Assembly (NCBI RefSeq): GCF_000336635.1
Contig: NZ_AOLY01000042.1
Location: forward strand, 287,136 to 351,135
From: Haloarcula japonica DSM 6131
Lineage (GTDB): Archaea > Halobacteriota > Halobacteria > Halobacteriales > Haloarculaceae
Reading direction: 5' to 3'
DNA: 64,000 nt
Part shown: positions 1 through 64,000 of the stretch, piece after piece
Position numbering within the stretch: position 1 is the first letter of the stretch
Layout: each line of letters begins with the position of its first letter
Notes under the pieces: model-generated
What the model saw: the letters and a program-made list of their open reading frames with translations, nothing else
Told to the model about the DNA's origin: nothing
Databases searched by the model: none
Program-made: the position numbers and the translations under genes

Positions 1-1308
<1,308 letters not shown>

Positions 1309-1720
1309 ACGTTACCCCTCTCAAACGCGGTACTGGTCTGTGGTGTCTCATTGTCGTAGTCGCGGTCTTGCTCTGTCGTGGTCCGTTGCCACCGTCATGC
1401 CAGCGACATCCCGGCGTAGTGCGTCTGCAGCGTTCGCATCCTGTTTGCCTCACTGTACTCGCTTGCGGGCACGGCGTGCCCACAGGACTATTGTCGATGT
1501 AGTTTATGTGCTACACAGTCTCATACATATGCAGTAATGCAACTCTAATAAAACTTCACCTTAGACACCAATAGATCACGGATTGAAGCGCTGTACTGCT
1601 GTGACTCAGCAAACATTTCTCCTATCTAATACATTGAGGTTTGCTGGGTGTCGACGAATGGTCGGTTGTCTCACGGCTTGATGGGTGCGTATTTATTTCG
1701 GAATCCCACTTACCATCAGT
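1309..1720. other. Intergenic region with BCCT 5' region and a 15-nt perfect hairpin
   Basis: No convincing gene is present. A perfect inverted repeat lies at 1467-1481 (GGGCAC, 3-nt loop, GTGCCC). Candidate TATA elements for the minus-strand BCCT gene are at 1503-1509 and 1545-1554 (read on the minus strand). If either is used, the mRNA would have an untranslated leader of roughly 170-215 nt, long for a haloarchaeon. The part from 1500 to 1680 is AT-rich. Confidence 0.5.
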
Positions 1721-1882
1721 ATGGCACGACTTCTGGCAACAGGGGCGGCTGCAGTGGCAGCACTGCTGATGGGCGTCGGCCTGGTCGGGATGACAATCGG
1801 CGACTTCCGGCTCGCAGGATTCAGTTTCCTCAGCGCCAGCCTGGTGATCTACATCCGTGAGACGCGACTGATAGACGCGTAG
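1721..1882 (+). CDS. Small two-segment membrane protein (53 aa)
   Basis: A short, very hydrophobic protein beginning MARLLATGAAAVAALLMG, with two likely membrane helices and an RETRL tail. I chose ATG 1721 because the upstream in-frame extension to 1685 is not hydrophobic in a protein-like way. It ends 6 nt before the stop codon of the convergent uspA-like gene. Small membrane proteins of this form are common in haloarchaea; I do not recognise a function. Confidence 0.65.
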   Translation: MARLLATGAAAVAALLMGVGLVGMTIGDFRLAGFSFLSASLVIYIRETRLIDA

Positions 1883-1888
1883 TGAGTG

Positions 1889-2332
1889 TCAAATGTCGTT
1901 GACACTCATCCGCTGACTGATGACTGGAACGCTCGACGTCCGGACCACTTTATCCGTTGTCCCACCGATCAGGTTCCCGAGTTTCCCGCGGAACGCCGAG
2001 CCCAGGACAATCGCGTCCATGCCTTCGTTTTCGGCGAACTCGACGATCTCCTCGCTGGGCGCACCGGTTTTGAAATGCGTCTCGTAGTCGACGCCGTGTT
2101 CATCAGCGATAGTCCCGAGGTTCGCCAGCACCTCCTCCCCATACTCCCGATACTCCTCACGCATCTCCTCCTCGTCATCTCTGAGTGCGAGTGCGCGCGG
2201 AGTGCCCGGCAGGTCGATTACGTACAATGCATGGACTGTCGCGTCGAGCGCAGCGGCGAGTTCGATGCCGTGTTCTGCCCCTCTCCGAGCCTCGTCGCTG
2301 CCGTCATACGGAACGAGTATATTATCGTACAT
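1889..2332 (-). CDS. Universal stress protein, UspA family
   Basis: A 147-aa cytosolic nucleotide-binding stress protein. It opens with the typical MYDNILVPYDGSDEARRG strand-loop and carries the C-terminal G-x2-G-x9-G(S/T)-type loop (LGSAFRGKLGNLIGGTTDKV) that binds ATP phosphates in this family. ATG 2332 is preferred over an upstream in-frame ATG at 2365 because the family N-terminus begins exactly here and a TATA box lies about 39 nt upstream (2368-2375). It is convergent with the 53-aa membrane protein. UspA proteins often sit beside transporters in haloarchaea, where they may tune them; that link is inference. Confidence 0.92.
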   Translation of the reverse strand: MYDNILVPYDGSDEARRGAEHGIELAAALDATVHALYVIDLPGTPRALALRDDEEEMREEYREYGEEVLANLGTIADEHGVDYETHFKTGAPSEEIVEFAENEGMDAIVLGSAFRGKLGNLIGGTTDKVVRTSSVPVISQRMSVNDI

Positions 2333-2367
2333 GCTACCTGACTCATGTGTAATTCCCACACACACCT

Positions 2368-2375
2368 GTTATAGG
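2368..2375 (-). promoter_or_regulatory. TATA box for the uspA-like gene
   Basis: Reads CCTATAAC on the minus strand. Transcription would start near 2345, giving a leader of about 13 nt before ATG 2332. Confidence 0.5.
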
Positions 2376-2551
2376 TTTCCCCGTTCAGGATATCGGAGCG
2401 GGTTTCACGGTTTTTCAAGCGTATCGAGATAGTCTCTACACTCGTAAGTCAGTGGACGTTGCTTGTTTTTTGTCGTCAGTATCATCACAGAGGCGTATTT
2501 GTCTCCTCCTCTATCTGCCGGTGTTCTTGCTGCTCTGACGGCGTAGCCGTC

Positions 2552-2995
2552 TCACTCAGCCATCTCTACCTCACCCTTCTCAAGGAGGTCCCGCCATTTC
2601 GCAACGGCGGCCTCGGCTACGTCACGGTCTTGGGATACGGCGCCACCGGAGACACCGACCGAACCAACGATTCCACCGTCTTTCTCCAGTGGATACCCAC
2701 CGCCGAACACGACCATCCGTCCCTCGTCACGCGTGTCGAGGCCGTATAGAGAGTTCCCAGGCGCTGACGGTTCCGCGAGGTCGTGTGTCGCCGTGTCGAG
2801 TGCAGCCGACGTATATGCCTTGTTCCGCGAGATATTGACGGACGCCAACCAGGCACCATCCATCCGGTGCTGAGCGATCAGGTTCCCCTCGCTGTTGGCC
2901 ACCGTGATGACCATCGGATTGTCGATTTCGTTAGCGCGTTCTTCAGCCGCCTCAATGAGTCGCTTTGCTGTCTCCAGACTGATGGCTGCTACCAT
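2552..2995 (-). CDS. Heme-binding protein, GlcG/HbpS/DUF336 family
   Basis: A 147-aa single-domain protein of the GlcG/HbpS/PduO-C fold: N-terminal helix (ISLETAKRLIEAAEERANE), the VITVANSEGNLIAQHRMDGA hairpin, and the glycine-rich C-terminal strand GGIVGSVGVSGG. Relatives bind heme, cobalamin or other small ligands, or lie beside oxidases and dehydrogenases without a known role. The length is normal for the family. It lies alone between uspA and the deaminase gene. A TATA-like TTAATAGG lies near 3024-3032, so the mRNA leader would be very short. The ligand is unknown. Confidence 0.85.
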   Translation of the reverse strand: MVAAISLETAKRLIEAAEERANEIDNPMVITVANSEGNLIAQHRMDGAWLASVNISRNKAYTSAALDTATHDLAEPSAPGNSLYGLDTRDEGRMVVFGGGYPLEKDGGIVGSVGVSGGAVSQDRDVAEAAVAKWRDLLEKGEVEMAE

Positions 2996-3368
2996 GCGTT
3001 ATTTGACACACAGGTGACGCCTATTAACTTGGTGCATAGTAGTATCATGATGGTCAGACAGTGATTGCAGCGTCGTTGCTACCGTCGTGTTTCTCAGTGA
3101 TAATTTCAAATCGTGACAAGCTTCGTGTCACCAGCATGGATTCGCTTTCTGATACGGAAAACATGGTAACCGGACCGCCGTCGAAGTGTCCATAGAGGAT
3201 AAAACGCCGAACCGTCACCTTCTCAAACTGTCTCAGTCACCCCAAAGTAGGAACAGCCGAAGATTGGCTTCAGTCGTTCAGCTTTGCGTGGAATCAGCGT
3301 ATTTGAACACGACATTCAGAACGGCAACACGCCTATCTGAGCGCTGACTCCGGCCGAGGTAATCGCGT
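2996..3368. other. Intergenic region without recognisable gene
   Basis: It contains the promoter of the DUF336 gene at its left end and the 3' flank of the deaminase gene at its right end. Reading frames here are short, basic and unlike haloarchaeal proteins. I see no repeat or mobile-element end that I can defend. Confidence 0.5.
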
Positions 3369-4616
3369 TCAGGTCTTCCGTGCAACGTTGTCAACAGGAT
3401 AGCCCGCATCGCGTATCGCTGTGATGATACCCTGTGCGTGTTCGGCACCGCTCGTTTCGACGTTGAACACGAGATACGCCTCCCCGATCTCGAGATTCTC
3501 GACGGACCGTTCGTGCCGGACATCGTGAATATTGGCCCCTTGCCGGGCGATAACGCCCGATATTTCCTCCATCACACCCGGCTGGTCGTCGATCCGAACC
3601 CGGAGCTGGAGGAGCTGTTGGCGCTCCGTGAGCGCGTGGATGAGAACCTCACGCATCTGTGTCATGTCGAGGTTGCCGCCACAGAGCAGCGGCATCACCG
3701 TTTCACCCGACACGTCGAGACCGTCGCTCAGTATAGCGGCCACGGAGGCGGCCCCGGCACCTTCCACGACCTGCTTGGCCCGTTCCATCAGCAGCAGAAT
3801 CGCCTGCGCGATATCGGTATCCGAAACCGTCACGACCTCGTCGACGTTCGCTTCGATGATGTCGAGTGTTGTCTCCGAGATACCGCCGGTAGCGATACCA
3901 TCGGCGATGGTGTTGACTTCATCGAGTACGACCGGAATCCCCTTGTCGAGACTTTCGTGTACCGTCTCCGCGCCGGTTGCCTGAACGCCGACGACGCGCG
4001 TCTCCGGCGAGAGGTGCTTGATCGCCGTCGAGACGCCACTGATGAGCCCACCGCCGCCGATAGGGACGACGACCGTGTCGACGTCAGGGCAGTCGTGGTA
4101 CATCTCCGTGCCGAGGGTCCCCTGGCCAGCGATTATGTCCAGGTCGTCGTAGGCGTGAACGAACTCGGCGTCGGTCTCCTCAACGACAGCTTTCGCGTGG
4201 GACATCGTCTCCTGAAAGTCATTGCCGACCAGTTCGACGCTCCCGCCATAGCTTCTGGTGGCATCGATTTTGGCCTGTGGCGCGTTCTCCGGCATGAAAA
4301 TCGTCGATTCCGCCCCGCATTTCGTCGCAGCGAGGGCGACGCCCTGTGCGTGGTTCCCGGCGCTTGCTGCGACGAATGACTCCACGCCATCAGCGACGTC
4401 CTGCGAGATTTTGTTGAACGCGCCTCTGGTCTTGAACGACCCTGTCCACTGGAGGTGCTCCATCTTCAGGTGTACCTCGGCGTCGACGAACCCGCCAAGG
4501 GACGTACTCTGTTCGACTGGCGTCTTCTTGACGACTGTGTCGTCGTCCAGTCGTTCGCGGGCTCGTTCGATGTCTGCGTATGTAACGGGTAGCGTGTCCG
4601 ATTCGGTTTGTGTCAT
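3369..4616 (-). CDS. ilvA: Threonine ammonia-lyase (threonine/serine dehydratase) with C-terminal ACT domain
   Basis: A PLP enzyme of 415 aa that deaminates threonine to 2-oxobutyrate and usually serine to pyruvate. The PLP lysine is K62 in LQWTGSFKTRGAFNK, the phosphate-binding glycine loop is PIGGGGLISG, and an ACT-like regulatory domain starts near residue 335 (QLRVRIDDQPGVMEEISGVI). The length matches the short biosynthetic/catabolic form with one ACT domain. In this setting it could drain serine formed from glycine plus methylene-THF into pyruvate; that is inference. A TATA-like ACATAAGG near 4636-4643 predicts a leaderless mRNA at ATG 4616. RidA proteins that remove its enamine product are encoded at 32.5 and 45.1 kb. 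Confidence 0.95.
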   Translation of the reverse strand: MTQTESDTLPVTYADIERARERLDDDTVVKKTPVEQSTSLGGFVDAEVHLKMEHLQWTGSFKTRGAFNKISQDVADGVESFVAASAGNHAQGVALAATKCGAESTIFMPENAPQAKIDATRSYGGSVELVGNDFQETMSHAKAVVEETDAEFVHAYDDLDIIAGQGTLGTEMYHDCPDVDTVVVPIGGGGLISGVSTAIKHLSPETRVVGVQATGAETVHESLDKGIPVVLDEVNTIADGIATGGISETTLDIIEANVDEVVTVSDTDIAQAILLLMERAKQVVEGAGAASVAAILSDGLDVSGETVMPLLCGGNLDMTQMREVLIHALTERQQLLQLRVRIDDQPGVMEEISGVIARQGANIHDVRHERSVENLEIGEAYLVFNVETSGAEHAQGIITAIRDAGYPVDNVARKT

Positions 4617-4672
4617 ATATTCGTATCGTCGCGGGCCTTATGTCAAAGTTGGTGGGTCAATGCGCTGTCCTG

Positions 4673-7225
4673 TCATCTGATGATTCGTTCTCGGCCGGGG
4701 TCGAACAGCGGTTCGTCACGCACCGTCGCGTCGTAGGTCTCGCCCTCACACTGTATCTGGACTGAGGTGCCGGCCTCGGCGTATTCGGTCGGGACATACG
4801 TGTATGCAATCGACTCGTCGATGCTGTAGCCGTAGTTTCCAGCCTGTACGTAGCCGATTGCGTCGCCGTCTTTCAGCACCGGCCGTCCGCTCAGCATAAT
4901 GTCCGTCGAGTCGTCGAGCGTGAGCGGCGTGATCTTGCTGTCGATACCCTCGCTTCGTGCTGTCTCCAGCGCCTCCTTGCCGATGAACTCGGTGTCCATG
5001 TCGACGGCGAAGGGCAACCCGGCCTCGAAGGGGTTCGAGTCCGTGTCGATATCCGTTCCCCAGAGGCGGTAGCCTTTCTCTAACCGCATGGAGCTGAGTG
5101 CGCCACCGCCCATCGGCCGGACACCGAGGTCCTCGCCAGCGTCCTGCAGCGTCTCCCAGAGCCGCTGGCCGTACTCCGTCGGGGCCCACAGCTCCCACCC
5201 GAGTTCGCCGACGTACGAGACCCGCAACGCGATGACCGGCACGTCGCCGACGTACATCTGTTTGGCACGGAAGTACGGGAAGCCCTCGTTGGTCACGTCC
5301 GCATCTGTACACCGCTGGAGGAGGAGCCGCGCGTTCGGCCCCCAGAGGCCGATTGTGGACTTCGCACCCTCCTCGACGTGGACCGACACCGTCGCGGGAG
5401 CCTCGTCTTCGAGGTGGCCGCCGTGGATGCCGGGGGAGTTCCCGCCGCCGGTAGTCACCATGAACTCCTCGTCGTCGAGTTTGACCACAGTGATGTCTGC
5501 AAGGATGCCGCCACCGTCGTTCAGCAGCAGCGAGTACCGGACCTGGCCGACATCGAGGTCCATATCGTTGCTACAGACCCGCTGGAGGAACGCCTGGCTC
5601 CCCTCGCCCTCGACCATGATCGAACTGAACGTCGTCATGTCGAACATCGACACCTTCTCGCGGGTGTGCAGATGCTCCGCGGCCTCGATTTTTGAGCGGT
5701 TGATTCCCTGCCAGCCGTCCTGGTCGGGAATCCGCTCCTCGTACTTCCCGACTAAGTCGGCGTTCGACTCGTACCACTGTGGCGTCTCCCAGCCGCCGCT
5801 CTGGTAGAACTCCGCGCCGAGTTCCTTCTGCTGGTGATAGAACGGACTCGTTCGGAGTTTGCGGTGGTCATCGGGTTGCCACCGCGGCTCGACGATGCTG
5901 TACACCTGCTCGTAGCGCTTGGCCCCGCGGTCGACGAAGTAGTCCTTCTCGCCCGCATGCGGTTCGAACCGCCGGACGTGGATGCCGCCGGTATCAACCG
6001 GGCCGGACGGCAACCGCGGAACGCCGTTCTCCATCCACTCCGCGAGGATGCGGCCGTAGCCGCCAGAATGGGTCCACCAGATAGCTAGCCCGGTCCAGAG
6101 ACCATCGACCTGCGCCGTCTCGCCGACGGCCGGCATCCCGTCGGGTGTGAAGACGAAGATACCGTTCTCGGTAGCCTCGTATTCAACGTCCTGCGTCGCC
6201 GGCAGCAGTTCGTCGAAGGCTTGCTTCGCGGACTTGTCCCGACCACGGTGGGTCGGCGTCTCCCAATGTTCTTTCGTGAACCCTCTGACTGACGCCTGGT
6301 GTTCCTCGGAGTTCTTCCCCATCGCTTCGGGGTCGACCGAGAGCGTCTCGTGGTTGTAGGACCCCATTCCGAGGGCATCACCGTGGGTCCGGAAGTACAG
6401 CGAGTGGTCCTGGTCGCGGCCGACGGGCTGGTGTGGCCCTTCGCTCATGTACTCCGCGATGGAACGGTCACCTGGAACCTCAAGGCCTGTCGTGTTGTCG
6501 CCGACGGAGGTTTCGGTGTCGGCGAGTTCGTCCATCGGTTCGGTGACCACGTACTGGTGCTCTACCGGGGCAATCGGGAGATCGAGCCCGGCCAGTTGGC
6601 CGGTCTGGTAGCCCCAGTTGTTCGTCGCGATGACCGCTCGCTCGCAATCGATCCGGCCCTGATCGGTCTCGACAGCGTTGATTTCGCCGCCCGAAACGTC
6701 CAGATCGGTGACTTCGGTGTTCCCGTAGAATGACGCAGAAGAGTGCTCCATGTACCACTGGAGCGCGCCGATGCCGTCGACGCGCCCGTCGGTCGGCGAG
6801 TAGTAGCCGCCGAGGATTTCGTCCTCGTCGACCAGCGGGAGGTGCTCGGTAACTTCTTCGGGTGAGAGCAACTGCGGTTCCGGCAGTCCGTAGGAAGTCG
6901 CCCACTCGACGCGCCGGCGGAGGAAATCCATGCGCTCCTCGCTGCGTGCCACTTCGATGCCTCCGACCTCATCGTAGACACCGGCGTCCGAGAGCAGTCG
7001 GCTGGTGTAGTGGGCGGCCTTCGTCTGTATCTTCGACGGCGACGTTTGGAACATGATGCCGGGCGCGTGGACAGACGAGCCGCCCGTTACCGGGAGTGGG
7101 CCCTGATCAATGACGGCGACGTCCTCCGCACCAAGCTCCGTCAGGTGGTACGCGACGCTACACCCGACGGCTCCGGCACCGATAATAACGGTATCCGCCC
7201 GAGATGGGGGAGTCTCTGTGCTCAT
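4673..7225 (-). CDS. FAD-dependent oxidoreductase fused to GcvT: dimethylglycine/sarcosine dehydrogenase-like (copy A)
   Basis: An 850-aa two-part enzyme. The N-terminal DAO domain has the dinucleotide motif VIIGAGAVGCSVA and a histidine (H53 in GGSSVHAPGIMFQ) at the place where dimethylglycine oxidase carries covalent FAD. The C-terminal half is a GcvT folate-binding domain (GGGILADITV, LEKGYRLWG, then a GcvT C-terminal barrel). Family members oxidise an N-methyl group and pass the carbon to tetrahydrofolate as 5,10-methylene-THF. ATG 7225 is preferred over 7234 because a TATA box at 7256-7264 gives a leader of about 9 nt. It is clearly paralogous to the 857-aa protein at 9184-11757, but many active-site-region segments differ. 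Which copy takes dimethylglycine and which sarcosine cannot be told. Confidence 0.9.
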   Translation of the reverse strand: MSTETPPSRADTVIIGAGAVGCSVAYHLTELGAEDVAVIDQGPLPVTGGSSVHAPGIMFQTSPSKIQTKAAHYTSRLLSDAGVYDEVGGIEVARSEERMDFLRRRVEWATSYGLPEPQLLSPEEVTEHLPLVDEDEILGGYYSPTDGRVDGIGALQWYMEHSSASFYGNTEVTDLDVSGGEINAVETDQGRIDCERAVIATNNWGYQTGQLAGLDLPIAPVEHQYVVTEPMDELADTETSVGDNTTGLEVPGDRSIAEYMSEGPHQPVGRDQDHSLYFRTHGDALGMGSYNHETLSVDPEAMGKNSEEHQASVRGFTKEHWETPTHRGRDKSAKQAFDELLPATQDVEYEATENGIFVFTPDGMPAVGETAQVDGLWTGLAIWWTHSGGYGRILAEWMENGVPRLPSGPVDTGGIHVRRFEPHAGEKDYFVDRGAKRYEQVYSIVEPRWQPDDHRKLRTSPFYHQQKELGAEFYQSGGWETPQWYESNADLVGKYEERIPDQDGWQGINRSKIEAAEHLHTREKVSMFDMTTFSSIMVEGEGSQAFLQRVCSNDMDLDVGQVRYSLLLNDGGGILADITVVKLDDEEFMVTTGGGNSPGIHGGHLEDEAPATVSVHVEEGAKSTIGLWGPNARLLLQRCTDADVTNEGFPYFRAKQMYVGDVPVIALRVSYVGELGWELWAPTEYGQRLWETLQDAGEDLGVRPMGGGALSSMRLEKGYRLWGTDIDTDSNPFEAGLPFAVDMDTEFIGKEALETARSEGIDSKITPLTLDDSTDIMLSGRPVLKDGDAIGYVQAGNYGYSIDESIAYTYVPTEYAEAGTSVQIQCEGETYDATVRDEPLFDPGRERIIR

Positions 7226-7255
7226 GTATCTCATTCGGGACTGCTTCTGTCACAG

Positions 7256-7264
7256 GTATAAAAA
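7256..7264 (-). promoter_or_regulatory. TATA box for oxidoreductase/GcvT copy A
   Basis: Reads TTTTTATAC on the minus strand, about 35 nt before ATG 7225, so the leader would be very short. It shows that copy A has its own promoter and need not be read through from the Rieske gene upstream. Confidence 0.5.
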
Positions 7265-7519
7265 CATCGGTGGCCCGAATATCTGTTTAGCCGATTCCAG
7301 TAGTAAGGAGCCTCTATGATGCACACATACCAGAATTAGGATTCGAGGTACGACGATTCGAAGCGCAGATAACGCCGAACCTCAGCATTCTACGCAGCTT
7401 ACAGTTTCTGGCAGACGACTGAAGCTACTGGCTACTGAGAGCAAATGTGACTGCTGCTGTAAGTGAGCGAACAAGTAGCTCTCGGAAGAAATCGGACCGA
7501 TATGACGGTCAGCGGCCCG

Positions 7520-7900
7520 TCAGACCGGCCGGATGTGATCGGCGCGTGGTTCCCAAATTGATCCGCTCATACGTAGTTCGTACACTTCGCTCAGCGTGTC
7601 CCCGACGGTCCAGCCCTGTTTGCTCATCGCGGCGGCGAGAACCCCTAGCGGGACGCCGTTCTCGAAGTAGTCGTCTAACTCCCGGATGACAGCGTCGATA
7701 CTGTCCGAGGCCGGGACCGAAGTGACTGCTGGATGCTCCGCGAACACCCATTCGAGATCCGTGTCGATCAGTTCCTGTTGGCGTCGATAGGACGCAATCA
7801 CCTCGTTCGCCGTCGACGCTTCCACGCGGGCACCTGTCTCGGTGGCTCGAGCGACGAACGGCACGTCCGCTCGCTGGTCTGTCTGTGACGCCGACGTCAA
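7520..7900 (-). CDS. Small protein translationally coupled to the Rieske oxygenase (126 aa, possible winged helix)
   Basis: The frame opens at TTG 7900, which overlaps the TGA of the oxygenase gene (TTGA), the usual layout of translational coupling; no ATG precedes the conserved-looking body. It has an acidic helical N-terminal half. The C-terminal part (GVPLGVLAAAMSKQGW, then DTLSEVYELRMSGSIWEPR) has the helix-turn-helix-then-wing pattern of small winged-helix domains such as the MCM C-terminus. No redox cofactor motif is visible, so it is not the missing flavin/ferredoxin reductase. It may be a partner or regulator of the oxygenase; I do not recognise the family. Confidence 0.7.
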   Translation of the reverse strand: MTSASQTDQRADVPFVARATETGARVEASTANEVIASYRRQQELIDTDLEWVFAEHPAVTSVPASDSIDAVIRELDDYFENGVPLGVLAAAMSKQGWTVGDTLSEVYELRMSGSIWEPRADHIRPV

Positions 7901-9003
7901 GCTTCGTAGGCCTCCTGTGCGAGCCGATGCAGTTTGTGGACGGTGTGTTCGTTCGGACCCAGTTGTGCCTGGGCGAGCGCCCCGGACTGCAGCCCCTCGT
8001 ACTGGCGTTCGACGAGTTCGAAGTCTTCCTCCTGTAGCTGTCGGCTCGTCTGGACGAACTCCTGTTCCGCGTCGGTCATCTCCGCGTCGCTGAAGTAGTA
8101 GTCAGCGATTAACTGGAACCGCCCCTCGTCGATCGGGTCGATAATGTACGTCCCGTACCCGTCGGCTGTGCCGTACATGTTCACCGTGAAGTTCGGCCAG
8201 AAGTAGTAGAACTTCGCCTCTTTCTCCTGGTGGATGCGCAGTTCGTCGTCGACATCCTCGTCGTGGGTGTAGTGGAGAATCCAGTGGTAGTCGTTGACTT
8301 CGAGGTTGGACTCATCGAGTTCGATGTCGGTTATCCAGTCCTGGTGGTTCGCATGACAGTGATCGCATTCGGAGTAGTTGCCCGCGAACGTCTTCCAGTT
8401 GCAGTCGACTTCCGACACATACCGCGCGGCGTGTTCGTACTCTTCCAGGGGCATGTCTTCCAGCTCCGTTTTCAGCGTCCCCGCCTGCTCGGCAAGTGGC
8501 ATCGGGTCATCGGCGAAGTTGAGGAAGACAAACGGTCCGATCCGGTCAGTCTGGACCTCGTTGAGTCCGTTTTCGCTGGCATCCAGACCGCAGACATCGT
8601 CGTCATCGAGCTCCGGGTTGAGCCCCGCCTCCTTGAAGCTCTTGGGTGTACTTTCGAGGTCGCCGTCCAGGTCATACGACCACATGTGATACGGGCAGCG
8701 GATGCGACCCATGTTTCCGGGGTTGGTCATGGGCGTCTCCTCGACCATCTTCGAACCGCGGTGTGCGCAGACGTTGAAGAATGCGCGTATCTCGTCGTCG
8801 TGGTCGCGGACGATAATCACTTGCTTGTCGCCGATAGTTCGCGTAAAGTACGCTCCAGCCTCCGTAATCGCGTTCGCGTGTCCGGCGTACACCCAGTACT
8901 GGCCAAATATTTTCTCTTTTTCGAGTTCATGTACTCCTGGGTCTGTGAAATATTTCGCCGGAAGTGCGTTATTTTCGTCAGTTATGTCGGGGCTTACTGC
9001 CAT
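7897..9003 (-). CDS. Rieske-type non-heme iron oxygenase, GbcA/CntA-like (probable glycine betaine or carnitine-type monooxygenase)
   Basis: With ATG 9003 the protein is 368 aa. The Rieske [2Fe-2S] ligands are C79, H81, C103 and H106 (CAHRG ... CPYHMW). The catalytic iron site is NYSECDHCHANH with E212, H215 and H220, the same E-x2-H-x4-H spacing as the trimethylamine-compound oxygenases GbcA and CntA. Those enzymes split off one methyl of betaine as formaldehyde, or cleave carnitine. Alternative starts at 9036 and 9087 are in frame, but a TATA box at 9040-9047 places the transcript start near 9017, so 9003 is favoured. A reductase subunit (GbcB type) is not found in the window. Both neighbours are dimethylglycine/sarcosine-type enzymes, which supports an N-demethylation role. 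Confidence 0.9.
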   Translation of the reverse strand: MAVSPDITDENNALPAKYFTDPGVHELEKEKIFGQYWVYAGHANAITEAGAYFTRTIGDKQVIIVRDHDDEIRAFFNVCAHRGSKMVEETPMTNPGNMGRIRCPYHMWSYDLDGDLESTPKSFKEAGLNPELDDDDVCGLDASENGLNEVQTDRIGPFVFLNFADDPMPLAEQAGTLKTELEDMPLEEYEHAARYVSEVDCNWKTFAGNYSECDHCHANHQDWITDIELDESNLEVNDYHWILHYTHDEDVDDELRIHQEKEAKFYYFWPNFTVNMYGTADGYGTYIIDPIDEGRFQLIADYYFSDAEMTDAEQEFVQTSRQLQEEDFELVERQYEGLQSGALAQAQLGPNEHTVHKLHRLAQEAYEA

Positions 9004-9039
9004 AACATCATCGCTTTGCTGACTCCAACTTGTCATGCG

Positions 9040-9047
9040 TATATATC
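9040..9047 (-). promoter_or_regulatory. TATA box of the Rieske oxygenase gene (decides start)
   Basis: GATATATA on the minus strand. It lies only a few bases upstream of the in-frame ATG 9036, too close for that codon to be transcribed, but about 40 nt before ATG 9003, giving a leader near 14 nt. Confidence 0.55.
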
Positions 9048-9183
9048 CCCAATTGCCAGACCCATCATCGTTGACTATGGATAGCACACATGTTTAAATA
9101 ACACTGAAAGGACGCTGAAATACTTGCTCCAATCGAAAAAAGAACGGCCCGCAGTCAGGGAATCTGGCGTTCGCTGTCCAGTG

Positions 9184-11757
9184 TCAGGAAACCAACGGTT
9201 CCTCACGGACGGTCGCGTCGTACCGCTCCCCTTCGTAGAGGATTTCGACGCTGGTGCCCGGTTCAGCGTACTCCGGCGGGAGGTACGTGTAGGCGACACA
9301 CGCACCTTCGGTGTAACCGTACTCGGCGCTGTGGAGATAGCCGATGGTCTCGTCGCCGTCGAGGACCGGCTTGTTGTCCAGCACGACAGCGTCCTCGTCG
9401 TCGAGGGTCAGACAGGCGACTTTGTGGTCGATGTTGTCGCCGTCGGCGGCCGCCGCGACTGCCTCCTTGCCGATGAAGTCGGTTTCGAGGTCGACAGCCC
9501 AGCCGAGGCCGGCCTCGTAGGGGTTGTGCTCCGTGTGGAGATCCTTCCCCCAGAGGCGGAACCCTTTCTCGATTCGCAGGGAGTTCAGCGCGCCGTTGCC
9601 GTACGGGCGGATGCCGTACTCCTCGCCGGCCTCCATGATGTGTTCCCAGAGGCGTTCGCCGTACTCCGACGGGGTGTAGAACTCCCAACCGAGTTCGCCC
9701 GCGTAGGAGACCCGAAGCGCGGTCACCGGGATGTTCTTGATGAAGAACTGCTGGCTCGTGAAGAACGGGAAGGCGTCGTCCGAGAGGTCGACATCGGTGA
9801 CCTTCGAGAGGACCTTCCGGGCGTTTGGCCCGGTACAGACCATCGCCGCCAGGCTGGAGGTCACGTCGTTGACGACGACATCCTCGGGTGACTGCTCGCG
9901 CACCCACGCGACGTGGTTGTTCCCGACTTCGCGCCCGGTCGTCAACAGGAGGTAGCGGTCCTCGTCGGTCCGGGTCACGGTGATGTCCGCACGGACGCCG
10001 CCGCCCTCGTTGCACATCAGCGTGTACTTCACGTCGCCAACGTCGATGTCCATGTCGTTCGTACAGAGGTACTGGACGAACTCGCCGGCGTCGCTTCCGA
10101 TCACCTCCATCTTGTTGAAGGAGGTCATGTCGTGGAGGCCGACGTTCTCGCGGACGTTCAGCGCCTCAGCACCCTCGATGGGCGACCAGTACTTTGCCTC
10201 CCAGCCCTCGCGGTCGGGGATCTGGTCACCGTACTCCGCCAGCAGGTCGGCGTTGGAGTCGAACCAGTGTGGTTCCTCCCAGCCGGCCTCGGCCCACAGT
10301 TCGGCGTCGTACTTCTTGTGGGTGTGGTACATCGGGGTTCGGCGGATGTCCCGCTGTGTGTCGGTCCAGACCCACTTGGGGTGCATGATGTTGTAGACGA
10401 TGCGGTACTCCTCACCGCCGATATCACGGGCGAAGTCCCAACTGCCCTCGTGGTCGTCAAAGCGGTTCACGTCGCAATGGGCGAGGTCAATCGGGCCGTC
10501 GGGGAGCCGCGGCTCGCCGTGTTCCATCCACTCGGCGAGCGCCTTGCCAGCACCGCCGGCGTGCGTGACCCAGATGGCCGCCGCCGTCCAGAGCCCGTCG
10601 TACTCCTGAACGGGACCCATCACAGGGAGTCCGTTCGGCGACTCCGCGAACATCCCGTTGTACTTGTGTTCGAGTTCCTTGTCGGCCGTCGCGGGGAGCA
10701 GTTCGTCGCTGGCCTGTCGCGGGGCCTTGTCCGGCCGGTCCGGATGCGTCGCGTTGTCCATGTGGTAGTCGGTGAACTCATGGACAGACCCCTGCTCGCC
10801 ATCCGGGTCGTTCCCGCCGAGGTCCTGCGGATCGGGCACGATGGGCTCGTGGTTGTACGAGCCGATGCCGTAGGAATCCCCGTGATTGCGATAGTACATC
10901 GCGTTGTCCTGGTCGCGGAGAATCGGCCGGTCCGGACCGACGAGGAGCCGCTTTGCTTTCTCCCCGGAAACGTTCTCGTAGTTCTCGAACAGCGGGTGGT
11001 CGGTGATATCGACCGCGCTTTCGGCCAGTTCGTCGAGCGATTCCGTCATAGTGTACTGGTGCTCCACCGGCGTTACCGGCAGGTGCACATCGAGTTTCTC
11101 GCCAAGCTGGCGGGCCCAGATGTTCGTCGCGACGACGACCTCGTTACACTCGATACTGCCGTTTTCCGTGACAACTGCCTGTACTTCGCCGGCCTTCGTT
11201 TCTACGTCCTCGGTACGCGTGTGCGGGACAAATTTCGCGCCTCTGTCCATCGCTTCCCGGGCCAGTGCGTCACACGCGACAACGCCCGAGACCTGCCCGT
11301 CTGTCGGCGAATAGTAGCCGCCTTTGATCTGGTCAGCGTCGACCAGCGGGAGATGCTCGGTGACTTCCTCGGGGGAGAGCAACTGCGGGTCCTCGATGCC
11401 CCAGGCCTTGGCATACTCGACGCGGCGCTGGAGGAAGTCCATGCGTTCCTCACTGCGTGCGACTTCGATGCCGCCCGTTTCGTTGTACGCCTGGTGACCG
11501 TCCGCGCCTTCGAGGTCCGAGTACAGCCGGCGGCTGTAGTCCGCGAATTGGCTGAGTACCTTCGGCTCAGCGGTCTGAAACATTATTCCGGGGGCGTGCG
11601 TCGACGATCCACCCGTGGTCGGCATCGGTCCCTGATCGACCACGACCACGTCTTCTCGGCCGAGCTCTGTCAGCTGGTAGGCGATGTTACAGCCGACGAT
11701 CCCAGCACCGACGATGACGGTATCGGCCTGGGTCGGCAGGCTATCGGTAGGCTCCAT
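9184..11757 (-). CDS. FAD-dependent oxidoreductase fused to GcvT: dimethylglycine/sarcosine dehydrogenase-like (copy B)
   Basis: An 857-aa paralogue of copy A with the same two-domain plan. The Rossmann motif is VIVGAGIVGCNIAYQL, the candidate covalent-FAD histidine is H54 in GGSSTHAPGIMFQT, and the GcvT half contains GGGVRADITVTRTD and RIEKGFRLWGKDLHTEHNP. The expected reaction is oxidative removal of an N-methyl group with transfer to tetrahydrofolate. It lies upstream of the Rieske gene on the same strand with a 180-nt gap holding the Rieske promoter, so the genes are probably separate units under common control. The TATA box at 11788-11797 predicts a leader of about 10 nt before ATG 11757. 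Substrate is inferred from family and context only. Confidence 0.9.
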   Translation of the reverse strand: MEPTDSLPTQADTVIVGAGIVGCNIAYQLTELGREDVVVVDQGPMPTTGGSSTHAPGIMFQTAEPKVLSQFADYSRRLYSDLEGADGHQAYNETGGIEVARSEERMDFLQRRVEYAKAWGIEDPQLLSPEEVTEHLPLVDADQIKGGYYSPTDGQVSGVVACDALAREAMDRGAKFVPHTRTEDVETKAGEVQAVVTENGSIECNEVVVATNIWARQLGEKLDVHLPVTPVEHQYTMTESLDELAESAVDITDHPLFENYENVSGEKAKRLLVGPDRPILRDQDNAMYYRNHGDSYGIGSYNHEPIVPDPQDLGGNDPDGEQGSVHEFTDYHMDNATHPDRPDKAPRQASDELLPATADKELEHKYNGMFAESPNGLPVMGPVQEYDGLWTAAAIWVTHAGGAGKALAEWMEHGEPRLPDGPIDLAHCDVNRFDDHEGSWDFARDIGGEEYRIVYNIMHPKWVWTDTQRDIRRTPMYHTHKKYDAELWAEAGWEEPHWFDSNADLLAEYGDQIPDREGWEAKYWSPIEGAEALNVRENVGLHDMTSFNKMEVIGSDAGEFVQYLCTNDMDIDVGDVKYTLMCNEGGGVRADITVTRTDEDRYLLLTTGREVGNNHVAWVREQSPEDVVVNDVTSSLAAMVCTGPNARKVLSKVTDVDLSDDAFPFFTSQQFFIKNIPVTALRVSYAGELGWEFYTPSEYGERLWEHIMEAGEEYGIRPYGNGALNSLRIEKGFRLWGKDLHTEHNPYEAGLGWAVDLETDFIGKEAVAAAADGDNIDHKVACLTLDDEDAVVLDNKPVLDGDETIGYLHSAEYGYTEGACVAYTYLPPEYAEPGTSVEILYEGERYDATVREEPLVS

Positions 11758-12126
11758 AACTCTGGGTAGAACGTGCTATGGCGTGGCAATATAGTTACCG
11801 ACTGGCCCACTCTCTTTGTAAACTACAACTGGGTTGTCATGTCGTGTTTCAAAATAACAGGAGTACCATTGTTAACAGATTTGGGTCCCCTGTAGTGATT
11901 GTCGCCTCCGTTCAGAGACGGCGAATAGCTTCCAGCAGTCTAATTGTATTGTCAAGTTATGTGTTACCAGCTCTCAATAGTGTTTTCCACACGGTGCTTT
12001 CACACCGTCGACGGTCGCTGTATCGACCACTGTTTCTGCTCTGAGGGGGAAACTCAGTACTGCGCTATATGCCTCAGGGATGCTTCCACTCCTAGCGTTT
12101 TTATCTGTTCGTCGCCGGGCATTAAT
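11758..12126. other. Divergent promoter region between copy B and the aspartoacylase-like gene
   Basis: About 370 nt with no gene. A TATA box for the leftward gene is at 11788-11797 (AACTATATTG on the minus strand). A TATA-like TTTTTATC for the rightward gene is at 12097-12105, placed for leaderless initiation at 12127. The middle part is AT-rich and could hold operator sites, but I see no clear palindrome. Confidence 0.55.
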
Positions 12127-13083
12127 ATGGACTATACCGCTGTCACGCACACGACGACTGACCGACGGCTCGGGAGACTCCCGTCAGGACGAGACGTGTC
12201 CGTGACTGTCCACCGGTACGTCGGCGGCCCCGGGCCGACAGTGTATATTCAGGCGGCACAACACGGCATCGAACTCAACGGCCCAGCCGCACTACGGCGG
12301 CTACACGACCGTCTGACCGATGCAGCCATCGCCGGGACAGTACGCGTCGTCCCGGTAGTGAACCAGCTCGCGTTCGACCACCGGTCGTACATGACTCCCG
12401 GCGAGTACGACGTGATGAATCCGAACCTGAACCGCGTGTGGCCGGGCGATGAGCGTGGAAGCCTACAGGAACAGTTTGCCGCTCAGCTGTGGGAACTCGT
12501 GAAAGACGCGGACGCAGCGGTCGATCTTCATACCGGCACGGCAGACATGCTGGAACACGTTCGGTGTAGGGTGGGCGACACAGACGCCGAGCGCCTCGCC
12601 GAAGCGTTTGGGACGTCCTACAGGCTTACCGACGGACCCGAGAACACAGGCGACGACGGCTCTGGCGGGACGTTCCGCGCTGCGGCTGCAGAAGCTGGGA
12701 TTCCGGTTATCACTGCAGAACTATCGAACAGTCGCCGGATAGCACAGGACGCGGTTGCGGCGGGTGTCGACGGGATACAGAACCTCCTGCGCGAGCGGGC
12801 AGTCCTCCCGGAGGAACCGGAGTCGAAGGCGTCACAGACAGTACTCCGAAACGATGGGGAGCCGGTCACCGCATCGGAATCAGGACTGTTCGAGTGTCGG
12901 TCAGATATCGCTGTGGGAGATACTGTCGACGCCGAGGAGCGACTGGGGACGGTCTACGAACCCTCCTCGTTCGAGCAACAACAGGTCGTCTCGGCGACAG
13001 AACGAGGAGTGATATTCTCGCTTGCCAGGGAGTCTGTCGTCGTGAAAGGAGAGCGTCTCGCAGGTATCGCAACACCGCGATAA
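12127..13083 (+). CDS. Zinc carboxypeptidase-like hydrolase, AstE/aspartoacylase (succinylglutamate desuccinylase) family
   Basis: A 318-aa zinc amidohydrolase. The zinc ligands fit H46 and E49 in QHGIELNG and H135 in DLHTG; NPNLNRVWPG around residue 101 carries the substrate-carboxylate-binding N/R pair of this family. A C-terminal beta domain (SGLFECRSDIAVGDTV) follows, as in larger AstE-like deacylases. Members cleave N-acyl groups from amino acids or related acids (N-acetylaspartate, succinylglutamate, N-acetyl-diaminobutyrate from ectoine). The osmolyte context makes an ectoine- or acyl-amino-acid substrate possible, but nothing here proves it. A long in-frame extension upstream (to 11944) is Cys-rich and rejected. 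Confidence 0.85.
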   Translation: MDYTAVTHTTTDRRLGRLPSGRDVSVTVHRYVGGPGPTVYIQAAQHGIELNGPAALRRLHDRLTDAAIAGTVRVVPVVNQLAFDHRSYMTPGEYDVMNPNLNRVWPGDERGSLQEQFAAQLWELVKDADAAVDLHTGTADMLEHVRCRVGDTDAERLAEAFGTSYRLTDGPENTGDDGSGGTFRAAAAEAGIPVITAELSNSRRIAQDAVAAGVDGIQNLLRERAVLPEEPESKASQTVLRNDGEPVTASESGLFECRSDIAVGDTVDAEERLGTVYEPSSFEQQQVVSATERGVIFSLARESVVVKGERLAGIATPR

Positions 13084-13156
13084 CCGAGACGTATTCGCGA
13101 AGCCGCCCGCGGGCACTGTTTCAGACGTGTGTTGCTAGCCGCAGTTTTGGGGAAGT

Positions 13157-13171
13157 TTATAAATGGGTTCG
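13157..13171 (+). promoter_or_regulatory. Extended TATA promoter element, copy 1 (shared with 14423-14437)
   Basis: TTATAAATGGGTTCG, identical in all 15 bases to the element before the MTHFR-like gene. In both copies exactly 50 nt separate it from the start codon, and a CCAC follows at the same offset. The extension beyond the TATA box suggests a shared transcription factor or promoter duplication. Confidence 0.65.
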
Positions 13172-13221
13172 GTATTCCACACCTATCTCTACACCATAAC
13201 GTGTCATAGTCACTCAATGAC

Positions 13222-14409
13222 ATGGGACTTCACACCGCTTTCACGGCGCTCGCGGAGGTCATTGACGCGTACGAATCCCGCGGTCGGTCTATCGAGACCG
13301 TCGAAGCATCGCCGGCCGACACCGGTGATGCAGTCCTTGATGTGACGGTGGCAATGCCGGTCTCGCTGCGTTCCGGCGGCGGCGCTGATGCGGGACTCAC
13401 GCCGGAGACGGCGAGGCTAACCGGCAGTGGTGACCTCGAAGTCACGTTCTCACCGTCGGCCACTGAACTCCCGTCGACCGCTGGTGCCTCACTGTCGATA
13501 GATGATGCCTCGGCTACGGTTACTGACGACGGCTTGCTCCTGACGGTACAGTTGACAATCGACGCCACAGTTGCGCCAGATGAGGCAGCCAGCGTCGACT
13601 GTGGGCCTGACCAGGGTGACTCTAGCGACACAGCGACAGCTAATACAGTGAGTTCGGCTGGCACCGACGGTGGTCTCTCACTCACTGATGCTGATATTTC
13701 GGAGTCAGAATCTGTCAGTGAGGGAGGCGACGGTTCACAGGAAAGCCCACAGTCAGACGGCCCGGCTACTCAGTCTGGTCGCGAGACCGACTCTGGATCC
13801 GACCCGTTCGCCGCCGTCCGCGACGACTCCGTACCACCGTACGAGGACACCGACTACCTACAAGCACTGTACGACGAGTGCGACAACTTCAGAGAAATCG
13901 CCGAGCAGATACAGATGGACGTCTCCTCCGAGACAGTCCGACGGTACATGATAGAAGCGGATATCCACGTCCCGAACTCGTACGACACCTCCAGTGACGA
14001 CGAGGAGGAACCGTCGGTCAACTCAGGTACCTCGGACGAAGAGACGAGCCAGTCTGAGGCTATGGATCAGGACGGGCAGGTCGATCCGGTCGAGCCTGTG
14101 TCGGCGGAATCAGCCGCGTCCGTCGACGAGTCGGTTGAGGAACTTCCAGACGAGCAACTGGTCACCGACGGGATTGGACTCCCGCCTGCTGTCCAATTGC
14201 AGGACGTCGCGGACGCAGTCGTCGAATCAGACACGGTGTACGAAGTCCAGCGATGCCTGAGTCTCGACCGCGCCCAGACACGGGACCTGCTGGAGGAACT
14301 CAATCTGTTAGATCTCGTCCTGTGCCGGCTCGCAGACGAACCGGATCACGCTGTCTCCTACGGGACTGTGGCCAGTCGAATCCAGCAGTGTGCGCCTCAC
14401 AGCGCGTGA
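13222..14409 (+). CDS. Acidic haloarchaeal protein with central HTH segment (395 aa)
   Basis: Four parts can be seen. A beta-rich N-terminal domain (residues ~1-125) begins MGLHTAFTALAEVIDAYESR. A long Ser/Asp/Glu linker follows. A short helix-turn-helix-like unit contains DTDYLQALYDECDNFREIAE and SSETVRRYMIEADIHVP. A second acidic linker leads to a C-terminal helical domain (DVADAVVESDTVYEVQRCLS ...). The HTH repeats the style of haloarchaeal DNA-binding proteins of unknown role. Its promoter is the twin of that of the downstream MTHFR-like gene, so it may be co-regulated with C1 metabolism or regulate it. No function is assigned. Confidence 0.8.
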   Translation: MGLHTAFTALAEVIDAYESRGRSIETVEASPADTGDAVLDVTVAMPVSLRSGGGADAGLTPETARLTGSGDLEVTFSPSATELPSTAGASLSIDDASATVTDDGLLLTVQLTIDATVAPDEAASVDCGPDQGDSSDTATANTVSSAGTDGGLSLTDADISESESVSEGGDGSQESPQSDGPATQSGRETDSGSDPFAAVRDDSVPPYEDTDYLQALYDECDNFREIAEQIQMDVSSETVRRYMIEADIHVPNSYDTSSDDEEEPSVNSGTSDEETSQSEAMDQDGQVDPVEPVSAESAASVDESVEELPDEQLVTDGIGLPPAVQLQDVADAVVESDTVYEVQRCLSLDRAQTRDLLEELNLLDLVLCRLADEPDHAVSYGTVASRIQQCAPHSA

Positions 14410-14422
14410 TAGAAGCGATATC

Positions 14423-14437
14423 TTATAAATGGGTTCG
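14423..14437 (+). promoter_or_regulatory. Extended TATA promoter element, copy 2
   Basis: TTATAAATGGGTTCG before the MTHFR-like gene, 50 nt from ATG 14488, the same distance as copy 1. Expected transcript start near 14451 with a leader of about 37 nt. Confidence 0.65.
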
Positions 14438-14487
14438 ATGCCCCACCCACAGAGAAAAGTACAGGTACGCCTTATCTCTGGCAACTC

Positions 14488-15348
14488 ATGGCCCTCGGAA
14501 CACGCACTGTCTCAGATAGTCAGGGAGTCCGCACGCTGCTGACGAGCGCCCGGTTCGAACTGATGCCGTTCGAGAGCTTCGACGAGGAGATCACCCATCT
14601 CCCCGACGATGCGACTATCGCGATCACGACCTCGCCACAACTCGGCATAGAGAAGACCGTCGAAAAGACGGAGGAAGCCGCCGAAGTGGGGTTCGATGTC
14701 GTGCCACACATCGCGGCCCGCTATGTGGAAGATCGGGAGCAACTCGAAGCGATAGCCGAGCGACTGGAACAGGCAGGCATTACGGACATCTTCGTCCCAG
14801 GTGGAGACCGCGAGGAACCGGCCGGTGAGTACGAGTCAGCACTCGATATGCTCGAAGCGCTTGCAGAGACAGAGTACTCCTTCGAGGAAGTCGGCATCAC
14901 GGGTTACCCCGAGGGCCACGATTTCATCGACGACGAAACGTTGGCGGAGTCGATGGCACAGAAAGCACCGTACGCGACGTACATCGTCACGCAGTTGTGT
15001 TACGACCCGGATGCCGTGTTAGAGTGGGTCGAAGACATCCGTGCTCGTGGTATCGAGCTCCCGGTGGAAGTCGGTATCCCGGGCGTGATGAACTACCAGC
15101 GATTGATGCAGATCTCTCAGAAGGTCGGCGTCGGTGATTCGATTAAATTCCTCCGGAAGACGACGGGCATTCTCGGGTTCGTCAAGCAACTGGTTGGCTC
15201 CCGCGGGACCTACGAACCAGACGAACTCATCGATGGCCTCGCGCCCTACGTCGGGGACGACGAGTACAACATCCGCGGCGTCCACATCTACACCTTCAAT
15301 CAGACGCCCGACACGGAGAAATGGCGGCACAATCGTCTCGACTCTTGA
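14488..15348 (+). CDS. Methylenetetrahydrofolate reductase-like protein
   Basis: A 286-aa TIM-barrel protein of the MTHFR family, which interconverts 5,10-methylene-THF and 5-methyl-THF with FAD. A conserved-type early glutamate sits in ARFELMPFESFDEEI; the pattern of a His after a hydrophobic strand (DVVPHIAARYV) and the GGDREEP loop correspond to FAD- and folate-contacting segments of MetF. The length is close to bacterial MetF. It is flanked by folate-linked genes (GcvT fusions, DmdA-like, DHFR), which fits handling of methyl groups from demethylation. It is a divergent member, so the electron donor and direction are not certain. It converges on the DmdA-like gene across 292 nt. Confidence 0.8.
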   Translation: MALGTRTVSDSQGVRTLLTSARFELMPFESFDEEITHLPDDATIAITTSPQLGIEKTVEKTEEAAEVGFDVVPHIAARYVEDREQLEAIAERLEQAGITDIFVPGGDREEPAGEYESALDMLEALAETEYSFEEVGITGYPEGHDFIDDETLAESMAQKAPYATYIVTQLCYDPDAVLEWVEDIRARGIELPVEVGIPGVMNYQRLMQISQKVGVGDSIKFLRKTTGILGFVKQLVGSRGTYEPDELIDGLAPYVGDDEYNIRGVHIYTFNQTPDTEKWRHNRLDS

Positions 15349-15640
15349 AACCGACCTGCTTACTGTCCAGACTCGGGACACCCAGCTACAAGTAGCCCGT
15401 TTTCGACCGTCCCACTGGCAGAGACTGCCAGCGAGCCATACTCTGGCCAGAGATCCCCAGCGCAGCCCAGCAAAAAAACGTGAATCGATATTTTCCGGGC
15501 AGTAGCACCTATACGACCGCGAACTATAGGAGAGAGCGGCGTAGGGCCCCAACGGTATCAGTGAAAACCGGGCACGGCAATCGGGCCGTAAAAGATCGGC
15601 GGACGACAAATTGGTGTGTGCTGGGACAGACGGAGTGGGA
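15349..15640. terminator. Convergent intergenic region with hairpin and T-run
   Basis: It separates two convergent genes. A perfect stem-loop lies at 15415-15431 (CTGGCAG, AGA loop, CTGCCAG). A run of seven A on the plus strand (near 15472-15478) is a T7 tract for transcripts of the minus-strand DmdA-like gene, a typical archaeal terminator form. No gene is seen here. Confidence 0.4.
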
Positions 15641-17017
15641 TCAGTCGTCGCTTTCGGCCTCTTTCCGGGCGTTGAGCTTCGCCTGCTCACGGGCGCTCGG
15701 GTTGACAGACTCCTTGAACGGCACCTTTGCGGCGGTGGCGAACACCGGTTCGCCGGGTTCGTCGGCGTACTCATCGGGGAGATGGACCTGGAACTCTAAG
15801 TCCAGCTCCTCATCGTAGATATCGTCGTTGAGCGGCGTGTCGGTGACCTCCTGAATCTTCTCGGCCGGGACGAATCCCATCCCGATGTTCGTTTCGAGAT
15901 CCGGATTCCACCACGGAGAGGTGAGGTAGCCGCATTCCTCGCCCGTGTCCGAGTCGGAGATGAGCCAGAAGTCGGGGGCGTAGTCACGGATCGGTTCGCC
16001 AGCGATCTTCAGGCCGATGAGTTTGTGTTCGAACGGATAGTTGCCGTTCTCGATCTGTTCTTTCTGTTCTTCGAGAACCTCTTTGCCGATGTAGTCCGCT
16101 TCCTTGTCATCAGGGACGTGATACCCGAGGTTGACCTGGAACGGCGAGGTCTCATGGTCGAGGTCCTGACCCCAGGACATGATGCCGGCGGCGATCCGGC
16201 GGTGGTGACCAGGTGCGATCTGGCGACCGTCGTGGTCTTTGACGGACTCCATGACGGGGTCCCAGACCCGTTCGGCGTTTTCCATCGCGTCTTTGACGTA
16301 GATTTCGAAGCCTTTCTCGCCCGAGAAGCCGGTCTGGCTAATCAACACTTCACAGCCGTCAATCTCGGCCTCCATCAGACCGTAGTAGGGCACGTCTTTG
16401 ACCTCGTCGCCGACGACGTCGACCATCACGTCGAGCGCCCTCGGGCCCTGGATCTGCATCGGTGCCACGTCGATCTCGTCGATTTCGACGTCGAAGTCGT
16501 TGTCGACGTTGACGCCCTGTAGCCACTGCATCAGCGTCGAGTCCGAGATGGAGAACCAGAACTCGTCTTCCTCGGGGCGGAGCAACACTGGATCGTTCAG
16601 GACGCCACCGTCTTCATTGCACAGGATGACGTATTTCCCGTCCATGGCGTCCATTCCTGTCACGTCGCGGGTGACGACGTAGTTCGTCAGCGCCTCGGCG
16701 TCGGGCCCTTTGACCCGGATCTGTCGCTCTACGGCGACGTCCCAGAGGGTGACGGTGTTAGTCAGTGCGTCGTATTCCTTCATCACGCCGCCGTCCTCGG
16801 GCTCGATGAGGCCGCGCGGGTGATAGAGGCGGTTGTAAACGGTTGCCCGCCAGGCACCCTCCTCGTTGAAGGACTTGTGGAAGAACGGGGACTTTCGAAC
16901 GCGCGTTGACACCAACATCTCGATGTTGGGGTCACCAGTCTGGCGGAGGTTACGGGGGACGGTCCGGTCTGACTGGTCGACACTGGGATAGTTAGGATGT
17001 TCCTCGTTACCGGTCAT
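15641..17017 (-). CDS. Free-standing GcvT-family aminomethyltransferase/demethylase, DmdA-like
   Basis: A 458-aa GcvT-fold protein without an oxidoreductase domain. The middle strand reads NEDGGVLNDPVLLRPEEDEF, closer to the NDPVLL of DMSP demethylase DmdA than to the DD pair of the glycine-cleavage T protein; SQTGFSGEKGFEIYV also resembles DmdA. It is longer than GcvT (~365 aa), with an N-terminal extension that includes SPFFHKSFNEEGAW. Such enzymes move a methyl group from a sulfonium or N-methyl compound to THF, giving 5-methyl-THF, which fits the MTHFR-like neighbour. The real substrate (DMSP, a betaine, a methoxy compound) cannot be fixed. TATA-like ACTAATAAAAG at 17041-17051 predicts a nearly leaderless mRNA. 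Confidence 0.85.
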   Translation of the reverse strand: MTGNEEHPNYPSVDQSDRTVPRNLRQTGDPNIEMLVSTRVRKSPFFHKSFNEEGAWRATVYNRLYHPRGLIEPEDGGVMKEYDALTNTVTLWDVAVERQIRVKGPDAEALTNYVVTRDVTGMDAMDGKYVILCNEDGGVLNDPVLLRPEEDEFWFSISDSTLMQWLQGVNVDNDFDVEIDEIDVAPMQIQGPRALDVMVDVVGDEVKDVPYYGLMEAEIDGCEVLISQTGFSGEKGFEIYVKDAMENAERVWDPVMESVKDHDGRQIAPGHHRRIAAGIMSWGQDLDHETSPFQVNLGYHVPDDKEADYIGKEVLEEQKEQIENGNYPFEHKLIGLKIAGEPIRDYAPDFWLISDSDTGEECGYLTSPWWNPDLETNIGMGFVPAEKIQEVTDTPLNDDIYDEELDLEFQVHLPDEYADEPGEPVFATAAKVPFKESVNPSAREQAKLNARKEAESDD

Positions 17018-17040
17018 GCCTATGAAAGAAGATGTGAAAT

Positions 17041-17051
17041 ACTAATAAAAG
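17041..17051 (-). promoter_or_regulatory. TATA box of the DmdA-like gene
   Basis: CTTTTATTAGT on the minus strand, centred about 30 nt before ATG 17017. Confidence 0.5.
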
Positions 17052-17254
17052 ATATTGTTACTTGCTTCTGGGGTTTATATGCGGGGGAGACTTCGCTGGC
17101 AGTGACGATACTCTGAACCGTTGTTTAACAGCTCCAGACCATGAATATTCAGCAGAATACGGTATCGTGTTACTCGACTGAGACTGGTGGCTGTAGTACA
17201 AAACGACCGGCACGGAGCACGACCGAGCGGCCGCTGTGCCTGCTCGGACAGATA

Positions 17255-17752
17255 TCATTCCGAGTCACTGCTGGTTCGGGTGTATTTGACGATATCGAAG
17301 TCACTGTGTGTCGTTCGGTCCGTCTCAGTCCAGCACGACCAGTCGACTGTCGGGAACACGGTATCGCCATCGAAAGCCGCTGTTAGTTCGGTGAGGATTA
17401 GCTCGTCGGCCTGTGGGAGAAACTGCTTGTACACAGTAGCACCGCCGATGACGTACGCCGTAGATGCGTCACTATCGGCCGCTTCGGCCAACGCCGCCGT
17501 CGTCGAGGTGACAGCCGTGACGTTGTCGGGAAGTCGATGGGGCGTCGTGGTCAGAACAATGTTCAGTCGCTCCGGCAGCGGGCCACCAAGCTCACGCCGA
17601 ATACTCTCGAAGGTCCGCCGCCCCATAATCACCGGATGACCGATAGTCGTCTGTTTGAAATGTGTCAGATCCTCGGGAAACTGCCACGGAATGTCGCCGC
17701 CGGCACCGATCACTCCGTTTGCCGCGACGGCGGCGATCAGCGAGAGTTTCAT
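17255..17752 (-). CDS. Dihydrofolate reductase
   Basis: A 165-aa NADPH-dependent reductase of dihydrofolate to tetrahydrofolate. The N-terminus [20 protein letters not shown], tryptophan W23 in DIPWQFPED, the proton-donor acid D28, and [10 protein letters not shown] are all textbook DHFR features. I chose ATG 17752 because the strand-A sequence begins there; the upstream in-frame extension to 17878 is not DHFR-like. It keeps the THF pool reduced for the GcvT-type enzymes nearby. It precedes the DmdA-like gene on the same strand, with a 237-nt gap that holds the latter's promoter. Confidence 0.95.
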
Positions 17753-18001
17753 ACGTATTTCCTTGTCGGGTCGCTGGTAATAACTCCTCCCAGTCAATAA
17801 GTCTGACCACCGCTCAAAACAACGTGCCAATCCCGCTGCCCGAGCTAAAGACGCGGTTTCAAGGATACCAAGCCCCATTCGGGTACTATAATCTTGCTTT
17901 TTAGCTCTGAATCAGTGATTGGTTGCTACACCAATGCTAGCCCGGACCTTGATAGCGTATCTCGCGCGCGACTTATGAGGGTCTGCCATATAAAATGCCG
18001 T

Positions 18002-18277
18002 ATGGATACGATTACTCTGTCACCCGGTCCCGCCGCTGCTCAGGCATTCCGCTTAGGAATTATCGCGAGCGCGGTCTGTGGACTAGCCGGAATCGCGACG
18101 TTGTACTGGCTAGGCGTCCTGACGCCGGTCTTTGCTGGATACGTACTCGTTCTTCTGTTCCCCGTGTATCTCGTCTTCGCCGCAACAGCGTTGAGCGTGT
18201 GGTTGGGATACAACAAGGACGCGACAGCGTTACGACCGGTCTATCGGCAACAGGAGTCGAGCGGACGATCAGAGTGA
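18002..18277 (+). CDS. Small membrane protein with two predicted helices (91 aa)
   Basis: The sequence begins MDTITLSPGPAAAQAFRLG, then has two hydrophobic helices (IIASAVCGLAGIATLYWL and VFAGYVLVLLFPVYLVFA) and a short polar tail ending ESSGRSE. ATG 18002 is used because the 36-codon upstream extension is not protein-like. Function unknown; no partner is evident beside it. Confidence 0.7.
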   Translation: MDTITLSPGPAAAQAFRLGIIASAVCGLAGIATLYWLGVLTPVFAGYVLVLLFPVYLVFAATALSVWLGYNKDATALRPVYRQQESSGRSE

Positions 18278-18450
18278 ATATCACTGTTAGGTAGATACAA
18301 AATCTATCTCGAAGTCTCTATTTTTGGCAGTTTTGTTGACACACTCTAGAATATAGTTTCAAATATCGGTTCGATGTCACGGGAGCCGCTTTAACTCGGT
18401 AAAGCGATTGTGAGCGACATCCGAGCGCTTCCAATGGTGTCTCTGTGAAC

Positions 18451-19104
18451 TCACTCTTCCCTGTCAATTATTGTTGCCGCAATGAGGTTCCGCATTCCCC
18501 GCCGGAGCCGGCCGCTCATCGCTGTCGAGGACAGTCCGATTTCGGCGGCGACTTCGTTCAAGGAGATATCCCTAGGTTCTCCGAAATAGCCGTTTTCGTA
18601 TGCGGTTGTCAGTGCGGTCCGCTGTTCATCGGTCAACCCGTACGACGACTCACCGCCGGTGTCCGTGTTTCCGTAGATTTCGATGATATCGAGCGAGATG
18701 TCGTTCTCGTTGGCATACTCCCAGATCGTATTGAGCGCTTCGCGGTCAGGGAGCAGGAGTCGGACGAGCCACCCGTTGCCCTTCGTCTCTGTATGGACGA
18801 GAAAACCGTTGACATCGGTAACGACAGAGCTGATGAGTTTCGTTTCGGGAGTGTGTTCGATGTAGTATATGCCGGTCTGGTCGGTCCAGTCGACGAGTTC
18901 GTAGCTCTGGACTGTCGGATCGACATCGAGCATCTCTTCGAGTCGGTCTCTGTCACGATACTTGATGAGGAATGGAAACACAGTGGAGCCCGGATCGGTA
19001 TTCCCCTGCGTGATGACACGGATCGCTATGTCTTCGAGGTTTTGTAACGTTGGAACCAGAGCGAGGCGTTCGTGTTCGATGTGTATTTTCGTCGTTATTG
19101 ACAT
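18451..19104 (-). CDS. Bacterio-opsin-activator-type HTH transcription regulator
   Basis: A 217-aa regulator. Residues ~1-150 form a ligand/sensor-like domain typical of the haloarchaeal Bat family. Residues ~155-215 carry the HTH_10 domain (GLTDEQRTALTTAYENGYFG, then ISLNEVAAEIGLSSTAMSGR LRRG-type recognition helix). Such proteins control single nearby or remote genes in haloarchaea. It stands alone: the nearest genes are the 91-aa membrane protein and, beyond an AT-rich spacer, a small gene and nitrilase. Target unknown. Confidence 0.88.
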   Translation of the reverse strand: MSITTKIHIEHERLALVPTLQNLEDIAIRVITQGNTDPGSTVFPFLIKYRDRDRLEEMLDVDPTVQSYELVDWTDQTGIYYIEHTPETKLISSVVTDVNGFLVHTETKGNGWLVRLLLPDREALNTIWEYANENDISLDIIEIYGNTDTGGESSYGLTDEQRTALTTAYENGYFGEPRDISLNEVAAEIGLSSTAMSGRLRRGMRNLIAATIIDREE

Positions 19105-19516
19105 TTTGTGGGAAGGAGATTACAATCGAAGCGTCAAAGACGAATACCGGTTCGACAACGGAGCGTCGTCACCATCTGTGAACTGCTGTATGTACGCGGG
19201 GTCTCCACGTCAATGTTTACATGCACAGGTGCACACACGAGGGCAAAAATAAAAAGCTGACTGCAGTCCCAAATAGCTCCTATCGTATTAGCGAGAGTGT
19301 ATTTTCACTAATGAGAATGATTCGACGGATACAGTCTAAACAAGGAAGAAACGTAAAACAACTTAGAAATTTTATATCATTTAACCATTCAATTCGGCGA
19401 GCAGCACACGTATCTATCGGAATCTGCATTAACAACCATTTATAATTATCTGTAATAAATACCCGTAATTATCCCGCAATGAGCTTAGAAGGCTGTACCC
19501 AGTATATTATATTGAT
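19105..19516. other. AT-rich intergenic region
   Basis: About 410 nt with marked AT enrichment (especially 19240-19516) between the HTH regulator and a 55-aa gene. Several TATA-like stretches are present. No RNA gene, repeat or protein frame that I can support. Confidence 0.45.
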
Positions 19517-19684
19517 ATGAGTGAACCACAAAACCGTTCCACCGCGGATAACAAGTTCTCAAACGACGATTTCTATCTACCAGCAGTTGCGCTGCCACCG
19601 AATTTCAGTCGTATCGAGGCGGTTGTTTCCGACCTCTTCGACTTCCACGGTGTCGTGCTGATTCCGGATAGTTACAATAAGTAA
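19517..19684 (+). CDS. Possible small protein (55 aa)
   Basis: The frame reads MSEPQNRSTADNKFSND, then a DFYLPAVALPPNFSRIEAVV body, ending PDSYNK and TAA. Codon and residue use look protein-like (acidic N-terminus, an ordered-looking second half), and an AT-rich promoter-like stretch lies just upstream. It has no recognisable domain. It is convergent with the nitrilase gene 53 nt away. Existence as a gene is moderately supported, function unknown. Confidence 0.45.
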   Translation: MSEPQNRSTADNKFSNDDFYLPAVALPPNFSRIEAVVSDLFDFHGVVLIPDSYNK

Positions 19685-19737
19685 TCCGAGCGTCCAGTGT
19701 TGTACAGTCTACTCGGGATCTATCGAAGTATTCGTGG

Positions 19738-20853
19738 TTAGTCTGTCAGTTTGTCAGCGACCGCTTCGACGGCCTCGACAGGAACGTCGTACTCGTCGGC
19801 GACCGCTTGTGCATGTGCTGCCGAGAGTGAACCGTTTCCAGCGACTGTGTTTTTGCTGGGCTCTCGAGGCTGTGATGGCCCCAACGTCTCATCGCTGATG
19901 GACAGGCTCACTGCGTCCCAACGGGTGTAGTGCCCCATTGCATCGAAGTATGCCTTTGTCGCCCGCCGTTCGTCATCCCGGAACTCTGCAGTCAGGAGCC
20001 CCTCTTCGCCGACTAGCGGACCGGCTTTGACGATCCCCGCCGGATTGATGAGCATGCTTCCGCCCGCAGCGACGTTGAACCCGAGTTCATCCTCGGAGAA
20101 GCCGTCTGGAACAGTGTCGCTCATGTACGCCGAACACGCAGCGACGAACGACTGGGTTTCGAAGGCGTACTCACGCATCGCGGGATAGATATCACAGGTA
20201 TCCACAGCGTCACTTGTCTCCGCTCTAGTCTTGTCCCCCGGATGACCATGCTGTTCCCAGAAGCCGGGCCAGACAGCGGCGTGTATCTCCTCACCCATTG
20301 TAGTCAGCGCCGCCTTCGAGAGCGTCATGTGGTTCTCATAGCAGATGAGCCCGCCGAGTCGGCCGACATCTGTTTCGTAGGTGGCTATGCTCGATGGGTC
20401 GCCGCGACCCCAGATGGCACGCTCCTCGTGGGTCGGCATCAGTTTCCGGTGGCGACCCATCAGTTCCCCGGTACTGTCGAAATAAAACAGCGAATTGTAG
20501 AGCGTCTCGCTGCCCTGCCGGTCACTGATTTCATTCGTCCCCAATACGAGCGTGAGGTCGGCTTCTGCGACTGTCTCGCCGAGTATTTCGATAGCCTCGT
20601 CGTCAACATGGAGACTGTTCTTCTGGAGATCCACCATCAGGTCAGTCCATCTGGAGATAGAAACACTGCCCCGCCAGTATGGATATCCTGGGAAGTACGT
20701 CTCCGGGAAGACGACAATATCTGCGCCGTCCCGGCCCGCCTGCTCGATATACCGGCATGTCTTGTCCAGCGTTCCCTCCTTGTCGTGGTAGACAGGCTCT
20801 ACCTGCGCGGCCGCGAGTGTGAACGATTCGGCTGGCATTCGTTTACAACTCAT
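19738..20853 (-). CDS. Nitrilase/carbon-nitrogen hydrolase
   Basis: A 371-aa member of the nitrilase branch, hydrolysing R-CN to the acid and ammonia (or an amide in related members). The catalytic triad is visible: E51 in FPETYFPGYP, K137 in RHRKLMPTHEER, and C171 in GGLICYENHM. The HRKLMPTHEE and ICYENHM motifs are those of true aliphatic/aromatic nitrilases rather than amidases. The C-terminal ~60 residues form an extra acidic tail. It lies next to an MFS carrier gene on the same strand, 84 nt away, so a shared substrate is possible. An internal ATG at 20838 is an alternative start. Confidence 0.9.
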   Translation of the reverse strand: MSCKRMPAESFTLAAAQVEPVYHDKEGTLDKTCRYIEQAGRDGADIVVFPETYFPGYPYWRGSVSISRWTDLMVDLQKNSLHVDDEAIEILGETVAEADLTLVLGTNEISDRQGSETLYNSLFYFDSTGELMGRHRKLMPTHEERAIWGRGDPSSIATYETDVGRLGGLICYENHMTLSKAALTTMGEEIHAAVWPGFWEQHGHPGDKTRAETSDAVDTCDIYPAMREYAFETQSFVAACSAYMSDTVPDGFSEDELGFNVAAGGSMLINPAGIVKAGPLVGEEGLLTAEFRDDERRATKAYFDAMGHYTRWDAVSLSISDETLGPSQPREPSKNTVAGNGSLSAAHAQAVADEYDVPVEAVEAVADKLTD

Positions 20854-20937
20854 AGGCCAGCATCAAATCAGTTGAGCCGATATCTTGGGTCGCGGTCATA
20901 GAACCGTATCGTGAGAGACGGGGTTGAGCGCCCTATC

Positions 20938-22173
20938 CTACTGGCGTTCCGGTTCCGGAGCCTGCCAGGCGACGATTATACCGGCGATGGCAACCGCGCC
21001 TGCCAGTAGAAACGCCGGTTCAAATCCAGCTCTGTTCACTACGGCTCCACCGGCAATCGGTGCAACAAACGCCCCCGCGAGGCCGATACTAGTCTGGAAT
21101 GCGACCGCCGTTGCAGCGACACGCGGGTCGACGAGTTCGCGGACGTACGTAAACGAGAGACCAAGCGTCAACTGGACCGCAAACCCGATCAACAGGAGGA
21201 CAGCAATGAGGAGGGCCAGCGAGCGAAACCGCGTAAACCCGAGGAGAAGCGGAGCGGCGAGACCAAACGACCACAGCACGACTGGGCGCCGTCTACCGTC
21301 GAACACCCGGTCCGAGATAAGCCCGCCGCTGATTCGAGAGAGTACCCCCACAGCTGGGAAGACGGCCACAACAAGCCCGCTCACTGCCAGCGAGAAGTCC
21401 AGTCCCTGCGTGAGGTACGACGAACCCCAGCTGTTCACGAACAGGTATAGCGCGTAGCCGAGAAAGCCGAGGACACCGACGAGCCAGACGCTGGGGCTCC
21501 GGAGCACTGCCCCGAATTCCCGCAGGGACGGGGCATCGCCGAGACTCCCACCGTGCCCGCGGCTCGCCGGCCAGAAGACGACCAATCCCACGAGTGCGGG
21601 GCCAATAAATGCCAGAAAGACAGCCGGCCAGCCGAACCGGTGTGCGATGAGCGGCCCCGTCCCCTGTCCGAGTGCGAAGCCGACCGGTCCGCTCGCGGTG
21701 AAGATGCCGACTGCTGTTGCCCGGTGAGGGCCGTCGACAGCCCGGCTCACCATATCGATACCGGCGTTCCAGACGACGACATACGCGGCTCCCCCCAGTA
21801 CGCGTGATGCAATGATTGCCTCGTACTGGCCACGCCGACCGGCTCGCCAGCCCCACACCCCGGCGATGAGTAATATGCCCACCGCAAGGGCCATCGCAGT
21901 TCTCGAATTAGTCCGGTCCAGCGCAGCACCGGCAGGGAGGCTGACGACGACAGCGGTCCCGAACATGACTCCGACCAAGAGGCCGGCGGCTGTTGGCCCG
22001 ACCTGTAGTGACTCCTGAATGAGCGGTGTGACGCTTGCAGGGACTATTTCGTAGGCAGCCAGTCCCATCGAGATCAGACTCGCACCCGCCACGAGCCACC
22101 ACGTCGAGTTGGCTGTTCGGACAGTCTCAGCAGTGGGATCCGAAATATCGGAATCAGTAGCCTGTGGTGTCAT
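20938..22173 (-). CDS. Major facilitator superfamily transporter
   Basis: A 411-aa, 12-helix MFS permease. It begins MTPQATDSDISDPTAETVRT; the first helix is WWLVAGASLISMGLAAYEIV, and the loop 2-3 signature is close to GAALDRTNSRTAM. The much longer in-frame extension to 22485 is rejected because it is Cys/Ser-rich and not MFS-like. It is transcribed toward the nitrilase gene and lies downstream of the IclR regulator on the same strand, so it may belong to either. Substrate unknown; the resemblance is to cyanate/organic-anion or drug-type MFS families. Confidence 0.88.
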   Translation of the reverse strand: MTPQATDSDISDPTAETVRTANSTWWLVAGASLISMGLAAYEIVPASVTPLIQESLQVGPTAAGLLVGVMFGTAVVVSLPAGAALDRTNSRTAMALAVGILLIAGVWGWRAGRRGQYEAIIASRVLGGAAYVVVWNAGIDMVSRAVDGPHRATAVGIFTASGPVGFALGQGTGPLIAHRFGWPAVFLAFIGPALVGLVVFWPASRGHGGSLGDAPSLREFGAVLRSPSVWLVGVLGFLGYALYLFVNSWGSSYLTQGLDFSLAVSGLVVAVFPAVGVLSRISGGLISDRVFDGRRRPVVLWSFGLAAPLLLGFTRFRSLALLIAVLLLIGFAVQLTLGLSFTYVRELVDPRVAATAVAFQTSIGLAGAFVAPIAGGAVVNRAGFEPAFLLAGAVAIAGIIVAWQAPEPERQ

Positions 22174-22737
22174 TCTGTGAAGGGAAGTCGTTTGGTCATG
22201 GCAGTGTGTACTGGTATCGGAACTGGAAGTGAAAAACGCAGTCAATTCGAGTAGCAAGCGCTTGGCGAGCGGGGCCGAAAAACACCGGAAGAACTGCTCT
22301 GTGAGGAGCGGTAACAATGAAGGCTCACTATGTACAGATGAAATAACAGGGCGTATTGAAACCATATGACCTGAATCGACCGATACAATACAGTAGTTAC
22401 ATAGCGTGGTTTGTTGTGAGTGGAAAATCCGCACGACGCCAGCATGCAAACAGGGCGAAAGATAGATACACATATCCTCAGGCATAGATGCATATAGTCT
22501 GCCCTATGACGGTATATACCTATTTTAGTTTGGTTTTCCACTTATATCGGTAGCTAGCTCGTTATCAACCCATATTTATATTACCTCGGCCGAGAAGCAA
22601 TCAAAATTCGGTAGACAGGTATGAAGATGAAGAAATCAATAACAAAAGGGTGAAGTTCGAAGACAAAATATGCAGGGGACCGACGGTATTTTGTTGTTCT
22701 ATCTGTGGTCCGTACCGTTACAAAATCGGATTCCGGG
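22174..22737. other. Long AT-rich spacer upstream of the MFS gene
   Basis: About 560 nt, strongly AT-rich from 22480 to 22700, between the IclR gene end and the MFS start. It probably contains the MFS promoter and the IclR 3' end. No gene or RNA that I can support. Confidence 0.45.
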
Positions 22738-23520
22738 CTAACCGTCTATCGTACTGTATTCGTAGTACTGGCTTCGGACTTCGATTTCGTTTTTCGTATA
22801 TCGGAGCATTTCCAGCAGGTTTGCCATATATCTGGAGGTGAATCTATCTCTGGGCCCAGTGATACCGAGAGACACCATAACCTCCTGTTCGTCGTTGAAT
22901 ATCGGGACAGCGACACCTCGGACACCCCGGAGATGCTCCTCGTCGTCGATCGCATAACCCTGGTCACGGATCCGCTCAAGGGCCGTCTCGAGATCGGATC
23001 GAGATGATAACGTGTTATCAGTCCCTTTCGGAAGACCATGGTCGGCAACGATTTCGTTTCGTTTCTCCACCGGAAGATGTGCCAGAATAACCTTGCCCAG
23101 CGATGTCCAGTGCATCTCTGTGTGATTCCCGATTGGGATTTCGTCGCCCGCAGCCTTTCCGCCCGAACTTCTGTAGAGGATGACCCGCTGGCCGTTCTCC
23201 TCGATACCGGCACCAGCAATCTCGCCGGTTTCTCTGCTGAGTTCTTCGACTTTATTCCGAAGCAGTCGACCGATATCCAGTCGCTGACGAACACTGCCCC
23301 CGAGCTCCAAAAAGCGGAACGACCGGCGATACTGCCCGGATTCCTTGACAACGAAGTCCCGCTGGACAAGGGTATTGAGATGAATGAAGACAGTACTTGT
23401 AGGGACGTCAAGGTGAGACGCAAGATCTGAAAGACCGACTGGTTCAAGTTTTCCAAGGGCGGCAAGGATATCCAGCGTCGTCTCAACCGCGTTGATCGTT
23501 TTGTTGTTTTGTGAGGGCAT
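22738..23520 (-). CDS. IclR-family transcription regulator
   Basis: A 260-aa regulator with an N-terminal winged HTH (residues ~10-70: TTLDILAALGKLEPVGLSDL, DVPTSTVFIHLNTLVQRDFV) and a C-terminal effector domain (GEIAGAGIEENGQRVILYRS, RGVRGVAVPIFNDEQEVMVS). IclR proteins bind small organic acids or sugars and control adjacent catabolic operons. It is divergent from the ABC/creatininase cluster starting at 24049, which is the most natural target; the MFS and nitrilase genes downstream are alternatives. Confidence 0.93.
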   Translation of the reverse strand: MPSQNNKTINAVETTLDILAALGKLEPVGLSDLASHLDVPTSTVFIHLNTLVQRDFVVKESGQYRRSFRFLELGGSVRQRLDIGRLLRNKVEELSRETGEIAGAGIEENGQRVILYRSSGGKAAGDEIPIGNHTEMHWTSLGKVILAHLPVEKRNEIVADHGLPKGTDNTLSSRSDLETALERIRDQGYAIDDEEHLRGVRGVAVPIFNDEQEVMVSLGITGPRDRFTSRYMANLLEMLRYTKNEIEVRSQYYEYSTIDG

Positions 23521-24048
23521 GGATGCGCTTTTTTCTGCAGAGTGAAATAGATTCCGCCGAGGGACAAAATTTTTCCAATCAGGTTGAAAACGGGCATTGT
23601 ACTCTGTTCTGAGCTATTCTAACAAGGGTACGGATGTTATTTTCAGTAGTTTCGCTCCTCGCGTTGAGTGGCAACATTCATCATGATCTTGTGGGGTGTG
23701 GTCCCCAGCACCTGATTCAGCAGTTAGAGGTACTTTAACGTCGGTTTGTGTCATTCGAGTGTTTCGTACGAGCACGACGAGTGGCTTTCAATCTCATTGA
23801 AAGGAATTGGAACGCTCTGATAGCCCGTTTTCTACGAAGTAGTAGGTCTCTGCTCCGGATTCTGTATCATGGTATGGAATTGTACCTCTCGATTTGATCC
23901 TTTCCCCCGGTTCAGAACCGCTGGCTACGCAGTCATGCCGGACGTTACCCGACAATCGCCCCGCTGGTTTCGATGTGATTGGTCTGCCTGACTATGCCAG
24001 TACTACCAACATTTATTAATGATGGTTGCGATGCTTCTTCTACTCGGT
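23521..24048. other. Divergent control region between iclR and the ABC cluster
   Basis: About 530 nt without a gene. A TATA-like ATTTATTAAT at 24011-24020 lies about 33 nt before ATG 24049 of the ATPase gene. An IclR operator is expected here, but I could not identify a convincing palindrome by eye. Confidence 0.5.
24011..24020 (+). promoter_or_regulatory. TATA box of the ABC/creatininase cluster
   Basis: ATTTATTAAT; transcription would start near 24041, giving a leader of about 8 nt and supporting ATG 24049 over the in-frame ATG 24019, which falls inside the TATA box. Confidence 0.55.
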
Positions 24049-25146
24049 ATGAGCGAAGTTACACTATCAAACGTCAGCAAGGTATACGACGACAACGTCC
24101 TTGCAGTCGAAGACCTATCTCTGGCCGTTGAGGATGGGGAGTTTGTCGTCGTTGTCGGACCGTCCGGGTGTGGCAAGTCGACCACACTTCGGATGATCGC
24201 CGGGCTCGAAACCGTCACCGACGGTGAGATCGCCATCGGCGAGGACGTCGTCAACGACGTTCGTCCACAGGACCGGAACATTGCGATGGTGTTCCAGAGT
24301 TACGCCCTGTACCCACACATGACCGTGCGCGAGAACATGTCCTTCGGGCTAGAGCTGTCAGGCGAGTACGATGATCAGATCCAGCAACGCGTGACAGAGG
24401 CTGCCGAACTGCTGGAGATCTCAGATCTCATGGATGACTTACCGAAGCAGCTCTCGGGTGGCCAGCAACAGCGCGTCGCGCTAGGGCGGGCTATCGTTCG
24501 CGATCCGGAGGTGTTTCTGATGGACGAACCGTTGTCGAATCTCGACGCGAAGCTGCGGACCCAGATGCGTACGGAGATCCAGCGGATCCAAGAAGAGCTG
24601 GACGTGACGACGATTTACGTCACGCACGATCAGACGGAAGCGATGACGATGGCGGATCGGATCGTGATTCTCAATCAAGGTGAACTCCAGCAGGTTGCGC
24701 CACCGGAACGCTGCTACGATGAGCCCAACAACAAATTCGTCGCGGGATTCATCGGGTCACCGTCGATGAACTTCTTCGAGGTGAGTGTGACAAATAGCGG
24801 TGGGCGTACGACATTCCACTCACCAGATGTCGAGTTTACGCTCAACGCCGACATTCCGGATGGAGAGTACACGCTGGGCGTCCGTCCAGAGGATTTTGTC
24901 GCCGGAGACGCCGGATCATACATCGATACGGTCGTGGACGTCGTCGAGCCCATGGGTTCAGACAATTTCCTCTACCTGGAGACTGCAGGCGGGTCGAAAG
25001 AAGTCATAGCCAGGGTGGATAGCGAATACCGCCCGGAACGGGGCGACGAAATCGCGCTCGGATTTCATACAGAGGATATGCATCTATTCGGTCCCGATGG
25101 CGAACGAGTGGAACTGAACCAGCTACAGCGGACAGAATCAGCGTAA
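24049..25146 (+). CDS. CUT1-type sugar ABC transporter ATP-binding protein (MalK/UgpC/MsmK-like)
   Basis: A 365-aa ATPase: Walker A GPSGCGKST (residues 37-45), signature LSGGQQQRVALGRAI, Walker B VFLMDEPLSNLDAKL, followed from ~240 by a TOBE-type domain (TLGVRPEDFVAG). This architecture belongs to importers of oligosaccharides, glycerol phosphate and polyols. It energises the two permeases at 27372 and 28307. Unusually, it is the first gene, and a creatininase-family gene follows after a single base, so both are surely co-transcribed. Confidence 0.95.
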   Translation: MSEVTLSNVSKVYDDNVLAVEDLSLAVEDGEFVVVVGPSGCGKSTTLRMIAGLETVTDGEIAIGEDVVNDVRPQDRNIAMVFQSYALYPHMTVRENMSFGLELSGEYDDQIQQRVTEAAELLEISDLMDDLPKQLSGGQQQRVALGRAIVRDPEVFLMDEPLSNLDAKLRTQMRTEIQRIQEELDVTTIYVTHDQTEAMTMADRIVILNQGELQQVAPPERCYDEPNNKFVAGFIGSPSMNFFEVSVTNSGGRTTFHSPDVEFTLNADIPDGEYTLGVRPEDFVAGDAGSYIDTVVDVVEPMGSDNFLYLETAGGSKEVIARVDSEYRPERGDEIALGFHTEDMHLFGPDGERVELNQLQRTESA

Positions 25147-25147
25147 C

Positions 25148-25948
25148 ATGTTGTACGATACTATCGGTCGGAAAGAAAGCGAGTGGGCTGGAATGACGGC
25201 GAGTCAGATCCGAAATGTCGGCAAACAGCCGGGCTCTGTTCTCGTTATTCCCGTTGGGAGCGTCGAACAGCACGGGACCCACCTCCCGGTTGTCACTGAC
25301 ACACTCCTGGTCGAAGCAATGGTAGACACTGCTATCGAGCGTCTGGACGACGTGCCTATCCTCGTAACACCGCCGGTCTGGAACGGGTTCTCGCCACACC
25401 ACCTGTCATTCGGTGGGACCCTGTCACTCGAGTTCGCACACTTGCAAGCGACACTCGAGGATATCGCACATGCTGGTATCCAGAACGGATTCGATGCGGT
25501 GCTGTTCGTCAACGGACATGGCGGGAACAGTTCACTCATCGACGCCGTCGTGAGTACTGTGGGCGTAGACACTGATGCGGAAGTACTCGGAACGACGTAC
25601 TTCCATCTGGCATCAGATAAAATCGAGGAACTCCGAACGACCGAGGCAGGCGGGATGGCCCACGGCGGTGAGTTCGAAACATCCCTCATGCTTGCGCTGC
25701 GACCAGACCTCGTTGGCGATCCGGAGGTCCGCGACGGCGAACCAATGGACGAACACTACAGATGGGGTGGGCAGGACTTGCTCGACGGGGGTAACCTCGC
25801 GGTCTATCGGTCGTTCGACGAGTATTCCTCGTCCGGGGCCATCGGGACGCCGAAGCAGGCGAGCGCGGAGACAGGTGAACGAATTCGTTCGGTTATCGGT
25901 GACGAACTCGCGGCCCTTATGACTGCGATACACGAGCACAATGCGTGA
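25148..25948 (+). CDS. Creatininase-family amidohydrolase (copy 1, inside the ABC cluster)
   Basis: A 266-aa metal-dependent hydrolase of the creatinine amidohydrolase/ArfB/MftE family. Metal ligands fit E40 and H42 in VGSVEQHGTHLPVVTD with D51; NGHGGNSS and HGGEFETSLML are the other family motifs. Family members open cyclic amides or cleave formamide bonds on zinc, iron or manganese. It starts 1 nt after the ATPase stop and precedes the binding-protein gene, so its substrate is probably the imported compound or an early product of it. Whether it is a true creatininase is unknown. Confidence 0.9.
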   Translation: MLYDTIGRKESEWAGMTASQIRNVGKQPGSVLVIPVGSVEQHGTHLPVVTDTLLVEAMVDTAIERLDDVPILVTPPVWNGFSPHHLSFGGTLSLEFAHLQATLEDIAHAGIQNGFDAVLFVNGHGGNSSLIDAVVSTVGVDTDAEVLGTTYFHLASDKIEELRTTEAGGMAHGGEFETSLMLALRPDLVGDPEVRDGEPMDEHYRWGGQDLLDGGNLAVYRSFDEYSSSGAIGTPKQASAETGERIRSVIGDELAALMTAIHEHNA

Positions 25949-25970
25949 CCAATGAGCGACACAACACAAA

Positions 25971-25979
25971 GAATTATGT
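25971..25979 (+). promoter_or_regulatory. Internal TATA box before the solute-binding protein gene
   Basis: GAATTATGT, centred 25 nt upstream of ATG 26001, as expected for leaderless initiation. Extra promoters before binding-protein genes give the excess of binding protein that importers need. Confidence 0.45.
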
Positions 25980-26000
25980 ACATGGAAATAAGTGACATTA

Positions 26001-27362
26001 ATGATGCAGCCCGATAACAACGACAGGTCTGTCGAGGACAGTATCGACCGCCGACGACTCCTCCAAGCACTCGGCGCAGGCGGCACCATCGCCATCGCAG
26101 GGTGTAGTGGTGACGGTGGGAGTGGCGGTGACGGCGGTGATGGTGACAGCGGGAGCGGCGGTGACGGCGGCGACGGCAGTACGCAGAGCGTGCAATTCCT
26201 CACGATGGGCGTCGGGGACAACATCAAGCAGTTCTTCGAGGAGAACAACGCGGCCTTCGAGGACGAGCATGACGTCGATGTCGAGTTCACCAGCGTTACG
26301 TGGGACAACGCACGGCAAACTGTGAACAACCGTGTCGACGGCGGCGAGGCACCCGATGTCAGTCGGTGGCCGGCGCGCTGGATCCCCCAGCTCGTGGGCA
26401 AGGACGCACTGGAACCGCTTGACGACATGATGGACGGGGAGTTCGGTGCGCAGTTCTACGACGGTGTGGCCGAGGGGACGATGTACAACGGCTCCCACTA
26501 CGGCGTGCCGTGGGCCGCCTCAAACAAGTGCCTCTACTACAACAAAGACGTCTTCGAGACGGCGGGGCTCGACCCAGAAGACCCGTCGCTCGACTCGTGG
26601 CAGGACATGCTGGATGCCGCAACACAGATCCGCGACAGCGATGCGAGCGTCCCAGCACTGGGCCTTGCAGGGGCCGACGCAATTGAAACCGGGTCACAGT
26701 ACTACCACTACCACTGGTCACACGGCGCGGACCTTGTCGACGATGAGGGAATGCCGGTAGTGAACTCCAGTGGGGCTGTCGACGCCCTCTCGTTGTACAC
26801 CGATCTCCACCTCGAACACAACGTTACCCAATCGTCACCGCTCTCCTCGACTCGGCAGGACATCCGACAGCTGTTCGAGAACGGTGATCTCGGGATGGTT
26901 ATCGGACACGTGTACACGGGACTCAACATCACCGCCGCAAAGGAGAACGGTGAGGTCGACTTCGACTACGGTATCGTGCAGGTGCCGCGTGGCCCAGAAG
27001 GCCGGTACAGCCTCTTCACTATCGACACGCTCGCCATCCTGAGTCAGAGCGAACACAAGGACATCGCCCGGGACCTGATTCGGTTCTACTTCGATGAGGA
27101 GCGGCGGTTCCAGTACTCGAAGCAGAAGGGGTTCCTCCCTGTCGTCGAAGCCGTCGGCGAGCGATCGTACTTCTCGGATTCGGAGAACTGGGGGCCGTTC
27201 GTCGAGGCGGGACAATACGCTCGTGCCCGGCCGAAGCTCAGTAACTTCAGCGAGTTCAACGACCGAATGGTCCAAGCCATTCAGGAAGCACTGGCGGACC
27301 AGAAATCACCGCAGAAAGCGCTCAACGATGCCCAGAGTGATCTCGAAGATGCCATGGAGTGA
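26001..27362 (+). CDS. Extracellular solute-binding lipoprotein of the CUT1 ABC importer
   Basis: A 453-aa binding protein. The N-terminus has a Tat signal (DRRRLLQALGAGGTIAIAG) with lipobox cysteine C35, followed by a Gly/Ser/Asp linker of about 25 residues, so it is exported folded and lipid-anchored, as usual in haloarchaea. The body is a family-1 (MalE-like) binding fold (VEFTSVTWDNARQTVNNRVD, VPWAASNKCLYYNKDVFETA). ATG 26001 or 26004 is favoured over GTG 25992 from the promoter position. Ligand: a sugar-like or polar compound, not identified. Confidence 0.93.
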   Translation: MMQPDNNDRSVEDSIDRRRLLQALGAGGTIAIAGCSGDGGSGGDGGDGDSGSGGDGGDGSTQSVQFLTMGVGDNIKQFFEENNAAFEDEHDVDVEFTSVTWDNARQTVNNRVDGGEAPDVSRWPARWIPQLVGKDALEPLDDMMDGEFGAQFYDGVAEGTMYNGSHYGVPWAASNKCLYYNKDVFETAGLDPEDPSLDSWQDMLDAATQIRDSDASVPALGLAGADAIETGSQYYHYHWSHGADLVDDEGMPVVNSSGAVDALSLYTDLHLEHNVTQSSPLSSTRQDIRQLFENGDLGMVIGHVYTGLNITAAKENGEVDFDYGIVQVPRGPEGRYSLFTIDTLAILSQSEHKDIARDLIRFYFDEERRFQYSKQKGFLPVVEAVGERSYFSDSENWGPFVEAGQYARARPKLSNFSEFNDRMVQAIQEALADQKSPQKALNDAQSDLEDAME

Positions 27363-27371
27363 CAGACAGGG

Positions 27372-28310
27372 ATGAGTCTGGCAGAGGAATACACCGAAGC
27401 GTCCGATGATTCACGTCTCGAACGAGGGCTTGCGTACGTCCAGCGCAACAGCCGGGCGTACCTCCTCATAGCCCCCGCGGCAGTGTTCCTGCTAGCCGTC
27501 GTCGGGTACCCGATTATCGAGACGTTCCGGCTGTCACTGTACCAGTCACCCGCCGACTCAAACATCGAGACGTTCGTTGGACTACAGCACTACGTCGAAA
27601 TATTCAACAGCGACATCTTCTACCGCCTGCTCTGGCAGACCGGCCGCTGGGTCGTCGTCGGCGTCGCGGGCAAGACACTGCTGGGACTGCTTATCGCCGT
27701 TCACCTCAAGGGAGACATCCGCGGTCGGAAGTTCTTCCGTACGGCGTTTCTCATCCCGTGGGGGATTCCTTACGCGATTTCCGCGGTGGTGTTCCGCTGG
27801 ATAGAGCACCCGCAGTTCGGCTACCTCAACGCGATCTTGCTGAAACTTGGCGTCATCGAGCAGGGTATCGGTATCCTCGGAGACCCGAGTCTGGCGTGGC
27901 TCGGCGTCGTCGTGGCTGATATCTGGATCGGGACACCGTTCATGGCGATCATCTTCCTTGCGGGGTTGCAGTCAATACCGCAGGAGTTGTACGAGGCAGC
28001 CGCCATCGACGGTGCCGAGAAGTGGCACCAGTTCCGGTACATTACGCTCCCACAGCTGAAAAGCGTCGTTCTGATTGCCACGCTACTGTCGACGATATGG
28101 ACGTTCGTTAGCTTCGACATTATCTGGACGATGACCGGCGGTGGACCGATCAGTTCGACGGCGACGCTCGTCATTCACATCTATCAGGTGGGCCTCCAGA
28201 ACGGAAATCTCGGACGCGGTGCCGCCTACAGTGTCATCGGGTTCCTGTTCCTGTTCGTCTTCGCTATCATCTACCTGCGCATCTACACGCGTGGAGGTGA
28301 CGAGCTATGA
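27372..28310 (+). CDS. CUT1 ABC transporter permease (MalF/UgpA-like)
   Basis: A 312-aa permease with six membrane segments. The EAA loop that contacts the ATPase is visible as ELYEAAAIDGAEKWHQFRYI (E-A-A-x2-D-G-A). It begins 9 nt after the binding-protein gene and overlaps the next permease by ATGA. It pairs with the 281-aa permease to form the channel. Confidence 0.95.
   Translation: MSLAEEYTEASDDSRLERGLAYVQRNSRAYLLIAPAAVFLLAVVGYPIIETFRLSLYQSPADSNIETFVGLQHYVEIFNSDIFYRLLWQTGRWVVVGVAGKTLLGLLIAVHLKGDIRGRKFFRTAFLIPWGIPYAISAVVFRWIEHPQFGYLNAILLKLGVIEQGIGILGDPSLAWLGVVVADIWIGTPFMAIIFLAGLQSIPQELYEAAAIDGAEKWHQFRYITLPQLKSVVLIATLLSTIWTFVSFDIIWTMTGGGPISSTATLVIHIYQVGLQNGNLGRGAAYSVIGFLFLFVFAIIYLRIYTRGGDEL
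28293..28300 (+). promoter_or_regulatory. Strong Shine-Dalgarno before the second permease
   Basis: GGAGGTGA, fully complementary to the 16S 3' end, six bases before ATG 28307. It supports ATG 28307 (overlapping the previous stop) rather than ATG 28313. Confidence 0.7.
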
Positions 28311-29152
28311 CGATGGCAGGCCACGAGCGGAGCAGTCTCCGAAAGGTCCGCCTCTACGGCGTGTTGATCGGACTGCTAGGACTCATGATGTTGCCGTTCT
28401 ACGCGATGTTCTCGAGTACGCTCAAGCCGGAATCGGAGATATTCGCTGCGCCAGCGACACTGGTCCCCAGCGACCCCAGCATTCAGGCGTATCTGCAAGT
28501 CTGGACGCAGACTGACGTGTTACTCTGGGTCGGGAATAGCTTCATCATCTCTGTAGGGACGGTCGTGCTGACGCTTCTGTTAGCGATACCGGCCGCCTAC
28601 TCCTGTGCTCGGAACGACTTCGTGGGGAAGCGAACCTTCCTTCTCTCCGTACTAGTCGTCCAGATGTTCGCTCCGGTCGTGTTGATCGTCGGTCTCTTCG
28701 ACGTTATCACCCAGCTGGGGCTGTTCAACACCTATCTGGCTGTGATCGTCCCGGCAGCGGCGTTTACACTGCCGTTCAATGTCTGGATGCTGTACGGGTA
28801 TTTTAAGACGATACCCGTCGCGCTTGAGGAATCAGCGCGTATCGACGGCGCGAGCCAACTGCAGATCCTCACGAAGATCGTGCTCCCGCTCACGAAGCCG
28901 GCGCTGGTCGCCAGTATCACCTACACCTTCCTCTACGCGTGGAATCGACTGCTGTTCGTGCTCACCTTCCTCACTGACAGTGCGAAGTACAACATCCCAC
29001 GCGGTGTCTTCTCGATGGTCGGTGCGCTGCAGACCGACTGGCGGATGATGCTCACCGTGTCTGTTATCGGTATTATCCCTCTCTTGATTCTGTTCGCCTT
29101 CTTGGAGGAGTATATCGTGGCTGGCATGACGGCTGGCGCAGTCAAGGAGTAA
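28307..29152 (+). CDS. CUT1 ABC transporter permease (MalG/UgpE-like)
   Basis: A 281-aa permease with six membrane segments and the EAA loop ALEESARIDGASQLQILTKI. It begins MTMAGHERSSLRKVRLYGVL and ends with the cytosolic tail MTAGAVKE typical of MalG-type subunits. It is the last transporter gene; the next gene has its own TATA box. Confidence 0.95.
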   Translation: MTMAGHERSSLRKVRLYGVLIGLLGLMMLPFYAMFSSTLKPESEIFAAPATLVPSDPSIQAYLQVWTQTDVLLWVGNSFIISVGTVVLTLLLAIPAAYSCARNDFVGKRTFLLSVLVVQMFAPVVLIVGLFDVITQLGLFNTYLAVIVPAAAFTLPFNVWMLYGYFKTIPVALEESARIDGASQLQILTKIVLPLTKPALVASITYTFLYAWNRLLFVLTFLTDSAKYNIPRGVFSMVGALQTDWRMMLTVSVIGIIPLLILFAFLEEYIVAGMTAGAVKE

Positions 29153-29160
29153 CCGCCTCT

Positions 29161-29170
29161 ACTTTTATTA
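29161..29170 (+). promoter_or_regulatory. TATA box of the TIM-barrel-like gene
   Basis: ACTTTTATTA, centred about 26 nt before ATG 29193, consistent with a leaderless mRNA. Confidence 0.5.
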
Positions 29171-29192
29171 TCGCCGCGATAGTTGTCCGTGT

Positions 29193-30341
29193 ATGGAATT
29201 CGCGATGTGGGCGTACCCGTGGGACCTGGTCGACGAGGGGCCAGCCGAAGTGGAGACACGATTGCGTGACATCGGCATCGACGAACTGAATCTCGCGACG
29301 AACTATCACACTGTACAGGCGTTCACGCCACACAATCCGGAGCGGCGGACGCTGTTTGCCCGCGCGAGTTCGTATTTCGAGCCCGGCCCGGAGTACGGGG
29401 ATCTCGAACCGGTTCCGTACGAGCGGATGGACGGGGACTGGGTCGCGGACATCGCCGCTGGCCTATCGGAGCTGACACTCAATTCCTGGACGGTCGGCTG
29501 CCACAACTCCCGGCTCGGGATGGCCAACCCCGAGTACACACTGGAATCGGCACACGGTGACGACCTGATCTTCGGCCTATGTCCGTCCCAGCCCGCAGTC
29601 CAGACGTACCTCTCTGCGCTGGTCTCGGATCTGGCGTCCCGCGATGAGTTTGCCCGTATCGAACTGGAAACGTTCGATTATTTCTACGGGACGGGGTTCG
29701 GCTGGCACCACCAGAAGATCCACGCGCAGTTGGGCGTACTCGGAGAGTTCCTGCTCGGGGTGTGTTTCTGTCCACACTGTCAGAAGAATGCGACGGCCGA
29801 GGGTGTCGATACTGAACGGGCACGCGAAACAGTGACCAACACGCTGGACGATATCGTCGCCGGCGATGTGTCACACGAGCGCTCACCGGAGAAGTGGCTT
29901 GCGGACCACAGTACTGTCGCCGCATACGTCGATGTCCGCGAAAGAACGCTGGCGTCACTGTACGCCACGCTGGCTGACGCCGCGGGAACGACACCCCTTG
30001 GCTACTACGTCGGCGCACCGGAACCTGGCCGCGAGTGGATCGTCGGGGCCGACCTGCAAGCGCTCTCGAACCACGTCGATTACTACTGCCTACCGGCTTA
30101 CGAGTCGTCAAGTGACGCAGTCATAGAGGCGTATAACGCCGTTGAGATAGTGATTGATGACGTGCCACTTCACGTTGGTCTATTACCGGGCCATCCGGCT
30201 ATCGACGACGAGAGTACCGTGGTCGACATCGTCGAGACTCTCGACTCGAAGGGAGTGCCGCGGCTCTCGTTCTATAACTACGGACTGCTTCCGGAGCAGT
30301 CACTGGAGTGGGTTGAAACGGCCATCGAGACAGTGGTCTGA
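29193..30341 (+). CDS. Unrecognised, probably TIM-barrel protein with a CFCPHC motif (382 aa)
   Basis: The N-terminus (MEFAMWAYPWDLVDEGPAEV, then IGIDELNLATNYH) and repeated strand-acid pairs (IELETFDYFYGTG, YYCLPAYESSSDAV, VPRLSFYNYGLLPE) suggest a glycoside-hydrolase-like (alpha/beta)8 barrel. A cysteine-rich insert GVCFCPHCQKNA near residue 195 could bind zinc or iron. It lies between the sugar-type ABC importer and the dehydratase, so action on the imported compound is likely. I do not recognise the family; a sugar-processing enzyme or an isomerase are both possible. Confidence 0.8.
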   Translation: MEFAMWAYPWDLVDEGPAEVETRLRDIGIDELNLATNYHTVQAFTPHNPERRTLFARASSYFEPGPEYGDLEPVPYERMDGDWVADIAAGLSELTLNSWTVGCHNSRLGMANPEYTLESAHGDDLIFGLCPSQPAVQTYLSALVSDLASRDEFARIELETFDYFYGTGFGWHHQKIHAQLGVLGEFLLGVCFCPHCQKNATAEGVDTERARETVTNTLDDIVAGDVSHERSPEKWLADHSTVAAYVDVRERTLASLYATLADAAGTTPLGYYVGAPEPGREWIVGADLQALSNHVDYYCLPAYESSSDAVIEAYNAVEIVIDDVPLHVGLLPGHPAIDDESTVVDIVETLDSKGVPRLSFYNYGLLPEQSLEWVETAIETVV

Positions 30342-30468
30342 TACTGTCGGCTGGTATCCCGTGAAGAACAGTGCTGCCACGGTGTAGCGATATCGTCACG
30401 ACGTTACACCCAGCAGTACGAGCGAGGGAAGCGGTACTTTGATATCAGTTCCCGAACGACAGGGGTGC

Positions 30469-31638
30469 ATGGAGATAACCGGCGTGTCAGCGGTAACTGT
30501 AGATGTACCGTTGGCCGACTTGGATGAACACCTCGGAATCGGGCCGTATGTGACCAACCATGGGAAGTTACATTCAATGGAACGCGTCCTCGTCCGTGTC
30601 GACACGGATGAGGGGATCAGCGGCTGGGGCGAAATGCGCGTCTTCCTGTCACCGACGGCCACCGAGTCGATTATCGAAGACGGCGTCGGACCGATGATTC
30701 AGGGTCAGTCACCGTTCGAGATCGAGCGACTCCGAAGACAAGTGTTCGTCGAGTACACGAACGTTGATATGTTCTTCGCCGCCGTCGAAACAGCCTGCTG
30801 GGACATCGTCGGGAGATCCCTCGATAAGCCGGTGTACGAACTTCTCGGCGGGTGGACAGCACCGACACAGGGAACACAACAACACCGGCAAAGCGTTGAT
30901 GGCAATAGTACTGCACCCGCTGACGTCCCTGTTGCCTTCTGTCTCGGCATCCTCTCGCCGGAAGAGTCCCGTATCAAGGCGCGAGAGGCGCTCGAAGCTG
31001 GCTTCACGGTCCTCAAAACGAAGGCAGGGCGCGACTGGCGACAGGACGTCGAGCGAATCAAAGCGATGCACGATGAAGTCGACGGGCAACTAGAGTTCCG
31101 ACTCGATCCGAATCAGGGCTGGACACTCGACCAGGCGGTTCGGGTCGGCGCGATGCTCGAAGACGAGGGTATCTACTTACAGTACATGGAACAGCCGATT
31201 CGCGTCGATTCACACACGTCGCTAGCCAGGCTCCGGCAGCGGCTCCGCCAGCCAATCGCACCGAACGAGGACACCTATATCTCCCACAATCTGCAGTCGC
31301 TCGTGGAAGCTGGTGCGATGGATGTCGGTGTTATCGACCTGACCCCAGCCGGCGGCATCAGTGGGATTCGACAGCAGGCCGCTATCCTCGAAGATGCTGG
31401 GGTTCCCTTTACGCACCACTGTGCGTTCGACCTCGGAATTCGGACTGCGGCGATCCTCCACGGATTCACCGGCATCCCAGGCTTTTCTTTGCCCCCGGAT
31501 TCGACGTATTACGGCTGGGAAGCCGACATCATCGAGACACCGTTCGAAATCAGCGACGGTTGTCTTCCGGCTCCAGAAGGCCCTGGCCTCGGTATCACTG
31601 TGGATATGGCCGCCGTCGAGGAGTATCGAATTACATGA
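30469..31638 (+). CDS. Enolase-superfamily dehydratase/racemase, mandelate racemase subgroup
   Basis: A 389-aa member of the enolase superfamily. The catalytic KxK is in FTVLKTKAGRDW, metal ligands are D in FRLDPNQGW, E in YMEQPIRVD and E in APNEDTY, and a His (FTHHCAFD) with an upstream Asp (VGVIDLTPAGG) forms the usual second-face base. Such enzymes abstract the proton alpha to a carboxylate, most often dehydrating aldonic or aldaric acids. ATG 30469 fits a leaderless start from a TATA element near 30435-30446. With the SDR and importer it suggests degradation of a sugar acid or similar hydroxy acid. Confidence 0.9.
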   Translation: MEITGVSAVTVDVPLADLDEHLGIGPYVTNHGKLHSMERVLVRVDTDEGISGWGEMRVFLSPTATESIIEDGVGPMIQGQSPFEIERLRRQVFVEYTNVDMFFAAVETACWDIVGRSLDKPVYELLGGWTAPTQGTQQHRQSVDGNSTAPADVPVAFCLGILSPEESRIKAREALEAGFTVLKTKAGRDWRQDVERIKAMHDEVDGQLEFRLDPNQGWTLDQAVRVGAMLEDEGIYLQYMEQPIRVDSHTSLARLRQRLRQPIAPNEDTYISHNLQSLVEAGAMDVGVIDLTPAGGISGIRQQAAILEDAGVPFTHHCAFDLGIRTAAILHGFTGIPGFSLPPDSTYYGWEADIIETPFEISDGCLPAPEGPGLGITVDMAAVEEYRIT

Positions 31639-31687
31639 GCGGACAAGAGCAACTTTCAAGAGGACAGCTTACGTGGGTGACTCTGTC

Positions 31688-32530
31688 ATGGTAGAGCTAT
31701 CATTAGCGGACCGGCCAGCCATTGTGACTGGCGCATCACGTGGTATCGGGCGCGAAATCGCAGCCCGGTTCGCCGAAGCGGGTGGCGACGTCGTCATCTG
31801 CTCGCGTACCTACGAGGACGTGGAGGCGGTTGCGACGGAGCTAACCGGCACACACGAGGGCCGCGTTGTTCCGGTCGAGTGTGATGTCACAGACCGGGAT
31901 GCGGTGCGGGACCTTGTCGACACAACCATTGAAGAATTCGGAGACATCCGGGTACTTGTAAACAACGCTGGTGGAGCAGACGAGTCCGCAAATCTGTTGC
32001 ACCGGTGTGACGAGGAAACCTTCGAATCGATGGTCGACTTGAATCTGAAGAGCCAATTCCTCCTGAGCAAAGAGGTACTGCCGGCGATGATCGCCGCTGG
32101 CGGCGGATCGATAATCCATATGGGCTCGGTCAACGGCTTGTTCGGTATCGGTCTCTCCGGCTATTCCGAGGCGAAAAGCGGGCTCTTGGCGCTCTCCCGA
32201 AATATCGCCGCCCATTATGGTCAACACGGGATCCGCTCGAACGTGATTTCCGCGGCGACCATCGAAACAGCGAACAGGCGGGCAGAGATGGAAAACACGG
32301 AGGAACGGACCGGAGAGACGAGCGCACGGGAGCGCTGGCTCGACCAGTACCCGCTCGGTCGGTTCGGGACACCGAGAGAAGTCGCTGATACGAGCCTGTT
32401 CCTCGCCTCCGAAATGTCGAGTTTCGTTACCGGTGAGAACCTGGTGCTTGACGGCGGATTGACGACGAGCCTGCCGACATCGTTCATCAACGAAGTCTAC
32501 GACGCGGACGACCAGCCGACAGCCGATTAA
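31688..32530 (+). CDS. Short-chain dehydrogenase/reductase (SDR)
   Basis: A 280-aa classical SDR: cofactor motif VTGASRGIGREIA near residue 13, NNAGG, serine in IIHMGSVNG, and the YxxxK pair in GYSEAKSGLLAL, with a C-terminal GENLVLDGG. It oxidises or reduces a hydroxyl group with NAD(P). R at the end of the first helix loop (SRTYED) hints at NADP preference. It follows the dehydratase by 49 nt and precedes ridA by 10 nt, so it is part of the same run. Confidence 0.92.
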   Translation: MVELSLADRPAIVTGASRGIGREIAARFAEAGGDVVICSRTYEDVEAVATELTGTHEGRVVPVECDVTDRDAVRDLVDTTIEEFGDIRVLVNNAGGADESANLLHRCDEETFESMVDLNLKSQFLLSKEVLPAMIAAGGGSIIHMGSVNGLFGIGLSGYSEAKSGLLALSRNIAAHYGQHGIRSNVISAATIETANRRAEMENTEERTGETSARERWLDQYPLGRFGTPREVADTSLFLASEMSSFVTGENLVLDGGLTTSLPTSFINEVYDADDQPTAD

Positions 32531-32540
32531 CACACTACCC

Positions 32541-32915
32541 ATGGAAGAACTAACAACTGACGACGCACCCGAAAGTATCGGCCCGTACTCGCAAGGAATC
32601 GCTAGCGGTGACCGTATTTACGTTTCCGGACAGGGACCGGTCGATCCGGACACCGGCGAGGTAATTCAGGGGACGCCCGGTGAACAGACTCGGCGCACAC
32701 TCCAGAACGTAGCGGCCGTTTTGCAGGCCGGTGGCGCTTCACTCGACGATGTTGTGAAAGCGACGGTGTTCGTGAAGGATATGCGGTACTACGACGAGGT
32801 GAACGAGGTGTACGGTGAACTCATGTCACCACCCTATCCCGCTCGCAGCGCTGTGGAGGTCGTTAAACTGCCAGTGGATATCGACGTTGAGATAGAGGTT
32901 GTTGCAGAACAATAG
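32541..32915 (+). CDS. RidA/YjgF-family enamine/imine deaminase (copy 1)
   Basis: A 124-aa RidA: SIGPYSQGIASGDRIYVSGQ, then TRRTLQNVAAVLQAGGASLD, VKATVFVKDM, and YPARSAVEV with the arginine that holds the carboxylate of the enamine/imine. RidA speeds hydrolysis of reactive 2-imino acids to keto acids. In this catabolic run it suggests that an imine or enamine intermediate arises, as when an amino- or amido-acid is broken down. It overlaps no gene but sits 10 nt after the SDR and 1 nt before the HAD gene. Confidence 0.92.
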   Translation: MEELTTDDAPESIGPYSQGIASGDRIYVSGQGPVDPDTGEVIQGTPGEQTRRTLQNVAAVLQAGGASLDDVVKATVFVKDMRYYDEVNEVYGELMSPPYPARSAVEVVKLPVDIDVEIEVVAEQ

Positions 32916-32916
32916 T

Positions 32917-33555
32917 ATGTCGCATCTGGTAGTGTTCGACCTCGACGGGACGCTCACTCGACAGCGCGGTGGGTTCGAGCTATTGCACACCCTCTATGGA
33001 ACGACATCGGAAGCCGAAACGCTGATGCACCGGTTCGAGGCCGGAGAAATTACGTTTGCAGAGTGGTGTCGAGGAGCGGTCGATGTGTGGCGTGCGAACG
33101 ATGTCACCAAGTCAGACATCGAGCGCGCAACCCGGGCTGTCAAACCGAAAGCAGGTGCTGTCGATCTCCTCAAACATCTCCAGGGAACGGATATCCGATT
33201 CGGTATCCTCAGTGCCGGCGTTGCAAACCTTGCGACGCAGTTCGAGCCGTACGAGCCAGCGTTTGTTCGGGGAAACTGGCTTCGATTCGAGGACGGCCGG
33301 ATTTCGGGTATCGATGTCGGCGTCGGTCCAAACGAGAAAGGCGAAGTGCTGAGAAAGATTCGAACCAGCCAGAACCCTACGTCAATCGCCTATATCGGCG
33401 ACTCACATACTGATACGGAAGCGTTCGTCGAGGCAGATACCGCAGTATTATTCGACCCAGACGAACGTGTTCCCGAAGCAGCAGTCGACGCAGCGGATAC
33501 AGTTATCGAAAGTGCGTATATAATTGAAATACGCAAAAATATTCTCAGAATGTAG
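32917..33555 (+). CDS. HAD-superfamily phosphatase, SerB-like
   Basis: A 212-aa HAD hydrolase: motif I FDLDGTLT, motif II within FGILSAGVANLA, conserved K in AVKPKAGAVDLL, and motif III/IV YIGDSHTDTEAFVEA. The cap is small and helical, as in phosphoserine phosphatase-type enzymes. ATG 32917 is chosen, 1 nt after the ridA stop, over the in-frame ATG 32899 inside ridA. In this cluster it may dephosphorylate a catabolic intermediate or detoxify a side product; the substrate is unknown. Confidence 0.88.
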   Translation: MSHLVVFDLDGTLTRQRGGFELLHTLYGTTSEAETLMHRFEAGEITFAEWCRGAVDVWRANDVTKSDIERATRAVKPKAGAVDLLKHLQGTDIRFGILSAGVANLATQFEPYEPAFVRGNWLRFEDGRISGIDVGVGPNEKGEVLRKIRTSQNPTSIAYIGDSHTDTEAFVEADTAVLFDPDERVPEAAVDAADTVIESAYIIEIRKNILRM

Positions 33556-33874
33556 TTCTCCATCTACAGATTGGTGTATATATCTACTAACAAAATATTT
33601 CTGGCTATATTCCCAATAATATACAGTGTTGTCAAGCATATGCAGTCACAGATCGCATATATCACATCCAGAATCCGGTCTGACGAGGCCGTAGCTTTCG
33701 GCGTAAGAACTGGACTGCTATCGACGGTATTCACTGGCGTACTGGTCCCGACCCAGACAGATGCCGCCCCGGCCGTCGTCCTTGGGTCAAGTGGTCGCTG
33801 GCGCAGTGGCAACATCTAGCAATTTGCGACAGCTTCGACGGCTCTTTTACTGTCGGGTAGTGACCAACAACTGA
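33556..33874. other. Intergenic region after the catabolic cluster
   Basis: About 320 nt; the first 100 are very AT-rich and may hold transcription termination. A TATA-like CTCTTTTACT near 33841-33850 serves the next gene. The longest plus frame (33571-33819) is not convincing as a protein. Confidence 0.45.
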
Positions 33875-34807
33875 ATGAGTCGCTATCGAACGACCGGTTG
33901 TTTTCTCCTTCTGGCTGCTATCTGGGGTACTGCATTCATGGCAACAGATGTCGGCCTCGCCGACCTGCCGCCGGTACCGTTCGCTGCCGCACGCTTCGAC
34001 ATCGCCTCCGTTCTCCTGTTTGCTGCGTTGGCCGTCACAGGGTCACTAGAACGGCCACAGACTCACGACGACTACGTGTACGTCCTCGCTGGAGGGACGC
34101 TCATGATCGGGATACACCACGTATTCCTGTTCACTGGGCAACAGTACGTCACTGGGGCCGTCGCTGCCGTGCTGCTCGGTCTCGTTCCCGTCGTGACGCC
34201 CGCGCTGACGAAGCTCGCGTCGAGCGATGACACATTCACGGCGAATACTGCGGTCGGCGTGGTACTCGGGTTCGCCGGCGTTGTCGTCATTGCTGACCCT
34301 GACCCGGCGAACCTCCTCAGCAGTACTATCGGGATCGCGCTCGTGTTCGCGGCAGCGCTGGCCTTCGCCATCCCGGCTGTCATCACACACGACACCAGTC
34401 CATCGATGTCATTTCTGGCCACACAGGCGTGGTTGATGGCTATCGGGGCCGTTGTCCTCCATGTCACCGTACTCGTGCTTCCCGGTCAGTCGTTTGCAGA
34501 CGCATCGTGGACGCTGTCCGCGTTTGCGGCGCTGTTGTATTTGGCTGTTGTCGCCGGTATCGGTGGCTTCCTGCTGTACTTCCGGTTACTTGACCAGTTG
34601 GGCCCTATTGAGATGAGTTTCATCGAGTACGTCATCCCGCTGTTCGCCGCGCTCGCCGGCTGGCTCGTACTCGACCAGCAAGTCACGCTCGCCACCGTCG
34701 GTGGATTCGCGTGTATCCTGCTGGGATTCATCGCAGCGAAGTGGCCGGTGTTGCGAGCGGAACTGCGTCGGGTCGTCGAGCCGAAAACCAGTCCACCGGC
34801 AGACTGA
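33875..34807 (+). CDS. EamA/DMT-family transporter (10 helices)
   Basis: A 310-aa drug/metabolite-type permease with two EamA repeats and about ten membrane helices (first FLLLAAIWGTAFMATDVGLA; repeat two includes YLAVVAGIGGFLLYFRLLDQ and PLFAALAGWLVLDQQ). Members export or import amino acids, nucleotides or other small metabolites. TATA about 26 nt before ATG 33875 predicts a leaderless mRNA. It is monocistronic. Confidence 0.92.
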   Translation: MSRYRTTGCFLLLAAIWGTAFMATDVGLADLPPVPFAAARFDIASVLLFAALAVTGSLERPQTHDDYVYVLAGGTLMIGIHHVFLFTGQQYVTGAVAAVLLGLVPVVTPALTKLASSDDTFTANTAVGVVLGFAGVVVIADPDPANLLSSTIGIALVFAAALAFAIPAVITHDTSPSMSFLATQAWLMAIGAVVLHVTVLVLPGQSFADASWTLSAFAALLYLAVVAGIGGFLLYFRLLDQLGPIEMSFIEYVIPLFAALAGWLVLDQQVTLATVGGFACILLGFIAAKWPVLRAELRRVVEPKTSPPAD

Positions 34808-35111
34808 TCAGGAACAGCGGTCACAGGCTGTCACCGATTTGACTATGTTACCGGATTCAAAGAAATCGACAGCGAAGCGAAAGGCGGTGAAAATGACCGC
34901 CAGGCCGGAGTGGCAACGGCGTCGAGCTTCTGGAGACAACTGAATTGCAACCGCTATTATGCTATCTTTTCAGAGTATTGCTGGCATCACTTGGCATTTG
35001 ATGATAAACCCGTCTGCAAACGGAATCTTGTAAGGGAAGACCGCATCATAGCCGCGTGCACATACTGGCGGGGCTGACGGGTTTTTATAAGACTACCCGT
35101 TGCTGTGTAAT
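34808..35111. promoter_or_regulatory. Intergenic region with leaderless promoter of the DAACS gene
   Basis: It contains TTTTTATAA at 35082-35090, centred about 25 nt before ATG 35112, which favours that start over ATG 35100. The rest shows no gene. Confidence 0.55.
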
Positions 35112-36416
35112 ATGATACAACCCATTCGCACGCTATGGAGCCGGTATCGGTCCATTCCACTCATCTGGCGTATCTTCGTCGCCTTCGTACTGGGCACAGG
35201 TGCCGGTATCGCGTTCGGGGAGCAAATGGCTGTGGTCAGACCAGTAGGCGACCTCTTCCTTCGACTGCTCAATATGCTGGTCATCCCGATTATCGTCTTC
35301 ACACTGCTGACTGGGATTCGGCAGCTTTCGCCCGCAAAGCTTGGAAAGATCGGGGGTGCGACAGTCGGGCTCTATGCCCTGACGACGACCCTTGCAGGAA
35401 TTATCGGACTCGCGGTTGCAAACGTGCTTCAGCCGGGCCGTGGGCTCGAATTCGGCGGCGGTGAAGCCCAATCGCAGGCACCACCGTCGTTGCTGGATGT
35501 CGTTCTCGGTATCGTGCCGAACAATCCCGTCGCGGCGCTCGCAGAGGGGAATCTGCTGGCGACGGTTTTCTTCGTCATCGTGTTCGGAATCGCGCTGACA
35601 TACGTCCGCTCCCAGCAAGACGCGCTCGCGGATAGTGTCGATTCGGTGTTCGAGGCCTTCGAAGTGGGTGCTGAGGCGATGTTCGTCATCGTTCGAGGGG
35701 TCCTCGAATTCGGTGTGCTCGGCGTGTTCGCGCTGATGGCGTCCGGAATCGGTACGGAAGGCGTCGGCCTGTTCTCCTCGCTAGGTGAACTCGTGTTGGC
35801 AGTCACTATCGCAATCGTCATTCACATCGGCTTCACCTATCTCGTTTTCCTGATGGGCGTGGTTGCCGATGTCTCCCCGATTGCGTTCCTCAGCGGGGCG
35901 AGAGACGCGATGGTGACTGCGTTTGCAACTCGGTCGTCAAGCGGAACACTCCCTGTCACGATGCGTAATGCGGACGAAGACCTGCAGATCGCCGAACGCG
36001 TGTATTCGTTCACGCTCCCGGTCGGTGCAACGGCGAACATGGACGGGGCCGCCATCCGGCAGGCAGTCACCGTGATGTTCGCCGCGAACGTCGTCGGACA
36101 GCCACTGGTGCTTACTGAGCAGGTTTTCGTGTTGATCGTGGCCGTCCTCATCAGTATCGGAACCGCCGGGGTTCCGGGAGCGGGCATCGTCATGCTCACC
36201 GTGATTCTTACGCAGGTCGGCCTCCCGCTGGAGGTCGTTGGGTTCGTCGCCGGCGTGGACCCGATCCTCGGACGGATTGCGACGATGAACAACGTAACTG
36301 GCGACCTCGCAGTTTCGACCGTTGTTGGGAAGTGGAACGACGGACTCGACCTTGGGGAGGGTGTCTGGACACGTAATCTGAGCGGAGTCACCGAGTTCGT
36401 TCCCGGTAACGATTAG
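35112..36416 (+). CDS. Dicarboxylate/amino acid:cation symporter (DAACS, GltP/DctA-like)
   Basis: A 434-aa trimeric-elevator transporter for glutamate, aspartate or C4-dicarboxylates, driven by Na+ or H+. Hairpin and helix motifs are visible: TRSSSGTLPVTMRNADED (HP1), LPVGATANMDGAAIRQAV (NMDG, TM7), and AGVPGAGIVMLTVI (HP2). The length is normal. The TM8-end arginine/aspartate code for amino-acid versus dicarboxylate choice is not decided here. Monocistronic. Confidence 0.93.
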   Translation: MIQPIRTLWSRYRSIPLIWRIFVAFVLGTGAGIAFGEQMAVVRPVGDLFLRLLNMLVIPIIVFTLLTGIRQLSPAKLGKIGGATVGLYALTTTLAGIIGLAVANVLQPGRGLEFGGGEAQSQAPPSLLDVVLGIVPNNPVAALAEGNLLATVFFVIVFGIALTYVRSQQDALADSVDSVFEAFEVGAEAMFVIVRGVLEFGVLGVFALMASGIGTEGVGLFSSLGELVLAVTIAIVIHIGFTYLVFLMGVVADVSPIAFLSGARDAMVTAFATRSSSGTLPVTMRNADEDLQIAERVYSFTLPVGATANMDGAAIRQAVTVMFAANVVGQPLVLTEQVFVLIVAVLISIGTAGVPGAGIVMLTVILTQVGLPLEVVGFVAGVDPILGRIATMNNVTGDLAVSTVVGKWNDGLDLGEGVWTRNLSGVTEFVPGND

Positions 36417-36611
36417 AGGATAACGATTGTAACGGACCCTAATGCTGGTACAGTTGTTATTCTAATCTGTAAGAACAGACCTACTTCTCGCGGCCGGACT
36501 GACAACGGCAGTATGGGTTATTCCCGGCCGGAGACGCCAGTCAGAACCGTTCGTCCGGGTGATTCGTAGTAGCCGTGCAGTCTCAGAGACCACGCAGCAT
36601 CAGTTTCAACG

Positions 36612-37475
36612 TTATTTGGTTCGTTTCCGTTCCTGCGTCGGGTGGTCCGTGACGTAGACCTTCGTATCGTCCGGAACGTCGTCGGTGACCCAAGAGTTCG
36701 CCCCGATGCTGACGTGGTCGCCGACGGTGATAGCGCCCAGAACTTTCGTGCCCGCGCCGATGACGACGTGGTCGCCGATATCCGGGTGTCGTTTGTATCC
36801 CTTCTTTAGTCTGTGTTCGTCGCTCTCGTCGGCTTCGAAGTGGAGTGCGCCGAGCGTCACGTCCTGATAGAGGCGGACCCACTCCCCGACAGCGGTGGTT
36901 TCACCGATGACGACACCGGTTCCGTGGTCGATGAAAAAGTGATCGCCGATCTCAGCGCCGGGGTGAATGTCGATGCCGGTCTCAGTCTTGGCGTATTCAG
37001 TGAGTTCGCGAGCGTACTCGGAGGCCCCGGCCTCGTAGAGGGTGTGGGCGACCCGTTGTACGAGTATTGCCATGAACCCAGGATAGGACCGGATGATCTC
37101 CATGTACGTCTTCGCCGCCGGGTCGCCTTTGAACGCGGCCTCGACGTCTTTTTTGAGGCGCGTGCGAACGGTCGGAAGTTGGTCGATGACCGTTGCGACT
37201 GTCTCTGCCGGGTCCGACCCCGAGTACGGTCTGATGCCCGAATAGAAGAGCCCCCCGAGGGTGTCAAGCTGGTCCAGAACAGCGAGTTCGTCCCGAACCA
37301 ATGCGGCAGCGTTCCAACAGGTCGGAAAGAACAGCCGCTTGAGGATGTCGACCTCCGGCCTTCGATGTTCTCGCCGCGGGAATTCCATCTGAGTCTGGGT
37401 GGGGAACGGCGCTTCATCGGCCTGGTACGCCGCGAACAGTTTCTCGTGTGTGTCGCCCGTGTAGCAGTAGTCCAT
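36612..37475 (-). CDS. cysE: Serine O-acetyltransferase
   Basis: A 287-aa enzyme that acetylates serine with acetyl-CoA, the first step of cysteine synthesis. The N-terminal half is a helical domain (DPAAKTYMEIIRSYPGFMAI); the C-terminal half is a hexapeptide beta-helix with the catalytic histidine region DIHPGAEIGDHFFIDHGTGV and IGETTAVGEWVRLYQDVTLG. No cysK lies beside it. It competes with the deaminase at 3369 for serine. TATA-like CAATACTAAG near 37500 predicts leaderless initiation at 37475. Confidence 0.95.
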   Translation of the reverse strand: MDYCYTGDTHEKLFAAYQADEAPFPTQTQMEFPRREHRRPEVDILKRLFFPTCWNAAALVRDELAVLDQLDTLGGLFYSGIRPYSGSDPAETVATVIDQLPTVRTRLKKDVEAAFKGDPAAKTYMEIIRSYPGFMAILVQRVAHTLYEAGASEYARELTEYAKTETGIDIHPGAEIGDHFFIDHGTGVVIGETTAVGEWVRLYQDVTLGALHFEADESDEHRLKKGYKRHPDIGDHVVIGAGTKVLGAITVGDHVSIGANSWVTDDVPDDTKVYVTDHPTQERKRTK

Positions 37476-37626
37476 ATCTGATTGTCGGGCTGAAGCATCT
37501 TAGTATTGAAACAACAGTTGTCTTTTCGACCACATGTTGTGTTCTCGATAGCGGAGTAGCACTGAAAACGATCAGAATCCACCACTGAGAGGTAGCTATT
37601 TGATACTGGCTTGTCATCGAATCTGT

Positions 37627-37827
37627 ATGAACGGCGAGTGCTACTTCTGTCACGGCATCGTTTCAGCACCGGAGGACGGCCACATCTGGCTTCGAGAGCA
37701 CGATAGCCATGAAGTGTACATGCACGAACAGTGTGCCAGCGGACACAACGTCATCGAAGAGGGGCAGAACCCAGCCGGCGAACTCCTGATTACGTGCCCG
37801 GAATGTGGCGAAGTCGAAACCGTGTAG
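37627..37827 (+). CDS. Small zinc-ribbon-like protein (66 aa)
   Basis: A short acidic protein, MNGECYFCHGIVS at the start and LLITCPECGEVETV at the end; CYFC and CPEC pairs, plus H/C residues between (HEQCASGHN), can form one zinc site. Small zinc-finger proteins are numerous in haloarchaea and some affect motility or metabolism. ATG 37627 is chosen because the Cys pair follows directly; the extension to 37600 adds nothing. Function unknown. Confidence 0.8.
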   Translation: MNGECYFCHGIVSAPEDGHIWLREHDSHEVYMHEQCASGHNVIEEGQNPAGELLITCPECGEVETV

Positions 37828-37869
37828 CAGCCCACGCGGGTAGCCCTGGGAACGGACCACATTCCCATC

Positions 37870-38763
37870 CTACGGAAGTGTTATATCGATACCGGACTGC
37901 AGGCTAGCCGCTTTCGCAGTGTTGTACATCAGCATCGCAATGGTGAGCGGACCGACACCTCCGGGGACTGGGGTGATGGCGTCCGCTTTCGTTTTCGCGC
38001 TCTCGAACTCCACGTCACCGACGAGTTCGTACCCCTTCTCCGTGTCAGCATCGACCCGGTTGATACCCACATCAACGACTGTCGTGCCCTCCGAGAGCAT
38101 CGATCCGTCTATCATTTCCGGAACCCCGGCGGCGGCGATCACGATGTCGGCATTGCGAGTCTTTTCGGCGAGATCGGCAGTTCGGGAGTGGCACACGGTC
38201 GTCGTCGCGTTGCCGCCCGTCCCGTACTGGATGAGCAGGTTCGCCATCGGCTTGCCGACGATGTCCGAGCGGCCGACGACGACGGCGTCTTTCCCCTCCG
38301 TCTCAACACCCGTTTCTGCCAGTATTTTCTGTATTCCGTGGGGTGTGCAAGGCTTGTATCGTGCGTTCCCCGCGACGAGCCGCCCGACGTTTTCGGGATG
38401 GAACCCGTCGACGTCTTTCATCGGGTCGATGCGTTCCAGTACGTCGCGCTTGTTCACGTGGTCGGGGACCGGCATCTGGACGAGGATTCCGTGAACAGCC
38501 GGGTCCCCGTTCAGTTCATCGATAGTCGAGAATAGCGTTTCGGCCGGTTCGTCCGCGTTGATTTCGTGATGAAACCCCTCGATACCGATTTCCTCACAGG
38601 CCTGTTGTTTCATCGAGACGTACGTTTCGCTCGCGCCGTCGTCGCTCATCAGCACAGTCGCCAGCCCCGGTGTGACATCCTCGCTGATGAGTGTATCCGT
38701 ACACGCCGCGACGCCGTCTGTGATCTGGTCGCCGATTTCGTTACCGTCGATTATTGTAGTCAT
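37870..38763 (-). CDS. folD: Bifunctional methylene-THF dehydrogenase/methenyl-THF cyclohydrolase
   Basis: A 297-aa enzyme interconverting 5,10-methylene-, methenyl- and 10-formyl-THF. The catalytic lysine is in TYVSMKQQACEEIG, substrate Asp in DVDGFHPENVGRL, NADP loop in VVGRSDIVGKPMANLL, and the C-terminal PVPGGVGPLTIAMLM is diagnostic. It links methylene-THF made by the GcvT fusions to formyl-THF and, through formate, to the formate dehydrogenase at 47.4 kb. It is alone in orientation, converging on the zinc protein gene. Confidence 0.96.
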   Translation of the reverse strand: MTTIIDGNEIGDQITDGVAACTDTLISEDVTPGLATVLMSDDGASETYVSMKQQACEEIGIEGFHHEINADEPAETLFSTIDELNGDPAVHGILVQMPVPDHVNKRDVLERIDPMKDVDGFHPENVGRLVAGNARYKPCTPHGIQKILAETGVETEGKDAVVVGRSDIVGKPMANLLIQYGTGGNATTTVCHSRTADLAEKTRNADIVIAAAGVPEMIDGSMLSEGTTVVDVGINRVDADTEKGYELVGDVEFESAKTKADAITPVPGGVGPLTIAMLMYNTAKAASLQSGIDITLP

Positions 38764-39080
38764 TATTGCTGGGTTCGTTCTCAGCCCGGCAGTTCCCGAG
38801 AAGGTGTTCGGGAGTAGGAACCGCTACTGTTAGTCAGCAGTCGGAGCCGGGCAAGCGTTCGATACTCATCTCAAACCCCGCGGGTATAGTGGGTGATGCG
38901 GAATAGTCCAACCGTTGAAGTACCACCGGCTATTCGTCCAGCGAGCAACCACAAGCGGTCTACAATTCAACAGTATATCGGCCGGAGGGGCAAGGGACCG
39001 AAAGTTTTTGTCCTGACCCATGCTTGCTCTACACAACCATACCGAGAGGCATGGGCCTCTCGTCCGGGAGCAACTGCACT
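38764..39080. other. Divergent region between folD and the chorismate-using synthase
   Basis: About 317 nt. It holds the folD promoter side on the left and a TATA-like AAAGTTTTTG near 39001-39010 for the rightward gene. A perfect stem-loop sits in the predicted leader at 39043-39062. No gene is seen. Confidence 0.5.
39043..39062 (+). promoter_or_regulatory. Leader hairpin enclosing an in-frame ATG
   Basis: Stem CGAGAGGC/GCCTCTCG of 8 bp with loop ATGG (39051-39054). The ATG in the loop is in frame with the synthase and 30 nt upstream of ATG 39081. The stem could control initiation or early termination. Confidence 0.45.
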
Positions 39081-40589
39081 ATGACTGATATCCGGTTCAG
39101 CACTGACAGAGAATCGTTCCTCGAAACTGCGGAGCGGGCCCCCGCCGGCGCTCGCGTGCCGGTCGAAGCGCGTGTCACGGTCCCTGACCCATTCGAAGCG
39201 TATCGCCGCGCCCGCGACGGGAACACGGACGGGTTCTATCTCGAAACGACCGGCGGACAGTCCGGCTGGGGGTACTTCGGCGTCGATCCGGTCGAGCAAA
39301 TCGAGGTCGGTGCGGGGGCGACGCCCGCACAGGACGGCGGGAGTCCGAGTATCGAAACTATCGACGAGCTACTCGATCGCGAACACTTGGAACGGGGCGA
39401 CTGTACGGTTCCGTATCCGTGTGGCGCGTTCGGCTGGCTGTCGTACGACGTGGCACGCGAGCTCGAAGACATCCCGGAGACGACTGTGCCGGACGGCCTC
39501 CCACGGCTGCAGTTGGGCGTATTCGATTGCGTCGTCGCGTGGGAGGAACCGCATGATGGGGAGGTCGAACTACACGTGACGGCCTGTCCCATCGTCGACG
39601 AGTCACCTGAAGCAGCATTCGAACGCGGCCGGGAGCTGGCCCGCGGACTGGCCGAAGACGCCGTCCACGGTGAGCGACACGTCGAGACTCAGCCGACTGC
39701 TGCGACGCAGGCTACGTTCGAGAGCGAATGCGGCGAAGCGGCGTTTGCTGACCGCGTCCGGCAGATAAAACAGTACGTCAGGGACGGCGATACATTTCAG
39801 ACGAACGTCTCACACCGCCTGACGGCTCCGGCTGCCGTCCACCCAGTCGACACATTCGACGCCGTCCGCCGAGTGAACCCGGCCCCGTACTCAGCATTGC
39901 TTGAGTTCCCCGGTGTCGACCTCGTCAGCGCCAGCCCGGAACTGTTGCTTGACGTCGATGGCGATCAGTTGCTCACGGAGCCGATTGCTGGGACGCGCCC
40001 CCGAGGTGCGACGCCGGCCGAGGACGAGGAACTGGAGGCAGACCTCTGTAACGACGAGAAGGAGCGGGCAGAACACGCGATGCTGGTCGACCTCGAACGC
40101 AACGACCTCGGGAAGGTCAGCGAGTACGGATCCGTCGATGTCGCCGAGTACCGCCGCGTCGACCGATATTCGGAAGTGATGCACCTCGTGTCGCTCATTG
40201 AAGGGGAGTTGCGCGACGACGTGAGCATCGCCGATGCAGTCGCCGCGGTGTTCCCCGGCGGCACCATTACCGGTGCACCGAAACCACGAACGATGGAGAT
40301 TATCGACGAAGTGGAACGGACGCGACGAGGGCCTTACACCGGAAGTATCGGAGTTTTCGGCTTCGACGACCGGGCGACGCTGAACATCACAATCAGGACG
40401 CTGGTCCATTACGATGGCGAGTACCGGCTCCGGGTCGGAAGCGGCATCGTCCACGACTCCGTTCCACAGGCGGAGTACCGAGAGACGCTAGACAAAGCTC
40501 GGGCGCTCGTCACTGCTGTCGACGAGGCGCTGGGCGAACAGGGGTCGTTCGCGGTCGAGTCCGGGACCGAACCGATGGAGGGGACGTAA
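39081..40589 (+). CDS. Anthranilate or aminodeoxychorismate synthase component I (TrpE/PabB family)
   Basis: A 502-aa chorismate-binding enzyme that aminates chorismate using ammonia from its amidotransferase partner. The signature at residues 301-305 is PIAGT; alanine there is typical of anthranilate synthase, whereas many aminodeoxychorismate synthases have lysine (PIKGT). Other parts ([31 protein letters not shown]) are as in PabB. The annotation therefore stays open between tryptophan and folate synthesis. The downstream amidotransferase overlaps its stop (TAATG). No pabC or trp genes lie next to it. Confidence 0.9.
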
Positions 40590-41161
40590 TGATACTCATC
40601 ATCGACAACTACGACTCCTTCGCCTACAACCTGGTTCAGTACGTCGGCGAGTTCGAGGAGGTCACCGTCCGCCGGAACGACGCTATCGACGTGGACGGCA
40701 TCCGCGACCTCGACCCGGACGGCATCGTCGTCTCTCCTGGCCCCGGAACGCCAGCAGAGGCCGGTGTGTCAATCGACGTTTTCGCTCAGACAGACTACCC
40801 TGCACTCGGTGTGTGTTTAGGTCACCAGGCACTCTGTGCAGCCCACGGAACCCCTGTCGGCCACGCTCCGAACGTTGTCCACGGGAAGCCCTCGGAAGTC
40901 CGCCACGACGGGGCGGAGTTGTACGACGGGATCGATGACCCGTTCGAGGTCGGGCGGTATCACTCGCTGGCCGTCGAGGCGACGGCGCTTCCGGACGAGT
41001 TAGAGGAGACGGCCCACACCAACGACGAGCAGGGCATCGTGATGGGCGTCCAGCACATCGAGAAGCCACACATCGGCGTCCAGTTCCACCCGGAGAGTAT
41101 CCTCACCGACGCCGGGAAACAGATCGTCGAGAACTTCTGTACCGGGATCGCCGAGGCCTGA
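40589..41161 (+). CDS. Anthranilate/aminodeoxychorismate synthase glutamine amidotransferase (TrpG/PabA)
   Basis: A 190-aa class I glutaminase. The nucleophile is C76 in LGVCLGHQALC, with H167 and E169 in GVQFHPESIL; PGPGTPAEAG is the oxyanion/PGPG motif. It supplies ammonia to the overlapping component I. One shared base (TAATG) couples their translation. In many archaea one amidotransferase serves both pathways, so it does not decide between Trp and folate. Confidence 0.94.
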   Translation: MILIIDNYDSFAYNLVQYVGEFEEVTVRRNDAIDVDGIRDLDPDGIVVSPGPGTPAEAGVSIDVFAQTDYPALGVCLGHQALCAAHGTPVGHAPNVVHGKPSEVRHDGAELYDGIDDPFEVGRYHSLAVEATALPDELEETAHTNDEQGIVMGVQHIEKPHIGVQFHPESILTDAGKQIVENFCTGIAEA

Positions 41162-41181
41162 AACCGCACCATCGGCGCGAC

Positions 41182-43038
41182 CTACTTCTTTTCCGGTGGA
41201 TCCACGTCGTGATGGGTCTGAATGTCGGGCAGTTTCCTGATGGCACGTCTGACGAGAGATGTGTGGTCCTGTTCATCCCGATACCAGATTACGGTCAGTC
41301 CACCGACCGCCACGACCGAGATCACGGCGAACGGGCCGCCAGTCAGGACGGCCAGCGCCTGTAACGTCTCAGCGCCTCCGAGAAGCAACACCGAAACGGC
41401 GACCACACCCTGGAACACGCCCCAGAAGACGATATGTGTCGCCGACGGCGCGATTCCCCGTCGCGTCGCCAGTACTGAAACGACGAGCGTCGAGGTGTCC
41501 GCCGAAGTAGTCATGAACACGATGATAAGCGCGAGAAACAGGAATATGAGGAGCTGTCCAAGCGGCAGCGACGACAACAGCGGGAACCCGGCGACAGCCT
41601 CCGAACCCCCGCGCTGTGCGACAGCGCCGAGGATATCTGCCTGTCCCGTCCGCTGGACGAACAGCGACGTGCCACCGAGCAGCAGGAACCAGACCATCGT
41701 CGCAGCCGAGGTTGCGATGACGCTCGTGAACACGACGGTCCTGACCCGCCGACCGCGGGAGAGGGCGGCGACGAACAGCCCGGCGAAGGGAGCCCAGGAG
41801 AACCACCACGACCAGTTCCAGACGGTCCACTCCGCGACCCATTGCCCGCCGGTGTGGAGACTCAGCGGGACGAACTCCAGTACATAGGTCCCGAGTGCCT
41901 GCGTCCCACGCTGGAAGATGAACGAGCGCGGCCCGACGGCAATGACGAGGAGCGCGAACAGACCGAACAGGACGATATTGAGGCCGGCGATGCGACGGAT
42001 ACCGCGGTGAATCCCGGTCGCGCTGGAGACAACAAATATGAGCGTCAGTCCACCGACGAACAGGACCGGTCCGATTTCACCAGCCGCCACCCCCCACTGA
42101 TAATTGATGCCAGCGAGGAACTGCTCGCTCACGAGCGCAACCGAAGTGGCGATACCGCCGACAGTGGCGAAGACAGCCAACGTATCGACTAGTTTTGCCC
42201 AGGCCGAATCCAGCCCATCAACGCCGAGAATCGGTGCCAGCACCGTCGAGACCCGGAGCGGCGCGCCCCGCGTGAACGCGAAGTACGCTATCGGGACGCC
42301 GATGACGGCGTACGCGCTCCAGGCCGAGACGCCCCAGTGAAAGAGGGTGTACACCAGCGCGCCGTTGATAGCGTCCGGCGAACCGGCGGCCGCCCCGATG
42401 TACGGCGGCGGCTGATCGTAGTGAAACAGCGCTTCAGTGGGCCCCCAGAACACCAGCCCGGCCGCAATGCCGGCGGTGAACACGAGCGTGAAGTAGGTCG
42501 GATAGGTATAACTGGGCTCCGTCTCCGGACCGCCGAGTTTGATGTCACCCCAGGGCCCCACCAGTAGAAACAGGCAGTAACAGACAGCGAGGAAGACGGC
42601 GGCGAGAAACAGCGGGCCGCCGCTACGCAGCACCGTGGCCGCCGCAGCATCGACAGTGCCCGTCGTCCGTGTCGGGAACGCCACCTGTAGCCCAAAGAAC
42701 CCGGCGAACACGAGCACCGGGAACACGAGGACAGCCGGTTCGTGCTGGGTGAGAAATCCCCGAACGGCCTGCCGGACATCGGTCTGTCGGACACGCAGGA
42801 AGACGTCGGCCGCGGCTGGCGCGGTAGTATCTTCGGAGTACGGAAGCAGCGCGATGTAACACAGCCCCGAACTGAAAAACACGAGGGCGATAGTCAGCCA
42901 TGCCGGCCCGGTCACGGCTTTGCCAACGAGCGTCGGAAAAAAGAATCCCGCAAGTACGAGCGCCCCAGATGCGGCAAACAGTGGAACCAGTACTCGGCCG
43001 ACGATCTCCGCAATGCCACTGGCGTCCGAGGTGGCCAT
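41182..43038 (-). CDS. BCCT-family transporter with extra N-terminal helices (618 aa)
   Basis: A second betaine/choline/carnitine-type carrier. The signature WNWSWWFSWAPFAGLFVAAL is present, as is the substrate-box-like WGPTEALFHY. Before the usual first helix it carries an extra ~100 residues with two membrane helices (VLVPLFAASGALVLAGFFFP and WLTIALVFFSSGLCYIALLP), making it longer than the window's first BCCT. The cytosolic C-terminal tail (IRKLPDIQTHHDVDPPEKK) may sense osmolarity. It converges on the amidotransferase gene. Confidence 0.93.
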   Translation of the reverse strand: MATSDASGIAEIVGRVLVPLFAASGALVLAGFFFPTLVGKAVTGPAWLTIALVFFSSGLCYIALLPYSEDTTAPAAADVFLRVRQTDVRQAVRGFLTQHEPAVLVFPVLVFAGFFGLQVAFPTRTTGTVDAAAATVLRSGGPLFLAAVFLAVCYCLFLLVGPWGDIKLGGPETEPSYTYPTYFTLVFTAGIAAGLVFWGPTEALFHYDQPPPYIGAAAGSPDAINGALVYTLFHWGVSAWSAYAVIGVPIAYFAFTRGAPLRVSTVLAPILGVDGLDSAWAKLVDTLAVFATVGGIATSVALVSEQFLAGINYQWGVAAGEIGPVLFVGGLTLIFVVSSATGIHRGIRRIAGLNIVLFGLFALLVIAVGPRSFIFQRGTQALGTYVLEFVPLSLHTGGQWVAEWTVWNWSWWFSWAPFAGLFVAALSRGRRVRTVVFTSVIATSAATMVWFLLLGGTSLFVQRTGQADILGAVAQRGGSEAVAGFPLLSSLPLGQLLIFLFLALIIVFMTTSADTSTLVVSVLATRRGIAPSATHIVFWGVFQGVVAVSVLLLGGAETLQALAVLTGGPFAVISVVAVGGLTVIWYRDEQDHTSLVRRAIRKLPDIQTHHDVDPPEKK

Positions 43039-43140
43039 ACCTCGATATTCAGTGTCGAATACATATATTACTATCCCAGAACGCCACTGAAACTGGCGAC
43101 TGTAGCAGTCGAGACCTGCGTCGCTGGAGGGCTGCCCCTG

Positions 43141-44388
43141 TCACTCGGAATCAGCAGGGTCGGTCCCATCATCAGTCCCGATTCCGGTCAGCAACGAATC
43201 CGTCTGTCCACGACCCAACACCGACTGTCCCAGAAGCCGCCCGCCGATAGAGCGGGGGTTGATAACCTCGTCCGCCCCGACCGCGCGGAACTTTTCGACG
43301 TGCTTCTGGTCAGTCGCCGCCGCGACTATGCGGATGTCCGGATTGACGTTTTTCGTCGCGATGACGGCCAGCACGTCGCGCGCGTCGTCGTTACTCCCAA
43401 CCACGACCCCGCTTGCAGTTCCTACGCGTGCGTCCCTGAGTACCTCCTCATCGGTAGGGTCGCCAGTGAGCAGGTTCACACCTTCGCCCTGTAGCGATGC
43501 GACCGTTCCCTCATCGGGCGTGACGACGACGACCTCCGTCTGGTCGCCCAGTTCTTCGAGTAGCGATGCCGTAACGTCTCCGTACCCCAGAACCACGACG
43601 TGGTCCTCAAGGAGTGTGAGTTCTGATGCAGTCATGACTCCGAACGCTGTCGCCATTCTGGATTCGATAGCCGGTCCGATGAGCGCGCCCACGGCGACAG
43701 TGAACGCGCCGGTCCCGAACAGGATGATAGAGAGCGAGAACCACCGTGCTTCCGCCGTCACAGGTGTGATGTCACCGTAGCCGACCGTGGCGATGGTGAC
43801 GACGACGTAGTACACGGCATCGCCCCAGCTGTCAAGTTCGAGAAACTGGCCCCGCAGTCCGTACGCACCCACGGTCCCGTAGAGAACGACGCCGAAAATC
43901 GCCGACAGCGACGCAATCTGAATCGGCGAGAGGTCGAGCGACTGGTCGAAACGGTGTCGGTTTCTGACTAACAGCGGGTACGTGACCAGCGTCATCACCA
44001 GCAAGGGGATATCCGTGGGCTGAAGCGTGGCAAGCGGCAGCAGTGCTAATCCGAGAAGCACGACGGCTGCGACGCGCCAAGCGAGTCGTTTGCGCCGCTG
44101 GAGCCCGACTGTCACAATGCCGAGAATGAACGCGAACAACACGCCACCGAACCGGACGAAGGGTAGCGGAAGGTCAACCACTGCGGTCAGTGGACCGGTG
44201 ACTGCAAGCGACGCCTGGCTGAGATTCGATAGCCCGGTCACGAACGCCAGAAGTGTGACCACGCCGGTCAGGACAACTGTCGGCTTCGCACCGGATAGCT
44301 CGTCCCACTCGACGAACGGAATCCTGTCGGCAGGATAGAACACGTCCTCAAGTGTCCGGTCCGACGAGCCTTCCGGGATGTTAGCCAT
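43141..44388 (-). CDS. Potassium channel with cytosolic TrkA-N (RCK) domain
   Basis: A 415-aa channel: several N-terminal helices, pore helix and filter TVGYGDITP, then an RCK/TrkA-N Rossmann domain (HVVVLGYGDVTASLLEELG) gating by nucleotide or ion, and a degenerate TrkA-C-like tail. ATG 44388 is chosen because GTATAAAAAA at 44411-44420 (minus strand) lies 26 nt upstream; the in-frame extension to 44520 is not supported. In haloarchaea such channels maintain the very high internal K+. An acidic extracytosolic N-terminus precedes the helices. Confidence 0.94.
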   Translation of the reverse strand: MANIPEGSSDRTLEDVFYPADRIPFVEWDELSGAKPTVVLTGVVTLLAFVTGLSNLSQASLAVTGPLTAVVDLPLPFVRFGGVLFAFILGIVTVGLQRRKRLAWRVAAVVLLGLALLPLATLQPTDIPLLVMTLVTYPLLVRNRHRFDQSLDLSPIQIASLSAIFGVVLYGTVGAYGLRGQFLELDSWGDAVYYVVVTIATVGYGDITPVTAEARWFSLSIILFGTGAFTVAVGALIGPAIESRMATAFGVMTASELTLLEDHVVVLGYGDVTASLLEELGDQTEVVVVTPDEGTVASLQGEGVNLLTGDPTDEEVLRDARVGTASGVVVGSNDDARDVLAVIATKNVNPDIRIVAAATDQKHVEKFRAVGADEVINPRSIGGRLLGQSVLGRGQTDSLLTGIGTDDGTDPADSE

Positions 44389-44410
44389 TAACACACTGTT
44401 GTCAGAGTCG

Positions 44411-44420
44411 GTATAAAAAA
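44411..44420 (-). promoter_or_regulatory. TATA box of the K+ channel gene
   Basis: TTTTTTATAC on the minus strand, centred 26 nt before ATG 44388: leaderless initiation. Confidence 0.55.
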
Positions 44421-44560
44421 CACGCGGCGAGCGGACACCGCACTCAAGACAGCAGGTCGCGTACACCCTACGTGATGCGTTGATTGCACGAGACCAGATG
44501 TCGCTGTTCGCCAGGGGCATTCAAAAAGAGTTGGAGCCGACTCACGCGGAGGCCGGACGG

Positions 44561-44971
44561 ATGAACGCCGCCGTCCTGTTCGGGCTAGGAACGATGATAG
44601 CCTGGGGGTTCTGGATCGCGTTCGGGAACGTCGCGTCGAGTACAATGGACCCGGAAACTGCGGCGTTTGTGTCGTATGCAGCCGCAACAGTTGTCACTGG
44701 TATGTACGTTGCTGTCTCGGATGCGTCGCTTGTCGTCACGAACAGAGGCCTATTGTTTGCGGGCGCGGCCGGTGTCGCGGCGGCCGTCGGCGTGGTTTCG
44801 ACATTCGTCGGCGTAACCGTCGGGTCGACGTCGGTGGTCTCCACCATCGGCGGGATGTACTTTATCACCGCCGCAGTCATCGGCGTCATCGCGTTCGGGG
44901 AATCGATGACGCTGACGAAGGCCGCCGGCATCGGGCTGGCGCTGACAGCGATTATCGTCATCAACCAATGA
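44561..44971 (+). CDS. Half-size EamA-like membrane protein (136 aa)
   Basis: One EamA repeat of about five helices (MNAAVLFGLGTMIAWGFWIA at the start; SVVSTIGGMYFITAAVIGVI and LTKAAGIGLALTAIIVINQ at the end). Full DMT carriers have two repeats, so this is a small paired-type member (SMR-like), expected to act as a dimer. ATG 44561 is used because earlier in-frame codons encode a charged segment without helix. Substrate unknown. Confidence 0.85.
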   Translation: MNAAVLFGLGTMIAWGFWIAFGNVASSTMDPETAAFVSYAAATVVTGMYVAVSDASLVVTNRGLLFAGAAGVAAAVGVVSTFVGVTVGSTSVVSTIGGMYFITAAVIGVIAFGESMTLTKAAGIGLALTAIIVINQ

Positions 44972-45030
44972 CCGGCCACAACTGGTAAGTTCCCGAGAAC
45001 GTTGTGCGAATAGGACCCGACACGGCCGGG

Positions 45031-45040
45031 ATTTATGCGA
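45031..45040 (+). promoter_or_regulatory. TATA box of ridA copy 2
   Basis: ATTTATGCGA, centred about 27 nt before ATG 45062, implying a leaderless mRNA. Confidence 0.45.
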
Positions 45041-45061
45041 TGCGGTCGGGTATGGCCGGGT

Positions 45062-45442
45062 ATGAAGCGCGTAATCAGTACCGACGAAGCCCCGGCCGCG
45101 GTCGGGGCGTACAGTCAGGCAACGTCGAACGGCGACCTCCTCATCACCGCCGGACAGCTCCCGCTAACGACAGACGGCGAACTGCTCGACGACGAGCTGG
45201 TCGCCGACCAGACGCGGCAGTGTCTCCACAACGTCAAGGCGATTCTGGAGTCGGAAGGCCTCTCGCTGGACGATGTGCTCAAGACAACGGTTTACCTCGA
45301 CGACATCGATGACTTCGACGCGTTCAACGAGGCCTACAGCGAGTTCTTCGAATCGGAGCCGCCGGCACGGAGCGCCGTCGGCGTGGGTGCGGTCCCGAAA
45401 GGTGCAGCGGTCGAAATCGAAGCTATCGCGACCACCGACTAG
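45062..45442 (+). CDS. RidA/YjgF-family enamine/imine deaminase (copy 2)
   Basis: A 126-aa RidA beginning MKRVISTDEAPAAVGAYSQA, with LLITAGQLPLTTDGE, LEDVLKTTV-like segment (LSLDDVLKTTVYLDDID) and PPARSAVGVGAVPKGAAVEI carrying the carboxylate-binding arginine. It removes 2-aminoacrylate and related imines, such as those made by the threonine/serine deaminase at 3369. It differs from copy 1 in lacking any catabolic neighbours, so it is probably the housekeeping RidA. Confidence 0.94.
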   Translation: MKRVISTDEAPAAVGAYSQATSNGDLLITAGQLPLTTDGELLDDELVADQTRQCLHNVKAILESEGLSLDDVLKTTVYLDDIDDFDAFNEAYSEFFESEPPARSAVGVGAVPKGAAVEIEAIATTD

Positions 45443-45463
45443 CGAGCGCGGCCGTTCCGTATC

Positions 45464-45766
45464 CTACCGCAATTCCATCTGCTCGGCTCGCTCCGCAGCG
45501 AGCGTCGTCAGTTCGTCGACGCTACTGTCCGAGCGGTCCGCGAGGACGCGGAGCAGCATCCCGAGCTGTATCGCCGCTGCTTCGCGGAGTTCGGCCGCCT
45601 CCTCGGTGTCGTTGCCGAAGTAGTACTCGTGGCGGCCATCCTCGTGGATGATTCCTGTGTACACCGAGCGCAGGTCGTCCTCAGTTATCGCGGCCGACGC
45701 CTCCGTCCTGACTTCCTCGAACCGTGGGTTCATGATTTCGATTGAGGTAACGGCCTGCCCCCTCAT
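45464..45766 (-). CDS. Conserved-looking acidic helical protein (100 aa)
   Basis: A small cytosolic protein (MRGQAVTSIEIMNPRFEEVR at the start; helical second half EEAAELREAAAIQLGMLLRV). No domain is recognised. Starts at 45766 or 45733 are possible; a TATA-like CATTAATC near 45805 favours 45766. It is convergent with ridA (21 nt) and divergent from the formate dehydrogenase unit. Confidence 0.7.
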   Translation of the reverse strand: MRGQAVTSIEIMNPRFEEVRTEASAAITEDDLRSVYTGIIHEDGRHEYYFGNDTEEAAELREAAAIQLGMLLRVLADRSDSSVDELTTLAAERAEQMELR

Positions 45767-45880
45767 TGTTTCGACGGAACGCTCCGACCACTGCTGTCCG
45801 ATTAATGCATGCGCAGCTGATATGTTGTGCGGGTCGGTGACTCTACTGCACCCGGTAGCCACTGGGAACAGTCGGCCGGG

Positions 45881-45890
45881 GTTTTTAATC
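45881..45890 (+). promoter_or_regulatory. TATA box of the nuoF-like/formate dehydrogenase unit
   Basis: GTTTTTAATC, centred about 26 nt before ATG 45912. This shows the short form of the NuoF-like protein is the real one, without the 88-codon in-frame extension. Confidence 0.55.
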
Positions 45891-45911
45891 GTTCAGCACG
45901 ACACACAGAGT

Positions 45912-47435
45912 ATGACACAGGAAACCACGGCCCTCGGTCATTCGACCGCCGTCCGCGTATCGACGGATGGCCGGTCACAGAGCGGGGACCGGGTCCACTC
46001 CGCGGCACGGGCAGCGGCGGACTCGGTTCCGGTCATCAGGACGGGGCCGACGGGCATCACAGCGGCCACACCGCTGGTGATGATCACGAGTAGCGGGCGG
46101 ACAGTCTTCTACGGCGACCCGTCACCGGCGACCGTTCGTGATCTCGTCGAGGAACTAGAGGAAGGGACAGTACCGACAGCCGACGCCGACGCCGTCGTCG
46201 AACACGACCCGGAAGCGGCGTCGCTTCCCGTTCCAGAGAGCGGTCCACTCTCGGTCGGCCGCCGCGACGTACTGGGTCCCTGCGGCTGGGTGGCTCCGCT
46301 CGAACCGGCCGACTGGTCGTTCGTCTCCACCGCACAGACCCCCGACGCTGCAGCAGAAGCCGGGCTGCTGGGTCGGGGCCGCGGGGACGCCGCCACTGAC
46401 GAACCGGTCGCCAATGCGTGGGAAACAGCCAGCAAAACCGATGGTGACCCAGTAGTCGTCTGCAACGCCAACGACGCCAGCGACCTCCCGACGGGCGACG
46501 ACACGCTCCTCTCTGGCGCACCGATGGCAGTCCTCGACGGAATTGCGGCGGTCGCCGAGTACGTGGACGCCGGCGACGCTGTCGTCTATGTGAACGAGTC
46601 ACGAACCGACTTATATGCGGACCTACGGGAGGCAATCGACGCAGCCGCCGACATCCTACCCATCGTTCCGCAGCTGGTGGCCGGTCCGGATGAGTTCCGC
46701 GCGAGCGAACCCACGGCAGCGCTCGAAGCCCTGGAGGGGGCCGACCGCACCGAACCGCGTCTCCAGCCCCCATCACCCGCCAAGCGCGGCCTCTACAGTC
46801 GCCCGACGGTCATCCACACGCCGCGAACGTTCGCGCACGTCCAGCGGGCGGTCGCCGAGCCCGAAAGCTTCGACGCCGACGCCGCTGACCCGGGAACACG
46901 AATCGTCACTGTCACCGGCGACGTCGACGACCCGGCGACGGTCGAACTCGGGTCCAGCGGGAGCCTCGCAACGGCCCACGGGGCAGTCGAGATGGACGGG
47001 GCGTTCAAGATGGCCTGTGTCGGCGGCGTCCTCGGCGGTATCACTCGAAACCTCGACGTCGCGCCGACCGCCCAATCCCTCCGCGCCGCTGGCCTCGGAA
47101 CCGACGGCGTCGTCGAACTGTTCGACACCGACCGATGTGCCGTCGAGACGGTCGGCCAGCGTGCCCGGTTTGCCGCCAAGGAGAACAGCGGCCGCTGTGT
47201 CCCGGGACGCGAAGGCACGAAACAGCTCGCCGAACTCCTGCGCGACATCTACCAGGGCTCGTTCGAGAGCGAGAAGATACGCGAACTCGGCCGCGTGATG
47301 CGGCAGTCGAGTAACTGCCAGATCGGCGCACACGCCCCGCGGCCGGTGACCACCGCCATCGACGAGTTCGAACCCGAGTTCCGCGCCCACACCGACGGCC
47401 GCTGTCCCAGCGGTACCTGCACGGAGAAACTATGA
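45912..47435 (+). CDS. NuoF/HoxF/FdsB-like flavoprotein-subunit homologue with degraded cofactor motifs
   Basis: A 507-aa protein following the plan of the 51-kDa subunit of complex I and of NAD-linked formate dehydrogenases. The order is recognisable (VVVCNANDASDLPTGDD, EPRLQPPSPAKRGLYSRPTV), but key motifs are altered. The FMN/NAD glycine loop GRGGAGFP is GRGRGDAA at residues 154-161. The segment normally GEETAL is ASEPTAAL. Of the four cysteines for the [4Fe-4S] cluster only C429 (NSGRCVPGREG) and C469 (SNCQIG) remain. It overlaps the formate dehydrogenase gene by ATGA, so it surely works with it. It may be a structural or altered electron-transfer subunit that does not use NAD in the classical way. 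Confidence 0.85.
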   Translation: MTQETTALGHSTAVRVSTDGRSQSGDRVHSAARAAADSVPVIRTGPTGITAATPLVMITSSGRTVFYGDPSPATVRDLVEELEEGTVPTADADAVVEHDPEAASLPVPESGPLSVGRRDVLGPCGWVAPLEPADWSFVSTAQTPDAAAEAGLLGRGRGDAATDEPVANAWETASKTDGDPVVVCNANDASDLPTGDDTLLSGAPMAVLDGIAAVAEYVDAGDAVVYVNESRTDLYADLREAIDAAADILPIVPQLVAGPDEFRASEPTAALEALEGADRTEPRLQPPSPAKRGLYSRPTVIHTPRTFAHVQRAVAEPESFDADAADPGTRIVTVTGDVDDPATVELGSSGSLATAHGAVEMDGAFKMACVGGVLGGITRNLDVAPTAQSLRAAGLGTDGVVELFDTDRCAVETVGQRARFAAKENSGRCVPGREGTKQLAELLRDIYQGSFESEKIRELGRVMRQSSNCQIGAHAPRPVTTAIDEFEPEFRAHTDGRCPSGTCTEKL

Positions 47436-50400
47436 GCACGGACAAATCGATTCCACGAATTCCCGACCTGCATGACCCACAGCCGGAGACGCCAGTCACC
47501 CGCGAGTTCGAGACCGGAACCGCTAACGACCCGGACGTGGGGACCGACACGGACGACCCAACGACGCTGACAGTCGACGGGGAGCCAGTCACTGTCGCCC
47601 CGGGGTCGACCGTCATCGACGCACTGCAGGACCTTGACGATGATATCGTCAGCGTCGACCCCGGTGCCGAGGGCGTCGAAGACGACGCCGACGTGCCGGC
47701 GCTGTGTTACTACGACCGCGAGGGCGACTGCAGCGACGAGATCGGCCCGCGTAGCGAGTGTCGGACCTGCATGGTCGAGACCGAGAAACACGGTCTCGTC
47801 CCGTCGTGTTCGTTCCCCGCTGAGGACGGGCTCACCGTCTCGACGGACACCCCTGACGCTGAGGAAGCCCGCAGCGTCAACCTCGATCTCGTCCTCTCGA
47901 ACCACAACCTCAGGTGTACCACCTGCAACGGCAACGGCCGCTGTGAGCTGCAGGACGCCGCCATCAGCGAGGACGTCGACCACCCCCGCTACGGCGTCTT
48001 CGACGAGCGTGACAAGTACGAACCCATCGACGACACCTCCTCGTTCATCCAGATCGACCGCAACAAATGCATCCTCTGTAACCGCTGTGTCGACGCCTGC
48101 AACGACGTGCAGGTCGAGGGCGTCCTTCGCGTCGAGGGCCACGGTGAGGACACTCGCATCGGCTTCCAGTCCGACACCGAGACGATGCACGACTCGGAGT
48201 GTGTCTCCTGTGGCCACTGCGCGACGGTGTGTCCCACCGGCTCGCTGACAGAGAAGGGAATCGACGGCGCGGCGACGCTCCCGCTGCCGGGCTTTACCCA
48301 ACGGAACTCCATCGGGACCGTCATCGAACACGAGGACGTCGAGACCATCGACGACACCACGGCCCCGAACCGCGGGTTCGAACCCGGCGACCCGAGAACG
48401 CCGAAGGGGAAGAAGGGCCTGGCCAAGTTCGCGTCAGCGGCCAAACGGCGGGCCGGTGACATCGCCAAGGACTACGGCAAGAAGGCGTTCCTCGCTGGCG
48501 AACACACCGCCGAGAGCATCGCGGCGAACACGATGCCCGAAGGCCGACTGTTCGACATCGCCAGCGTGGTCAGTGACTACCGGCTCTCGAAGATCGACAA
48601 GCAGGAGACGACCTGCGGGTTCTGTGCCGTCGGCTGTCGGTTCGAGATGTGGGGCAAGGACGGCGACTCGCTCGGCGTCGTCCCCGTCGACGACCCCGAC
48701 GACGCGCCCGCGAACAACTTCTCGACCTGCGTGAAAGGTAAGTTCGGTCACGAGTTCGCAAACAGCAAACAGCGGGTCACCGAACCGCTCGTCCGCAACG
48801 ACGACGGCGAACTCGAACCAACGAGCTGGGACGAGGCGCTCGACTACGTCGCCGAGCGCTTCACCGAGATTCAGGAGGAACACGGTATCGACTCGCTGGG
48901 CTGTCTGGCCTCCTCGAAGGGCAGCAACGAAGAGGCGTACCTCGTCCAGAAGTTCGCCCGCCAGGTGCTGGGAACGAAGAACATCGACAACTGCGCGCGG
49001 CTCTGTCACTCCTCAACGGTGGCGGCGCTCCAGCAAACGCTGGGCTACGGCGCGATGACAAACCGCATCAACGAGGACATCGGCGAGGCCGACGCCTACC
49101 TCATCAGCGGTTCCAACACGACGGAGTCCCATCCGGTGCTCGCCACGCGCATCAAACAGAACGTCCGCGAGGGGGCCGACCTCGTCGTGTTCGATCCACG
49201 GAAGGTCGGCATCGCCGAACACGCCGACCAGTACACCCGGACAAACCCCGGCTACGACGTGGCCTGGCTCAACGGCTTGATTCGGTACATCATCGAGCAC
49301 GACCTCCACGACGAGGAGTTCATCGAGCGCAACACGAAGAACTTCGAGGAAGTCAAGGAGAAGGTCCAGGCGTTTACGCCCGAGAAAGTCGAGGAACTGG
49401 CTGGCGTATCACCGGACGAACTCGCCTCGGCCGCCGAGACGCTCGCTGCGGCCGACAGTGTCGTGTTCGGCTGGGCGATGGGGATGACCCAGCAAAGCCA
49501 CGGCACGGAGAACCTCATCGCGATGGCCGACCTCGCGCTCGTCCTCGGACAGGTCGGCAAGCCAGGGGCAGGCCTCTCGCCGTTCCGGGGCCAGAACAAC
49601 GTCCAAGGCGGCGGTGGCGACATGGGGACGCTTCCGGGGAGTCTCCCCGGCTATCAGGACCCGGCAGACGACGAGGTCGGCGAGAAATTCGCCGAGGTGT
49701 GGGGCGAGCGGCCGCCAGAGGAACCCGGGCTCAAAGTCCCGGAGATGCTGGCCGAGGCCCACGAGGGCAACCTCCGCGGGATGTACGTCGTCGGGGAGAA
49801 CCCCGCGCTTTCCGAACCGGACATCCAGCACGCCGCTGAGGCCTTGGAAGACATGGAGTTCCTCGTCGTCCAGGACATCTTCATGACCGAAACGGCGGAG
49901 TACGCCGACGTGGTACTCCCGGCGGCGACATCGCCCGAGAAACACGGCACGTTCACCAACACCGAGCGCCGCATCCAGCGTGTCCGCCCAACGTCTGATC
50001 CGCCGGGCAAGGCCCGTCAGGACTGGGAGATAACGCAGGCACTGGCTCGCCGACTGGGCTACGAGTGGGACTACGACCACCCGCAGGAAGTCATGGATGA
50101 AATCAACTCGCTCGCGCCCATTTACGGCGGCGTTACCTACGACCGCCTCGAATCTGGCGAGGAACACGGCCTGCAGTGGCCCTGCTGGGACGAGGACCAC
50201 GAGGGGACGCCGTACCTCTACGACTACGAGGAAGGGAACTTCAACTTCGAAGACGGAAAAGCCCGCTTCGTTCCTGCCGACGGTGGACATCCCGGCGATA
50301 TTCCCGACGAGGAGTATCCGCTGACGCTCACCTCCGGGCGGGTGCTGTATCACTGGCACACGGGCCAGATCACCCGCCGCGTCGAGGGGCTGATGAGCCA

Positions 50401-50743
50401 CGTCGGCGAGAGCTTCGTCGAAGTGCATCCCGAGACCGCTGAGAACCTCGGTATCGGCGACGGTGAGTACGTCCGGGTCGAATCCCGACGGGGCGACATC
50501 GTTGTCAAGGCGCAAGTGACCGAGCGCGTCGGCCCGGGGACGCTGTTCATCCCGATGCACTTCGCTGCCGGGGCGGTCAACAAACTCACCGGCGAGACGT
50601 TCGACCCGACCGCCGGCATCCCCGAGTACAAAGTGTCGAGCGTCCGCGTGGAAGTTCTGGGGCCGGAAACGGACGAACAGGTGCTCCGGACGCCAGACGC
50701 TGGTGGGAAACAGATCCGGAAACGAGGCGCTGGCGACGACTGA
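47432..50743 (+). CDS. Formate dehydrogenase, molybdenum/tungsten catalytic subunit (FdhA/FdsA-like)
   Basis: A 1103-aa enzyme oxidising formate to CO2. The N-terminus holds a NuoG-like [2Fe-2S] domain (C92, C110, C113, C126), a second His/Cys segment (CTTCNGNGRCEL), and two [4Fe-4S] motifs (CILCNRCVDAC, CVSCGHCATVC). After a ~110-residue linker comes the molybdopterin domain with its own cluster (TTCGFCAVGCRFE) and the metal-ligand cysteine C525 in NCARLCHSS, where some bacteria use selenocysteine. The C-terminal MopB-binding domain follows. The linker includes a lysine-rich stretch (48400-48490), odd in this acidic proteome. No membrane or heme subunit lies beside it, so it is likely soluble. 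It can finish oxidation of C1 units from demethylation. Confidence 0.93.
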   Translation: MSTDKSIPRIPDLHDPQPETPVTREFETGTANDPDVGTDTDDPTTLTVDGEPVTVAPGSTVIDALQDLDDDIVSVDPGAEGVEDDADVPALCYYDREGDCSDEIGPRSECRTCMVETEKHGLVPSCSFPAEDGLTVSTDTPDAEEARSVNLDLVLSNHNLRCTTCNGNGRCELQDAAISEDVDHPRYGVFDERDKYEPIDDTSSFIQIDRNKCILCNRCVDACNDVQVEGVLRVEGHGEDTRIGFQSDTETMHDSECVSCGHCATVCPTGSLTEKGIDGAATLPLPGFTQRNSIGTVIEHEDVETIDDTTAPNRGFEPGDPRTPKGKKGLAKFASAAKRRAGDIAKDYGKKAFLAGEHTAESIAANTMPEGRLFDIASVVSDYRLSKIDKQETTCGFCAVGCRFEMWGKDGDSLGVVPVDDPDDAPANNFSTCVKGKFGHEFANSKQRVTEPLVRNDDGELEPTSWDEALDYVAERFTEIQEEHGIDSLGCLASSKGSNEEAYLVQKFARQVLGTKNIDNCARLCHSSTVAALQQTLGYGAMTNRINEDIGEADAYLISGSNTTESHPVLATRIKQNVREGADLVVFDPRKVGIAEHADQYTRTNPGYDVAWLNGLIRYIIEHDLHDEEFIERNTKNFEEVKEKVQAFTPEKVEELAGVSPDELASAAETLAAADSVVFGWAMGMTQQSHGTENLIAMADLALVLGQVGKPGAGLSPFRGQNNVQGGGGDMGTLPGSLPGYQDPADDEVGEKFAEVWGERPPEEPGLKVPEMLAEAHEGNLRGMYVVGENPALSEPDIQHAAEALEDMEFLVVQDIFMTETAEYADVVLPAATSPEKHGTFTNTERRIQRVRPTSDPPGKARQDWEITQALARRLGYEWDYDHPQEVMDEINSLAPIYGGVTYDRLESGEEHGLQWPCWDEDHEGTPYLYDYEEGNFNFEDGKARFVPADGGHPGDIPDEEYPLTLTSGRVLYHWHTGQITRRVEGLMSHVGESFVEVHPETAENLGIGDGEYVRVESRRGDIVVKAQVTERVGPGTLFIPMHFAAGAVNKLTGETFDPTAGIPEYKVSSVRVEVLGPETDEQVLRTPDAGGKQIRKRGAGDD

Positions 50744-50982
50744 GTCGGCGCAGCCGCTTCAATCGATACGCGGGATCGCAAGCGGTGTCGCAACAGAACT
50801 AGACAGGAACATCATAGACAGGTGTATTTAGTAGTTATTTAGGCCTAATTCCTGCTTTTTACCGTCATTTAGATTATTTCAACTCGTATAGGTATTTTTA
50901 CTAATGAAATAGGTATAAATAATCACAAGATATTCAGATCCCGTTGTTTCAATAAGAGAGGGTCTGATTCTTCCCTCACTCC
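50744..50982. other. AT-rich intergenic region after formate dehydrogenase
   Basis: About 240 nt between convergent genes, AT-rich from 50820 to 50950, with T-rich tracts (CTTTTTACC, ATTTTTACT) suitable as archaeal terminators and a palindrome TTAGGCCTAA near 50838-50847. Two similar short stretches (ATAGGTAT) occur about 20 nt apart. No gene is seen. Confidence 0.4.
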
Positions 50983-51714
50983 TCACGAACGAGGCCCAGC
51001 CGGTCGATCAGCGATTTCATCGAGAAGGTCAACGAGCGACTCGGTCGCCAGTTCCAGCAGCGTCTCCCCGCGTTCGGCACTTCCCTCGCGTGGGTCGCCA
51101 ACGACGCCGTTCTCGGTGAACTCGTCGGAATCGAATGCGAGATTGACACCGCTTTGCCACTCCCCCCAACCGTCACTGCCACCGTCTGCGGCCTCGTCCA
51201 GTCGGTCTTCGTGGACAGTCTCCGGGTTCGTGTGCTGGAGGAGAGAGGTCTCTAACGGCCCGCCGTGGCCCATGTCGGTGCTATGGTCGCCGACCGCGTT
51301 GAACCACGTGAACGGGACGGCGAAGGCCTCGTCGTGGCGGGTTATCGTACCCGACACTTCCCGCAGCGCGTCGATGTTGCCGCCGTGGCCGTTGACCAGC
51401 ACCACGTGGTCCCAGCCGTGGCTTGCGAGACTCCGGACGATGTCCCTGACGTATGACCGAAACGTCGACTCCGAGGTCCACAGCGTCCCGGTGAACGCCC
51501 GATGCTCCTCGGCGACGCCGACGGGGACCGGCGGTGCCACGACGACGGGATCGTCGTACCGTTCGGCGCCGCGTTCGGCGACCGCCTCGGCGTCGAGCGT
51601 GTCCGTCCCGAGTGGTGCGTGTGGTCCGTGTTGCTCCGTGCTCCCGACGGGGAGAAGTGCCAGATCCGTCTCAGCGTCCGCCATGTCGGTCCATGTTTCC
51701 GTCTGCAGGTCCAT
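50983..51714 (-). CDS. Creatininase-family amidohydrolase (copy 2)
   Basis: A 243-aa member of the creatinine amidohydrolase family. It shows LPVGSTEQHGPHAPLGTDTL with metal-binding E, H and D, VLVNGHGGNIDAL, and GHGGPLETSLL. Haloarchaea commonly have such a protein, some related to ArfB/MftE; its reaction may be opening of a formamide or lactam. It is only distantly similar to copy 1 at 25148. ATG 51714 lies 27 nt after TATA-like GGCTTTATTTC (51736-51746, minus strand), so the longer frame to 52074 is rejected. Confidence 0.88.
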   Translation of the reverse strand: MDLQTETWTDMADAETDLALLPVGSTEQHGPHAPLGTDTLDAEAVAERGAERYDDPVVVAPPVPVGVAEEHRAFTGTLWTSESTFRSYVRDIVRSLASHGWDHVVLVNGHGGNIDALREVSGTITRHDEAFAVPFTWFNAVGDHSTDMGHGGPLETSLLQHTNPETVHEDRLDEAADGGSDGWGEWQSGVNLAFDSDEFTENGVVGDPREGSAERGETLLELATESLVDLLDEIADRPAGPRS

Positions 51715-51823
51715 GGTCGCATCTCTGGTCGGGACGAAATAAAGCCATTCTCTCAGCGGGTAGTCGGCGCTGTTTCCAGTCAGACCCGGATTTATTACCT
51801 GTTGACACTTGTGTTGTGATAGC

Positions 51824-52951
51824 ATGTCCGATACTGGCTCGGATTCGGTTCCGATGACTGTCATCAGCGGACCCCTAGGTGCGGGGAAGACGACGCTGGT
51901 CAACAGGCTGTTGAGCGACCCTGGGGACAGACGAATCGCCGTCGTCGTCAACGACATGGGGGAGATAAACGTCGACGCCGAACTCATCTCGGACGAGGCA
52001 GATACGGGAGATGAGGGCGTCGTTGACCTCTCGAACGGCTGTATCTGTTGTCGGCTCCGGGACGACCTGGTCACAGAGGTGACCCGACTCGCGGAGGAGC
52101 GGTCCTTCGATTACCTCGTCGTCGAAGCCTCCGGGATCAGCGAACCGATTCCCATCGCACGAACGTTGACAGTCGGCCCGGACGGGGGCGACCCGCCGGA
52201 CGGGCTGCATCTGGATACGACGGTCTCGGTGGTCGACGCCTACGGTTTTTGGAAAGCGTTCGACCCCGAGGAGTCAATTCCGGACGCTGCGCCCGACCCC
52301 GAGCGGCCGCTCACGGAGGTGCTGGTCGATCAGATCGAGTTCTGCGACGTCCTCCTCCTGAACAAGTGCGACATGGTCCCCGACGATGCGCTTGATTCCG
52401 TGGCGGCCGCGGTCAGAACGCTCCAGCCCCGAGCAACCGTCCACAGAACGACCTACAGCGAAATTGATCCCGGCGAAGTGCTCGGAACTGGCCGGTTCGA
52501 TTTCGAGGCCGCTAGACGACAGCAGGGGTGGAAGCAAGCCTTAGCGGAGTCTGATACCGAAGGGGGTCACGGAGGCCACGATCACGACGGCGGGGTGTCG
52601 GCGGCTGCGGCCCACGGCGTGGAGTCGTTCATCTATCGGCGAGACACGCCGTTTCACCCCGGTCGATTCGACGACTGGCTCGACGACTGGGACGGCGATA
52701 TCGTCCGCGCCAAGGGCTTTGCGTGGGTCGCCAGCAGGCCGCAAACGGTACTCGGCATGAGTCAGGCCGGTCCGTCGGTCCAGGCAGGCCCCATCGGCGA
52801 GTGGGGTGACGACGACCCGTCCACGCGACTCGTCTTTATCGGGCAGGAGATGGACGAGGACGCCATCGTGGCCGAACTCGACAGCTGTCTGATCACCGAC
52901 GACGAGCGAAACCAGACGTTCGATAGCGATCCGTTTCCGCGTGAACGGTGA
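51824..52951 (+). CDS. CobW/ZNG1-family metal chaperone GTPase
   Basis: A 375-aa G3E GTPase. P-loop GPLGAGKTTL (residues 16-25), the metal-binding CxCC in NGCICCRLRDD, LNKCDM guanine motif, and a His-rich loop (GGHGGHDHDGG) near residue 250, then the CobW C-terminal domain (WDGDIVRAKGFAWVASRPQT). Relatives deliver zinc or cobalt to client metalloenzymes. Here it lies between two likely zinc enzymes (creatininase copy 2 and formaldehyde dehydrogenase) and a small CxxC protein, which may be clients. TATA-like GATTTATTACC (51789-51799) precedes it, so the mRNA is nearly leaderless. Confidence 0.93.
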   Translation: MSDTGSDSVPMTVISGPLGAGKTTLVNRLLSDPGDRRIAVVVNDMGEINVDAELISDEADTGDEGVVDLSNGCICCRLRDDLVTEVTRLAEERSFDYLVVEASGISEPIPIARTLTVGPDGGDPPDGLHLDTTVSVVDAYGFWKAFDPEESIPDAAPDPERPLTEVLVDQIEFCDVLLLNKCDMVPDDALDSVAAAVRTLQPRATVHRTTYSEIDPGEVLGTGRFDFEAARRQQGWKQALAESDTEGGHGGHDHDGGVSAAAAHGVESFIYRRDTPFHPGRFDDWLDDWDGDIVRAKGFAWVASRPQTVLGMSQAGPSVQAGPIGEWGDDDPSTRLVFIGQEMDEDAIVAELDSCLITDDERNQTFDSDPFPRER

Positions 52952-52967
52952 CCGACGGCAGTCCCTA

Positions 52968-53129
52968 TCAGGTCGCGCCGTAGCCGACTTCCTCGCGGAG
53001 TTCGTCCCACGACTCGTGGAATCCGTACGTCGACTCGGACTCGCCCCCCATCGCAGTCTGATAGACGTCGTCGTAGGACAACAGCTGCGTCCAGCCGTCG
53101 TGGAACCGATAGCTACAGTACTGACACAT
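52968..53129 (-). CDS. Small CxxC protein (53 aa)
   Basis: The frame begins MCQYCSYRFHDGWTQLLSYD and ends EELR-type helix and GYGAT (DELREEVGYGAT). One CxxC pair and two histidines could bind one metal ion. Codon use is haloarchaeal and residues are ordered rather than random. The stop lies 17 nt from the convergent cobW-like stop. Given the metal chaperone next to it, a metal-related role is possible, but unproved. Function unknown. Confidence 0.6.
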   Translation of the reverse strand: MCQYCSYRFHDGWTQLLSYDDVYQTAMGGESESTYGFHESWDELREEVGYGAT

Positions 53130-53190
53130 AGCTGGGCATACGCGGCAGTAGCCCGTATAGCTATCGCAAAAAAGGGCGATAGGTCCGGTG

Positions 53191-54354
53191 TTAGGGCTCC
53201 AGCAGCACCTTCGTGACGCCTTCTTCGCGGTTGTCGAAGGCCTCGTACATCTCGGGGGCGTCTTCCAGGCCGACGCGGTGGGAAACTACCCAACTGGGGT
53301 CGGCGCGCCCCTCGATTATCAGGTCGCGGAGCTCCCGGTTATAGGACTTGACGTTACACTGCCCAGTACCGAGCGCCTGCCCTTTCTCGAAGAGCAGCCC
53401 GAAGTCGATACCGAGACGGCCCTGTGCGGCCATATCGTCGGGCGCGCCCGGGTCCTCTGGGACGTAGAGCCCGGGGATCCCGAGTTCGCCGGTCGGTTTC
53501 ACCGTCCGGATGAGGTTGTTGATGACGACGGCCGGGTTCTCCCGCGCCGGGTCGTACGCGTCGTCGCCTTGCTTGTCCGGGTCGATGGCCTGATAGCCGA
53601 CTGCGTCGACGCCCTTGTCGACACCGCCGCCGTGTTGCTCTTTGATCTGTTCGACCGGATCGCCGTCCTCGAAGTTGATCGGCGTCGCGTCGCAGTGTTC
53701 TTCTGCCAGTTCCAGTCGGCTGGGTACGCGGTCGACGGAGTAGATCTCCGCTGCACCTTTGATCTTGGCGCTGTACGCGGCCATCAGCCCGACCGGACCG
53801 GCCCCGTAGATAGCCACCGAGTCGCCCGGTTCGAGGTTGGCGAGTTCTGTCCCGTGCCAGCCTGTCGGGAAGATGTCCGCGAGCAGGGAGAAGGCGTCCT
53901 CGTGCTCGTCACCGTCCGGGAGTTTGAGCGCGTTGAAGTCCGCATAGGGGATGCGGAGCTTCTCGGCCTGCCCGCCTTTGTACGGTCCCATGGCGACGTA
54001 CCCGTAGGCACCGCCGGCGAAGCCGGGATTGACGTTCGTACAGAATCCCGTGTACCCGTTCTCGCAGTTCTCACAGAAGCCACAGGCGACGTTGAACGGT
54101 GCGACGACGCGGTCGCCCTCCTCCAGTGACGAGACGGCCTCGCCGACTTCAGTGACGATACCCATGTTCTCGTGGCCGAACACGATACCGGGTTCCGCCG
54201 CCGTCCGTCCCTCGTACATGTGGAGGTCGGACCCGCAGATACAGGTCGTCGTAATATCGATGAGTACGTCGTTCGGGTGCTCGATCTCCGGTTCGTCTAC
54301 CTCTTCGACGGCCACGTCCTTCGGCCCCTTATACACTACAGCGTTCATTGACAT
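53191..54354 (-). CDS. Zinc alcohol dehydrogenase superfamily, glutathione-independent formaldehyde dehydrogenase-like
   Basis: A 387-aa medium-chain dehydrogenase oxidising formaldehyde or another aldehyde/alcohol with NAD. Catalytic zinc: C40 (CICGSDLH), H61-E62 (GHEN). Structural zinc: C91, C94, C97, C105 (CGFCENCENGYTGFC). ADIFPTGWHG and NRELRDLIIEG match the Pseudomonas-type formaldehyde dehydrogenase. NAD loop: IYGAGPVGLMAA. It could oxidise formaldehyde released by the Rieske oxygenase, feeding the formate dehydrogenase. Starts at 54354 and 54348 are equivalent. A TATA-like AGTTATAAG lies near 54393-54401 (minus strand). Confidence 0.9.
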   Translation of the reverse strand: MSMNAVVYKGPKDVAVEEVDEPEIEHPNDVLIDITTTCICGSDLHMYEGRTAAEPGIVFGHENMGIVTEVGEAVSSLEEGDRVVAPFNVACGFCENCENGYTGFCTNVNPGFAGGAYGYVAMGPYKGGQAEKLRIPYADFNALKLPDGDEHEDAFSLLADIFPTGWHGTELANLEPGDSVAIYGAGPVGLMAAYSAKIKGAAEIYSVDRVPSRLELAEEHCDATPINFEDGDPVEQIKEQHGGGVDKGVDAVGYQAIDPDKQGDDAYDPARENPAVVINNLIRTVKPTGELGIPGLYVPEDPGAPDDMAAQGRLGIDFGLLFEKGQALGTGQCNVKSYNRELRDLIIEGRADPSWVVSHRVGLEDAPEMYEAFDNREEGVTKVLLEP

Positions 54355-54507
54355 TGGTTAGCACAACCATATATTCCATAGAATAGCTGTCACTTATAAC
54401 TAGTTAATCATAATGTATTATTTGGGGTGAACGGTAGCGCAGTTCGGGTTGCTCCGTACCGGTCGGTAGTATGAACGTATGCAGCGGGCCCGGACCCCCA
54501 CCGAACC

Positions 54508-55386
54508 CTACTCCCCGGTCGAGGCAGACATCTCCCGCCGAGATCTGGTAAGCGGCGAGCTGTCGTCCCCTGACAGACGAACAGTCAGGTAGACCAGCGC
54601 AACCATAACAGTGTTTTCGAGCACGCTAACCACCAGATGTAGCTCGGATGGGACAGTCACCTTGACAAGGAACGGCGGGTGATTCATCGACGCATGGAAC
54701 AGCGCGACGAGCCAGAGGTTACCTGAGAGCGCGTACACGCTCCCGTAGGCAAGACCCATGACCGTCAGTCCGAGGAGCCTGACTGCAAGCCCGGAGCTAA
54801 CGCCGTGCCCCGATGCGAGAAACCACCGCGGGAGGTGAAACAGGGCGAACAGGACCGCGGCAAGGCCGACACCGGACAGCACTGCGCGATGAGTCGTCCC
54901 ACCAGCCAGTCTCGTGAATTTCTGCTGTAGGTACGTACGGAAGAGGAACTCTTCCGGGATCGCAGTGAACAGAAGCGAACTGAAAAGCGCCGCGAGATAC
55001 AGCAGCGGGTGGGCAGCAGTTCTCGATAGCGAGGCTTCGAACCCTGAGATACCACCCGTCGCGAGGGCGACCGCAACAAGGTTGTACAACCCCCAGAAAA
55101 CGATGACCACCCCAATCACAGGTGCCAATGTGCGAACAGGCGGGAGCAGAGAACGCGGTGAGACAGTCTCTATTCTGAGCGTACCAACCGTGAGTGCGAC
55201 GATGAAGACACCCCAGATCATTCCCAAGACGGGCGGCGGCGATGCGCTGGGTGAGATGGTCACCAGTCCGGAGAGGATGACAATTACCAGGAGATACGTT
55301 ACAACGGGAACCAACGGCCCGCCGCTGAATCTCGGCAGGCCAATATCAGGGCGCAACATCCAGTCGGAATCCGATTGCCGACCCAA
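54508..55386 (-). CDS. CPBP-family intramembrane metalloprotease
   Basis: A 292-aa membrane protein with about eight helices and the CPBP/Abi motifs: IPEEFLFRTYLQQKF (EE-x3-R), FALFHLPRWF, and ALFHASMNHPPFL. Members are glutamic/metal proteases within the membrane, some prenyl-protein or bacteriocin related; archaeal ones are mostly unstudied. The C-terminal tail is polar. Monocistronic; start at 55386 or 55359. Confidence 0.88.
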   Translation of the reverse strand: MGRQSDSDWMLRPDIGLPRFSGGPLVPVVTYLLVIVILSGLVTISPSASPPPVLGMIWGVFIVALTVGTLRIETVSPRSLLPPVRTLAPVIGVVIVFWGLYNLVAVALATGGISGFEASLSRTAAHPLLYLAALFSSLLFTAIPEEFLFRTYLQQKFTRLAGGTTHRAVLSGVGLAAVLFALFHLPRWFLASGHGVSSGLAVRLLGLTVMGLAYGSVYALSGNLWLVALFHASMNHPPFLVKVTVPSELHLVVSVLENTVMVALVYLTVRLSGDDSSPLTRSRREMSASTGE

Positions 55387-55917
55387 AATTATCTTTCATC
55401 TCGCAGTCCGGTACAAACCTGTCGACGATGAGTGCCGAGTATGTGAGTTGGCTACAATCCACATTCCTCGACGTTTAAAACCAGTTTTTAGTCTCTGGTA
55501 GCTTTAGTATGCTCCCGACCAACAGGTCAAACGCCGGCGACCGCCTGAGACGGTTCCCGGCTGCCAGCGCCCTCCACGTGTGCCGCCGGTTTCCACGAAT
55601 CGGAATCCATCCCAATCCGGTTGTCCACACGACAACGGGCACAACCCCCTCCCCGTTGTCGATTGCTCAATTAACAGTACGTTGGTACGACAGTTGGGAG
55701 CCATACTACAGACCGAAAGTAACGATGAAACGACGTGTACGCCGGTTAAACTGTTGCTATATGAATGTGCGTGTGTCGGTTTTCACAGGCGACAGGTTCT
55801 GCGAGATGTATCACCGACTAGCCGGGAATTTCGGCACGGCACTTGATACCCAGGCAGTGTTCGCTGAGAGACCGATGCTCCACATACCGACGGGAGTATC
55901 ACGGCAGGTGGTCGGCA
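55387..55917. other. Long divergent spacer before the subtilisin-like gene
   Basis: About 530 nt between the CPBP gene and the protease. Frames in it are Arg/Cys/His-rich and unlike haloarchaeal proteins, so I call no gene. It likely holds both promoters; I could not place the protease promoter with confidence. Confidence 0.45.
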
Positions 55918-57216
55918 GTGCGTGATCGGACTGTACTGCTACTGGCCGTCGTCGCAATCGTATCGCTCACCGGTAGCATCGCACTGCTCGCAGTGACGGG
56001 ACCAACGGACTCCCGCCCGGATAGAGCCGACGCATCAGTATCAGTGTCAGACGGAGCAGCCGGCCGGTTTGCACGTCTCCACGCGGCCGGGGTCACAGGT
56101 TCGAACGTCTCGGTCGGCATCGTCGATCCGACAGGATTCGACACGGAGTCCGAAATGATTGCCGGACAGGTCACCGAAACACGGAGCTTCGGCGGTGAGT
56201 CCGTAGACGATACCCGGGAAGCACACGGGACCGCGACGGCCGCCGTCGTGTCACGGACCGCACCGGACGCCGCCCTCTATCTTGCTAGGGTCGACAGCGT
56301 CGACAGTTATCGACAGGCGGTCGACTGGCTGGTCCGGGAGAACGTCGACGTGATCGTCGCACCTGTGTCGTTCTACGGCCAGCCGGGCGATGGAACCGGG
56401 CCAGTCGCCCGAAGCGCGACGCGAGCGACAGAGCGTGGGTCAGTGTTCATTGCTCCAGCCGGTAATATGGCGCAGTCCCACTGGTCAGGGCAGTACACGA
56501 CCGCGGTCGTCCAGAATCGGACAGTCGCGTTTACAAACGAGAGTCAGAAGAACTACATCCGGGGTGGGACCGAAATCACCGTCTGGCTCTCGTGGGAGCG
56601 GAGCCACGGAGACGAGGAGTACACGGTCGAGCTGTATCGGACGAACGGCACCGACTCCCGTCTCGTCGCCCGCTCACAACCCTACCGCGGCGACGACGTG
56701 CCAAACGGGCGAATCGTTGCCGACGTCAGGCCCGGCGACTACTATCTCGTGATTCGTGGGCCGCCGTCGCCGACTGGCGCACGGTTACGGCTCGTCTCGC
56801 CGACACACGACCTCCAGCATACGTCGGCTCGAAACAGCATCGTCGCTCCGGGGACGGCCCAGGAAGTCATTACTGTCGGGGCATACAACAGCCGTGTCGA
56901 ACAGCTCGAACCATTCAGTTCCCGCGGCCCGACAGTCGATGACCGGACCGGTGTCGACATCGTGGCTCCGGACAGGCAGTTCGCCGCTGCCGCACCTGAT
57001 GGCTTCGTCGGCTCTTCGGCTGCAGTCCCGTATGTCGGCGGAACCGCGGCCCTGATGCTAGAGGCAAACGAGTCGCTATCGCCACGCGAAACAGAGCGCC
57101 TGCTGGAACAGACCACGAAAGACGTGGGCCGGCCGAGACTCGACAACGAGACCGGCCACGGAGCGGTCCGTCCAGTCCGTGCAGTCCGGAGTGCACAGAA
57201 TCGTACCGACGGTTAA
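55918..57216 (+). CDS. Subtilisin-like serine protease (S8), secreted or membrane anchored
   Basis: A 432-aa protein from GTG 55918, where a signal/anchor helix starts at once (RDRTVLLLAVVAIVSLTGS). Catalytic Asp D70 (VGIVDPTGFD), His H103 (EAHGTATAAV), oxyanion Asn in IAPAGN and Ser in GSSAAVPYVGGTAAL are all present, so it should be active. An inserted beta domain (about residues 200-285, TEITVWLSWERSHGDEEYTV) separates Asn and Ser, resembling a pre-peptidase-type domain. The C-terminus is short, without an anchor. It may be regulated by the membrane HTH gene 64 nt downstream. Confidence 0.88.
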   Translation: MRDRTVLLLAVVAIVSLTGSIALLAVTGPTDSRPDRADASVSVSDGAAGRFARLHAAGVTGSNVSVGIVDPTGFDTESEMIAGQVTETRSFGGESVDDTREAHGTATAAVVSRTAPDAALYLARVDSVDSYRQAVDWLVRENVDVIVAPVSFYGQPGDGTGPVARSATRATERGSVFIAPAGNMAQSHWSGQYTTAVVQNRTVAFTNESQKNYIRGGTEITVWLSWERSHGDEEYTVELYRTNGTDSRLVARSQPYRGDDVPNGRIVADVRPGDYYLVIRGPPSPTGARLRLVSPTHDLQHTSARNSIVAPGTAQEVITVGAYNSRVEQLEPFSSRGPTVDDRTGVDIVAPDRQFAAAAPDGFVGSSAAVPYVGGTAALMLEANESLSPRETERLLEQTTKDVGRPRLDNETGHGAVRPVRAVRSAQNRTDG

Positions 57217-57280
57217 ATCTCGTTTTAAGCCAGCCACAGGGCTTTGAGGGGGCCCGTATCATGTATCTGATAGTGACGCT

Positions 57281-57892
57281 ATGTCGAGTCTCATCGAAAC
57301 AATACAGGAGCGGACCGGGACAGCCGACGAGTCACCGCGAGTACTCGATGTTTCGGAGAACGAAACCGATGACGTGCTGGATGCGCTCGCTTCGGACACC
57401 AGCCGGTCGCTGTTCCGCACACTGTACGACGAGCCGGGAACGCCCTCCGAGATAGCGGACCGGTGTGACACGTCGGTCCAGAACGTCCACTACCACGTTT
57501 CGAACCTCAAAGACGCAGAGCTCATCGAACCGGTCGAAACAGTGTATTCCGCGAAGGGCAACGAAATGACCGTGTACGGTCCGGCGAGCGATCCAATTGT
57601 GCTGGTCGGCGACCACGACCTTGCACCGCGCATCCAGCAGTCGATGAGCAACGTTATTACAGGGATAGGACTCATCGGCTTTGCGAGTCTCTTCGTCCAG
57701 TGGGGCGCAGAGAGACTGGCGGACGCAACCGCCGGATCCGAGGTCCTGGCTCCCGCAAGTCCGCATGTAGGGCCAGTCAGTGGAACCAGCACGCTCGCAT
57801 GGTTCGTGTTCGAAGTCGTCGAGCCGGGCGTGCTGTTTTTCTGTCTCTGCATTACCGTTCTCGGTATCGCTGCGCTACTAACTGACGAGTGA
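57281..57892 (+). CDS. ArsR-like winged-helix regulator with C-terminal membrane helices
   Basis: A 203-aa protein. Residues ~25-100 are an ArsR-type winged helix (ALASDTSRSLFRTLYDEPGT, then SEIADRCDTSVQNVHYHVSN). Two membrane helices follow (NVITGIGLIGFASLFVQWG and LAWFVFEVVEPGVLFFCLCI) with a linker outside or inside. Membrane-tethered one-component regulators of this layout are frequent in haloarchaea. It follows the protease gene in the same direction, so a joint unit or feedback control is plausible. Confidence 0.9.
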   Translation: MSSLIETIQERTGTADESPRVLDVSENETDDVLDALASDTSRSLFRTLYDEPGTPSEIADRCDTSVQNVHYHVSNLKDAELIEPVETVYSAKGNEMTVYGPASDPIVLVGDHDLAPRIQQSMSNVITGIGLIGFASLFVQWGAERLADATAGSEVLAPASPHVGPVSGTSTLAWFVFEVVEPGVLFFCLCITVLGIAALLTDE

Positions 57893-58086
57893 CTGCGAGC
57901 GAGACGGCGCAGCAGAATGACAGTGCTACCGTGACCGATTTGCAGGTAAAAACCCACAGTTCACCGACATAGATCCCGACGCTGCAGTCGTAGGTAGATT
58001 GGTGGGAACGCCTCCGACCATGGAAGCCGCTTTATACACTTTCGAGATAGTTTCAAAAACTGTGTGTGTAGACGACGGTCCCGAGA

Positions 58087-59448
58087 TCAGTTCATAACGG
58101 ATCGAAGGCAGATACCAACGCCAACGACAGCGAGCGCCCCACCGACAGCGAGAGCGCCGGCACCGATACCGAAGTCATCAGGCTGAGACTGCTGTGCGGC
58201 CGGCGTTTCGCCGGTAACTGAATCGACGCCGTCAGAAGACGCGTCTGTAGATGTGGTGTTCCCATCTGTGATGCGCAGCGATCCGACCGTGTCGGGCTGC
58301 CCATCGGCTACCTCAGTCCCACGGTACAGCGACAGCTCGTAGGTGCCCGTGGCGAGTGGTGAATCGAGGGCGACCTCCGAACCGGATTCGACCGATACGG
58401 CATCGGCGTCCGCGGCGGTTTCGAGGGTGGGTTCGTCGTGGCCAGCCGCCGTGGTATCAAACAGGAGAACGACACTATCATCGCCGTTCCCGTCACGGAC
58501 GGTCGCGTTGATCTCGTAGTTACTCTCCGGGCCTCCGATAGAAATGGTGGCCACGTCAGCGGTCGCGAGGACGACAGGGATTCGAGCAGTCCCTCCCTGC
58601 CGCCCTGTGACTACTGATTCCTCCAGCCCGAAGTCGGCCGACTCCTCGACCTCGAACTGCTCGCTTGTCGTCCCGTTGGCTTCGATGATGATCGTTCCGA
58701 CAGTCGGTCTCCCGTCAGTCGACTGCCCATCGAACACGCGGTACGAGTACGCAGCGGCGGCGAGCGTGGACGAGAGGTCCGGCTCCGACTCGGTCACGGT
58801 CAGCGAGTCACCGTCATCCGCCACGCTGAGCGTCGCTCCGTCCGTACCGGCGGCCGCAGTATCGAAGAGAACCAGCACCTCGCCGTCATCGTCGTCGTCA
58901 CTGACGGTCGCGTTTATCCGGTAGTTAGCCGCCTCGCTACCAATGGAGAGCGTTTTGATCCCCCCGTCAGTCATTGAGACCGGAATCTCGGCGGTGTCAC
59001 CCTGGGAGACCTCGGCGACGTTTTCGCCGTCATCGGTCGATTCCGGAGTCTCTATCTCCGGTACCGGATCAGTACAGTTGCCGTCACACGGGGCGATAGT
59101 CTCAGTGCGTTCAAACAGCTTGTCGCCGTCGGCATGCGCGGACAGTTCGTAGGATGTGTTCGCTGGAGGGCGCGACAGATCGAACTGGGCGACGAACGTC
59201 CCATTGGGCTGTACTCTGACCTGCCTTTGGTAAAGGAACGGGGTCGATTGGTTTTCAGACAAGACTCTGACCGTCATTTCCGTCCCAGGTTCCAGTGTGG
59301 TCTCCCCGGTGACCACCTGTTGTTGGTCGGCGTGCAGCGGGAGGCTGTCCTCTGAGACCGTGGCTTGCTGCTCCGCAGCGACAAGCCCCGGACCCGTCGC
59401 CGCTGCAGCGATAAGCACCGTGACCAGCGCTACCGACCGAATGCTCAC
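58087..59448 (-). CDS. Secreted surface protein with tandem beta domains and C-terminal anchor (453 aa)
   Basis: The start is GTG 59446-59448, set by a strong Shine-Dalgarno 4 nt upstream. A signal peptide follows (SIRSVALVTVLIAAAATGPG). The body holds two homologous ~120-residue modules: one with DTAEIPVSMTDGGIKTLSIG, one with GTARIPVVLATADVATISIG, each with a NATV strand and LFDT(A/T)AAG. These resemble the BGTF-type surface domains of haloarchaeal glycoproteins. Many N-glycosylation sequons (NATV, NGTT, NTTS) are seen. A Thr/Ser/Gln linker and a C-terminal helix (GAGALAVGGALAVVGVGICL) anchor it. Role: envelope or adhesion, not known. Confidence 0.85.
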   Translation of the reverse strand: MSIRSVALVTVLIAAAATGPGLVAAEQQATVSEDSLPLHADQQQVVTGETTLEPGTEMTVRVLSENQSTPFLYQRQVRVQPNGTFVAQFDLSRPPANTSYELSAHADGDKLFERTETIAPCDGNCTDPVPEIETPESTDDGENVAEVSQGDTAEIPVSMTDGGIKTLSIGSEAANYRINATVSDDDDDGEVLVLFDTAAAGTDGATLSVADDGDSLTVTESEPDLSSTLAAAAYSYRVFDGQSTDGRPTVGTIIIEANGTTSEQFEVEESADFGLEESVVTGRQGGTARIPVVLATADVATISIGGPESNYEINATVRDGNGDDSVVLLFDTTAAGHDEPTLETAADADAVSVESGSEVALDSPLATGTYELSLYRGTEVADGQPDTVGSLRITDGNTTSTDASSDGVDSVTGETPAAQQSQPDDFGIGAGALAVGGALAVVGVGICLRSVMN

Positions 59449-59452
59449 AGAA

Positions 59453-59460
59453 TCACCTCC
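59453..59460 (-). promoter_or_regulatory. Shine-Dalgarno that sets the GTG start of the surface protein
   Basis: GGAGGTGA on the minus strand, 4 nt before GTG 59448. Full complement to the 16S end is rare in haloarchaea, where most genes are leaderless, and it rules out the longer in-frame ATG at 59532. Confidence 0.7.
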
Positions 59461-59796
59461 CTTGGTGCAGGCAACTGTCCGTACGTTTGAGGGCGATACT
59501 GCCAACAGTACCGTGTCGCAGGTGGAGGGCAATTCGCTGGCATACAGTTAGCGGTTACGCCGGGACTGAAAAAGCCCCAGCGATAGGTTAAAACTACGTT
59601 GAACTCGGTAATGCTACTCAGATCGGAGCGTCGGCGAGGGCGTTCTGAGGCAAACGGTGTTTCTATTGTGCCGTTTCGGCGGGAACGATGTTCATGCCAT
59701 CAACATATTCAGTCGTTTTGCAATAAGAAACGATAGGACGCGGAGAGTTGGAAGAGATGCAGTAATTTTATGGTAATTTCGTGATTATTGACCAGT
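59461..59796. other. Divergent spacer between the surface protein and PRC-barrel genes
   Basis: About 340 nt with no gene. A TATA-like ATTTTATGG at 59765-59773 lies 26 nt before ATG 59797, predicting a leaderless mRNA. The surface-protein gene, having a Shine-Dalgarno, must have a leader, so its promoter lies inside this stretch. Confidence 0.5.
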
Positions 59797-60075
59797 ATGC
59801 GAACGGTCCTCGCAAACCAGCTCTCCAATGTCCGGGTCGTGAGTACCGATGGCCGCGAAGTCGGCACACTGCAAAACATTACGATCGATACAGCTACGGG
59901 AGAACTTCAGACTATTGTCATCAACAGCGACATTCAGGAGATATTCGGCGTTGAGCGGGATTCCGATGGCGACATTCGACTGCCGGCATCCCTCATCGAA
60001 TCGATGCGGGATCACTTGACCATTCAGCCGCCTGCAGAGCAGAGTGTTACAGGCGGCGATACTGTGGACTCGTAA
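59797..60075 (+). CDS. PRC-barrel domain protein (92 aa)
   Basis: A single PRC-barrel: MRTVLANQLSNVRVVSTDGR, EVGTLQNITIDTATGELQTI, then DIRLPASLIESM. PRC-barrels occur in RNA-processing factors and photosynthetic reaction centres; free-standing archaeal versions often bind other proteins, including FtsZ-linked CdpB proteins. This one has the length of those short forms. A polar tail (SVTGGDTVDS) follows. ATG 59797 is fixed by the TATA box. Role unassigned. Confidence 0.88.
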   Translation: MRTVLANQLSNVRVVSTDGREVGTLQNITIDTATGELQTIVINSDIQEIFGVERDSDGDIRLPASLIESMRDHLTIQPPAEQSVTGGDTVDS

Positions 60076-60497
60076 CCCGTCGGCCGTTCAAACGATTCGG
60101 GTCGAAACGGATACAGTTGTTAGGTGAGCGTCTACAATTATCTTCTGATGATGAGTACGAACAGTTGTCCAGCTTCAAACTTGCCGTTAACTGTTCAAAA
60201 CCCGCCGTTTCGTCGTTCAAAGCCGCACGTTGGAGAATCCGATCAGTGTACGTATATACCTCAAAACGTCTTCGGCGGCAGAGTTCAGTTCCGTCGGGAC
60301 GCTAAGTCGTCGTTTTTTGAAAGTATGCAGACTAGAAGACGTTTGACTAAACGATGTCCCCGCCTCAGTCGGCGGAGCCCGAGTCATCGTCGAGGGGTTG
60401 TCCTCGACCAGTCACAGCTACTTCGGTAGTGGTCTGTCAACGCAAACACGAACAGGTTCGGACGAATACTCTTTTTTACAAGTAGCCGAAGGAGCTT
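60076..60497. other. Intergenic region with tandem hairpins
   Basis: About 420 nt without a believable gene. Near its right end lie two short stem-loops: CGCC/GGCG around 60361-60374 and GTCGAGG/CCTCGAC at 60389-60408. A TATA-like CTTTTTTACA (60471-60480) lies about 22-25 nt before ATG 60498. The hairpins could end PRC-barrel transcription or be part of a small RNA. Confidence 0.4.
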
Positions 60498-60677
60498 ATG
60501 GAAGTACTATCGCCTGCACAGAACTATCCCGGCGTTGTCCTCGGTATCCTCTGTGCTGGTATCGGAGCTGTGTTGCAGGGTGTCGAAAGTAGCGTTCTAT
60601 GGGGCCTTATCGGGTACTTTGTGGGCAAATCGATACAGAGTACGCTCTGGACTATTACCGGCGAGCGGACCTCGTGA
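60498..60677 (+). CDS. Small membrane protein (59 aa)
   Basis: The sequence starts MEVLSPAQNYPGVVLGILCA and has two hydrophobic stretches (VVLGILCAGIGAVLQGV and VLWGLIGYFVGKSIQSTLWT), ending ITGERTS. A TATA box sits at the right distance for leaderless initiation at ATG 60498, and codon use is normal. Function unknown. Confidence 0.65.
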   Translation: MEVLSPAQNYPGVVLGILCAGIGAVLQGVESSVLWGLIGYFVGKSIQSTLWTITGERTS

Positions 60678-60962
60678 TCCGAAGACAGTCGCGCGAAATG
60701 CCGCCTCAGCCGTAGTGGAAGTCCTGTTCGAGGGGGTCGGTGAGGTCGGGGTTGGCTCGTCGAACATCAGAACTCGATTCGACGGCCGATGTCTTGTGCG
60801 TGAGAGTGAGAGAAACTGGCGGAAGTTATGGCCACAGAGCGGTGGTTTCCACGGGGACAAACCGGGGAGTCTACAAGTCTCCGCACTGCGGAAACGGTTC
60901 CCAAAACGGTCGTGAGCGCGAAACCGTACCAGTCGTGCAGCTAATCAGAGCCGTAAGGCCGA

Positions 60963-61838
60963 CTACCCGTTTCGTTTGAAGCTAGCGGCCACCATTGCGG
61001 TCAAGACGGCGAGGACAAGCAGTTTGGTGCCGACGAGGAGGCCGATTGGGGAAGCGAGCAGCGCCGGAGCGGACAGCCCGATAAGACCGGCAGTCTGGTA
61101 GATGCCGGTCACAAACACGACCGAGATAGCGACGGGGAGGTGTCGGCGGAACGCGTGTGCCTGTGGTTTCAAGGCCTCGCCAGCATCGGGTCGAGACCGT
61201 ACTGTCGGCAAGACGACGAAGTTGTGCCAAATCGCACCGCCGAACCATAGCGAGAACGCGCCGACGTGAGCGAGTCGGACCCCCCAATCCACGAGTGTCG
61301 TCCCCGTTTCCAGCCAGGCGAATCCAGCAAGCGAAACGAGGCTAGCGAGAAGCAGCGTGGACCGAACCGACACCGTCCGGCGAGTCAGCGAGCCGTCAGC
61401 AATACCTCTGATACCGACCCAGAGAACCAAGCCAGAGATAATGCCGATACCGAGAGCCACACGGCCGGTTCCGAACTGGCCATCGCGGACACCGAGACCG
61501 AGATGGACAAGCCCGGAGAGAACGAATCCGACAACTGCGATTGTTTTGATCCGTTGCCACCGGTGCGTGACAGCCCTGTACGTGTCGTCCTCGGCGAACT
61601 CGGACCGGTCGAAGAGAGCGAGTCGCCAATAGAGCCCACCGACAAGGACACCGAGCGTGGCGAGAGTTGCCCACTTAAATACCCGAACCAACACTGGGGC
61701 AGCCAGATTTGCGACCCAGATACCAGCCAGCGACCCGCCCAATAACAGCCCCAAAACGATCCGCGGCTTGAGGACCTGTACCGGAACGGTACGGCCAAGC
61801 AACGAGATCGTGCTGTTTTCGCCTTCTCCCGTACCCAT
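60963..61838 (-). CDS. CopD-like membrane protein (copper resistance D domain)
   Basis: A 291-aa protein with about eight helices. The CopD-type segment RLAHVGAFSLWFGGAIWHNF contains the His and Trp-Phe-Gly motif of the family, followed by PVAISVVFVTGIYQTAGLIG. CopD proteins are linked to copper uptake or heme-copper assembly. It is divergent from a DtxR-type regulator, and a DtxR-like palindrome (61852-61865) overlaps its promoter region, so iron- or manganese-responsive repression is suggested. ATG 61838 is chosen over the TTG at 61844. Confidence 0.82.
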   Translation of the reverse strand: MGTGEGENSTISLLGRTVPVQVLKPRIVLGLLLGGSLAGIWVANLAAPVLVRVFKWATLATLGVLVGGLYWRLALFDRSEFAEDDTYRAVTHRWQRIKTIAVVGFVLSGLVHLGLGVRDGQFGTGRVALGIGIISGLVLWVGIRGIADGSLTRRTVSVRSTLLLASLVSLAGFAWLETGTTLVDWGVRLAHVGAFSLWFGGAIWHNFVVLPTVRSRPDAGEALKPQAHAFRRHLPVAISVVFVTGIYQTAGLIGLSAPALLASPIGLLVGTKLLVLAVLTAMVAASFKRNG

Positions 61839-61851
61839 GAGCAAGCCATTT

Positions 61852-61865
61852 TTAGGCCCCCCTAA
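61852..61865. promoter_or_regulatory. DtxR-like operator palindrome TTAGG-N4-CCTAA
   Basis: Perfect 5-bp half-sites TTAGG and CCTAA with four C between. The same half-sites bound the corynebacterial DtxR box. It lies 14 nt upstream of the copD-like start and 101 nt upstream of the DtxR-type gene, so it could control both. Confidence 0.55.
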
Positions 61866-61966
61866 TCATAACCCTGGGGCCGGAGATGTTCGGTCGATTT
61901 CGTACCCAAGACAGAGCGAAGGGGTTCGGGACTACACTTTCCGCAATAGCTGAGAGACCAAGACAT

Positions 61967-62434
61967 ATGTCCTCAGAATCGCAAACAGGACCCGCTTCGT
62001 CGCTCACACCGTCGGTTTCCGATATCGAGCGGAGTGCAGGCCGTTATCTCTTCGCCGTCTCTGTTCTCTCGGAATCTCCCACGGAGCGGGTTTCGACCGG
62101 AGAACTGCAGGAGTTCTTGAACGTGACCCCAGCCAGCGTCACGGAGATGGTGTCGAAACTCGACGAGCGGGGACTGGTGGACTACGAAAAATATCAGGGA
62201 GTAACGCTCACGGATCGAGGAGACGCTCTCGGCACGGAAGTCGGCTGGCGTTTCTGCGTCGTTTCCACCTTCTTCGAATCGGTGTTAGATACGACCCTCG
62301 ACGACCAGACGGCGTTCGATATCGGCTTCCTCCTCCCGAAAAACGCTGTGTTTCGTCTCCGAAGGCGCGTGGACGGAGCGTGTCTGGGCCTCTGTCCAGA
62401 GGTAGACAGCGGTGGCGAACAGTGCGTTCCCTAA
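61967..62434 (+). CDS. DtxR/MntR-family metal-dependent transcription regulator
   Basis: A 155-aa regulator: winged helix (SAGRYLFAVSVLSESPTERV, TGELQEFLNVTPASVTEMVS KLDERGL-type recognition helix), then a short dimer/metal domain (ALGTEVGWRFCVVSTFFESV) and the haloarchaeal tail GFLLPKNAVFRLR with a cysteine group (DGACLGLCPE ... EQCVP). There is no C-terminal SH3/FeoA domain. It probably senses iron or manganese. ATG 61967 is preferred; the 27 residues before it are basic and not typical. Confidence 0.92.
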   Translation: MSSESQTGPASSLTPSVSDIERSAGRYLFAVSVLSESPTERVSTGELQEFLNVTPASVTEMVSKLDERGLVDYEKYQGVTLTDRGDALGTEVGWRFCVVSTFFESVLDTTLDDQTAFDIGFLLPKNAVFRLRRRVDGACLGLCPEVDSGGEQCVP

Positions 62435-62555
62435 CCAGGGAATGTTTGTAATGTCTACACTCGCTATCGAGTCCAGTCTAACTGTCCCGTCAGCGGACTG
62501 AATCGATACAGTCGGGTCGCTGATGATCCGGAATTGGTCGAGTACGGACGGACAC

Positions 62556-63164
62556 TCACGCCCACTCGATTTCCGGATAGGTCTGGGAGTGGCCCGAACT
62601 GTTCCGGGCGAGGATTTCGGCGACGGCGCTCCGACGGTCGTCGTCACGGCGCTCGGTCCGCTCAGTGTAATAGAGAACCGTCAGGTCCAAACAAGCATGG
62701 AGTAGCTCGTTCGCGGCAAACCGATAGCGGTCGCTATCGGACCCACCGTCGATATCGGCGTCGGTTCTGAGATGATGCTGCACGAACAGAATTCCATCAG
62801 TAGCCAGCGACTCCGTAATATCCGGCAGTCGGTCGACAGCGCGGTAGAAGCTGCTAGTGATAAGATCGTATGTCTCCGGTGGGAACCCGTAGGTCCCGAC
62901 GTCCCCCTGGATCCAGTTAATCCGGTCATCGACCCCACGGTCGCTGGCCTTCTCCCTCGCGATTCGCAGTCCCACTCTCGATTGATCTATCGCATCGACC
63001 TGGTAGCCCGCTGTTGCGAGAAAGACGGCGTTACGGCCCGTCCCAGTCGCGATGTCGAGTGCCCGTCCGTCCGGACAGGTATCGAGGTATCGACGGAGAA
63101 CCGGAGAGGGATCCGGATCCGTCGGATACTCGCCAGTTCGGAACCGCTCGTCCCACGTCGTCAT
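62556..63164 (-). CDS. Class I SAM-dependent methyltransferase (TehB-like)
   Basis: A 202-aa enzyme. Motif I is ALDIATGTGRNAVFLA, followed by the acidic end of strand 2 (YQVDAIDQS), motif II-like WIQGDVGTYGFP, and YDLITSSFYRAVDRLP. Similar small enzymes methylate tellurite, thiopurines or metabolites. The N-terminus MTTWDERFRTGEYPTDPDPS is typical of the TehB/TPMT-like group. Its ATG overlaps the stop of the molybdopterin gene (ATGA), so the two are co-translated. Confidence 0.9.
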   Translation of the reverse strand: MTTWDERFRTGEYPTDPDPSPVLRRYLDTCPDGRALDIATGTGRNAVFLATAGYQVDAIDQSRVGLRIAREKASDRGVDDRINWIQGDVGTYGFPPETYDLITSSFYRAVDRLPDITESLATDGILFVQHHLRTDADIDGGSDSDRYRFAANELLHACLDLTVLYYTERTERRDDDRRSAVAEILARNSSGHSQTYPEIEWA

Positions 63165-63673
63165 TTGTCCGCCTGGCCGAGGCGCCCGAGCGCAATTTCT
63201 TCGGCGGTGTCTTCGTCGGCAGGAGCACTGTGAGTGAGTTCGAGCGCTGTTACCCACTTGACGCTCTCCCAGCAATCCGACTCGGCGTCGGTGGGTACCA
63301 ATCTGGCCGGTCCGCCGTGCTCGACAGGCAGCTCCTCGCCGTCTAGTCCCACCGCGAGCAGGGCATCAGCCGCGCGGTCTCTCAGGAACGAGCACGCGTA
63401 GTCACCGTCCATCGCGTGGACCAGCACGTACCCGTCTTCGACCGTCGGCTCAGCCTGCTTCAGTATGGAATCGACGCGGATTCCTCGCCAGGAAAGGCCC
63501 TCTGCGACCCATCCCTGGACGCACTCGAAGTCCTCGGAGACTGTCTCGGCGGGGTACTGCGAAAGCTCCGTTTGCTCGATGTGGAGCGGGTGTGAAACTG
63601 CCCCAGTGACCCGGAGCGACCACTCACTGGGGTCGATTTCATCTGGCACGTCGTGTGTTTGCAGGGCTGTCAT
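63161..63673 (-). CDS. Sulfite-oxidase-fold molybdopterin protein, short form (170 aa)
   Basis: A small oxidoreductase of the SUOX/MsrP (YedY) fold. The Mo-ligand cysteine is C51 in SEDFECVQGW, followed by LSWRGIRVDSIL; GGPARLVPTDAESDCWESVK WV-type C-terminal segment matches the family's GxPxRLVxP region. It lacks a signal peptide, so it is cytosolic, and lacks the C-terminal dimerisation domain of true sulfite oxidase. Substrate unknown. It overlaps the methyltransferase gene by ATGA. Confidence 0.88.
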   Translation of the reverse strand: MTALQTHDVPDEIDPSEWSLRVTGAVSHPLHIEQTELSQYPAETVSEDFECVQGWVAEGLSWRGIRVDSILKQAEPTVEDGYVLVHAMDGDYACSFLRDRAADALLAVGLDGEELPVEHGGPARLVPTDAESDCWESVKWVTALELTHSAPADEDTAEEIALGRLGQADK

Positions 63674-63770
63674 CGTCTCAGTTATCCGCGTGTGGTGAGT
63701 CGATGATACTCGTTGTCGGAGCCTGCCAATCCAAGGACGATTCTGTCGTGTTGGTCGCAGTCATAGTGGC
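63674..63770. promoter_or_regulatory. Divergent promoter segment
   Basis: It separates the minus-strand molybdopterin gene from a small plus-strand frame. No strong TATA box is evident. Confidence 0.3.
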
Positions 63771-63944
63771 ATGTCATCGTACAACAAGTCAGCGGAAGAA
63801 CGTGACGGCGAACGTATTAGCGAGCGGATCCGAGCGGCCCGTTCTCAGTCTCGAACCGGGTACGACAGTGACGGGATACCTGACTGGTTGCCGTCCAATC
63901 GGTGGAGTGAACGGGACGCTGCCGAACCCCTTCGGGACAGGTGA
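63771..63944 (+). CDS. Possible small charged protein (57 aa)
   Basis: The frame is MSSYNKSAEERDGERISERI, then RAARSQSRTGYDSDGIPDWL and a short tail ending PLRDR. It is strongly charged, with a helix-like first half and a GIPDWLPSNRW segment that looks conserved. Codon use fits the genome. No domain is recognised; the stop is followed 33 nt later by an ATG (63978) that runs off the window and may begin another gene (MPAEIQL). Confidence 0.5.
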   Translation: MSSYNKSAEERDGERISERIRAARSQSRTGYDSDGIPDWLPSNRWSERDAAEPLRDR

Positions 63945-64000
63945 CATCAGTCTACTTGTGTACCATCCAGTATAGAGATGCCAGCAGAGATTCAGTTGCG

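Follow-up and report, generated by a model that had tools for sequence, protein, structure and literature searches.

A short sequence box, GGGTT, directly follows the TATA element of two neighboring genes in a 64,000-nucleotide stretch of the Haloarcula japonica DSM 6131 genome (the window, that is, the whole stretch of DNA analyzed). Comparison across haloarchaea shows this box to be genuine and conserved, with almost no other occurrence in the genome, and ties it to the gene for a 395-aa helix-turn-helix (HTH) protein. We consider it fairly probable, from the comparative sequence evidence, that this box is a cis-regulatory element controlling a folate one-carbon regulon, with the HTH protein as the most likely binder and as a repressor of its own gene; the members of the regulon would be the HTH gene, the adjacent gene for a methylenetetrahydrofolate reductase (MTHFR)-like protein and the remote folD gene. 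The novelty lies in the regulatory element and the likely small regulon with its uncatalogued regulator, whereas the kind of system is already known; in the literature searched, mostly outside subscription journals, we found no paper on this box or regulator. If this reading is correct, a protein now annotated as hypothetical would turn out to control the flow of folate one-carbon units while betaine is broken down in salt-loving archaea; its operator would be defined, its regulon would comprise three genes, and archaea would gain an uncatalogued family of regulators.

A conserved box adjacent to TATA in two neighboring promoters

The 15-mer TTATAAATGGGTTCG occurs at positions 13157-13171 and 14423-14437 of the window; each copy is followed by 50 nt and then by an ATG (13222 and 14488) that opens a frame of 395 and 286 aa, respectively, and in both promoters CCAC is located 5 nt downstream of the 15-mer. 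These three observations, made in a first-pass annotation of this DNA, were all confirmed by direct reading. With up to 3 mismatches allowed, the window contains 4 matches to the 15-mer against 0.55 expected, and none of 100 shuffles reached 4. In the genome (4,280,359 bases in 48 contigs), 3 matches were found at up to 2 mismatches, namely, the two exact copies and a single 2-mismatch site elsewhere, compared with 1 match for the reversed control pattern; no further copy with up to 1 mismatch exists in these 4.28 Mb. A looser pattern that includes the downstream arm yielded 4 sites, two of which are the promoters of the HTH gene and the MTHFR-like gene, vs 3 for the control. The possibility raised in the first-pass annotation, that the motif is widespread at unrelated promoters or missing upstream of orthologs, was not borne out: it is nearly unique in the genome and is kept upstream of orthologs in many genera. 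A chance coincidence of two TATA boxes, which would account for the AT-rich half common to such boxes and for nothing further, has a negligible probability, being refuted by the shuffles, the lack of another genomic copy at up to 1 mismatch and the cross-genus conservation.

A search with the MTHFR-like protein produced 22 loci, from which two bacterial ones (L024 and L025) were dropped; the HTH gene adjoins in 16 of the 20 haloarchaeal loci, and the closest named relatives are Haloarcula species. All 16 adjacent-pair loci carry the box in both promoters, in the form TATA-GGGTT-N8-CACCC-ACAGAnAAAAGTA before the MTHFR-like gene and TATA-GGGTT-nnn-TATTCC-n-CAC before the HTH gene. The core varies by at most 2 bases (AGGTT, GTGTT, TGGTT and GGGTG, along with ATGTT, seen at the MTHFR-like promoters of L019 and L023). 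When further loci were added to these 16, a recognizable box was present in both promoters of 26 of the 28 HTH/MTHFR-like pairs. The Halobellus rufus pair has the box in neither promoter, and in Halobellus limi the MTHFR-like gene lacks it while the HTH gene is preceded by a changed core, GCCTT. In Haladaptatus, one pair has ATGTT in the MTHFR-like promoter and no more than a weak ATGTG in the HTH promoter, another locus (L015) has the box (ATGTT) although its HTH gene is outside the flank and was found separately in the genome, and Haladaptatus salinisoli shows altered cores at both boxes.

Apart from Haladaptatus, no box precedes the MTHFR-like genes that lack an adjacent HTH gene (L020, L021, L022, L117-L119, L123 and L125-L130), nor that of L116, which has a distant HTH homolog some kilobases away. 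Several genomes with such boxless loci hold a distant homolog of the HTH family, and the genome of L022 contains a second MTHFR-like gene (L035) with both the box and an HTH neighbor. The same box is found in the HTH gene's own promoter and in the promoters of its proposed targets, the arrangement expected of an autoregulated local regulator with an operator downstream of TATA.

Anatomy of the box

Conservation was counted as the mean majority-base fraction over 19 representative loci, not all from different genera, to which near-identical species had been reduced. In the promoter of the HTH gene (forward strand), the TATA box, TTATAAAT (13157-13164), scores 0.78, and the GGGTT box (13165-13169), the proposed operator half, scores 0.95 compared with 0.37 for upstream DNA; it is followed by TATTCC and then CAC (13173-13182), a motif conserved in the HTH-gene and folD promoters (HTH type, hereafter). 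The promoter of the MTHFR-like gene, also on the forward strand, has the same TATA box, TTATAAAT (14423-14430; 0.83), the GGGTT box (14431-14435; 0.92 vs 0.42 for upstream DNA), again the proposed operator half, and a right arm, CACCC with the following ACAGAGAAAAGTA (14444-14461), that completes a partial dyad, GGGT-N10-ACCC; within this arm, CACCC scores 0.93 and the next twelve bases 0.75. GGGTT is therefore more conserved than TATA in both promoter types, whereas the right arm is type-specific: CACCC in the MTHFR type and TATTCC, at 0.94, in the HTH type. Conservation extends beyond BRE, TATA and the -10 element, and the levels for GGGTT and the right arm match or exceed that of TATA, which argues against an ordinary TATA promoter, and what had been taken for one extended TATA element is instead TATA plus a separate, adjacent GGGTT box plus further motifs downstream.

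Over the same representative loci, GGGTT variants tend to match within genomes (88 of 95 positions vs 83.3 in permutations, p 0.006, a value uncorrected for relatedness; one change is common to two of the telling lineages); the same permutation counts detected no within-genome agreement of TATA (p 0.41) or of the next three bases (p 0.79). In the MTHFR-type dyad, 81 percent of the cells pair, compared with 25-59 percent on sliding; the HTH-type dyad, at its own spacing, is weaker. A palindrome maintained by compensatory changes was considered and rejected, covariation in the MTHFR type being no better than in shuffles (312/500).

The identical 50-nt spacing, exact as it is in the window, does not generalize: it is lineage-specific, with equal spacing in 10 of 27 pairs and different spacing in the other 17 (L074, which has no box, was left out of these counts), and we rejected it as a functional rule. 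Measured from GGGTT to ATG, the distance ranges over 53-58 nt in 29 loci of the MTHFR-like gene and over 57-63 nt in 27 loci of the HTH gene. These data also bear on the idea that part of one promoter was recently copied to the neighboring one by duplication or conversion. Such an event would readily explain 15 identical bases at identical spacing in the window but is hardly credible given that, beyond TATA and GGGTT, each promoter has distinct motifs of its own that persist across many genera (TATTCCnCAC before the HTH gene vs CACCCACA before the MTHFR-like gene), that spacing differs in most pairs and that the distant folD gene has an HTH-type box; an ancient duplication kept by selection is possible, while a recent one is contradicted by the conservation. 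Accordingly, of the two explanations originally offered for the repeat, a shared regulator is well supported by conservation among orthologs, near-uniqueness in the genome and the third, folate-related gene, and promoter duplication is not supported, given the distinct motifs of each promoter.

Between the expected start site of the HTH gene and its ATG (13184-13221), GTGTCATAG-like and CAATAAC-ATG blocks are kept in several genera, which may represent a second control element. No known RNA element was found in 11700-17500, where no Rfam family matched at its gathering score.

A third box upstream of folD

Scanning the window with a matrix built from HTH-gene promoters alone, we obtained scores of 42.3 for the HTH promoter, 17.9 for a site at 38921 on the minus strand and 13.0 for the MTHFR-like promoter; when the two Haloarcula rows were removed from the matrix, the order was the same (36.2, 18.8 and 11.0, respectively). 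In the whole window, only the HTH promoter outscores the site at 38921. Of 100 random windows, one attained 17.9, and their best scores averaged 7.3. Footprinting of two neighboring promoters led to a remote candidate target: the site is an HTH-type box (38889-38921, minus strand; core GGTTG at 38913-38909 and TATTCC at 38905-38900) located before folD (37870-38763, minus strand), which is proposed as the third target and encodes a 297-aa methylene-THF dehydrogenase/cyclohydrolase with 91 percent identity to the product of a gene so annotated on the H. marismortui plasmid NC_006395. The core of this box lies 150 nt before folD, and folD is about 24 kb from the HTH/MTHFR-like pair. The box was detected in 20 of 20 fetched folD loci of the genus, 73-155 nt upstream of the gene, and was the best-scoring site among the matches listed. 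In relatives, folD is divergent from an anthranilate-synthase-type gene, and the box is oriented toward folD. Outside the genus, folD has such a box in Haladaptatus, in G042 and, in weak form, in Halorientalis; in Haladaptatus salinisoli (L258 and L114), a near-consensus folD box and the altered boxes of the HTH and MTHFR-like genes are located on one plasmid.

An HTH homolog was identified on 30 plasmid records. Among genus genomes, those with a second folD have the long HTH gene in 10 of 10 tested cases, compared with 0 of 9 others; among the latter, G352 contains fragments of a broken folD whose type is unclear. Six plasmids of another clade (two from Haloterrigena and one each from Natronococcus, Natrinema, Halocatena and Haloprofundus) encode an HTH homolog, with its own box, and a folD without one. 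Plasmids of Halostagnicola and Halosolutus had neither a detectable HTH homolog nor a folD box, and those of Halomicrococcus and Salinigranum had a distant HTH homolog only and no folD box.

Genome-wide profile scans

Two profiles, R1 from the HTH-gene and folD boxes and R2 from the MTHFR-like boxes, both trained partly on the sites they find, were run against 21 genomes of the genus. With R1, 15 genomes each showed two strong sites (E 4.4e-4 or lower), one upstream of the HTH gene and the other upstream of folD, and in the same 15 R2 found one strong site apiece (E 2.7e-4 or lower), always immediately before an MTHFR-like gene; in the remaining six, neither profile produced anything below E 0.02. 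When R1 was applied to 242 genomes of the class with an upper limit of E 0.01, it found 45 sites, distributed over 30 genomes, of which 29 precede an HTH-family gene, 15 precede folD and 1 has no assigned gene; the latter is a lone HTH-type box (L251, G117:C3:960698-960724, E 0.006). The MTHFR-type pattern with at most 1 mismatch matched in 34 of 292 genomes, compared with 2 of 292 for the control; among its 35 matches, 30 of which were taken as loci, 22 lie some 60 nt ahead of the start of an MTHFR-like gene and have the HTH gene on their upstream side, and the other 8 do not precede an MTHFR-like gene. A one-mismatch MTHFR-type box (L085, G037:C1:2644017) lies 120 nt before an ORF that, judged by eye, we take to resemble the catalytic subunit of carbon-monoxide dehydrogenase.

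The scarcity of sites bears on yet another explanation, namely, that the box is an alternative core promoter for one of the several haloarchaeal TFB/TBP, with no dedicated regulator involved. The box does touch TATA, and multiple TBP and TFB are described for Halobacterium in the accessible text of PMC2121645, but a promoter class of this sort should serve many genes, and there are only two or three strong sites per genome, so that we find this account very improbable. Compared with the haloarchaeal core promoter as presented in PMC4983044 (BRE, TATA and -10 WW), the promoters described here are alike in having TATA at promoter distance from the start region and differ in GGGTT directly after TATA, which is not among the core elements in the parts of that paper available to us.

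The HTH protein, the MTHFR-like protein and their genomic island

The HTH protein (13222-14409, forward strand; 395 aa), the proposed regulator, is annotated as hypothetical in relatives and has no family assignment in Pfam (no match at E 0.001, HTH_10, PF04967, included) or NCBIfam. The motif ETVRRYM (residues 237-243), invariant in an alignment of 31 sequences of the family, maps to the last helix in a unit of three (210-219, 223-230 and 236-245) in the predicted fold (mean pLDDT 67, pTM 0.32), which also includes a second helical unit (310-390) and an alpha/beta domain (residues 1-114). From this model, the helical units might bind DNA, and the N-terminus might bind a ligand or form dimers. 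A Foldseek search of the model against the PDB returned nothing at E 0.001 or below. A second structural comparison, which covered residues 1-121 only and hence hardly touched the putative DNA-binding parts, gave PilO as the best match (Z 9.2, rmsd 2.7, 87 aligned), a likeness that may be just a common arrangement. By sequence, the protein matches PDB entry 8erw (molecule C2HR4_8r, E 4.8e-6, profile positions 20-136).

The proposed target next to it (14488-15348, forward strand; 286 aa) matches Pfam PF02219 with 56.4 bits against a cut-off of 24, but falls short of the NCBIfam equivalog cut-offs (69.2 bits vs 293.7 for TIGR00676), and for this reason we call it MTHFR-like. The surroundings read as a betaine and folate one-carbon island on a haloarchaeal megaplasmid, judging from gene content. 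Plasmid pNG700 of H. marismortui has the same gene order, with counterparts annotated as BCCT transporter, threonine ammonia-lyase, two FAD-dependent oxidoreductases, ring-hydroxylating oxygenase, AstE/AspA-like, HTH (called hypothetical), MTHFR-like, glycine-cleavage T-like, dihydrofolate reductase and HTH regulator. The genes also occur in Haloarcula hispanica, a laboratory strain amenable to genetics. The oxidoreductases in the window resemble dimethylglycine oxidases in combining DAO and GcvT domains, and the oxygenase shows a relationship, short of the cut-off, to glycine-betaine monooxygenase; in relatives, the surroundings further include serine hydroxymethyltransferase, formate-THF ligase, folP and formate dehydrogenase. 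The use of betaine by haloarchaea has been proposed earlier from such genes (PMC3102087), in an account that includes the same kind of island, with BCCT and dimethylglycine-oxidase-like genes, and names Haloarcula marismortui; the terms helix-turn-helix and methylenetetrahydrofolate are absent from its main text.

Other promoters of the island were inspected by eye. Those of the AstE-like, 857-aa dimethylglycine-oxidase-like and DmdA-like genes are conserved and show no box among the loci listed, and reading of one promoter each for the 853-aa, threonine-lyase-like, HTH_10 and nitrilase-like genes yielded no carrier either. The Rieske oxygenase gene, read in the same way, is an uncertain case: it is preceded by a weak HTH-type site, ATTTAAACATGTGTGCTATCCATAG, at 9099 on the minus strand that scores 8.0-9.5, close to the random mean best. 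The DmdA-like gene (15641-17017) has a long upstream block of its own (17018-17100, minus strand), from CATATAAA to TTTTAT, that is kept in 14 loci and contains no GGGTT.

Proposed mechanism and alternative binders

TATA is usually located about 26/27 bases before the transcription start in the cases reviewed in PMC4158304, which would put GGGTT at roughly -22 to -18 and the right arm at roughly -9 to -5. In the mechanism that we propose, TATA would be followed at once by GGGTT and, about ten bases on, by a second, partly symmetrical arm; the HTH protein would occupy this box between TATA and the transcription start and block polymerase at its own promoter and at those of the two enzyme genes, to be released when a ligand signals incoming one-carbon units, which would arrive from betaine demethylation. 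Autorepression appears to be the best reading because regulators bound downstream of TATA repress in the reviewed cases (PMC4158304), and the presence of the box in the HTH gene's own promoter fits autoregulation.

Alternatively, the HTH protein might bind the box but activate, for example, by aiding TFB or polymerase at weak TATA elements. Several carrier promoters indeed have poor TATA boxes (CTTCAA and TTTGAA), and activation through TFB recruitment is known for TFB-RF1 (PMC4158304; PMC5937170, in the text available); the reviewed activator sites, however, are upstream of BRE/TATA (PMC4158304), whereas the box is downstream, and we regard activation as quite unlikely.

The main rival candidate as binder is the Bat-like HTH_10 regulator encoded in the same island (18451-19104, minus strand; PF04967, 59.7 bits), for which the box would be the operator at the HTH gene, the MTHFR-like gene and folD, leaving the HTH protein as a target only. 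An ortholog-level match to this regulator (E 1e-30 or better) is present in 26 of the 27 genomes with the box, the one miss being a genome that is 58 percent complete, so that co-occurrence does not single out the HTH protein; the regulator is also encoded on those plasmids with an HTH homolog that belong to Haloterrigena, Natronococcus, Haloprofundus and Halocatena. The 395-aa protein, which lacks the HTH_10 domain, has the box in its own promoter, whereas none was seen in the promoter of the HTH_10 gene. In addition, a position downstream of TATA is that of a repressor rather than an activator in the cases reviewed in PMC4158304, and the fact that HTH genes in other clades of the family have TATA-adjacent motifs of their own is more in keeping with self-recognition. 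On balance, we consider the HTH_10 protein an unlikely binder.

For repression by the HTH protein itself, we counted the near-uniqueness of the box, its presence in 26 of 28 pairs, the stronger conservation of GGGTT than of TATA, the unprompted recovery of folD and the retention of its box in the genus, the profile scans, the co-occurrence of the second folD with the long HTH gene, the within-genome agreement of GGGTT variants and the disappearance of the core from both promoters of Halobellus. Against it, we counted the co-occurrence of the HTH_10 regulator, the boxless folD genes on six plasmids of another clade, the altered boxes of Haladaptatus next to a near-consensus folD box, the lack of dyad covariation, the different right arms of the two promoter types, the 8 of 30 pattern loci located elsewhere and the training overlap of R1 and R2.

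Among the closest known systems are repressors of archaea, of the TrmB type and others, whose binding sites are located between TATA and the start. As described in the available text of PMC4158304, these are similar in having a downstream, partly palindromic operator at metabolic genes and, for some, in proposed autoregulation, as we propose for the HTH protein; their sites are of the TACT or TATCAC type, in contrast to GGGT-N10-ACCC or GGGTT plus TATTCC here. The TrmB domain (PF01978) is weakly detectable in 6 of the 31 family members (best E 0.013), whereas the window protein itself has no match at E 1.

Relatives of the HTH protein in other clades

More broadly, and tentatively, the HTH protein might represent an undescribed family of haloarchaeal transcription factors, the main clade of which would be a dedicated, self-limiting regulator of the tetrahydrofolate one-carbon pool acting on GGGTT upstream of its own coding region, of the MTHFR-like gene and of folD, with paralogs of other clades having shifted to other TATA-adjacent boxes; the architecture predicted for this family comprises an N-terminal alpha/beta domain, disordered acidic linkers and two helical, DNA-binding-like units. 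Among the neighbors of other HTH-family paralogs, no convincing matching box was found in 6 loci. HTH-family genes of other clades (L042, L044, L047 and L054) keep ATTC-CAC-like motifs at the same distance past TATA, with no GGGTT, and three of these (L042, L047 and L054) adjoin HTH_10 regulators. In Haloarcula, a 308-aa paralog of the HTH protein (L060, 4022-4985, minus strand) is encoded between amidohydrolase-like genes and is preceded by a TCCCA-N10-TGGGA dyad in its own genome, with similar dyads in three others.
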